32,894 nt of DNA from Bacilli bacterium (lineage in GTDB: Bacteria; Bacillota_I; Bacilli_A; RFN20; CAG-826). The stretch lies in the NCBI GenBank assembly GCA_024695105.1, contig JAILIV010000051.1, positions 1 through 32,894 of the forward strand, read 5' to 3'. The translations under genes and the position numbers were made by a program. The notes under the pieces are model-generated. The model had not been told where the DNA came from. It worked only from the letters and a program-made list of their open reading frames with translations, and made no database searches. Positions 1 to 32,894 of this stretch are shown piece by piece. Numbering within the stretch: position 1 is the stretch's first letter; every line of letters starts with the position of its first letter.

Positions 1-627
1 GACGTGGGGCAAGGGGATTGCGCTTTGATCCAAGACGGTCTTACCACGGTCATGATCGACACGGGTGGGATAAACGGCTTCGACATCGCCCAAGAATGCC
101 TGATTCCTTATCTAAGAAAGCGACGCATCTACCATATCGACGCGCTGATCGCGTCCCATCAGGATTACGACCACGTGGGCGGGGTTTCTTCGTTATGCGC
201 CCATTACGAGGTACGGAAGTACGTGACGGATGTCTCTTCGTTTCCGCTTCGGGTAGGGAATCTTACGTTTACTAACCACAACGACTATGGCTTCGAGGAG
301 GAGAACGAAAAGTCGTTGTTCCTTTCTTTGTCCTTTATGGGCAAGGTGTGGCTTTTCACCGGGGACGCCGGGGTGACGGTGGAGAAGAATGTCATCCGCG
401 ATTACCCTGATTTGGATTGCGATGTTCTGAAAGTGGGGCACCATGGCTCGGACACGTCGACGTCGGAAGCGTTTTTGGATGCGGTGAAACCCGAGGTGGC
501 GGTCATCTCTTGTGGCAAAAACAACAAGTTTGGCCATCCCAAAACTTCGGTTGTGCGTTCCCTGTCCAAGCGTGGCATAACGATTCGAAGGACGGACGAA
601 GAGGGGACGATCACGTTTTGGGAATAG
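1..627 (+). CDS. comEC: ComEC/Rec2 competence protein, C-terminal metallo-beta-lactamase domain (5' truncated)
   Basis: The reading frame is open from base 1 and starts inside the gene, so only the last 208 residues are present. They begin with DVGQGD, the entry motif of the ComEC metallo-beta-lactamase-like domain. ASHQDYDHVGG (about residues 49-59) is the metal-binding histidine/aspartate motif, and FTGDAG and KVGHHGS follow in the usual order. The C-terminus ending in GTITFWE is normal for this family. ComEC forms the inner-membrane channel for single-stranded DNA during transformation, and this domain is thought to act on the non-transported strand. The membrane part lies outside the window. 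In Bacillota comEC is commonly followed by holA and rpsT; here those genes come only after an 8.5-kb insertion of envelope genes. The fragment is intact and has no internal stop. Confidence 0.93.
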   Translation, partial: DVGQGDCALIQDGLTTVMIDTGGINGFDIAQECLIPYLRKRRIYHIDALIASHQDYDHVGGVSSLCAHYEVRKYVTDVSSFPLRVGNLTFTNHNDYGFEEENEKSLFLSLSFMGKVWLFTGDAGVTVEKNVIRDYPDLDCDVLKVGHHGSDTSTSEAFLDAVKPEVAVISCGKNNKFGHPKTSVVRSLSKRGITIRRTDEEGTITFWE

Positions 628-790
628 AAATCGTTTCGTGAGCGTGCTGGGCTTGAATCGCCAAACAAATGTTGAAACAGTATGGGCGCATAAGTGCGTG
701 CAAGAGGCGCGCGAAGTCCTTTTCTGCCTGAAAAGACCTGTTTGTGGCCCGTTTTCGCTTTCTTTTACAGCCAAGGAGACCCTGGCGGTT

Positions 791-820
791 TTGACGGGAT
801 TTGGTTAAGCAATGGATAAT
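791..820 (+). promoter_or_regulatory. Sigma-A-type promoter of the giant prepilin gene
   Basis: TTGACG (791-796) and GATAAT (815-820) are separated by 18 bp. Transcription would start near 827, giving a leader of about 50 nt that includes the hairpin at 835-862. Confidence 0.55.
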
Positions 821-834
821 AATTGCAACAACTT

Positions 835-862
835 GAGACAAACACTTCCCTGTTTTTGTCTC
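835..862 (+). promoter_or_regulatory. Leader stem-loop just upstream of the prepilin ribosome binding site
   Basis: GAGACAAA (835-842) is perfectly complementary to TTTGTCTC (855-862), an 8-bp stem over a 12-nt loop. The Shine-Dalgarno AGGAGG at 866-871 begins 3 nt after the stem. The arrangement could control translation or protect the 5' end; it is not followed by a terminator-like T-run. Confidence 0.5.
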
Positions 863-878
863 TTTAGGAGGCCACAAT

Positions 879-3800
879 ATGGCAAAAGGGAAAACGAGAC
901 GTGGCTTCACAATCGTGGAGCTAGTCATCGTCATCGGCGTGATCGGCATTCTCGCGGCCGTTTTGATCCCCACCTTCGTCAATCTCTCGCAGAAGGCGCA
1001 GGTCGCATCGGATCAGACGTTCGTGAAAAACGCCAATACCGCTTTGGCGATGGGCAAAAAGCACAACACCATGCACGAAGCCGTCGAGGAAGTGGAGAAC
1101 AACGCTTCCTTGGATATCGACGGGTTCACCCCCGCCAGCGGGCGGCATCTTGTCTGGGACTCCAAGGCAGACCGCTTCGCCCTGGTTGGTGATGCGGGCG
1201 TAAGCGACGTCATCTATGCGGATGGCGATGGGCTTACCGCCACGGAGAACTGGGAACTCTTCCATGTCTATAGCGAGCTTCCCGCCGTTCAGACCTTCTC
1301 CGTGTATGCCGGAAGCGATTGGTCCTTTGAAAACGTGGAAGTCGCTGGTTTGACGGTGGGTTTTGACTGTGGCGACAACGACATCCGCACGATCAGTTAC
1401 GACCGTTCGTTGGAAAGCACCGGGCGGAACGTTATCTTGGCGACGACCAACGCGCCTGACGTGGCCATCACCATCAACGCTCCCCATGACACCGTCACCC
1501 ATTTCGGCGAGGCCGATTCCGTGAACATCATCGCCGTCGCCCCCATGAGTTACCATGAGCACGGCCGCATCGAGAAGCCGATTCAGATCGCCAGCGGGCG
1601 CATCGTCCTTGAATCCAGTTCTGACGCTGAGGCGGAAGTAGGGGCGGGGGCCATGTGCGAAGTCGCGCCCGGTTCGGCCTCCACGGCCTCCTACGTTGGC
1701 GCCACCTCCATCGATGGCACCGTGAATAGCCTTTCCTACTCCGGGGCGATCATGAAGCGGCAAGCCCGCGTCGCCCACTTGGATAGCGTCGAGACCATTA
1801 AGACGAACACCAACCCCAACCGCAGCTCGTTCTACCATAACGGCTCCTTGGTCGAGGCGGAGCACGGCGTCGATTCCTACAAGGTCGGCTGCTATGGTGC
1901 GTTCAAATTCCCGATTTACGTCAACGCGACCGTGAGCTTCCAAGAGCGTTCCTACCGTAACCCCGCCGGTTTGACCTGGGCCGCCTCGGATGGCGTCAAC
2001 GATTACGACGCCGGCACCGGCGATAGCCCGATTAGTTATAACAACGCCTCTGGCGAAATGACCTTCACCACCGACGCCATCGGCAAAACCTTCACCTTCA
2101 CCGCCACCTATAGTGGCCGTCAGTCCACGCCGTTTACCTTTGATGTCATCGATGCCTATAACGCATATGACGCGAAGACCCTCTCCGCGTTCGACAACCG
2201 TTCTGTCGTCGATCCTGATTGGGATGACTGGACCATTGCCCGGCCTTATGTGCGCCATCAGGTTGGCAACGATGTCTCCTATGAATACGGTGAACCCGTT
2301 CCCGTCACAGGGCTTTATGTGAAGACGGCCGAGGTTCGCGAGAACAGCAACCGTGGTGGCATCGTCCTGCATGATGACATCGTCATCAAGAACTCGGACC
2401 TCCCGAGCACGTATTTCTATAGCGAAGCAGAGGTTGCCTCTTACTTCGACCGCAACCCGACCCACTTCCGTGAATGGCTTGCCATTGCGAACGAGTCGCG
2501 CCGTGCGAATGGTATTCCTGAGTTGAGTGAGCGCGAAGGAATGAAGGCGCTGATTGGTTCCATTAAAGACGATCGTGCCTTGTTCTACCGCAAGACCGCC
2601 CTTGGCGAGAACTTCGCGTTCGAAGGCAATTACTTCAATATCGACGCGTCCCATTTGAAACTAATCCGTTTCTTCGGCAATAGGCATAACGCGAACAACG
2701 CCTATGATCGCGACACCTTGACGGACGCGCACAACATTAAGGATACGTCCCACGCGACTTTGTTCGGGTGGAACGCGATTTCCTCTGGTGCGTATCAGGA
2801 ACGCGGCCTTGGTGGATTGAACACGGTCAAGAACGTCTCGCTTGTCCTAAACGGTCGCCGCACCAACGACGATTCCTATCGTGGGTCGTTATTCGCCTTC
2901 AAGGTTTCGACCACTGAGGTTCGCTTTAGCAATGTGAACGTCTCCAAGTGCTTCACCGCATTCTATTCTGACGTGGGCTATCCGCCTTCCTCTTTGGAAA
3001 CCGCGGGGTTAGAAGCGCCCTACACCACGATGAAGCTGGATCGTTGCAAAGCGTTCGATTCCTACAACAGCTTGTTCTACATCTACGGTTCGCAGGCAAA
3101 CTCCGTCACCAACTCCGTCGCCAAAGACGCCGGCGGCGCGGCGTTTATCCTGGACGAGCGTCGGAAAGACTTGAAGTATGACATCAAGTCTGGGAACGTC
3201 GACGATCTCAAACCTGGGCCGATTGAAATCGGTTATGGGGAAAACGACACGAACTATTGGCATGGCGATCCCGAGGTGGATTGCGCCAACGTGTTCTTCG
3301 AGAACTACGTCACCGGCACCGAGCCTTGGTTCGTCGATAACGGCGGCCCGATGGCGCAGACGCTGCTTGGCATCTTGAAAGGTTGCTCCAACGGTTTCCT
3401 TGCCGGCATCGACGAAAACCAAAAGAGTTTCACCCGCATTGAGGCGGATGGGAGCCAAAGCCTGAACCTTATCGCGTTTGACCTTTGCCCGGATTGGTTC
3501 ACCAACGCCACCGTCACGAACCCTGGCATCGCCGGCGCTGGTCACTTCTGCGTCTATGACACCGTGGCTGAAATGGAGGGCGGAGCCGTCTCGGATCGCA
3601 CCGCCAACCTCCATATGAGGGCTTTCTCCAACCCGACGCTGACTCCCGATGAAATCCGCGAGTACGTCTATAGCGCCGGTATCTTCAGTCAAAACTTGGC
3701 CGTCGCCTTCCTCAGTGGGAATGGCGGACATGGCCTCCCGACCAATTTGGCGGGCACCGAAGGCATGGCCTTGAACATCCGCGATACCGTTTTCGGGGGC

Positions 3801-4208
3801 GCTTCTGCGGAAGGCCTGGCGGCGATCCGCGCCGGCGTCATCAGCCAGATCGTCACCGCTGGTCTTGCCTCGGATGCCGAAGCTGGTGCCGCCGTCTTGG
3901 ACGATATCATCGCGAAGGATGGCATCATTCCTCTTCCTGAAGGCCGCGATGAAACGGCGCAGGAGACCCAGCTCCGCTTAGCGTACGCTCAAATCTATGC
4001 CGCGTATGTCGACACGATTAATTCCGCCGCGGAGGGCGCTATGCCCGGCATGTCCGCCTTATGGCAAAATGTCGCGACGCCTCGCACCGCCTTGCGGAGA
4101 CTCGTTACCGCCGATTACGTTTCCAGCTACATCAACTTTGGGAAAGGGCCGCGCGCGAACGAAGCTTACGATCGTCTCACCCTTGGCATCCTTCTTGGCA
4201 TGCGATAA
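879..4208 (+). CDS. Giant surface protein with type IV prepilin (class III) signal
   Basis: This 1109-residue protein begins with a textbook prepilin leader: a short basic segment (MAKGKTRRG), cleavage expected after Gly9, Phe at +1, Glu at +5 (FTIVE) and a hydrophobic stretch to about residue 36. The first 60 residues resemble major pilins and competence pseudopilins. The remaining 1000 residues are far longer than a normal pilin (about 100-200). I recognise no catalytic domain; a segment near residues 390-430 (FTFTATYSGRQSTPFTFDV) reads like a bacterial Ig-like repeat, and residues about 640-760 have short beta-rich, Asn/Gly-containing stretches that could form a beta-helix. There is no LPXTG or C-terminal membrane anchor. 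The start is fixed by AGGAGG at 866-871. A strong terminator follows the stop. It could be a tip adhesin or pseudopilin-tethered surface protein; the N-terminal call is firm and the function is inferred. Confidence 0.88.
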   Translation: MAKGKTRRGFTIVELVIVIGVIGILAAVLIPTFVNLSQKAQVASDQTFVKNANTALAMGKKHNTMHEAVEEVENNASLDIDGFTPASGRHLVWDSKADRFALVGDAGVSDVIYADGDGLTATENWELFHVYSELPAVQTFSVYAGSDWSFENVEVAGLTVGFDCGDNDIRTISYDRSLESTGRNVILATTNAPDVAITINAPHDTVTHFGEADSVNIIAVAPMSYHEHGRIEKPIQIASGRIVLESSSDAEAEVGAGAMCEVAPGSASTASYVGATSIDGTVNSLSYSGAIMKRQARVAHLDSVETIKTNTNPNRSSFYHNGSLVEAEHGVDSYKVGCYGAFKFPIYVNATVSFQERSYRNPAGLTWAASDGVNDYDAGTGDSPISYNNASGEMTFTTDAIGKTFTFTATYSGRQSTPFTFDVIDAYNAYDAKTLSAFDNRSVVDPDWDDWTIARPYVRHQVGNDVSYEYGEPVPVTGLYVKTAEVRENSNRGGIVLHDDIVIKNSDLPSTYFYSEAEVASYFDRNPTHFREWLAIANESRRANGIPELSEREGMKALIGSIKDDRALFYRKTALGENFAFEGNYFNIDASHLKLIRFFGNRHNANNAYDRDTLTDAHNIKDTSHATLFGWNAISSGAYQERGLGGLNTVKNVSLVLNGRRTNDDSYRGSLFAFKVSTTEVRFSNVNVSKCFTAFYSDVGYPPSSLETAGLEAPYTTMKLDRCKAFDSYNSLFYIYGSQANSVTNSVAKDAGGAAFILDERRKDLKYDIKSGNVDDLKPGPIEIGYGENDTNYWHGDPEVDCANVFFENYVTGTEPWFVDNGGPMAQTLLGILKGCSNGFLAGIDENQKSFTRIEADGSQSLNLIAFDLCPDWFTNATVTNPGIAGAGHFCVYDTVAEMEGGAVSDRTANLHMRAFSNPTLTPDEIREYVYSAGIFSQNLAVAFLSGNGGHGLPTNLAGTEGMALNIRDTVFGGASAEGLAAIRAGVISQIVTAGLASDAEAGAAVLDDIIAKDGIIPLPEGRDETAQETQLRLAYAQIYAAYVDTINSAAEGAMPGMSALWQNVATPRTALRRLVTADYVSSYINFGKGPRANEAYDRLTLGILLGMR

Positions 4209-4225
4209 GAGTACCCTCGCTATAA

Positions 4226-4262
4226 AAACGGCCGTCTGAGATTCATCTCGGACGGCCTTTTC
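4226..4262 (+). terminator. Rho-independent terminator after the giant prepilin gene
   Basis: GGCCGTC (4230-4236) pairs with GACGGCC (4251-4257), and the stem continues through a T-G pair and GAGA/TCTC to a TTCA loop: 12 bp in all. A-rich bases precede it and TTTTC follows it. Confidence 0.88.
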
Positions 4263-4428
4263 TCTCTTTTTACACCACAAATACGCTTAAGGTGCCAAAC
4301 TGTGACGCCAAAAAATTAAGATTTCATCGCACTTTTATTCCGAATCCTTTAGGGACATTATCCCGTGAAGTGCAAATTTTACACATCACGAATCTTGCCT
4401 CCGGTAGGCTTCTTGCCTGGGATGTTTT
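4263..4428. other. Intergenic region between two convergent transcription units
   Basis: No gene is visible. An inverted repeat GCACTT (4329-4334)/AAGTGC (4368-4373) encloses a smaller GGGA/TCCC hairpin (4352-4364). It lies downstream of the minus-strand operon and may be a 3'-end structure of that transcript, but it has no obvious T-run. Confidence 0.35.
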
Positions 4429-5019
4429 TTATTCCTGATATCCCGCGACGATGAGGCGCACGTTGCACGTCATGCCCGAATTGTCCGTCGCGGATATCGT
4501 CAAAAGGAAGGAGGTATAGTCTGCGGTAAGCTTCGTGTCGAAGTGGACGATGCCTTGTTCGTTTACGCTGGTTCCGATGGCTTTGTTCCCTTCCGCGTCG
4601 AAAAGGCTATACGTCAATTCTTGCTTCGTCGCGTTTTCAGGGAGTGCAAACGCGGATAGGTCGAGATTGCCTTGGCCGTCTTTCCATTTGGGATCATCAT
4701 AGATGGGGTTGAAGGATCGGACTTGCAAGACGTAGTCGAAGCGGATGCCACCTATGCTCCAAGTGACGTATTCGGCGCCTTCGGGTGGCGGGGTGGTGCC
4801 ATCGGGCCTGGAATACAAAGCGGTGATGGAAGAGGAAAGCGGTTGGTTCTCGGGATAGGTCAATAATCCGCCTTGGGGGAGATTACGCGCGCAAGTGAGG
4901 ATAATCTGGGTGACTTCCACGGTTTGGTTACGCACCTCGGACACCACGCCCAAGACGGAGATGAGTACCACGGCGAACAAATACACCGCGGCCACGAGCA
5001 GGGCGGTGATCTTTTTCAT
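4429..5019 (-). CDS. Membrane-anchored exported protein with Ig-like fold, unknown function
   Basis: This 196-residue protein starts with a short basic tip (MKK) and a strongly hydrophobic segment (about residues 5-28), with no lipobox, so it is probably an N-terminal membrane anchor or a signal peptide. The rest is polar and beta-rich. Residues about 130-195 (LTYSLFDAEGNKAIGTSVNEQGIVHF and following) resemble bacterial Ig-like repeats, and a TTPPPEG turn lies in the middle. No enzyme motif is seen. Its start overlaps the stop of the upstream permease gene by 4 bp (ATGA type), so it is the last gene of the three-gene minus-strand operon. An extracytoplasmic partner or substrate of the ABC system is a reasonable inference. 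I do not recognise the family. Confidence 0.8.
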   Translation of the reverse strand: MKKITALLVAAVYLFAVVLISVLGVVSEVRNQTVEVTQIILTCARNLPQGGLLTYPENQPLSSSITALYSRPDGTTPPPEGAEYVTWSIGGIRFDYVLQVRSFNPIYDDPKWKDGQGNLDLSAFALPENATKQELTYSLFDAEGNKAIGTSVNEQGIVHFDTKLTADYTSFLLTISATDNSGMTCNVRLIVAGYQE

Positions 5020-6734
5020 TTCGATCCCCTCCCTTCAAAGGGCAAAGCCCCGTAGGCGCGAACCTTTTGGATGAACAAGAACACCCGGGCGACGAAGAAT
5101 AGCGCAGTGGCCACCAAAAGATGGTAGATGCCCGTTAACGCGGATTCGTTAAGGAAAAGGAACAATAATCCCGCAAAGGCAAAAGAGAGGAGGAAGGCCA
5201 GAGCGGAGGATTTGACTTCGTTGGGATTGAAGCCGATGTGGCGTGAGCTTTGCGCGTAGACGTGGTGACGGGGGTTTATGTAGTCAAGCTCCGCAGACCA
5301 CAAAAAATGGCCGAAGAATAGGAAGAAGACGCACCAGAAGAAGACGTCGAGCCGCATGAAGGCGAAGGTGGAGTAGTTGGCGTACACCACGACGGTGACG
5401 ATGATGGAGATAAGCATCAATACTCCCCGCATCAGCAATTTGGCGAGGATGCTTCTGCGCAAGGAGACGGGGTCGGAGAATAGGGTCGTGGCGTTATGGG
5501 CTTCCTTGGAGAAGACGGAGGCCATGGAAACGTTGGTGGCCAATAGGATCAACGCGATGATCAGCGCGTTGACCACGATCGTGTACATTTGTCCCGCATA
5601 GGTTTTCTTCATCGCCTGGAAGATGACGTTGAGGAACAAGATGGCCAAGGGGGCGCCCATGACGAGAAGGTAGGCGCTGGCCAAGGTTTCGGAGGTGCGG
5701 AGGCTATTCAACAGGTCTTTTCTTAGGACGGAGAGGAAGGAAGGCAAAGGTTTGGAAGAAGATGCCTTCGTTGCCTTTTTGCTATATTCGCTGGGCTTGC
5801 TGGCCATTTGGAAGAAGAACTTCCGAAGGAAGAAATAGCCCAGCAACACGAAGACGGCGAGGATGCCTAGCAGGCTTAAGGCGATCCATAAGGAGGCAAT
5901 GGAGACGGGGTTAAAGGAGGGGTAGTCGAGCGCATGGGCGGGGTCATATCCGGTCAACAGGCGGGAAAGGAACGTCAGAGGCGTCAGGGCCTTTTCGATG
6001 TTTTGGGCGAAGTCGAGAAGACCGGGGTAATACACGTTGGCCCATTTGGCCACCAGGGAAAGGTCTTCGGGCATCAAGGAGACGAGGAAGAAGAGAAACC
6101 AGGTTCCTAACCCTAGCAAGCCAAGCAATATCCCGGTTTTCACGTAGGGGTGTTTCCGTAGGAACGAGGAAACGTAGTAATAGGGGATGGACAAGATTCC
6201 GGCAAGGGCGGTGCTTAACGTGACGAAGATCACCCAGCATAGGATCAACCAGAAATAGTAATAGGCCGGGGCGAGGTAGACGATGCCTATGGCGATGAAA
6301 AGCGGAAGCATCGAAAAGGCGCTGCGGAGCAAATCACGGAGCAAAATGACCAAGATCTTCGAGAAGAAGACGTATTGGGAGGGGACGGGGAAGGAAAGCA
6401 AAACGGGATTATCCGGGGAGAAGTACATCGCGTTGCTGATGCGGGGGAGGGAAGAGAGGAAATGAATTAGCAACACCGCGTAAAAGAATAGGTTCCATAA
6501 AAGCAGGGGTATCTTCCCGCCGAGGCCGAATATGCCGATGTAGCCAAGCAGATAGAACATGAGGAAGAATAGACCCGTCAACGCGCCGATGCCCAAAACG
6601 TAGAGCAAGACGCGCGTCAAAACGTCTTTCAGGTTTCCTTTTATCGGGAAAACGAGGGTTTCCTTCCATTGCATGGACACCAAGGTCCAGAAGGCTTTGA
6701 CGTCGTTCTTTTTCCTCTCCTGCGCGTTAGGCAC
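5016..6734 (-). CDS. Polytopic membrane protein, probable ABC-2-like permease
   Basis: A 572-residue protein with about a dozen hydrophobic segments, starting with an N-terminal cytoplasmic stretch (MPNAQERKKNDVKAFWTLVSMQWKETLVFP) as in large bacterial ABC-2-type permeases. A polar loop around residues 310-330 (SKPSEYSKKATKASSSKPLPSF) precedes a second group of membrane segments, giving a two-lobed permease layout. A region naming dumped components (VFSKEAHNATTLFSDPVSLRRSILAKLL) lies near residue 410. Its first 8 bp overlap the end of the ATPase-bearing gene upstream, and its last 4 bp overlap the exported-protein gene, so the three are translationally coupled. It most likely forms the transmembrane pore driven by the ATPase domain of its neighbour. 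The transported substrate cannot be told from the sequence. Confidence 0.82.
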   Translation of the reverse strand: MPNAQERKKNDVKAFWTLVSMQWKETLVFPIKGNLKDVLTRVLLYVLGIGALTGLFFLMFYLLGYIGIFGLGGKIPLLLWNLFFYAVLLIHFLSSLPRISNAMYFSPDNPVLLSFPVPSQYVFFSKILVILLRDLLRSAFSMLPLFIAIGIVYLAPAYYYFWLILCWVIFVTLSTALAGILSIPYYYVSSFLRKHPYVKTGILLGLLGLGTWFLFFLVSLMPEDLSLVAKWANVYYPGLLDFAQNIEKALTPLTFLSRLLTGYDPAHALDYPSFNPVSIASLWIALSLLGILAVFVLLGYFFLRKFFFQMASKPSEYSKKATKASSSKPLPSFLSVLRKDLLNSLRTSETLASAYLLVMGAPLAILFLNVIFQAMKKTYAGQMYTIVVNALIIALILLATNVSMASVFSKEAHNATTLFSDPVSLRRSILAKLLMRGVLMLISIIVTVVVYANYSTFAFMRLDVFFWCVFFLFFGHFLWSAELDYINPRHHVYAQSSRHIGFNPNEVKSSALAFLLSFAFAGLLFLFLNESALTGIYHLLVATALFFVARVFLFIQKVRAYGALPFEGRGSK

Positions 6735-9048
6735 CTTTGCCTCCTTTGATGATGGACATATAGAAGGCCTCCAAGCCTTCGGGGTGTTGCCTTTCGACTT
6801 CTTCCATCGAGCCTTCGAAGACGATCTTCCCTTCCAAGATGATGGCGATGCGCGTGCACAAACGCTCCACCACGTCGATGATGTGGGAGGAGAAGAACAC
6901 GACGTTGCCTTTCTTCGCGTGGGCGATCATGGCTTGTTTGACTTGGAAGACGGACTGGGGGTCTAGTCCGGTCAACGGTTCGTCCAATATCCAAACCTTC
7001 GGGTCATGGACAAGCGCTGCCATGATGGCGATTTTCTGTTTCATGCCATGGCTATACGTTTCCATACGGGCGTCGAAGGCTTCGGTGAGTTCGAAGGCTT
7101 CCAAGTAGTGGTTAATGCGTTCGGCGCGGTCTTCCTTGCTTACCCCATAGAGATCTGCGACATAGCCGATGTATTCCCTTCCGGCAAGCTTTTCGTATAA
7201 GGCATAGTGGTCGGGGACATAACCGAGGAGTCTTTTGGCTTGGACGGGTTCGTGGGTGATGTCAAATCCACATACATCGATGGATCCTTCGGTCAAAGGC
7301 TGGATGCCGATGGCGGATTTGATGCAGGTGGATTTGCCCGCGCCATTAGGCCCAAGGAAGCCGAAGATCTCCCCGCCGCTCACGCAAAGGCTTAAATGGT
7401 CGACGGAGAGTTTTGGGGAGGAGCCATACCGTTTGCTGAAGGAAGAAAAGTTCAATCGGATGGGTGTTTCTTCCGATGGGGTCAATGTTTTCATAAGGCG
7501 GGCCTCCTTGAATGATAGAGCGTTTTGCTTTCGTGTTTTTAGGCGCATGCGCAAGTCGACGTGGGCGTCTTCCACCGCGTAGAAGAAGGTGTAGACGTAC
7601 CACATCAAAAAGGCGATGCCGACGTAGCCGACGAAGAAGAGACTTTGGTATAGCGGGTAATAGACAAGCACCAAATCACCTGAGTTGAACTGCACCCTCA
7701 CGTTGAGCATTTTCTTCGCCTCTTCGCCGAAGATACCTAGGATGTAATCGTTGTTGATGAATAGGTAATCGGTGCCGCTTCCAAGTTCCCCAGGCCGATA
7801 ACCCGGGACGAAGTTGGACAGGTAACCATTCGCGAACATGATGGCGACGAAATACACCGCAAAGGCCGCGAGGGAATAACCCATTTGCTTCATTTTGGGG
7901 CGGTCGAATACCTTTAGGGCCACCGCTAAAAGCGGCATGCATAAGGCGTTCATGTGGTTCCACCAGAATAAGAGGACGCTGGGGTCGAACATGTTCGTGT
8001 ATTCGCCGTTATTGGGCCACACCATGGCGGCGAAGGCGCCGAAGACGTTGATGAAATAGGTGAAGTAGAAGACCTTTTTCCCATTGAAGGCGATGGATAA
8101 GGGCACGACGAATAACGCGGTATGGCAGAGGTGGATGGGGAGGCGCGTGGGCATGACTTTGTAACCATTCGCCACGTCGAAGATCCCCTCAAAACCGTAT
8201 TCGGTGAAGAAAGAGGAGATGGCGCCAATGGAAAGGAGGAGCAAAACGGTCTTTTTCCCGTTGAGGTCGTCGCTTCGGGACAAGAAGTAAGCCAAGACGA
8301 AGAAGGCGATGCCGATATAGATGTAGAGGCGTTGGACGAAGGAGAACTCAAACACGCGCCAGGAGCTTTGGATCCTCCCGAACAGGATGGAATCGGTGGG
8401 CACGAAGGTGGCGAAGGTGCCCATGGGCAAAAAGGCGAAGACGGCAAGGAGGAAATAGGCGAAGACAAACGCCCAATCGCTGTTTTTCTGCAAACGTTCC
8501 TTACGGTCTAGGATAAGCGCGACCAAGCCTGAGGAAAGGCACGCCCCAAGGGCGATGGCGACAAGCGTTTCTTTGTAGGAGATGGACAGGTTGGTGCCTA
8601 CGTAGGCATGGGCGAGGTTCCATAAGAAGGGAACGCAAAGGATAAGCAGTGGGGTGGCGATGTAACGATTCGCGTAAGCGACGCGGCGCGAGGGGAAGAT
8701 GGCGGAGAGAATGGAGAATCCCGCCGCGGGGAGGAAAAGGGCGACGTTAAGCCAGGCAAAGACGTTTCCGACGCGGTTATCCCCATAGGGGACGCCAAGG
8801 AGGTTCACGCATCCGATGTCGGTGTTGTATTGCGGCGTGCGGTAGATGGCCTTGGTCGTCATGGCGATGGGCACGAAAAAGGCCATGCAGAGCAAGCAAA
8901 CCAAAGCGACGCATCCTAAAACCAGCCGAAAGACTTTTAACGTCTTTTCCTTTCCTTTCCTCAAGGCGATGGAAAGTCCGACGAAAGGTCCAAAAAGCAG
9001 AAGGAATGTCCCTACAAACGTCAGGTAAAGGAATGCCTCTACAGCCAT
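6727..9048 (-). CDS. YwaF/TMEM164-like membrane protein fused to an ABC transporter ATPase
   Basis: From ATG at 9048 this is a 773-residue protein. About residues 1-510 are membrane segments; the stretch with LPIHLCHTALFVVPLSIAF and WWNHMNALCMPLLAVAL resembles the YwaF (TIGR02206)/TMEM164 integral membrane family. From about residue 535 a complete ABC-2-type ATPase follows: Walker A GPNGAGKST, signature YSHGMKQK, Walker B WILDEP and a switch His in FFSSHI. The frame is open farther upstream to 9213, but a -10 box at 9063-9058 lies just before ATG 9048, and upstream residues are hydrophilic and overlap the divergent holA gene, so 9048 is chosen. An internal ATG at 7494 preceded by AAGGAGG could produce the ATPase alone. 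First gene of the operon. A recent loss of a stop codon or a sequencing indel could have joined two genes; no frame break is visible. Confidence 0.82.
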   Translation of the reverse strand: MAVEAFLYLTFVGTFLLLFGPFVGLSIALRKGKEKTLKVFRLVLGCVALVCLLCMAFFVPIAMTTKAIYRTPQYNTDIGCVNLLGVPYGDNRVGNVFAWLNVALFLPAAGFSILSAIFPSRRVAYANRYIATPLLILCVPFLWNLAHAYVGTNLSISYKETLVAIALGACLSSGLVALILDRKERLQKNSDWAFVFAYFLLAVFAFLPMGTFATFVPTDSILFGRIQSSWRVFEFSFVQRLYIYIGIAFFVLAYFLSRSDDLNGKKTVLLLLSIGAISSFFTEYGFEGIFDVANGYKVMPTRLPIHLCHTALFVVPLSIAFNGKKVFYFTYFINVFGAFAAMVWPNNGEYTNMFDPSVLLFWWNHMNALCMPLLAVALKVFDRPKMKQMGYSLAAFAVYFVAIMFANGYLSNFVPGYRPGELGSGTDYLFINNDYILGIFGEEAKKMLNVRVQFNSGDLVLVYYPLYQSLFFVGYVGIAFLMWYVYTFFYAVEDAHVDLRMRLKTRKQNALSFKEARLMKTLTPSEETPIRLNFSSFSKRYGSSPKLSVDHLSLCVSGGEIFGFLGPNGAGKSTCIKSAIGIQPLTEGSIDVCGFDITHEPVQAKRLLGYVPDHYALYEKLAGREYIGYVADLYGVSKEDRAERINHYLEAFELTEAFDARMETYSHGMKQKIAIMAALVHDPKVWILDEPLTGLDPQSVFQVKQAMIAHAKKGNVVFFSSHIIDVVERLCTRIAIILEGKIVFEGSMEEVERQHPEGLEAFYMSIIKGGKGA
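7494..7509 (-). promoter_or_regulatory. Internal Shine-Dalgarno and in-frame start inside the ABC fusion gene
   Basis: On the minus strand AAGGAGG (7509-7503) stands 8 nt before an in-frame ATG at 7494 encoding MKTLTPSEE, directly at the border between the membrane part and the ATPase domain. This is a good initiation site for a free-standing ATPase of about 255 residues. Confidence 0.6.
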
Positions 9049-9057
9049 GTACCCATT

Positions 9058-9063
9058 ATTATA
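9058..9063 (-). promoter_or_regulatory. -10 box of the minus-strand ABC operon (probable leaderless start)
   Basis: A perfect TATAAT on the minus strand (9063 to 9058) ends 9 nt before ATG 9048, with no Shine-Dalgarno between them. No good -35 hexamer is apparent. Confidence 0.55.
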
Positions 9064-9131
9064 CTCGCCCGCGCGAAGCAACGGCAAAACGCCACGAGGA
9101 AAATACTCACGCATGTTCGCTCTTACGCCCG

Positions 9132-9137
9132 TATAAT
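9132..9137 (+). promoter_or_regulatory. -10 box of holA (probable leaderless start)
   Basis: A perfect TATAAT ends 8 nt before the holA ATG at 9146. There is no room for a Shine-Dalgarno, and no clear -35 hexamer. It lies back to back with the -10 box of the ABC operon. Confidence 0.55.
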
Positions 9138-9145
9138 TGTCTTCG

Positions 9146-10120
9146 ATGATCCTTGTCTTGTATTCCACCGATCCCCAGATGGCCCGCCACGTGGCCATGA
9201 AGCAGATCCGCAAGGACTTCCCGAAGCGGGACGAGTTTAACTACATCAGCCTAAACATGGAGCTTACCCCGCTAGACGAACTGGCGCAGGAATGTTCCTT
9301 CCTTCCGCTTGGATGCGACCGGAAGTGCGTTTTGGCATTCGGATGCTCCTTTTTGGCTAAGACGAAGACCAAACTGGATGAAAAAGAATCCCGACGGCTT
9401 CTGGAATACCTCAAGAACCCAGATGCTTTCATTGACCTGTATATGCTTGTTGAGGCGGATGCGGTGGACGAGAAGAACCCACTCGTCAAAGCCATCATGA
9501 ACACGGGCCAAATCAAAGGTATCCCACTTCCCAAACCCGAGGAATGGATGGAATACGCGAAGCAGTACTTCGCCGCGAAGGGATGCGGCATCGAGGAAAG
9601 CGCCTGCAGGGAGCTTATCCTGCGCGTGGATAACGATTACGGCCGTTTCCAGAACGACCTTGGGAAGTTATCCTCTTACGCCAACGGGGAAACCATTACC
9701 TTGAATGCCGTGAAGATGCTGATCGCCCCCAAAATCGAGGAAGACACGTTTGCCATGAGCAACGCCCTTACCCGAGGCGACGTGGCTAAGGCCATGGCCA
9801 TTTACAAAGACCTGAAGGCCCATTCCGTCGATGAAATCCGTTTGATTAACACGCTTGCCTCGCAGTTCCTTTTCATGGATGAGGTCCGCTACTTGGACCT
9901 AAGGGGAAATTCTTCCGATGAAATCGCGCGGGAACTCGCCACTAGCCGCAAACGCGTGGAAGTGACGCTAAGCAACCTTTACCGCATCCATCAAGAGGCC
10001 ATTCCCCGCATTTTGGAAGAACTCTACGAATGCGAGAAATCCATTCTCACCGGAAACGTGGAACCCGCCTTTGCGTTTACGCGGTTCCTCGCCAATTACA
10101 CGATCAAAAAAAGCGATTGA
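9146..10120 (+). CDS. holA: DNA polymerase III subunit delta
   Basis: A 324-residue protein with the layout of HolA: an N-terminal nucleotide-binding-like fold beginning MILVLYSTDP, conserved DFPKRDEFNYISLNME, the hydrophobic FLPLGCDRKCVLAFG segment, and the C-terminal helical collar region (ALTRGDVAKAMAIYKDLKAHSVDEIRLINTLASQFLFMDEVRYL). Delta opens the beta sliding clamp within the clamp loader. Identification is supported by position: comEC-holA-rpsT is a standard Bacillota order, with rpsT immediately downstream and convergent. A TTG at 9137 is in frame but lies within the -10 box, so ATG 9146 is chosen; this leaves almost no 5' leader. The P-loop is not intact, as is normal for delta subunits. 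Confidence 0.9.
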   Translation: MILVLYSTDPQMARHVAMKQIRKDFPKRDEFNYISLNMELTPLDELAQECSFLPLGCDRKCVLAFGCSFLAKTKTKLDEKESRRLLEYLKNPDAFIDLYMLVEADAVDEKNPLVKAIMNTGQIKGIPLPKPEEWMEYAKQYFAAKGCGIEESACRELILRVDNDYGRFQNDLGKLSSYANGETITLNAVKMLIAPKIEEDTFAMSNALTRGDVAKAMAIYKDLKAHSVDEIRLINTLASQFLFMDEVRYLDLRGNSSDEIARELATSRKRVEVTLSNLYRIHQEAIPRILEELYECEKSILTGNVEPAFAFTRFLANYTIKKSD

Positions 10121-10137
10121 CGCACCAAAGGATATGA

Positions 10138-10162
10138 AAAAGGCCCACATCATGGGCCTTTT
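10138..10162. terminator. Bidirectional terminator between holA and rpsT
   Basis: AAAAGGCCCA (10138-10147) and TGGGCCTTTT (10153-10162) form a 10-bp stem with a CATCA loop. A-run on one side and T-run on the other allow termination of both convergent genes. Confidence 0.9.
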
Positions 10163-10179
10163 CTAGTAGTAACGGGGGA

Positions 10180-10440
10180 TTAGAGCTTCGCGACGAGAGC
10201 CTGGAGGTGGGCTTTCTTGCGGTTGGCGCTATTGAGGGCCAAGACGCCAGATTGCGCGGCCTTGTCGAGGAGGGAAATCGCTTCGTGAAGGGCGGCTTCG
10301 GCCTCGGGCTTTTTGCCCTCTTGGGCGAGGAGCTCGACCTTCTTGATGGCGGAGCGGACCTCGGACTTCTTGGAGGCGTTGTCCTGACGGGCTTTCTCGC
10401 TGGTTTTGGTGCGTTTGATGACGGATTTGATATTTGGCAT
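10180..10440 (-). CDS. rpsT: 30S ribosomal protein S20
   Basis: An 86-residue, lysine- and alanine-rich helical protein starting MPNIKSVIKRTKTSEKAR and ending LNSANRKKAHLQALVAKL, which matches bacterial S20. S20 binds 16S rRNA early in small-subunit assembly. The frame stays open to 10497, but the family start MPN at 10440 is preceded on the minus strand by a purine-rich AAAAGGAAAAAG ribosome binding site, so the shorter form is chosen. It is monocistronic, convergent with holA, and shares the bidirectional terminator at 10138-10162. Confidence 0.96.
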   Translation of the reverse strand: MPNIKSVIKRTKTSEKARQDNASKKSEVRSAIKKVELLAQEGKKPEAEAALHEAISLLDKAAQSGVLALNSANRKKAHLQALVAKL

Positions 10441-10465
10441 GGTACTTTTTCCTTTTCTAGCGGTG

Positions 10466-10471
10466 ATTATA
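10466..10471 (-). promoter_or_regulatory. -10 box of rpsT
   Basis: A perfect TATAAT on the minus strand, 25 nt before the rpsT start and upstream of the purine-rich ribosome binding site. A TTGCAA lies 20 bp further upstream, which is wider than usual spacing. Confidence 0.55.
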
Positions 10472-10530
10472 TTAGCCACTTGGCGGTGGCCTTGCAACGA
10501 TTATTTACGCGTATATAGGCGCGTGGGCGT

Positions 10531-12537
10531 TTAGTCCTTGGGGCCTTCGCCTTGGAGGTCGAGGATCTCCTTGGTGAAGTCGTTGGCGCACGCCAAGATG
10601 CCATATTGCTCCTCAGGGATCTCCAGTTTGAATTCCTTGTTGAGCAACTGGCACATCTCGATGTAGCTCATGGAGTCGCCGCCCAAATCGGTGGTCCAAA
10701 TGGCCTCGGGGTCGATCTTGAACTCAGGGAGCATCAACACCTTCGAGAAGCACTTGGTGACTTTCTTCAGCGTGGCGTCGACCTTGGCTTGGTCATAGCC
10801 GTCGAAGGAGACGGTCTTCTTCGCGGGCGCGTCGGTGCCCATGAAGTCATCCGAGCCTTTCTCGATGGCTTCCTTTAGGACGAAACGCTTGACCTTCATG
10901 GAGGAGGACATCGGCAAGGGGTGCTTGTCGATGAGGATGTCTTGGACCTTCTTCTCGGAAGGAAGCGTGTCGTTGATGGCCTTGATGTCGGAGAAGATGC
11001 GCTCGATGGTCTCCTCGGTGACGGAGTTATCGACTTCGCAGACCAACGTGATCTTCTCCTCGGTCGCGCCCGGACGCTTGGCGCCCAAGCAGACGACGTT
11101 ATTGAGGCCCGCGACGTCTTTGAAGTAGTACTCGATCTCGTCGGGGAAGACGTTCTCGCCGTTGCTTAGGATGATGGTGTCCTTCAACCTACCTTTCAGG
11201 TAGAAGTTGCCATGGTTGTCCATCGTGGCGATGTCGCCGGTGCGGAAGAAGCCATCTTCGGTAAGGGGGGTCTTACGGCGCTTGCCACCGATGATTTCCT
11301 CTTCGTGGACGATGGGAGACTTGACGAGCAATTCGCCTTGGGTCTCGCCTTCTTTGCAGGCGATCTTCATCTCGACCCCATGGAAGGGGGCGCCAATGGA
11401 ACCCTTCATGCGCTGCTCGACGCGTGGGGATTGTTCGACGCAGGCGATGCCGACCTCGGTCATGCCGAAGCCGTTATACAGGTTATAGCCGATGCCGTTG
11501 ACGAGGGCTTGGGTCTTGGGCGAGAGGAAGCCGCCACCAGAGATGCAATAACGGACCCGTTTGCCGAGCACCTTCTTTTGGAAGGCATGAAGCGCCAACT
11601 TAGAGGCGGCGAACCCTGCTTCCCTACGGGAAATTTTATGGGTGTTGAAGGCGATCATCTTGGAGACGAGGTCGGACTTCGAGGGTTTTAGCGAGGCGAC
11701 GGTGCGGTTCACCGTTTGGGCCAAACCATCCCAGAACAAGGGCACCGAGTAAATGTGGGTGCACTTCCCTTTGCGGCAGGCGGCGAGTAGGTCGCTGGTG
11801 GCCAGCGAAGAAGGATAGACCAACGTCTTGCCATAGTAGGTGTACCAAAGTAGGTTCACGGCAAAGCCGAAGATGTGGTGGAACGGAAGCATCGCCAAGG
11901 TATGGATGGGCGAAGGGTACATCAAATCGAGGGTCTTGTCGGGAATGGACAAGGAGGCGAGGATCTGGGCGCAGAGGTTCTTGCCCGAGAACACCATCAT
12001 CTTCGCGTCGCCGGTGGTGCCGGAAGAGCAGAAGATGACGTTGTCGGCGAAGTCGGGGTTGAAGGAATAGTCCTCGTCTCGCGCGGATACTTCGTTCACG
12101 CGATACCGGGGAACGCAAAAGGTTTCCTCGTCGTTGGCGATCAAAGCGGCCGCCCCGGACTGGCGAAGCAAATTGTCCGCGTTTTCCTTTGGAAGGCGGG
12201 CGTCGATGAGCAGGGGGATATGCTCCGACATCAGGATCGCCCAGAACATGATGGGCCAGCGTTCGGAGTTCTTGAGCTTCAAGCCCACGATGGTGCGGGG
12301 GGCGATGGAAGAGAAAAGACCCGAGAGTTGACTCGCGGTGCGGAACACCTCGTTGCGGAACTCGTCATAGGTCATGTGGCAGGATTTGCCCGATTCGTCA
12401 AAGTAGATGGCGATCCAAGCGTTGGGGTCGCGTTCGACGATCGCGGTATAAATGTCCTCCATCGTCTGCGTCGTGTCGGCGAGTTTGGCGGTGGCGGACA
12501 TGAAGGCCTTGACGGCCTCGTAATTATCACGTTTCAT
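10531..12537 (-). CDS. Acyl-AMP ligase with C-terminal acyl carrier protein domain
   Basis: A 668-residue two-domain protein. The adenylate-forming domain (about residues 1-560) shows the P-loop SSGTTGD near residue 170, the NGFGMTEVG motif, and YLKGRLKDTIILSNGENVFP with the hinge and C-terminal sub-domain. The last 80-90 residues are an acyl carrier domain; the Ser in DLGGDSMS (near residue 620) is the phosphopantetheine site. Such enzymes activate a carboxylic acid with ATP and transfer it to a pantetheine thiol, here probably in cis. A fatty acid is the likeliest substrate (acyl-ACP synthetase type), but this cannot be proved from sequence. The start at 12537 is preceded by AAGGAGC; the open frame to 12585 lacks such a site. 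It is transcribed divergently from fmt as a single gene; no terminator is evident before rpsT. Confidence 0.88.
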   Translation of the reverse strand: MKRDNYEAVKAFMSATAKLADTTQTMEDIYTAIVERDPNAWIAIYFDESGKSCHMTYDEFRNEVFRTASQLSGLFSSIAPRTIVGLKLKNSERWPIMFWAILMSEHIPLLIDARLPKENADNLLRQSGAAALIANDEETFCVPRYRVNEVSARDEDYSFNPDFADNVIFCSSGTTGDAKMMVFSGKNLCAQILASLSIPDKTLDLMYPSPIHTLAMLPFHHIFGFAVNLLWYTYYGKTLVYPSSLATSDLLAACRKGKCTHIYSVPLFWDGLAQTVNRTVASLKPSKSDLVSKMIAFNTHKISRREAGFAASKLALHAFQKKVLGKRVRYCISGGGFLSPKTQALVNGIGYNLYNGFGMTEVGIACVEQSPRVEQRMKGSIGAPFHGVEMKIACKEGETQGELLVKSPIVHEEEIIGGKRRKTPLTEDGFFRTGDIATMDNHGNFYLKGRLKDTIILSNGENVFPDEIEYYFKDVAGLNNVVCLGAKRPGATEEKITLVCEVDNSVTEETIERIFSDIKAINDTLPSEKKVQDILIDKHPLPMSSSMKVKRFVLKEAIEKGSDDFMGTDAPAKKTVSFDGYDQAKVDATLKKVTKCFSKVLMLPEFKIDPEAIWTTDLGGDSMSYIEMCQLLNKEFKLEIPEEQYGILACANDFTKEILDLQGEGPKD

Positions 12538-12562
12538 GCATTGCTCCTTGTGGTTTGGGCTA

Positions 12563-12647
12563 AGGCAAGGCCAGGCGAAAGCCATGGTGCAATAGCCATT
12601 ATAGCGCCCTCAAGCACTTGCGCACATGAAAAGTTTGGGCCTTGCCT
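12563..12647. repeat. 10-bp inverted repeat around the divergent acyl-ligase/fmt control region
   Basis: AGGCAAGGCC (12563-12572) and GGCCTTGCCT (12638-12647) are perfect reverse complements 65 bp apart, on either side of the acyl-ligase -10 box. GTTTGGGC also occurs directly repeated at 12553-12560 and 12633-12640. It may be a paired operator. Confidence 0.45.
12598..12603 (-). promoter_or_regulatory. -10 box of the acyl-AMP ligase/ACP gene
   Basis: A perfect TATAAT on the minus strand, predicting a start of transcription near 12591 and a leader of about 53 nt with AAGGAGC before ATG 12537. Confidence 0.55.
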
Positions 12648-12700
12648 GTGGCGTATTCCTCAGGAAGGAAGTAAACTTCCTAGGCGAAGGAGGCAAGAAC

Positions 12701-13642
12701 ATGGGACGTTATGACAAAGAGACCGCCCGGATTGTTTACATGGGCACCCCAGCCATCTCGGCGACCGTGTTGTCGGGTCTATTGGAACAAGGTTTCCATG
12801 TCGTGGGAGTCATTTGCAATCCAGACAAGCCCACGGGAAGGAAAGGAATGTTGACGCCTTGCCCGGTCAAAACCGTGGCCCTGCAGGCGGGCATCCCCGT
12901 TTTCCAACCCGCGAAAATCCGCTTGGACCACGGCTTTTTGCCTTCGCTAGAACCCGATGTCATCGTCACGATGGCCTATGGCCAAATCGTTCCCCAAGAG
13001 GTTTTGGATTGTCCCAAAAGAGGGTGCATCAACCTTCACGGCAGCATCCTTCCCGCTTTGCGTGGCGCGGCGCCGATCCAACGCGCCTTGGATTTAGGTT
13101 TGAAGGAAACGGGCGTCACCTTAATGCAGATGGTCGCCGCCATGGACGCTGGGGAAGCCTATGACGTGGAGAAAGTAGAGATCGCCGAAGAGGATAACTA
13201 CACCTCTTTGGCGGAAAAGATTGGCATCGCCGCGAGAAACCTCATCGTCCGCGATTTGATTCCCTACCTCAACGGCGAATTGCCCGGGGTCCCCCAAGAT
13301 GAAAGCCTCGTGACCTTCGCCAGCAAAATCACCCCCGGGGACGAGAAACTCGATTTCCATATGTCCGGGAAGGTTTTCGTCAACCGCGTCCGCGCCTTGT
13401 CGCTTACGCCAGGAGGCTACGCTTACCTCGATGGGTTGAAGTTCAAAATCCTTTCGGCGACGCCTACCGATTTGCCCGTTGGGCAACCTGGGGAAGTGGT
13501 GAAAGCCAAGAAAGGGCTATTCGTCTCCGTGTCTGACGCCACGTTGCGTTTGGACTTGGTTCAGTTAGAAGGCAAGAAGATGGTCGATGGGGCGAGTTTC
13601 GCCAACGGCTACCGCGACTTGCTCGGCAAGATCCTTTCCTAA
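12701..13642 (+). CDS. fmt: Methionyl-tRNA formyltransferase
   Basis: A 313-residue enzyme that formylates initiator Met-tRNA using 10-formyl-tetrahydrofolate. The N-terminal formyltransferase fold begins with IVYMGTPAIS; CNPDKPTGRKGM, INLHGSILPALRGAAPIQRA (formyl-folate and catalytic His region) and GVTLMQMVAAMDAGEAYD follow in the family order, then a C-terminal OB-like domain (SGKVFVNRVRALSLTPGGYAY). The start at ATG 12701 has a strong GAAGGAGG site (12686-12693). Its usual partners def and priA are not adjacent. The stop codon overlaps the start of the next gene by one base (TAATG), so the two are translationally coupled. A small hairpin (AGGAAG/CTTCCT, 12662-12681) lies just upstream of the ribosome binding site. 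Confidence 0.96.
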   Translation: MGRYDKETARIVYMGTPAISATVLSGLLEQGFHVVGVICNPDKPTGRKGMLTPCPVKTVALQAGIPVFQPAKIRLDHGFLPSLEPDVIVTMAYGQIVPQEVLDCPKRGCINLHGSILPALRGAAPIQRALDLGLKETGVTLMQMVAAMDAGEAYDVEKVEIAEEDNYTSLAEKIGIAARNLIVRDLIPYLNGELPGVPQDESLVTFASKITPGDEKLDFHMSGKVFVNRVRALSLTPGGYAYLDGLKFKILSATPTDLPVGQPGEVVKAKKGLFVSVSDATLRLDLVQLEGKKMVDGASFANGYRDLLGKILS

Positions 13643-15990
13643 TGGATAAACGCCGCTATTTGTCTTTGTCCGTCCACCAGCTCGTCGACGTTTTGTTGCG
13701 CCAAGGCGACATCGACGACCGGGTGTACAACCAAGAGACGATGGCGGCTGGAAGCCGGCTCCATGGCGAGTACCAATCCAAGCAGGGGGAGAGCTATCTT
13801 TCCGAGCTGCCTTTGTCCTGCAGGGTGGAGGTGGAAGAAGGCGTCATCACGTTGACCGGCAGGGCGGATGGGGTCATCGTCGGTGGGCGCTACCCCATCA
13901 TCGACGAGATCAAAACCACGATCGCCCCAGTAGAGGAATTCGCTTTAGAACAAGAGAGTTGGCACCTTGGGCAAGCGGCATGCTACGCCTATATGTATCT
14001 TCGTATGCAAGGTGGCGATAAATGTGGCGTCCGCCTTACATATTTCCATCAGATTAACACTGACGATAAATTGATTAAGGACTTCGAGTTTTCCTTTTTC
14101 GAACTGGAGAAGATGGTTAAAGGGTATTGCAGCGATTACCTGCGGTTCCTCTCACAGACCTTTAGCCATTACGCTTCTAGGGACGCTTCCAGCAAAGACT
14201 TCCCCTTTCCCTATAACGAGTTCCGGAAAGGGCAACGGGAGTTGGCCCGATACGTCTATGGGGCGGCGAAAAAAGGCGGGACTTTGTTCGTGGAGGCGCC
14301 CACGGGGATCGGTAAGACGATGTCCACCCTTTTCCCCGCGGCCAAAGCGTTTGAGGAAGGGCGATTCGACAAGGTCTTTTACCTTACTGCGAAAAACACG
14401 GGTTCATTAAGCGCGTTAAAGGCCGCGGAGGACATCGCTTCCTCGGGTTTGGACTTGTGGTATGTCCGGCTTTTGGCCAAGGAACGCATCTGCTTTACCC
14501 CAGGGGCGCAGTGCAACCCCGACGAATGCCCCTACGCGAAAGGGTATTTCGGGAAGCTTCGCAACGCCATCAAGGACGCCTTGGAATCCGGGGGACATTT
14601 CGATTCCGCCACGGTCACCGATTTGGCCATGAAGCACGAGCTATGCCCGTTTGAGTTCCAATTGGATTTGTCCAACCACTGCGACGTCGTCATCGCCGAC
14701 TATAACTATTTCTTTGACCCCATCGTGCATTTGGAACGTTATTTCGACGAGACGGTGGACTCCTCGACCTATTTCGCCCTCATTGACGAGGCCCATAACC
14801 TATTGGATCGGGGACGCGATATGTATTCGGCCGAACTATCCACCTCGGTGATCCACGCGGCGCGGAAATCCTTAAAAGGGGATTCGTACAAAGGCATCCG
14901 CGTGGCTTTGGCCAAAATCGAGAAGGCGCTAGAGGACGTCGCTTCTCCCTTCGAGGAGCCTCGGTTCTTGCTGGAGAGCGTGGATGAGGGGCTCATCAAA
15001 ACCATCGCCAACTGGAAGGCCGCGTTTCAACGGGCCAGCAAAAAGAAGACGTTGAAGACCACCTCCGAATACCGGGAATTCTCGCGTCTCGCCAATCGTT
15101 TTTCACGCATTCACGAGGAGCATTTCGATGCTTCTTACCGCGTCTATGGCACCCATTTCCATGACGACGTCACGGTGCGGATGCTTTGCATTGACCCCTG
15201 CGCCAAGCTGAAGGAAAGCGTGGAGAAAGTCAAAGGGGCGGTGCTATTCTCCGCGACCATGTCGCCCATCGATTACCAAATGGACGCCTTGCTTGGGGAT
15301 AAATCTTATCCATATCTCTTGCTGTCTTCGCCATTCCCCAAACAAAACATGAAGCTTATGGTGGCCTCCAAGGTTTCCGTGCGTTACAAAGACCGCGAGT
15401 CCTCACGCGAAGAGGTGGCGGCCTACCTCAAAGCCTTCGTGGAGGGGAAGATGGGCAATTATTTCGTCTTCTTCCCGAGCTATGAGTACATGCAATCCAT
15501 TTTGCCGTCATTAGATTTCGGGGACGCCGAGGTATTGGCCCAATCCCGGCAGATGACCCACCGTGAACGCGATGAATTCCTCCGGCAATTCGGCCCCAAT
15601 CCGGACCATACGAAAGTGGGCTTGCTCATTTTGGGCGGGGCGTTTTCCGAAGGAATCGATTTGGTGGACGACCGTCTGATCGGGGTTGCGGTGGTGGGCA
15701 TTGGCCTGCCCCAAATCGGCATGGAGAACGATTTGATTCGGGCTTATCACGACCAGAAGAGCGGGCAAGGCTTTGCCTATGCCTACAAAGACCCGGGCAT
15801 GAACAAGGTGCTTCAAGCGGTGGGACGGCTCATCCGAAGCGAGACCGACGTCGGGGCCGCGTTATTGATCGACGACCGTTATCTGCAACGGGAGTACCGC
15901 GAACTGTTCTCCCGTATCTACGACCAATACGAGGTCGTGACCTCGCCAAGCGCCGTGGCCCATGCGCTTTCGCGCTTCTACAAGCGTTAG
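13642..15990 (+). CDS. DinG/XPD-family iron-sulfur helicase with N-terminal PD-(D/E)XK nuclease-like domain
   Basis: A 782-residue protein. Residues about 1-180 look like a RecB/Cas4-type PD-(D/E)XK domain: [10 protein letters not shown], then IIDEIKTT (Asp and Glu-x-Lys positions) and [10 protein letters not shown]. The superfamily 2 helicase core follows: Walker [10 protein letters not shown] (near residue 218-226), four cysteines in [15 protein letters not shown] and HELC that match the XPD/DinG iron-sulfur cluster, and the DEAH box at LIDEAHNL (near residue 381). The C-terminal part has VLFSATMS, a long linker, and motif VI as QAVGRLIRS. The family unwinds DNA 5' to 3', probably in repair or with displaced strands. 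Proteins with the same build are common in Clostridia. The gene starts in the fmt stop codon (TAATG) and has no promoter of its own that I can see. Confidence 0.88.
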
Positions 15991-15996
15991 GCGCGC

Positions 15997-16025
15997 TTTA
16001 TTTGCCTGCGCAAGTCCGTTATAAT
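15997..16025 (+). promoter_or_regulatory. lepA promoter (probable leaderless or near-leaderless start)
   Basis: TTTATT (15997-16002) and a perfect TATAAT (16020-16025) are 17 bp apart. The -10 box ends 9 nt before ATG 16035 and no Shine-Dalgarno lies between. Confidence 0.55.
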
Positions 16026-16034
16026 GCGTCCGCT

Positions 16035-17846
16035 ATGAGCTTTGACCCCGCCCACATCCGAAACTTCTCGATCATCGCCCACATCGACCATGGGAAATCC
16101 ACCCTGGCAGACCGCATTTTGGAATTGACCGGCACGGTGTCCAAACGCGACATGAAGGAGCAGTTGCTCGACTCCATGGACTTGGAGCGGGAGCGCGGCA
16201 TCACGATCAAACTCAACGCCGTCACCGTGACCTATAAGGCCAAAGACGGCCAAACCTACATCTATAACCTCATCGATACACCGGGGCATGTCGACTTCAC
16301 CTATGAGGTGAGCCGTAGCCTCGCGGCCTGCGAAGGCGCGCTTTTGGTGGTGGACGCCACCCAAGGCGTGCAAGCCCAGACCTTGGCCAACGTCTATTTG
16401 GCCATCGATAACGATTTAATGGTCGTGCCCGTCATCAATAAGGTCGATCTTCCTTCCGCCCAGCCGGACTTCGTCAAAGACGAAATCGAGTCCCGCGTGG
16501 GTATCGATTGCTCTTCCGCTTGCTTGGTTTCCGCCAAGACGGGATTGGGAGTGGAAGACGTATTGGAGCGCATCGTCACCGAGATCCCTGCCCCAAGCGG
16601 CAAAGCCGAAGATCCCCTGAGGGCGCTTATCTTCGATTCCTATTACGATCCTTATCGGGGCGTCATCGTCTTGATCCGCGTCAAAGACGGCGCGGTGAAG
16701 GTGGGGGACACCATCCACCTGATGCAGGCAAATAAGGATTATTTGGTCACCGAGGTGGGCATCCGCACGCCCGATGAACTGAAGGTAGCCTCCCTGCAAG
16801 CGGGCGAAGTCGGGTATTTGGCCGCCCAGATCAAAGACATCCGCGACGTGCGCCCCGGCGAAACGATCACCTTGGCGGAGCGTCCCGCCTTGACCCCGCT
16901 TCCTGGCTACCGCAAGATCAATCCGATGGTCTATTGCGGCCTCTATCCCGTCGATTCGAAAGAATACGGGGCCTTGAAGGACGCTTTGGCGAAACTATCT
17001 TTGAACGACGCTTCCCTTTTATGGGAACCCGAGACCTCCCAAGCCCTTGGATTCGGCTTCCGGTGCGGCTTTTTGGGATTGCTCCACATGGACGTGGTGC
17101 AGGAGCGATTGGAACGCGAATACCATCTGAACCTTATCCTTACCGCCCCTTCGGTCGTCTACCACGTCAAACTGACTTCGGGCGAGATGATCGAGATCGA
17201 CAACCCCTCCAAACTCCCCGACCCCAGCCACATCGCCGCCATCGAGGAGCCCTTCGTGAAGGCGGACATCATGTCCCCCAAGGAATACGTGGGGCCGATC
17301 ATGGAGCTATGCCAGCAAAAGCGGGGCGTCTACCAAGACCTTGTCTATTTCGACGACACCCGCGTCATATTGACCTACGACTTGCCGCTTTCGGAGATCA
17401 TTTTCGACTTCTTCGACAAGTTGAAGAGCTTCACGAAAGGCTATGCTTCCTTGGACTATGAGTTAAAGGACTACCGCGCCTCCGAGCTATGCAAGCTCGA
17501 CATCTTGCTTAACGGCCAGCAGATCGACGCCCTTTCGAGCATCGTCCATCGCCCGAGTGCCTATAAGCGCGGTTTGGCCATCGTGTCGCGGTTAAAGAAA
17601 ATCATCCCAAGACAGCAATTCGAGGTTCCCGTACAGGCCGCGATCGGGGGCAAGGTCATCGCCAGAGCCGACATCAAATCGATGCGTAAAGACGTCTTGG
17701 CCAAGTGCTACGGCGGCGACATCTCCCGTAAGAAGAAGCTGTTAGAGAAGCAAAAGGAAGGCAAGAAGCGTATGAAGGCCATCGGCTCGGTGGAAGTGCC
17801 CCAGGAAGCCTTCATGGCGGTGCTTTCCATCGATGAGGAAGAATAA
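16035..17846 (+). CDS. lepA: Elongation factor 4 (LepA), ribosome-back-translocating GTPase
   Basis: A 603-residue translational GTPase of normal LepA length. It starts [23 protein letters not shown], the usual LepA opening. GTPase motifs are AHIDHGKST (G1), DTPGHVDF (G3) and NKVDLPSA (G4). The elongation-factor-G-like domains follow, and the LepA-specific C-terminal domain with [22 protein letters not shown] and the end [11 protein letters not shown] is present. LepA acts on stalled or mistranslocated ribosomes at the membrane or in low-energy conditions. The frame is open from 16002, but homology and the -10 box at 16020-16025 favour ATG 16035. In Bacillota lepA commonly precedes hemW and hrcA, as seen here after an insertion of two genes. 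Confidence 0.97.
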
Positions 17847-17883
17847 AACGGCGTAGCAGGTTGCCGAATTAGTAGTTTTTTGG

Positions 17884-17912
17884 TTGATTAATCTCCCGCG
17901 CGATTCCATAAT
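17884..17912 (+). promoter_or_regulatory. Promoter of the Fic-like gene
   Basis: TTGATT (17884-17889) and CATAAT (17907-17912) are exactly 17 bp apart. The predicted transcript begins about 8 nt before ATG 17927, too short for a normal Shine-Dalgarno, and none is seen. Confidence 0.55.
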
Positions 17913-17926
17913 TTCAGCAAGAAACC

Positions 17927-19420
17927 ATGGCCAACAACGAAGAGATATATTTCCGGTATACCGACCTCAATTACGTCAACGAGCGGGATTTCTACAAAGC
18001 CCTCGGATCGACGTTATTGGAACGCCTTTGGACCGGGATGCTCAAATACCGCCAGGACAACAGCGACAAAACCGCGTTGCGCAATTTGGCGCAGGCCCCG
18101 TTCACGCTGACCCGCACCACGCGATTAAAGGCCAAATACAATGCCTTCTATGCCAAGCTGATGGCGGTTTCTTCCGAGTTTTCGAAGTTCGATCCCATGC
18201 CCGATGAGGGGCAAAGGGGCAAGCGCAACGCCTTATACCAATGCCTCAAAGCCGCCTGCGACCTAGAGGGCGTCAAGCTTTCCGAACCGACCCTTCGCAC
18301 GATGGTGGCGGGACTTGATTCCGGCGACCGCAATGGGTCGGGGATCCCTGGCTACCGCGACTATCTTTTGGGCAAGGTCAACCCTTCTGGCGTCACGCTG
18401 GAAGATAGCTTCCGCAGCCTCTTTGAGGCTTTCGGGGGAAGCAAGGAACTCATCCTTTTCTACCGCACGACCGATCCAAGCGCCAACCTAGGCCGCGCCG
18501 CCGACTACGCGAAGACCGGTGGCCTTGATTCCTATATCGCCAATTTGGAGGACTTCATTTCCGAAGACCCCTTGTTCCCTCTAGGAAAGGCATTCCTAGC
18601 GGGCTTCTTCGTGTCGTACCTTGAGATGTTTGAGGCCCATAACGGCTTGGCCGCCTGCGCATTGACCAAACGGTTGCTTGCGGAATCGGGCATTGGGCCG
18701 CTTGCGATGCTTTTGCCTTTGGAATCCGCCTTTGCCTTGACCCCCGCGGCCAAGGACGCCTTCGCCGAAAGCGCACGCACCGCCGACTTCACCTACGCCT
18801 TCCTCCATTTCATCAACGTCTTGGATCCTCTTATCGACGGGCTTTACGACGATTGGGCCAAGACCCGCGCCGAGGCGGTGAAACGCGAATACCGCTCCGT
18901 CCCCCATGAGGAGAAGGTGGAACCCGCCGCCGTCCCGGAAGAGGTGGCCCCCTCGGTGGAGGAATCCCCGATGGAAGAGGTGCCCGTGGCCCCGAGCGAG
19001 GAAATGGTCGAGGTGCCCGTGGTCACCCCTGAGCCTCCCGCGCAGGCAGAAGAGCCCGAGGAGCCCGTTTCGGGTAAAGGCCATATCTCCCCGGAGGTAC
19101 CGGTGCTTGAATCGATTCCCGCGATCGATCCGAGCGCATATGCGCCTCGGGCGTCGCTAAGCGACAAAGAGGTGAAGATGTTCGCCCGCTACATCGTCGA
19201 GACCCATCCCGACATCTCCAAGCAGCAGGCCCTCTTCTTTGCTTCCCACCATATCCTGGGCCGTTACTACACGATCCAAGACTTCAAACGCACGATGAAG
19301 GTGGCCTACGAGACCGCCCGCACGTCGATGGACCGCCTTGCGCAGGCGGGCCTATACAAGAAGCTGCGCATCAAAAACAAATACGTCTACACCCCCCGCA
19401 ACCCCGGGGAGAAGGAGTGA
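17927..19420 (+). CDS. Fic-fold-like protein without the catalytic motif, with acidic proline-rich linker and winged helix
   Basis: A 497-residue protein I do not recognise with certainty. The middle reads like the core of a Fic (AMP-transferase) protein: LFEAFGG, then FLAGFFVSYLEMFEAHNGLAACALTKRLL (near residues 225-250), then SGIGPLAMLLPLESAF, equivalent to the Fic segment after HPFxDGNGR. The HPFxDGNGR motif itself is reduced to AHNGLAACAL, so activity is unlikely. Residues about 325-385 are an acidic, proline-rich linker with repeated VPEE/PVAPSEE-type units, and residues about 410-490 look like a winged-helix domain (FARYIVE, TIQDFKRTMKVAYETARTSMDRLAQAGLY), as Fic proteins often carry. 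The gene lies between lepA and a small membrane protein, from which it is separated by 6 bp, suggesting an operon running into hemW. The Fic assignment is an inference from patterns; a generic helical regulator is the alternative. Confidence 0.6.
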   Translation: MANNEEIYFRYTDLNYVNERDFYKALGSTLLERLWTGMLKYRQDNSDKTALRNLAQAPFTLTRTTRLKAKYNAFYAKLMAVSSEFSKFDPMPDEGQRGKRNALYQCLKAACDLEGVKLSEPTLRTMVAGLDSGDRNGSGIPGYRDYLLGKVNPSGVTLEDSFRSLFEAFGGSKELILFYRTTDPSANLGRAADYAKTGGLDSYIANLEDFISEDPLFPLGKAFLAGFFVSYLEMFEAHNGLAACALTKRLLAESGIGPLAMLLPLESAFALTPAAKDAFAESARTADFTYAFLHFINVLDPLIDGLYDDWAKTRAEAVKREYRSVPHEEKVEPAAVPEEVAPSVEESPMEEVPVAPSEEMVEVPVVTPEPPAQAEEPEEPVSGKGHISPEVPVLESIPAIDPSAYAPRASLSDKEVKMFARYIVETHPDISKQQALFFASHHILGRYYTIQDFKRTMKVAYETARTSMDRLAQAGLYKKLRIKNKYVYTPRNPGEKE

Positions 19421-19426
19421 TTCCCC

Positions 19427-19687
19427 ATGTTCATACTCGACGCCTTTCCACCCATCCTTACCGTCTTGATCCTCGTGGCCGCGTTCGGCCTGATCGTCTT
19501 GATCGTCATTTTGATCAAGAAGAAATCCAAGTTCTTCAAATCCGACGAGGGCCCCAAATCCGACAAAGAGATCGCCGCGGAGGAGCTCGACCGCCTTTTG
19601 GAACCCGTCGAGGAGATGAAACCCGTCGGAGAAGAAGGCAAAGAGCCTGCACCCGAAGAGAAGGATGACAAGCCCGAAGAGGAATAG
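19427..19687 (+). CDS. Small single-pass membrane protein with acidic tail
   Basis: An 86-residue protein with one hydrophobic segment at about residues 8-30 (FPPILTVLILVAAFGLIVLIVILI), a basic KKKSKFF stop-transfer, and a long acidic tail rich in Glu, Lys and Pro (AAEELDRLLEPVEEMKP, EEKDDKPEEE). This predicts an N-out anchor with the acidic tail in the cytoplasm. The start at 19427 has a GAGAAGGAG site 6-8 nt upstream and lies 6 bp after the stop of the Fic-like gene. Its last 23 bp overlap the hemW start. Function unknown; the close packing suggests it works with the Fic-like protein. Confidence 0.72.
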   Translation: MFILDAFPPILTVLILVAAFGLIVLIVILIKKKSKFFKSDEGPKSDKEIAAEELDRLLEPVEEMKPVGEEGKEPAPEEKDDKPEEE

Positions 19688-20777
19688 TCCTTCCATCGAG
19701 GCCCTTTACGTCCATATCCCCTTTTGTAAGGGGATTTGCCCGTATTGCGACTTCCCCAAAGTCTATTACGACCCCAACTGGGCCGACGCTTATCTAGCCC
19801 GCCTAGAAGAAGAGGCCGCCACGCGTTGCGTGGGGCCTTTTTCCACCCTTTACGTGGGCGGGGGCACCCCCAGCGCGTTAAGTCCGAAGCAATTAGAACG
19901 TCTTTTGTCTTTCCTTGCCCCTTTCCTTAAGGAAGGAGGGGAGTTTAGCATGGAAGCAAATCCCGAATCGTTGGACGAGGAGAAAATTGCCTTGTTGGCC
20001 CGTTATGGCGTGAACCGGGTGTCTTTGGGCGTGCAATCGTGTCAGGAAAAGGGCATCAAGACCTTAGGGAGGAACCACGACAGGGAAATGGTCCAAAAGG
20101 CCATTGATTCGTTACGGCGTCATGGCATAGCCAACATCAACTTGGATCTGATGTATGGCTTCCCGGACCAAAGCGAAGATGACCTTCTTAGGGACATCGC
20201 GGATTTCCTCTCCTTCGGCGTGCCCCATCTATCGTGCTATTCCCTGATTTTGGAGCAGGGGACCGTTTACGCGACGCGTGGGGTGCAGCCATTGGACGAG
20301 GACACGCAGCAAAGGTATTTCGACATCGTTTTGGAGACGTTAGAAAAAGCGGGCTATGCCCGTTATGAGATCTCCAATTTCGCCAAGCCTGGCTTCCAGT
20401 GCCTCCATAACCGCGCGTATTGGAAGGATTTGCGCTATATCGGCTTAGGCTTAGGCGCGGCCAGCTACGAGGGAAACGTGCGAAGGAACAACACCAAAAG
20501 CCTTTCTCGTTACCTTGACGGGCGGTTCCTAGGTGAGGAAGAAACGTTAGATGAAGCAGGGGAACTTGAGGATTATTTCCTCACGAATTTGCGTTTGGTC
20601 GAGGGATTCACGTTAAAAGAATTCGAGGATCGGTTCGGGTTTTCGTTTTTGGAACGTTATGGGGACAAGGCCCATCGACTGGAAAAACGTGGTTTGCTAT
20701 CCACGGGAAATGGCCGAGTCGTCTGCACCAAATTGGGTTTGGACCTGCTCGACATGGTCCTGCTGGAACTATTCTGA
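19665..20777 (+). CDS. hemW: Heme chaperone HemW (radical SAM, formerly oxygen-independent coproporphyrinogen oxidase-like)
   Basis: A 370-residue radical SAM protein. The cluster motif is CKGICPYCDF (CxxxCxxC) near residue 21, followed by TLYVGGGTPSAL, NRVSLGVQS and ANINLDLMYGFP, in the order of the HemN/HemW family. The C-terminal domain (EDYFLTNLRLVEGFTLKEFEDRFG) matches HemW. HemW binds heme and delivers it to apoproteins; the older name for this family was coproporphyrinogen oxidase. The position before hrcA is typical of Bacillota. The start at 19665 overlaps the preceding gene by 23 bp; GAGAAGG abuts it directly, so the exact start has some doubt. A TTCG-loop terminator follows. Confidence 0.9.
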   Translation: MTSPKRNSPSIEALYVHIPFCKGICPYCDFPKVYYDPNWADAYLARLEEEAATRCVGPFSTLYVGGGTPSALSPKQLERLLSFLAPFLKEGGEFSMEANPESLDEEKIALLARYGVNRVSLGVQSCQEKGIKTLGRNHDREMVQKAIDSLRRHGIANINLDLMYGFPDQSEDDLLRDIADFLSFGVPHLSCYSLILEQGTVYATRGVQPLDEDTQQRYFDIVLETLEKAGYARYEISNFAKPGFQCLHNRAYWKDLRYIGLGLGAASYEGNVRRNNTKSLSRYLDGRFLGEEETLDEAGELEDYFLTNLRLVEGFTLKEFEDRFGFSFLERYGDKAHRLEKRGLLSTGNGRVVCTKLGLDLLDMVLLELF

Positions 20778-20792
20778 GTCACCTCCAGATTG

Positions 20793-20815
20793 AGGCGCCT
20801 TCGGGCGTTTTTCTT
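20793..20815 (+). terminator. Terminator after hemW
   Basis: AGGCGCC (20793-20799) pairs with GGCGTTT (20804-20810) with two G-T pairs around a TTCG tetraloop, followed by T-rich sequence. Confidence 0.75.
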
Positions 20816-20843
20816 TATGCGCGCACACAAATATATAAGGTTT

Positions 20844-20870
20844 TTGGCACTTCTTGCTTGACAGTGCTAA
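20844..20870 (+). promoter_or_regulatory. CIRCE operator 1 (HrcA site overlapping the -35 box)
   Basis: TTGGCACTT (20844-20852), a 9-bp spacer and CAGTGCTAA (20862-20870) match CIRCE (TTAGCACTC-N9-GAGTGCTAA) at 15 of 18 positions. The right half covers the end of the -35 box. Confidence 0.8.
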
Positions 20871-20885
20871 CGACCTCCCTATAAT
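20858..20885 (+). promoter_or_regulatory. Sigma-A promoter of the hrcA heat-shock operon
   Basis: TTGACA (20858-20863) and TATAAT (20880-20885) are perfect consensus boxes 16 bp apart. The promoter sits between the two CIRCE elements. Confidence 0.9.
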
Positions 20886-20889
20886 GTCC

Positions 20890-20916
20890 TTAGCACTCGA
20901 AAACAACGACTGCCAG
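20890..20916 (+). promoter_or_regulatory. CIRCE operator 2 (HrcA site in the transcribed leader)
   Basis: TTAGCACTC (20890-20898) is a perfect left half; after 9 bp GACTGCCAG (20908-20916) matches the right half at 6 of 9 positions. It covers the transcription start region and leads straight into AAAGGAGG. Confidence 0.75.
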
Positions 20917-20929
20917 AAAGGAGGAGAAG

Positions 20930-22024
20930 ATGACCCGCAAGGAAACGATACTCAAACTCATCGTCGAACACTTCATCAAGACGGCCCAACCCGTGGGCAG
21001 CCAGACGTTGCTCGACGAATACGGGCTTACGTGCTCCTCGGCGACGATCCGCAACGAGATGAACGCGCTGGAGAAGGATGGGATGCTGGAAAAGACCCAC
21101 GCTTCCTCTGGACGCGTGCCAAGCTCCGAGGGTTACCGCTACTACGTCGAGCATCTCCGCGACGACCGCGTCGATAACCGGGTGAAATTCGCCCTCGCCT
21201 CGGTGCTGGAGAAACGTACCCAATCCGTGGAAGAGGTGATCGAGCAATCCTGCCAGATCCTCTCCTCGATGACCAACCTCGCCTCCGTGGTCTTAGGCCC
21301 GAAGGTGAGCGAGGAAAAACTCGTCTCGGTCCAAGTCATCCCCCTCTCGCCCACCACGGCCACGGCGGTGTTCGTCACCGACCAAGGCTATGTGGAGAAC
21401 AAGACGTTCGTGCTTGAGCAAGGCGCCTCCTCGGAGGAAGTCCAAAAGACCGTGACCCTGCTCAACGACCGCCTCAAGGGCACCCCGATCGTCGACCTCG
21501 TCCCCAAGATGGAGGCCATGCGCCCGGCGGTGACCGACTACGTGGTGGGGCAGGACGTGGTGTACCAGGCGCTGATGGAGGCATTCCTCCGCTTCGCCGG
21601 CGACCGCCTCAACCTCTATGGCAAGGACAAGTTGTTCGAGCAACCCGAATTCGCCGATGACGCGAAGAAGCTGCGTAAAGTGCTTAGCCTCCTTGACGAC
21701 CCTAAGGCCCTGCGGGAAGCCCTGCAGGACGTGGAGGAGGAGCCCAAGTGCGACGAAAACGTCGACTTCCGCTTCGCCGGGGAGGAACAAGACCTCGCGA
21801 TCGTCTCCGCCAAAGTCAACGTCCCGGGCGGGCAATCCACCTCGATCTCGTTGGTGGGTCCGACCCGCATGGACTATGACTCCGCGGTAGGGATGCTACG
21901 TTACGTGGCCAAGACCCTCGACGAATACTTCAAAGCACTGGAAGGAGGAAACGAAGAATGCCCGAAGAAAACAACGAGCAATCCCAGCAAACCCACGAAG
22001 AAGAAAGCCCCCAAGAAGAGCTAG
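20930..22024 (+). CDS. hrcA: Heat-inducible transcription repressor HrcA
   Basis: A 364-residue repressor. The N-terminal winged helix includes ILKLIVEHFIKTAQPVGSQTLL and SSATIRNEMNALEKDGMLEK, followed by HASSGRVPSSEGYRYYVEHL, the hallmark of HrcA. The central and C-terminal GAF-like part includes TNLASVVLGP and GPTRMDYDSAVGMLRYVAKTL. HrcA binds CIRCE and represses this operon; it is stabilised by GroEL in Bacillus. The start at 20930 has AAAGGAGG at 20917-20924. The operon leader carries two CIRCE sites, which fits autoregulation. The C-terminal tail (CPKKTTSNPSKPTKKKAPKKS) is a lysine-rich extension that is encoded wholly within the 67-bp overlap with grpE. Confidence 0.96.
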   Translation: MTRKETILKLIVEHFIKTAQPVGSQTLLDEYGLTCSSATIRNEMNALEKDGMLEKTHASSGRVPSSEGYRYYVEHLRDDRVDNRVKFALASVLEKRTQSVEEVIEQSCQILSSMTNLASVVLGPKVSEEKLVSVQVIPLSPTTATAVFVTDQGYVENKTFVLEQGASSEEVQKTVTLLNDRLKGTPIVDLVPKMEAMRPAVTDYVVGQDVVYQALMEAFLRFAGDRLNLYGKDKLFEQPEFADDAKKLRKVLSLLDDPKALREALQDVEEEPKCDENVDFRFAGEEQDLAIVSAKVNVPGGQSTSISLVGPTRMDYDSAVGMLRYVAKTLDEYFKALEGGNEECPKKTTSNPSKPTKKKAPKKS

Positions 22025-22590
22025 TGGAAGAGGTGAAGGGGAAGAAAGTACCCGCCAAGAAATACCAAGCCGCCTTGGAGGAACTCGAGAAAGCCAAAGC
22101 CGACGCGGCCCACTGGAAGAACGAATACTACAAGGCCTACGCCGATACCCAGAACCTCCGCAGATCGCTGGAGGCCGAGCAACGGACCATGTACCGTTAC
22201 CGGGCCGAAGGGTTCTTAGGCGAGTTGCTCCCCGCGCTAGACGCCTTCCATATGGCGTTAGACGCCCCCGCCCCCACGAAGGAGGCCAGCAACTACCAGA
22301 TCGGCTTCACCTACATCTACAACCAAATCATCGCGGCCCTGACCGCGGAAGGGCTCTCCGAGCTCACCCCCAAAGTCGGCGACCCCTTCGACGCGGGCTA
22401 TATGAACGCAATCGAAGCCACCGAGACCGAGGAAGTGCCCAACAACCACGTCCTCAAGGTCCATTCCAAAGGCTACAAACTCCATGACCGCCTGATTCGG
22501 GCGGCGATGGTCACCGTGGCCAAAACCCCCAAGCAAGAACCCGCGGAAGAGAAGAAGGAAGAAAACCCCGAAGCTCCCGCGGAAGCATAA
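21958..22590 (+). CDS. grpE: Nucleotide exchange factor GrpE
   Basis: A 210-residue GrpE. The acidic, disordered N-terminus (MPEENNEQSQQTHEEESPQEE) is followed by the long dimerising helix (YQAALEELEKAKADAAHWKNEYYKAYADTQNLRR) and the beta-domain with GDPFDAGYMNAIEA and SKGYKLHDRLIRAAMVTVAK. It accelerates ADP release from DnaK. The start is supported by AAGGAGG at 21942-21948, inside the coding region of hrcA, so grpE translation begins 67 bp before the hrcA stop. The acidic C-terminus is enriched in Glu, Lys and Pro. It stands 28 bp before dnaK. Confidence 0.95.
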   Translation: MPEENNEQSQQTHEEESPQEELVEEVKGKKVPAKKYQAALEELEKAKADAAHWKNEYYKAYADTQNLRRSLEAEQRTMYRYRAEGFLGELLPALDAFHMALDAPAPTKEASNYQIGFTYIYNQIIAALTAEGLSELTPKVGDPFDAGYMNAIEATETEEVPNNHVLKVHSKGYKLHDRLIRAAMVTVAKTPKQEPAEEKKEENPEAPAEA

Positions 22591-22618
22591 AAAGACCATT
22601 TGAAAGGAGAAATTCACC

Positions 22619-24448
22619 ATGGCAAAAGAAATCATCGTCGGTATCGACCTCGGTACCACCAACTCCGTCATCAGCTACATGCAGGCTGACGGCAAAGTCA
22701 AAGTCATCCCCAACCCCGAAGGCACCAACACGACCCCCTCGGTCGTCGGCTTTAAGGGAAGCGGCGAGGAAATCGTCGGCAACGCCGCCAAGCGTCAGGC
22801 CATCACCAACCCCGACACCGTCTCCTCCGCCAAGCGCAAAATCGGCACTGGGGACAAGTTCCACATCGGCTGCCTGAACAAGGACTTCACCCCGCAGGAG
22901 ATCTCCTCCAAGGTGCTCGCCTACATGAAGAGCTACGCGGAGAAGAACCTCGGCCAGCCCGTCTCCAAAGCCGTCATCACCGTCCCGGCCTACTTCAATG
23001 ACGCCCAGCGCCAGGCCACCAAAGACGCCGGCACCATCGCGGGTTTGGAAGTCGTCCGTATCATCAACGAGCCCACCGCGGCCTGCCTTGCCTATGGCCT
23101 TGATACCAATAAGTCCGAAAACGTCCTCGTCTTCGACCTCGGCGGTGGCACCCTCGACGTCTCGATCCTCGACATCGGCGAAGGCACCTTCCAGGTCTTG
23201 GCCACTTCCGGCGACACCAACCTCGGCGGCGACGACTGGGACAACATGATCGCCGACTGGATCCAAGCCCAGATCCGCATCGAAACCGGTGCCAACCTCA
23301 CGGACAAAATGGCCCGTCAGCGCTTCGTCGACGCGGCCGAAAAAGCCAAGATCGAGCTCTCTTCGTCCCTTGAGACGACCATCTCCCTCCCCTTCATCGG
23401 CATGGGATCCTCGGGCCCGATCAACTTCGAGACCACCCTCACCCGCGCCAAATTCCAGGAATTGACCCGCCCGCTTCTCGAGCGTTGCCGCGCCCCGATG
23501 GAGAAGGCCATGAAGGACTCTGGCCTCTCCTATGGCGAAATCGCCAACATCCTCATGGTCGGCGGCTCGACCCGTATGCCCGCCGTGCAGGAATTCGTCA
23601 AGAAGGCCACCGGCAAGGAGCTCAACCTCTCCATTAACCCGGATGAGGCCGTCTCCTTGGGCGCCGCCATCCAAGGCGCCGTCATCGCCGGCGACGTCAA
23701 GGACATCGTTCTTCTCGACGTCACCCCGTTGACCCTTGGCATCGAGACCCTCGGCGGCGTGCTCACCCCGCTCATCCCGAGAAACACCACGATCCCGACC
23801 ACCAAGTCCCAGATCTTCTCCACGGCCGAAGACAACCAGCCCTCCGTCGACATCTCCGTCTACCAGGGCGAGCGTCCGATGGCCCACGACAATAAGCTTC
23901 TTTGTAACTTCCGCCTCGACGGCATCAAACCGGCGCGCCGTGGCCAACCCCGTATCGAAGTTACCTTCTCCATCGACGTCAACGGCATCGTCAAGGTCAC
24001 CGCGAAGGACCTCGACACGCAACAGATGGCCGACATCACCATCTCCGGCAGCAACGGCCTGTCCAAGGAGGACATCGACCGCATGGTCCGCGAGGCCGAG
24101 GAGAACAAGGCCGCCGATGAAAAGCGCAAAGCCGACATCGAGGTCAAGAACAAGGCCCAGACCTACGTCGACGAGATCAACCGCACCCTGAACGAGCAGG
24201 GCGACAAGATGGATCCGACGCAGAAGGAACAGCTCACCAAGCTCCGCGACGACGCCCAAGGCGCCATCGCCGCCAACGACATCGAGAAGCTCCGCGAGAT
24301 CGTCGGGCGCCTGGAAGACGCGGCTGCCGCCGCGGCCCAAGGCGGTGCCGGAAACCCTGGCGCCAACCCTGGCGCCAACCCCGGTGGCGAAGGCAACGAA
24401 ACCCCGGATGACGTGGTGGATGCCGACTTCACCGATACGAATAAGTAA
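22619..24448 (+). CDS. dnaK: Chaperone DnaK (Hsp70)
   Basis: A 609-residue Hsp70 of normal length. The ATPase domain starts with IIVGIDLGTTNSV and has VPAYFNDAQRQATKDAGTIAG, FDLGGGTLDVSILDIG and MVGGSTRMPAVQEFV; the linker DIVLLDVTPLTLGIETLGG leads to the substrate-binding domain (GERPMAHDNKLLCNF, GQPRIEVTFSIDVNGI) and the lid. The C-terminal tail is glycine- and asparagine-rich with a short GANP repeat and ends DDVVDADFTDTNK, close to the usual DVVDADF motif. AAAGGAG at 22602-22608 sets the start. The gene is the third in the CIRCE-controlled operon. A long antisense frame across it is a composition artefact. Confidence 0.98.
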   Translation: MAKEIIVGIDLGTTNSVISYMQADGKVKVIPNPEGTNTTPSVVGFKGSGEEIVGNAAKRQAITNPDTVSSAKRKIGTGDKFHIGCLNKDFTPQEISSKVLAYMKSYAEKNLGQPVSKAVITVPAYFNDAQRQATKDAGTIAGLEVVRIINEPTAACLAYGLDTNKSENVLVFDLGGGTLDVSILDIGEGTFQVLATSGDTNLGGDDWDNMIADWIQAQIRIETGANLTDKMARQRFVDAAEKAKIELSSSLETTISLPFIGMGSSGPINFETTLTRAKFQELTRPLLERCRAPMEKAMKDSGLSYGEIANILMVGGSTRMPAVQEFVKKATGKELNLSINPDEAVSLGAAIQGAVIAGDVKDIVLLDVTPLTLGIETLGGVLTPLIPRNTTIPTTKSQIFSTAEDNQPSVDISVYQGERPMAHDNKLLCNFRLDGIKPARRGQPRIEVTFSIDVNGIVKVTAKDLDTQQMADITISGSNGLSKEDIDRMVREAEENKAADEKRKADIEVKNKAQTYVDEINRTLNEQGDKMDPTQKEQLTKLRDDAQGAIAANDIEKLREIVGRLEDAAAAAAQGGAGNPGANPGANPGGEGNETPDDVVDADFTDTNK

Positions 24449-24464
24449 GTTCGTATATAACGAA
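24435..24464 (+). promoter_or_regulatory. Two mutually exclusive small hairpins around the dnaK stop codon
   Basis: ATACGAA (24435-24441)/TTCGTAT (24450-24456) form a 7-bp stem whose loop holds the stop TAA. TTCGT (24450-24454) can alternatively pair with ACGAA (24460-24464), so the two hairpins compete for the same bases. Confidence 0.4.
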
Positions 24465-24480
24465 ACGAATTAAACCTATG

Positions 24481-24516
24481 GCAAGCGCCGATTCACATCG
24501 TGGATTGGCGCATTGC
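24481..24516 (+). promoter_or_regulatory. Long hairpin between dnaK and dnaJ
   Basis: Bases 24481-24496 pair with 24500-24516 over 16 bp, including G-T pairs and one bulged A, closing a 3-nt ATC loop. It is not followed by a T-run (CTTCTATAAG follows), so it is more likely an RNA-stability or processing element than a terminator. AGAAAGGAG for dnaJ begins about 10 nt downstream. Confidence 0.65.
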
Positions 24517-24539
24517 CTTCTATAAGAAAGGAGTCCGAA

Positions 24540-25670
24540 ATGGCAGAGAAACGCGATTATTACGAAGTGCTTGGTCTGACCAAAAGCGCCAGCAAGGACG
24601 AGATTAAGTCCGCCTACCGTCGGCTCGCGAAAAAGTACCACCCCGACCTCAACAAGGAACCCGGGGCGGCCGATAAGTTCAAAGAGGTCCAAGAGGCCTA
24701 CGACGTCTTATACGACGACAACAAGCGCGCCCAATACGACCAGTTCGGCCACGCCGCGTTCCAGCAGGGTGGCTCCACCGGTGGCGGTCCCTTCGGCGGA
24801 GGATTCTCCGGCGCGGGGTTCGGCGACATGGATTTGGGCGACATCTTCTCTTCCTTCTTCGGAGGAGGCGGAAGACGTTCCCGTCCGACCGGCCCGCAAA
24901 AAGGCGACAATCAGATCACCCGCATCCGCATCTCCTTCATGGACGCGGTCAACGGCACCAAGGTCTCCATCCCCATCACCTACGACGAGCCGTGCCCCCA
25001 TTGCCATGGCACCGGCGCCGAGTCGGGTTCCGACATCGGCACCTGCCCGCACTGCGGTGGCGTGGGCGCGGTCAAGACGCAACAACGCACGATCTTCGGC
25101 GTCATGGAGTCCTCGACCGTCTGCCCCCATTGCGGCGGTTCGGGCAAAGTCGTCCGCAACAAATGCCACCAATGCGGGGGCAAAGGCTATAGCCGCGTCC
25201 GCAAGGACCTGACGGTGAACATCCCCGCCGGCATCAACGCGGGCCAGCAAGTCCGCGTGCAAGGCAAAGGCGGCAGGGGTATCAACGGAGGTCCCAATGG
25301 CGACCTTTACGTCGAAGTGCTCGTGGCGGAGCATCCCGATTTCCGCCGCGATGGTAACGACATCCACGTCGACATCCCGCTTAGCTTCGTCGACTGCGCC
25401 TTAGGGACGACCGTCACCGTCCCAACCGTCTATGGCGAGGTGGAAGTGCGGATCCCCGAAGGGACGCAGCCCGACGCCATCCTCAAAATCAAGGACCGCG
25501 GCATCAAAGATCTGCATACGCAGCGTCCGGGCAACCAGTACGTGCACGTCAAGGTCAAAACGCCCACCAACCTCACCAGGGCCCAGCGCAAACTCTTGGA
25601 GGAGTTCGCCGCCCAAACGGATAAAAGCGACTCCATCTTCGCCAAGTGGAAGAAAGGCTTCAAGAAATGA
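24540..25670 (+). CDS. dnaJ: Chaperone DnaJ (Hsp40)
   Basis: A 376-residue type I J protein. The J domain has [15 protein letters not shown] and YHPDL with the invariant HPD (residues about 32-34), then a glycine/phenylalanine-rich segment ([17 protein letters not shown]). Four CxxCxGxG zinc repeats follow ([32 protein letters not shown]), and the C-terminal peptide-binding domains ([30 protein letters not shown]). DnaJ hands substrates to DnaK. The first in-frame ATG with a ribosome binding site (AAAGGAG, 24527-24533) is 24540; the open frame before it is part of the hairpin region. Its stop overlaps the next gene by 4 bp (ATGA). Confidence 0.97.
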
Positions 25671-26119
25671 ACCCCTTCATGGCGGAGGCCATCGAAGAGG
25701 CGCGCAAAGGCATCTGTGCCCATCATGGCGGACCTTTCGGGGCCGTCATCGTCAAAGGCGGCAAAGTGGTGGGACGCGGCCATAACCGGGTGTTGCTCAA
25801 CAACGACGCCACCTGCCATGGCGAGATGGAGGCCATCCGCGACGCGAGCAAAGCGTTGGGGACCTTCGATCTCTCGGGGTGCGAGATCTACACCACCGGG
25901 GAGCCTTGTCCCATGTGCCTCGGCGCCATTTTGTGGGCCAACATCAGCAAAATCTACTATGGCTGCAACACCGTGGACACCGACGGAATCGGGTTCCGCG
26001 ACGAGCGGTTCTATACCCTCTTCCAAGACCATAAGTCGGTATGCCAGGAGTTGGACCGCGAGGCGTGCCTGAAACTCTACGAAGAGTACCTGTCCCTCGA
26101 CGGGAACCAAGGTTACTGA
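25667..26119 (+). CDS. GuaD-like guanine/nucleoside deaminase (zinc-dependent cytidine deaminase fold)
   Basis: A 150-residue deaminase. [20 protein letters not shown], then [16 protein letters not shown] with the catalytic His-x-Glu (HGE rather than HAE), and [16 protein letters not shown] with the PCxxC zinc motif. The sequence around [10 protein letters not shown] resembles Bacillus-type guanine deaminase (GuaD) more than TadA. Guanine to xanthine is the most likely reaction, a purine salvage step; a tRNA adenosine deaminase is the alternative. The start at 25667 lies in the dnaJ stop (ATGA), so translation is coupled to the heat-shock operon. A TTCG-loop terminator ends the unit. Confidence 0.82.
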
Positions 26120-26131
26120 CCAAATCCTACC

Positions 26132-26160
26132 AAGGTCGCTTCGGCGGCCTTTTTGTTTTG
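26132..26160 (+). terminator. Terminator of the hrcA-dnaJ-deaminase operon
   Basis: AAGGTCGC (26132-26139) and GCGGCCTT (26144-26151) form an 8-bp stem (one T-G pair) with a TTCG loop, followed by TTTTGTTTTG. Confidence 0.88.
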
Positions 26161-26212
26161 TCCGAAAACGGTTTCATCGCGCATGCAGTTCCGCCCCCAT
26201 GCGCATTGGGCG

Positions 26213-26218
26213 TATACT
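26213..26218 (+). promoter_or_regulatory. -10 box of the TM2/rsmE/mtaB transcription unit
   Basis: TATACT ends 18 nt before ATG 26237, giving a very short leader whose 5' end is GAAAGG, the presumed ribosome binding site. A weak TTCCGC lies 18 bp upstream. Confidence 0.45.
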
Positions 26219-26236
26219 ATGCGTGAAAGGTTCCCC

Positions 26237-26674
26237 ATGCCGTATTGCCGTCACTGCCACGAAGAAATCTCCAAGTTCGACACGGACATCTGCCCCCATT
26301 GCGGCGGCCCTAAGCCGATCGAAAAGGGGTATAAGACGATGGACGTCACCAGAGTTTTCGGCACGGTCGAAGGGAACTTCAAGATGCCCAAAAGCCGGAG
26401 TCAGAAGACGTTTTGCCTGCTATGCATGCTGCTTGGCTATTTCGGGATCCACGAATTCTATATCTACCGTCCCGCCCGTGGGATTGTCTCCCTTTTGGTC
26501 ACGCTTGCCGTGACTTTGGGCGTTGGATTGCCTCTATTCCTTACCGGGGTGTTAGGCAATGCGCTCGCCTTCGTGCTCCCGTTCTTATTGGTCTGGGCTT
26601 GTTTTGTAGGGCTTGGCCTATATTACCGTAAAGTCGAATCGCCGAAGGACGGCAGAGGGGAGTTCCTGCGTTAA
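26237..26674 (+). CDS. Zinc-ribbon TM2-domain membrane protein
   Basis: A 145-residue protein. The N-terminus carries a zinc ribbon with CRHC and CPHC (MPYCRHCHEEIS, DICPHCGGPKPIEKG). A TM2-type domain follows: two or more membrane helices with LLGYFGIHEFYIYRPARGI, the GxHxFY signature of TM2 proteins, then further hydrophobic stretches to about residue 128. Its role is unknown; family members are found in small membrane proteins of many bacteria. The frame is open upstream, but ATG 26219 overlaps the -10 box; ATG 26237 is chosen, with GAAAGG before it. Its stop overlaps the rsmE start (TAATG), so it is the first gene of the rsmE unit, in the place where prmA is found in many relatives. Confidence 0.78.
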   Translation: MPYCRHCHEEISKFDTDICPHCGGPKPIEKGYKTMDVTRVFGTVEGNFKMPKSRSQKTFCLLCMLLGYFGIHEFYIYRPARGIVSLLVTLAVTLGVGLPLFLTGVLGNALAFVLPFLLVWACFVGLGLYYRKVESPKDGRGEFLR

Positions 26675-27408
26675 TGCAACATTACTTCGGGACCATCGCG
26701 GACCAGAAAGCCATCATCGATGGCAAACAGGTCCATCACCTCATCGACGTGCGCCGCACGGTCGTGGGGGAGCAAGTGGAAGTCAGCGATGGCACCGAGT
26801 CCTATCTTTGCGTCGTGGATTCGCTGGAGCCTCTTTCTCTTTCCGTTATACGGAAAATAGACACCAAACGCGAACTCGACATCGACCTGGTCCTTTGCTT
26901 TGCGCTTCTTAAGGGCGACCATAACGACCTTATCGTCTTGAAAGGGACGGAGCTTGGCGTGGCGTCTTTCTATCCATTCCTTTCTTCCCGTTGCATCGTC
27001 AAGCCAGAGAAGAACGAAGACCAACGCATATCGCGGTTGCGTAAGAAAGCCGAGGAAGGGGCGAAGCAATGCCGCCGCGACGTCGTGCCAAGCGTTTCCG
27101 GCTATAAAACCTTCCAAGAAGCGTTAAACCTCCGAGGGGATGTGAAGATCATCGCCTATGAAGGCGAAGCGGGGGTAGGGGAAAGCTTGCTTTCCTTCGC
27201 CAAAGGGTTAAAAAAGAGACAACGGGTCGTGGTTTTGATTGGGCCTGAGGGCGGATTCACCGAAGAAGAGGCCGCGCTGGCGAGGGAGAAAGGATTCCAT
27301 TTCGTCTCGCTCGGGCGCAGGATATTGCGTGCGGAGACAGCCGCGATGTATTGCGCGAGCATATTGGGCGCGCAAAGCGAGGAGGAGGAAATCAATGAAC
27401 CTCTTTGA
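26674..27408 (+). CDS. rsmE: 16S rRNA (uracil1498-N3)-methyltransferase RsmE
   Basis: A 244-residue SPOUT methyltransferase. The N-terminal PUA-like part (MQHYFG, HHLIDVRRTVVGEQVEVSDG) is followed by the knot region with KGTELGVASFYPFLSSRC, RKKAEEGAKQCRR, IGPEGGFTEEE and LGRRILRAETAAM. These are the RsmE signature segments; the last includes the SAM-binding loop. RsmE methylates U1498 of 16S rRNA at the decoding centre. Its start sits in the stop of the TM2 gene, and its end overlaps the next gene by 14 bp. In many Bacillota prmA precedes it; here prmA is absent. Confidence 0.93.
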   Translation: MQHYFGTIADQKAIIDGKQVHHLIDVRRTVVGEQVEVSDGTESYLCVVDSLEPLSLSVIRKIDTKRELDIDLVLCFALLKGDHNDLIVLKGTELGVASFYPFLSSRCIVKPEKNEDQRISRLRKKAEEGAKQCRRDVVPSVSGYKTFQEALNLRGDVKIIAYEGEAGVGESLLSFAKGLKKRQRVVVLIGPEGGFTEEEAALAREKGFHFVSLGRRILRAETAAMYCASILGAQSEEEEINEPL

Positions 27409-28204
27409 CACGATGGAGCGGAAGCAGAAGTTCACCTTTTTCAACTCGGGCGCCGAGAACCGCTTTTTCCTGTCCACGTCGCGCGTTTTGACCGGTTTTA
27501 CGATGTATAAGGGTATGGCCAAGGCCCAAAAGCCCTTCGACATCATCCGGGCCAATATCGTCATCCGCTCCTTGGCGAACAAGAAAACGCTCGATGAGGT
27601 CTATCTCACCACGGTGCGGAACTTCCGCAAAAACGGGGAGCTCCGCCACGACGGGGAGGTCGCCGTGAAGAAGGCCATCGCCTTCGCCAAACAGGGGATG
27701 CCGTTTTTGGAGATCGGGGAGGAAAAGGTCTTTGTTCCGACCTATCCCAAATCCCTCAACAGGATCTACGACAAAGACATTTTGAAGTTGGAGGAGAAAC
27801 CCTTCAAACCAATGTTGGGCAATGGCTCCGAAGCATTATGCATCGATCCCTTCGACACCTATGGGTGGAAGCTTTTCGACTCTTATTTCACCAACCTCAT
27901 CTTGGTGCGCCAGGCGGGGAAGACGGCAGCGTTTTTCGACTATGATTCGTTAACGATATATTTCGTCAATTATCAGGGAAGATTGGATGCGCAGATTTGT
28001 CTTTTCGATCGTCGCATTGGTAAACGAAACACCAACCATATGATGGAACGCATCACTCCGGTCGTGGACGCATATTTCCGGGACGACCGCGATGCATTGC
28101 TTCAGAATCTGGTACAAAATCAGTTAATATCTGGTAGTTTGGTATATCGTCTTTCCTCCGATGAGAAAAAGCATTTCGCCCGTATTGAGCGGAAGTTTGG
28201 TTAA
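27395..28204 (+). CDS. Unrecognised protein between rsmE and mtaB
   Basis: A 269-residue soluble protein with no signal peptide, membrane segment or motif that I recognise. The start at 27395 has GGAGGAGGAAAT directly before it, within the rsmE coding sequence, and the 14-bp overlap points to translational coupling. The N-terminal 130 residues are basic and mixed alpha/beta (NIVIRSLANKKTLDEVYLTTVRNFRKNG), and the second half is rich in aromatic residues (SLTIYFVNYQGRLDAQICLFDRR). The last in-frame stop is directly before mtaB. The consistent codon use and tight packing support a real gene. No function is proposed. Confidence 0.72.
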   Translation: MNLFDTMERKQKFTFFNSGAENRFFLSTSRVLTGFTMYKGMAKAQKPFDIIRANIVIRSLANKKTLDEVYLTTVRNFRKNGELRHDGEVAVKKAIAFAKQGMPFLEIGEEKVFVPTYPKSLNRIYDKDILKLEEKPFKPMLGNGSEALCIDPFDTYGWKLFDSYFTNLILVRQAGKTAAFFDYDSLTIYFVNYQGRLDAQICLFDRRIGKRNTNHMMERITPVVDAYFRDDRDALLQNLVQNQLISGSLVYRLSSDEKKHFARIERKFG

Positions 28205-28205
28205 A

Positions 28206-29486
28206 ATGCCGACTTATTTTACGCATACGCTTGGATGCAAGGTAAATGCTTATGAAACCTCTGCTTTGGAGGCGGAACTTTCTTCCGCGGGCTATGGGAA
28301 GGCTGAAAGCGTCGAAAAGGCTGACATCATTGTATTAAACACATGCTTTGTGACGTCAACCGCAGGGCAAAAGTCCAGGCAGCATATCTCCTCTTTCCGC
28401 AAGAAGAACGCCACGGCGGTCCTACTGGTCATGGGTTGCTATAGCCAAGCGGTTGGGGAGGACTGTCTAAAACAAGGCGCCGACATCGTCCTTGGGACCG
28501 CCAACCGTTCCAAGGCGCTTCCCTATGTTTCCTCGTTTTTGGAATCCAAGGCCCCGATCGTGGACGTGAAGGAAAGCGTTCGCAAGGAAGGCTATGAGGA
28601 GCTTGGCGACAACGCCTATTGTGAGCATACCCGCGCCTACTTGAAGGTGCAGGATGGCTGTGACGCCTTTTGCTCCTATTGCTACATTCCCCAACTGCGC
28701 GGCAATTCCCGTTCACGGGAACCGCGTAACGTCATCGAGGAAGCGATCGCGTTATCGAACAAAGGGTACCGCGAGATCGTCATCACGGGTATCCATACGG
28801 GAATGTATGGCAAAGACCTTCCGGGGGACTATCGACTTCCGGACTTGCTTCGTGACATATCCGCCAAATGCCCGGAGCTGAAGCGTATCCGAATTTCTTC
28901 TTTAGAAGAAAATGAGATCGATGAGGCGTTTTTGGACTTGCTGCGAAAAGACCCGAAGATCGTCGACCATCTCCACGTTCCGTTACAGTCGGGGAGCGAT
29001 GGAGTGCTTCAGGACATGAAACGGCGTTACGACACGGCCGGATTCCTAAGAAAACTAGAAGCGGTGCGGGAGATTCGGCCCGACATCGCCATCACCACCG
29101 ATTTGATCGTCGGTTATCCAACGGAGGACGATGCGCGCTTCGAAGAGACCGTGGCATTTTGCCAGAAGGCCGGCTTTGCCGAGATTCACGTGTTTCCGTT
29201 CTCCTCACGCCCTGGGACGTATGCGAGCACGCTAAAGGACCTTCCCGGCGACATAAAGAAACAAAGGGTGAAACGGATGCTTGGGGTATCCAAAGCCCTC
29301 CGACAAGCCTACAAGGAACGCTTCTACGGACGTGATTTGGGAGTGCTATTCGAAGAATATGACGCCTCCAACGGGCTCATCAGCGGCCATACCGAAAACT
29401 ATCTACGCGTGAGCGTGCCTGGCACGTTGGAACAGCGCGGAACATTTGGAATCGTGCACTACGATTCTTCGATAGCATCGGACTAA
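28206..29486 (+). CDS. mtaB: tRNA t6A37 methylthiotransferase MtaB
   Basis: A 426-residue methylthiotransferase. The N-terminal domain contains the three cluster cysteines in TLGCKVN, LNTCFVT and VMGCYSQ; the radical SAM motif is [17 protein letters not shown]. The middle contains [60 protein letters not shown] and FPFSSRPGT, and a C-terminal TRAM-like domain follows. MtaB adds a methylthio group to t6A37 of tRNAs reading ANN codons. The family opening [12 protein letters not shown] sets ATG 28206; the open frame upstream is spurious. No good Shine-Dalgarno is visible before it, so coupling to the upstream gene, which ends 1 bp earlier, is likely. Confidence 0.92.
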
Positions 29487-29521
29487 TTCGGAATTATTTA
29501 TACATCATCTCAAAATTTGGT

Positions 29522-29550
29522 TTGACCTATGCCACCAAAATGCGTTTAAT
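29522..29550 (+). promoter_or_regulatory. Promoter of rpmF
   Basis: TTGACC (29522-29527) and TTTAAT (29545-29550) are 17 bp apart. AGGAGG lies 28-33 nt downstream ahead of the rpmF start at 29578. Confidence 0.65.
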
Positions 29551-29577
29551 TCCCTCCGTCATCAGGAGGAAGAAACC

Positions 29578-29766
29578 ATGGCAGTACCACAAAGACGCAT
29601 CTCCAAAACCCGCAAGAGACTTCGCCGCAGCCACTTCAAACTCGAGGTGACCGGCTTGGTGAGCTGCCCCCACTGCGGGGCGATGATCCGCTCCCACCGT
29701 GTCTGCCCCAAGTGCGGCTATTACGGCGGCAAGGAAGTCCTTCACGTTTCGGAAGGCAAGAAGTAA
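29578..29766 (+). CDS. rpmF: 50S ribosomal protein L32 (zinc-binding form)
   Basis: A 62-residue L32. It starts [22 protein letters not shown] and carries the C+ zinc ribbon [24 protein letters not shown]. The four cysteines in two CxxC pairs are intact. L32 is a late-assembling large-subunit protein. AGGAGGAAGA precedes ATG 29578. The usual partner gene yceD (DUF177), which often stands directly upstream of rpmF in Bacillota, is absent, and the gene has its own promoter and terminator. The zinc-free C- form is not present in this window. Confidence 0.97.
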
Positions 29767-29783
29767 TCGACTGATTGCGAGAA

Positions 29784-29810
29784 CTCCCGCGGTGACGCGG
29801 GTTTTTCTTT
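29784..29810 (+). terminator. Terminator after rpmF
   Basis: CCCGCG (29786-29791) and CGCGGG (29796-29801) pair around a GTGA loop, followed by TTTTTCTTTT. Confidence 0.85.
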
Positions 29811-29819
29811 TCGTTGGGT

Positions 29820-29825
29820 TATAAT
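29820..29825 (+). promoter_or_regulatory. -10 box of the 29850 lipoprotein gene
   Basis: A perfect TATAAT, 24 nt before ATG 29850. The leader carries only a weak GAGTGA as a ribosome binding site; no -35 consensus is visible in the preceding terminator. Confidence 0.5.
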
Positions 29826-29849
29826 AGGGCGACGACAACAAGAGTGACT

Positions 29850-30290
29850 ATGAAAGCATTACGCTTCGCCGCCTTATCCTTATCCGCGCTATTCGCGCTA
29901 TGCGCTTGCCATAACGAGGCCGCGGAGAGCCCGGAAGACGCCAAATCGGTTTTGGAGAAAGACGGCTTCGGCGTCTCTTTGACCCCGTCGGAGGATTACG
30001 CGGGAAGCCCGATCCAAGAGTATCTTGCCACGGAGCCTAGCGGGCTGACCACTTACCTATTGGCGACCAAGGATCCAAGGGATCCCTCTTCTTCCTATTT
30101 CCCTTATCTCCATGTTTGGTTCTTTAGGAACACGGACAAGGCGGATACGTGGTTCAACGCAAACATGCAGCAACTCCTGCGTTTGGCCACCAACGCCAAG
30201 GACTCGGTGGGGCTAGGCAACAACGTGGTGTATCTAGGCACGTCTTCCGCCGTCAAACTAATGGGTTGGCGGACCAATTTCATCAACTAG
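29850..30290 (+). CDS. Small lipoprotein, unknown function
   Basis: A 146-residue protein with a type II signal peptide: MKALRFAALSLSALFALCAC, with cleavage expected before the second Cys of ALCAC (an unusual Cys in the -2 position of the lipobox), leaving CHNEAAESPEDAK. The mature part is acidic, with LATEPSGLTTYLLATKDPRDPSSSYFPYLHVWFFRN and a C-terminal stretch GLGNNVVYLGTSSAVKLMGW. No enzyme motif is recognised. The open frame to 29814 is rejected because it overlaps the -10 box. It is followed 15 bp later by an unknown small gene and may share its message. Confidence 0.78.
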   Translation: MKALRFAALSLSALFALCACHNEAAESPEDAKSVLEKDGFGVSLTPSEDYAGSPIQEYLATEPSGLTTYLLATKDPRDPSSSYFPYLHVWFFRNTDKADTWFNANMQQLLRLATNAKDSVGLGNNVVYLGTSSAVKLMGWRTNFIN

Positions 30291-30305
30291 CGGGGAGAAG
30301 CGAAT

Positions 30306-30563
30306 ATGGGAACGTTCTTTGGGAAATACATCATCATGCTGCAACGCGGCAACGGGGAGTGGAGGGCCTTCATGGAGGTCTCCCGTTCCGGTTCAATCTA
30401 CACCTGCGACCCGCGGGACTTCGACGCCATCGAGAAGTTCCTGACGCGTGAGGCCGCTGAACGTTGCCTTCGGGAGAAAATCGGGCCGTATCTCGACGAT
30501 AGCGATTTCACCCATTACGTGATCGCCGACAAAAACGACATCCGAAGGTTCCGCAGGGACTAA
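30306..30563 (+). CDS. Small unknown protein downstream of the lipoprotein
   Basis: An 85-residue soluble protein with mixed alpha/beta character: MGTFFGKYIIMLQRGNGEWRAFMEVSRSGSIYTCD forms a beta-rich half and DAIEKFLTREAAERCLREKIGPYL a helical half. GGGGAGAAG precedes the start. It lies 15 bp after the lipoprotein stop and ends in a terminator, so the two form a small operon. The family is not recognised; no domain or catalytic residues can be named. Confidence 0.68.
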   Translation: MGTFFGKYIIMLQRGNGEWRAFMEVSRSGSIYTCDPRDFDAIEKFLTREAAERCLREKIGPYLDDSDFTHYVIADKNDIRRFRRD

Positions 30564-30573
30564 TGGGGACGAT

Positions 30574-30607
30574 ACCGGTCGATGGACTCGGTTTTTCTTT
30601 TTTTGGA
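30574..30607 (+). terminator. Terminator after the small unknown gene
   Basis: ACCGGTC (30574-30580) pairs with GAC, a bulged T and CGGT (30585-30592) around a GATG loop; a long T-run (TTTTTCTTTTTTT) follows. Confidence 0.8.
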
Positions 30608-30620
30608 CGCGATAAAGGAA

Positions 30621-30626
30621 GATAAT
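30621..30626 (+). promoter_or_regulatory. Possible -10 box of deoC
   Basis: GATAAT lies 19 nt before ATG 30646 with GAGGAAA between. No good -35 hexamer is visible in the T-rich terminator upstream. Confidence 0.4.
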
Positions 30627-30645
30627 CGGCCTAGAGGAAACATCC

Positions 30646-31290
30646 ATGCAACTAAACAAATACTTCGACCACACCCTTTTGAAACCCGACGCCACCTCCG
30701 CGGGCATCGAGAAGCTTTGCGACGAGGCGCTTCGTTATGACTTCGCCTCCGTCTGCGTGAACCCCGATTTCGTCTCCGTTGCCGCGAAGAAACTCCAAGG
30801 AAGCGACGTGAAGGTATGCACCGTCATCGGCTTCCCTTTGGGAGCCAACGTTCCCGAGATCAAGGCGTTAGAGGCCAAGCGCGCCATCTTGGATGGGGCG
30901 AATGAAGTGGACATGGTCCTTAACGTCTCCAAAGCCAAGGAAGGCGACTTCGACTATGTCGAGAAGGAAATCGCCCTCATTAAGGAAGCCTGTGGGAACG
31001 TCCTTTTGAAAGTCATTTTGGAAACCTGCCTTCTCACCGATGAGGAGATCGTGGAATGCTGCAAGGCGTCGATGCACGCCCGCGCCGACTACGTGAAGAC
31101 GTCGACTGGCTTCTCCAAGGGCGGGGCGACCGTCCATGCCGTGGAGCTGATGCGCAAGACGGTAGGGGACGCCTTAGGCGTGAAGGCCAGCGGCGGCGTC
31201 CATAACAAAGCGGAAGCCCTTGCCATGATCGAAGCCGGCGCCAGCCGCATCGGGGCCAGCGCCTCGGTGGCGATCATGGAGGAAGAATAG
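30646..31290 (+). CDS. deoC: Deoxyribose-phosphate aldolase
   Basis: A 214-residue class I aldolase of normal DeoC length. It starts [50 protein letters not shown] and [12 protein letters not shown] (the Asp near residue 88) follow, then [14 protein letters not shown] and [14 protein letters not shown] with the Schiff-base Lys near residue 150; GVKASGGVH carries the second active-site Lys near residue 180. It cleaves 2-deoxyribose 5-phosphate to glyceraldehyde 3-phosphate and acetaldehyde in nucleoside breakdown. AGAGGAAA sits before ATG 30646. The cytidine deaminase and nucleoside phosphorylase genes that often accompany deoC are not here. Confidence 0.97.
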
Positions 31291-31301
31291 GCAAAAAAAG
31301 A

Positions 31302-31330
31302 TTGCGCGGGACTCCCAAAGAGTGTACATT
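31302..31330 (+). promoter_or_regulatory. Promoter of rpsU
   Basis: TTGCGC (31302-31307) and TACATT (31325-31330) are 17 bp apart. A short CCCT/AGGG hairpin and the strong AAGGAGGTGA site follow. Confidence 0.55.
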
Positions 31331-31362
31331 TTCCCTCGTGTCAGGGAAGGAGGTGAGTCACC

Positions 31363-31539
31363 ATGGCAGTCAAAGTCGTCGTCCGTGAGGGCGAAACCGT
31401 CGATGACGCGCTTCGTCGCTTCAAGCGCGGGGTGAACAAATCCGGAATCCTCCTTGAAACCCGTAAGCGCGAAGCCTACCTCAAACCGGGGTTGGCCCGC
31501 AAAATGAAATCCAAGCTTGCCCGTCGCAAGAAATGGTAA
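31363..31539 (+). CDS. rpsU: 30S ribosomal protein S21
   Basis: A 58-residue, strongly basic protein: [20 protein letters not shown], then [20 protein letters not shown] and [18 protein letters not shown]. This is the full S21 family pattern, including the typical internal REGE motif. S21 binds near the anti-Shine-Dalgarno end of 16S rRNA and promotes initiation. AAGGAGGTGA before ATG 31363 is a near-perfect ribosome binding site. In Bacillus rpsU is followed by yqeY; here the next sequence is gene-poor. A strong terminator follows. Confidence 0.96.
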
Positions 31540-31544
31540 GAACC

Positions 31545-31568
31545 AGCCGCGAGTGATCGCGGCTTTTT
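31545..31568 (+). terminator. Terminator after rpsU
   Basis: AGCCGCGA (31545-31552) and TCGCGGCT (31557-31564) form a perfect 8-bp stem with a GTGA loop, followed by TTTTT. Confidence 0.92.
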
Positions 31569-31687
31569 CCTACGGTCGTCAGGTAAAGGGCCTTCGCGAA
31601 TTGTGCGACAGTGGTGTGATCCAAGTGCATTTCTACACGAACGTCAGAGAGATTGCCATCAATCACGGCGACATCATACGAATCTAA
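31562..31687 (+). pseudogene. Possible 3' remnant of a coding sequence
   Basis: One frame reads 41 protein-like residues up to a TAA (GLRELCDSGVIQVHFYTN, then VREIAINHGDIIRI). It has no start, no ribosome binding site and starts inside the rpsU terminator. It could be the end of a degraded gene or chance. Confidence 0.2.
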
Positions 31688-31956
31688 TGTCTCTCTGGTC
31701 GCGACCTATCAGGGATTGGGATATTAGATAATAGTGGTGCGAGGTTTGGGTTATTCCTTTTTGAAAGCTTAACTCCTTGATTCTCCTCACCTTCGCTTAT
31801 TTTCTTTCAGGGGCTGCCTCAGGTTTTATTTACTATAGGAAGAACTTGGAATAACGAAACACTATTTACCGAGTCGTTCTGAAACCATCTATAAAAACAT
31901 AATGGTTCAAAGAAGTCGAGTGTGAAAATTCGGTTTTCTTTTACCTTGGGAGGACG
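31688..31956. other. AT-richer region without a gene
   Basis: No supported reading frame is seen. It holds an inverted repeat AACCAT (31883-31888)/ATGGTT (31902-31907) and short T-runs. Base composition is visibly richer in A and T than in the surrounding genes. With the flanks, the gene-poor stretch from 31569 to 32331 is about 760 bp. Confidence 0.5.
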
Positions 31957-32112
31957 ATGAAATTTGGACAACTGAGAACAATTGCGTTTGGACAATCACA
32001 CTTGTTGTCGTTGTCCAAAGTCGTTTATCCGGTCACGGACAAAAACGATCGTCAAATTAACTGGGCCACTTCGGAGATTTTTTCACGTATTTCGAATATG
32101 TGCAAAGATTAG
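31957..32112 (+). CDS. Candidate 51-residue small protein
   Basis: An ORF of 51 codons starting MKFGQLRTIAFGQSHLLSL and ending SRISNMCKD. GGGAGG stands 3 nt before the ATG, closer than ideal. TTTGGACAA occurs twice in direct orientation near its start and once inverted (TTGTCCAAA) about 40 bp later, which may reflect a protein-binding site instead of coding. No signal peptide or family is recognised. Coding status is doubtful. Confidence 0.25.
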   Translation: MKFGQLRTIAFGQSHLLSLSKVVYPVTDKNDRQINWATSEIFSRISNMCKD

Positions 32113-32153
32113 CTATCCATAATACATGCATTCGTTTTCCTCGGTGACCGTCG

Positions 32154-32182
32154 TTGTTGCACGTATAAAAACAGGCTATTAT
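32154..32182 (+). promoter_or_regulatory. Possible promoter of the terminal lipoprotein gene
   Basis: TTGTTG (32154-32159) and TATTAT (32177-32182) are 17 bp apart, and would make a leader of about 140 nt before ATG 32332 that contains the nested hairpins at 32200-32276. Confidence 0.4.
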
Positions 32183-32199
32183 ATAAACACAAACTTAAT

Positions 32200-32276
32200 G
32201 CCACATCAGGCGAGTCGACTTTCCCATTCTTGATGTTTGGATTTGGGCCATTCAATCCAAAAAACCAAGATGTGGC
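32200..32276 (+). promoter_or_regulatory. Nested hairpin in the leader of the terminal lipoprotein gene
   Basis: GCCACATC (32200-32207) pairs with GATGTGGC (32269-32276). Inside it TTTGGATT (32236-32243) pairs with AATCCAAA (32254-32261) over a 10-nt loop. Both stems are perfect 8-bp matches. It matches no riboswitch that I recognise; a structured regulatory leader is possible. Confidence 0.5.
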
Positions 32277-32331
32277 GCCGATCCTCTTACGTGCCGCTAA
32301 GACCAAAGACGCCGAAAGGAAGAGAGAAAAC

Positions 32332-32894
32332 ATGAAAACAGCACGCAGACCATTATCCTCCATCGGGGCGATCGCCCTAGCCGCGATTGCCCTCGCAAGT
32401 TGCAATTCGAACGCGGATTCGAGCGTGACCGGCAATGGAAACCGTCATACGGAAATCGACGAGGACTCAAACGTCGTATTGGATAGCACCGAAGGCAACC
32501 CGATTACGATCGATCACTATCGCGTCCCTAACGGCGCCGGGTATGGCGAGGACGTCAATTTCACGTTGATTACCTCCCCGGCGAAATTGCCTTATAGCAA
32601 GACATCTCATGCCGCGTTGTTTTTCTTCGGGAACCTTGTTTCGTATTGCAGTGTCGAACTCAGGATAGATCTTTCGAACATCTCTCATATTCGTCTAGAT
32701 TATTATCTCAGCGAAAACGATGATGATAATGCCTGCGGGGTCGAGTGGGTCCTATCGAGCCAATACGGCGGGTCTGATGCCATCGCGCAAAACCGCTACG
32801 TCGCAAATCCAGGTGCCGGCTATATCGAATGGACGAGGCCCGCAGACCTCGATCCGACGAGAAAGGCCAACTTTTTCATGGCGAACTTCTCTTC
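32332..32894 (+). CDS. Exported lipoprotein, unknown function (3' truncated by the window)
   Basis: The frame is open from ATG 32332 to the last base, giving at least 187 residues. It starts MKTARRPLSSIGAIALAAIA, then LASC, a clear lipobox with Cys near residue 24; the mature protein opens CNSNADSSVTGNGN, a serine/asparagine spacer typical of lipoproteins. The rest is beta-rich and acidic (VELRIDLSNISHIRLDYYLSENDDDN), suggesting a carbohydrate-binding or Ig-like extracellular module, but no family is recognised. AAAGGAAGAGAG precedes the start. It sits after a gene-poor stretch and behind a structured leader. Confidence 0.82.
   Translation, partial: MKTARRPLSSIGAIALAAIALASCNSNADSSVTGNGNRHTEIDEDSNVVLDSTEGNPITIDHYRVPNGAGYGEDVNFTLITSPAKLPYSKTSHAALFFFGNLVSYCSVELRIDLSNISHIRLDYYLSENDDDNACGVEWVLSSQYGGSDAIAQNRYVANPGAGYIEWTRPADLDPTRKANFFMANFS

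Follow-up and report, generated by a model that had tools for sequence, protein, structure and literature searches.

A giant modular prepilin in a Bacilli genome, probably derived by exchange of a lipoprotein anchor for a type IV pilin leader

Introduction

How a protein of 1109 residues comes to carry the N-terminal signal of a type IV pilin, and what such a protein might do, are the questions raised by ORF 879-4208 of the window, by which we mean the whole 32,894-nucleotide stretch analysed here. The source genome is a MAG (1.48 Mb, 85% complete), and the comparison set comprises 279 genomes of one order. The original prediction saw a canonical prepilin leader on a giant exported protein and suggested that the protein could sit as a tip adhesin on a type IV pilus (T4P) or competence pseudopilus, the assembly system also used by the neighbouring comEC, or at the membrane through an uncut leader. 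Hundreds of modular pilins have been recognised, and the step by which a module is grafted onto a pilin is seldom visible.

Results

The first 30 residues of the protein read MAKGKTRRG followed, after the predicted cut, by FTIVELVIVIGVIGILAAVLIPTF, and constitute a class III leader with Gly-1, Phe+1 and Glu+5 (Table 1). PF07963 matches this leader with 28.5 bits (E 2.5e-6) in a genome-wide search and with 22.8 bits in the Pfam profile comparison (cut-off 21.2), and TIGR02532 matches it with 20.8 bits (cut-off 16.3). The likeness to the GspG, PilA and ComGC models extends beyond the leader, to about residue 65, and a profile of the N-terminal module matches solved type IV pilins in the alpha-1 region with a best E of 1.6e-14. 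Prepilin leaders are scarce in the order, occurring in 17 of the 279 genomes at E<=0.01 and in 14 above the cut-off, and these 14 consist of the 12 genomes with PilD and two more. Given this rarity and the concentration in PilD genomes, the leader is not a chance motif.

Table 1. Features of the giant prepilin gene and its conserved neighbours in the window.
Feature	Position	Strand	Basis
Sigma-70-like promoter match, weak	791..820	+	Consensus only; number of matches equals chance expectation
Ribosome-binding site AGGAGG	866..871	+	Sequence; seven bases upstream of ATG
Giant modular prepilin gene, 1109 aa	879..4208	+	ORF, ATG start, PF07963/TIGR02532 matches
Prepilin leader (MAKGKTRRG); PilD predicted to cut behind Gly	879..905	+	PF07963/TIGR02532
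Pilin alpha-1 helix, residues 10-59	906..1055	+	Profile matches; helix 12-59 in low-confidence model
Pilin module, residues 1-~254	879..1640	+	Common to paralogues with differing C-termini
Passenger, residues ~255-1109	1641..4205	+	Homology with ABC-locus lipoproteins
Modelled right-handed parallel beta-helix, residues 490-871	2346..3491	+	pLDDT 62.5, pTM 0.67; Beta_helix matches in family
Strong terminator-like hairpin after prepilin gene	4230..4257	+	12-pair stem, T-rich tail; consensus match only
Small single-TM protein of conserved ABC locus	4429..5019	-	Conserved neighbourhood
ABC permease, conserved locus	5016..6734	-	Weak PF16949 match, below cut-off
TMEM164 domain fused to ABC ATPase, conserved passenger partner	6727..9213	-	Domain matches and neighbourhood

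Residues 1 to about 250 are common to many proteins with differing remainders, as seen in tblastn searches and alignments, and the junction between this pilin module and the passenger falls near residue 255. The head (residues ~60-254) is conserved among paralogues, with a fold prediction of low confidence. The module recurs in a paralogue on contig C45 of the source genome, in G002 (two proteins) and G001 (several), in G044, which has a tandem array of four besides others, and in two proteins of the G113 T4P operon. The four PF07963 matches of the source genome are ORF 879-4208, the 552-aa C45 paralogue and two small pilins of contig C4. Across the 279 genomes there are 32 prepilin frames of at least 400 codons, distributed over all 12 T4P genomes and G232, a 69% complete genome in which a prepilin of the giant family is present and PilD was not found. 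At least 800 codons are reached by 16 frames, and ORF 879-4208 is the longest N_methyl frame of the entire set. Giant prepilins are the rule in the T4P-bearing members of the order. The canonical leader (RRG/FTIVE) and the exceptional size put forward by the original prediction are both borne out, and the search for further giant prepilins that it proposed has yielded them in all 12 T4P genomes of the order and one other.

Several variants accompany this family. The G044 array (L058:2632-13052) consists of four giant prepilins of about 675-870 codons, the second of them without a clear in-frame start. A large protein of G001 (L055:518-2503) combines a plain TM helix with a pilin-module head, without a prepilin leader, and adjoins a prepilin gene, and a 1096-aa protein of G057 (L170:7671-10958) likewise has a plain TM helix, adjoins PilD and appears pilin-headed by eye. 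Lipobox-bearing members of the pilin-module family are found in G204, G206, G207 and G047, none of which has PilD; at L172:4667-8676, L173:4901-8741, L174:4064-7950 and L175:4055-6232 the lipobox-bearing proteins correspond to the module family minus its first ~37 residues, in genomes without PilD. Contig ends at L051, L052, L062, L063, L054 and L056 fall inside a giant-prepilin leader or module, and the 5' ends of the G002 paralogues are 87-97% identical in DNA. Assemblies break because such near-identical 5' cassettes are joined to different passengers, and recombination among the cassettes might occur.

Contig C4 of the source genome (9.2 kb) encodes PilB (T2SSE, 445 bits), a PilC/GspF platform protein, PilD (Peptidase_A24, 57 bits) and two minor pilins, together with two further genes at the PilX and PilM positions to which profiles gave no confirmation; Pfam, NCBIfam and PDB searches lent no support to the gene at the PilM position, which is therefore left unnamed. 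The original prediction had hinged on the presence of a prepilin peptidase and an assembly ATPase, and it stands on this point, since homologues of PilD, PilB and PilC provide the source genome with both and with a platform protein. No PilT-like ATPase was found in this 85% complete MAG. The major pilin gene is absent from the assembly, and C4 breaks directly after the TM gene that precedes the major pilin in relatives. Where relatives have the operon (G002, G113 and, in part, G001 and G027), the TM gene is followed, in the operon or on the contig, by the major pilin and then by giant prepilins. The intact operon of G113 ends in the major pilin followed by giant prepilins of 504 and 870 aa, and the order of major pilin and giant prepilin is the same in G002, G001 and G027. 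The 12 genomes with PilD, out of 279, are also exactly those with the platform protein. Separately, contig C56 of the source genome (G000:C56, L006) encodes a TadA-like ATPase and TadB/TadC-like membrane proteins, a second pilus system of the Tad type.

The passenger (residues ~255-1109) belongs to a second family, distinct from the pilin module. It has no Pfam domain of its own, and within its family Beta_helix (PF13229) matches three members and Big_2 matches twelve. A full-length model built on five sequences was too poor for use (pLDDT 39.5). The model of a crop covering residues 490-871, built on six sequences, adopts a right-handed beta-helix (scores in Table 1), and its alignment with VIA-align returned almost solely beta-helix proteins, including PfbA (4mr0, Z 11.8), tailspikes and lyases, which amounts to support at the level of the fold; a Foldseek search of the same cropped model gave nothing significant (best E 0.19). 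The passenger thus comprises an Ig-like part and, going by this moderate model, a right-handed beta-helix. Since the repeat fold is a common one, the model can point to a glycan-binding or adhesive role at fold level only.

In nearly all the loci examined, the passenger gene has a TMEM164-ABC ATPase fusion and a permease as neighbours, and usually a small single-TM protein can be recognised there as well; all three partners are also present in the window. Fusion and passenger occur together in 54 of the 279 genomes, the fusion alone in 6, the passenger alone in 11 and neither in 208 (Fisher p 1.6e-39). Of the six genomes with the fusion alone, a weaker passenger match adjoins the fusion in four; in the other two the neighbour is a large, diverged ORF that begins with a lipobox-like sequence. 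Several of the eleven passenger-only genomes match the BIG-like stalk region only. We infer from this a partnership of the passenger with the ABC transporter. Searching wider contigs with a four-row passenger alignment returned five loci, three of them from genomes already in the set, and marks the relatives as rumen Bacilli/Erysipelotrichaceae MAGs. TMEM164-ABC loci with a very large surface protein are found in about 60 of the 279 genomes and in one Clostridia MAG (L069); instances are window positions 4429-9213, L048, L049, L053 and L101-L139. No published description or name was found for this locus of fusion, permease, small protein and surface protein. LhaT of B. subtilis, which is related to the TMEM164 domain, is a lipoprotein acetyltransferase (PMC12345273). 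A link between the TMEM164 domain and lipoprotein acylation was considered and is kept as a lead, the ABC fusion persisting where its partner is a prepilin.

The anchors of the passenger family fall into two types. Among 52 passenger ORFs, 47 have a lipobox, nearly all of them in genomes without T4P genes, 3 have a prepilin leader and 2 are truncated fragments. The prepilin-type passengers (3 of 50 complete members) are those of the window, G027 and G057, and PilD is present in all three genomes. Since the 855 C-terminal residues belong to what is elsewhere a family of lipoproteins, the pilin leader is best read as a replaced anchor. That the junction of pilin module and passenger might instead be an artefact of assembly or annotation is a concern with a MAG, the more so as the contigs of several relatives stop inside the leader, but it is scarcely conceivable here, given that an independent MAG, G027, encodes in a single open frame an orthologue of 1031 aa with both halves, the same architecture and junction, the same convergent neighbours and about 42% identity.

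In a quick tree of 50 passengers, the window and G027 proteins pair (SH-aLRT 99) and are nested in lipoproteins of the same genus, and the G057 protein lies among distant lipoproteins. An AU test, in which the group was defined by the trait, rejects a single clade of the three prepilin passengers (p-AU 8e-9), so that at least two anchor changes are required. The pilin module of G057 is a different one: over 40 residues its leader shares 75% identity with another prepilin of the same genome, and its likeness to the window protein is confined to the leader. In G057 the passenger and ABC genes overlap and keep the gene order of lipoprotein relatives, which suggests that the leader was replaced in place. 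In the window and G027, the orientation of the passenger gene is also reversed relative to the lipoprotein loci.

Within the 65 profile-positive genomes, prepilin-type passengers are found in 3 of 4 genomes with PilD and in 0 of 61 others (Fisher p 9e-5, an optimistic value since kinship is uncorrected), or in 3 of 5 PilD genomes if the diverged G002 lipoprotein is counted; what can be said robustly is that both of the independent exchanges lie in PilD genomes. The T4P-bearing G044 and G002 retain a lipoprotein at the locus, which indicates that PilD permits the switch and does not force it. These observations suggest that lipid and pilin anchors are exchangeable when a genome has pilus machinery. 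No description of a lipoprotein-to-prepilin exchange was found in the open-access literature, the coverage of which was incomplete.

The C-terminal part of ComEC is encoded upstream of the prepilin gene (window positions 1-627), an arrangement that might mark the protein as a competence pseudopilin or DNA-uptake factor working with its neighbour. Such a role is highly improbable, since ComEC is present in 35 of 61 relatives, most of them without T4P genes, neither the pilins nor the ATPase of C4 reach the cut-offs of the ComG equivalogs, and the passenger belongs to the ABC locus. Against the competence equivalogs, the giant prepilin itself attains 25.2 of 49 bits for ComGE and 23.7 of 75 bits for ComGC, with none of ComGC, ComGE, ComGF and ComGD above its cut-off. 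The G027 orthologue is not beside comEC and the conserved neighbour is the ABC locus on the other side, so the adjacency to comEC is incidental and the link drawn by the original prediction has to be given up. The comEC gene is split by the contig edge, and its membrane part is probably G000:C40:24787-25500.

Discussion

ORF 879-4208 probably encodes a modular minor type IV pilin that arose through a lipoprotein-to-prepilin anchor exchange and that would display a glycan-binding or adhesin-like module on the T4P, with its incorporation into the pilus and its ligand inferred. Of the roles first envisaged, that of a pilus-borne surface protein is the likeliest because sister genes with the same module follow the major pilin in the T4P operon, and the connection with competence falls away. 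A leader serving purely as a membrane anchor, cut or uncut, on a protein that never enters a pilus would accord with the membrane-tethered ancestral form and with the very large size of 1109 aa for a filament subunit. Relatives of the pilin module with a lipobox or a plain TM helix (as in G001 C65) point the same way, for they make it seem that membrane tethering alone is enough for such proteins. The conservation of Gly-1, Phe+1 and Glu+5 and the restriction of prepilin-type passengers to the few PilD genomes nevertheless go beyond the needs of a mere hydrophobic anchor, and together with the operon position of the sister genes they make this alternative unlikely.

For the modular pilin, the following course of events can be proposed. 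The sequences show the leader and module of a resident family of giant prepilins joined to an extracellular passenger that is a lipoprotein in nearly all relatives. This change of anchor took place once before the window species and G027 diverged and once independently on the line to G057. PilD would cut off the nine-residue leader, and the PilB/PilC machine of C4 would insert the subunit, by analogy with PilB and PilC of S. sanguinis; its bulk makes the pilus tip, or a place close to it, the likeliest site. The Ig-like and beta-helix passenger may then bind a surface glycan or other ligand away from the cell, where the ancestral lipoprotein would have bound the same kind of ligand at the membrane. 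A wider reading, which we offer tentatively and with somewhat less than even confidence, is that lipobox and prepilin leader are exchangeable across the order, lineages with PilD being able to turn lipoproteins into pilus-borne proteins and genomes without it having pilin-headed proteins as lipoproteins (G204, G206, G207 and G047), and that the TMEM164-ABC transporter serves the surface protein either way.

The grafting step becomes testable because the lipoprotein form of the passenger, with its neighbours unchanged, is seen within the same genus and because the exchange took place at least twice, each time in a genome with PilD. A sparse set of Bacilli from gut and rumen is also marked out as rich in giant pilins, and the finding points to an undescribed locus of transporter plus surface protein.

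Several known systems offer points of comparison. Among the closest are the BIG_2-stalked lipoproteins of the TMEM164-ABC locus, which have a homologous passenger and the same three neighbour genes; theirs, however, is attached through a lipobox and usually a Ser-rich and/or BIG_2 stalk, in place of the 254-residue pilin module of ORF 879-4208. The moderate model of residues 490-871 aligns at fold level with PfbA and other right-handed beta-helix adhesins and with pectate-lyase-like proteins, and no function follows from this likeness since the repeat fold is common. The PilY1/PilC tip adhesins are also large extracellular proteins shown by type IV pili, but PilY1 is not a pilin, whereas ORF 879-4208 has a prepilin leader, and no Pfam or NCBIfam profile match to the PilY1 beta-propeller was obtained at E<=1, a result that holds at the level of profile comparison.

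Pilins with grafted adhesin modules are established, as in S. sanguinis, where PilB carries a vWA and PilC a lectin module, both bulky and placed at the tip, and the most extreme multi-domain case in a survey of modular pilins is a protein of 860 residues (PMC8179133; PMC9934059). The protein described here resembles those of S. sanguinis in its class III leader, small pilin module and bulky module that is not pilus-specific, in a monoderm with T4P machinery. It differs from them in being larger (1109 aa), in lying in an ABC transporter locus outside the pilus operon and in having a passenger without a Pfam domain, the lipoprotein ancestry of which can be traced. Modular pilins themselves are an established kind, and the exchange of anchors would be the new element.
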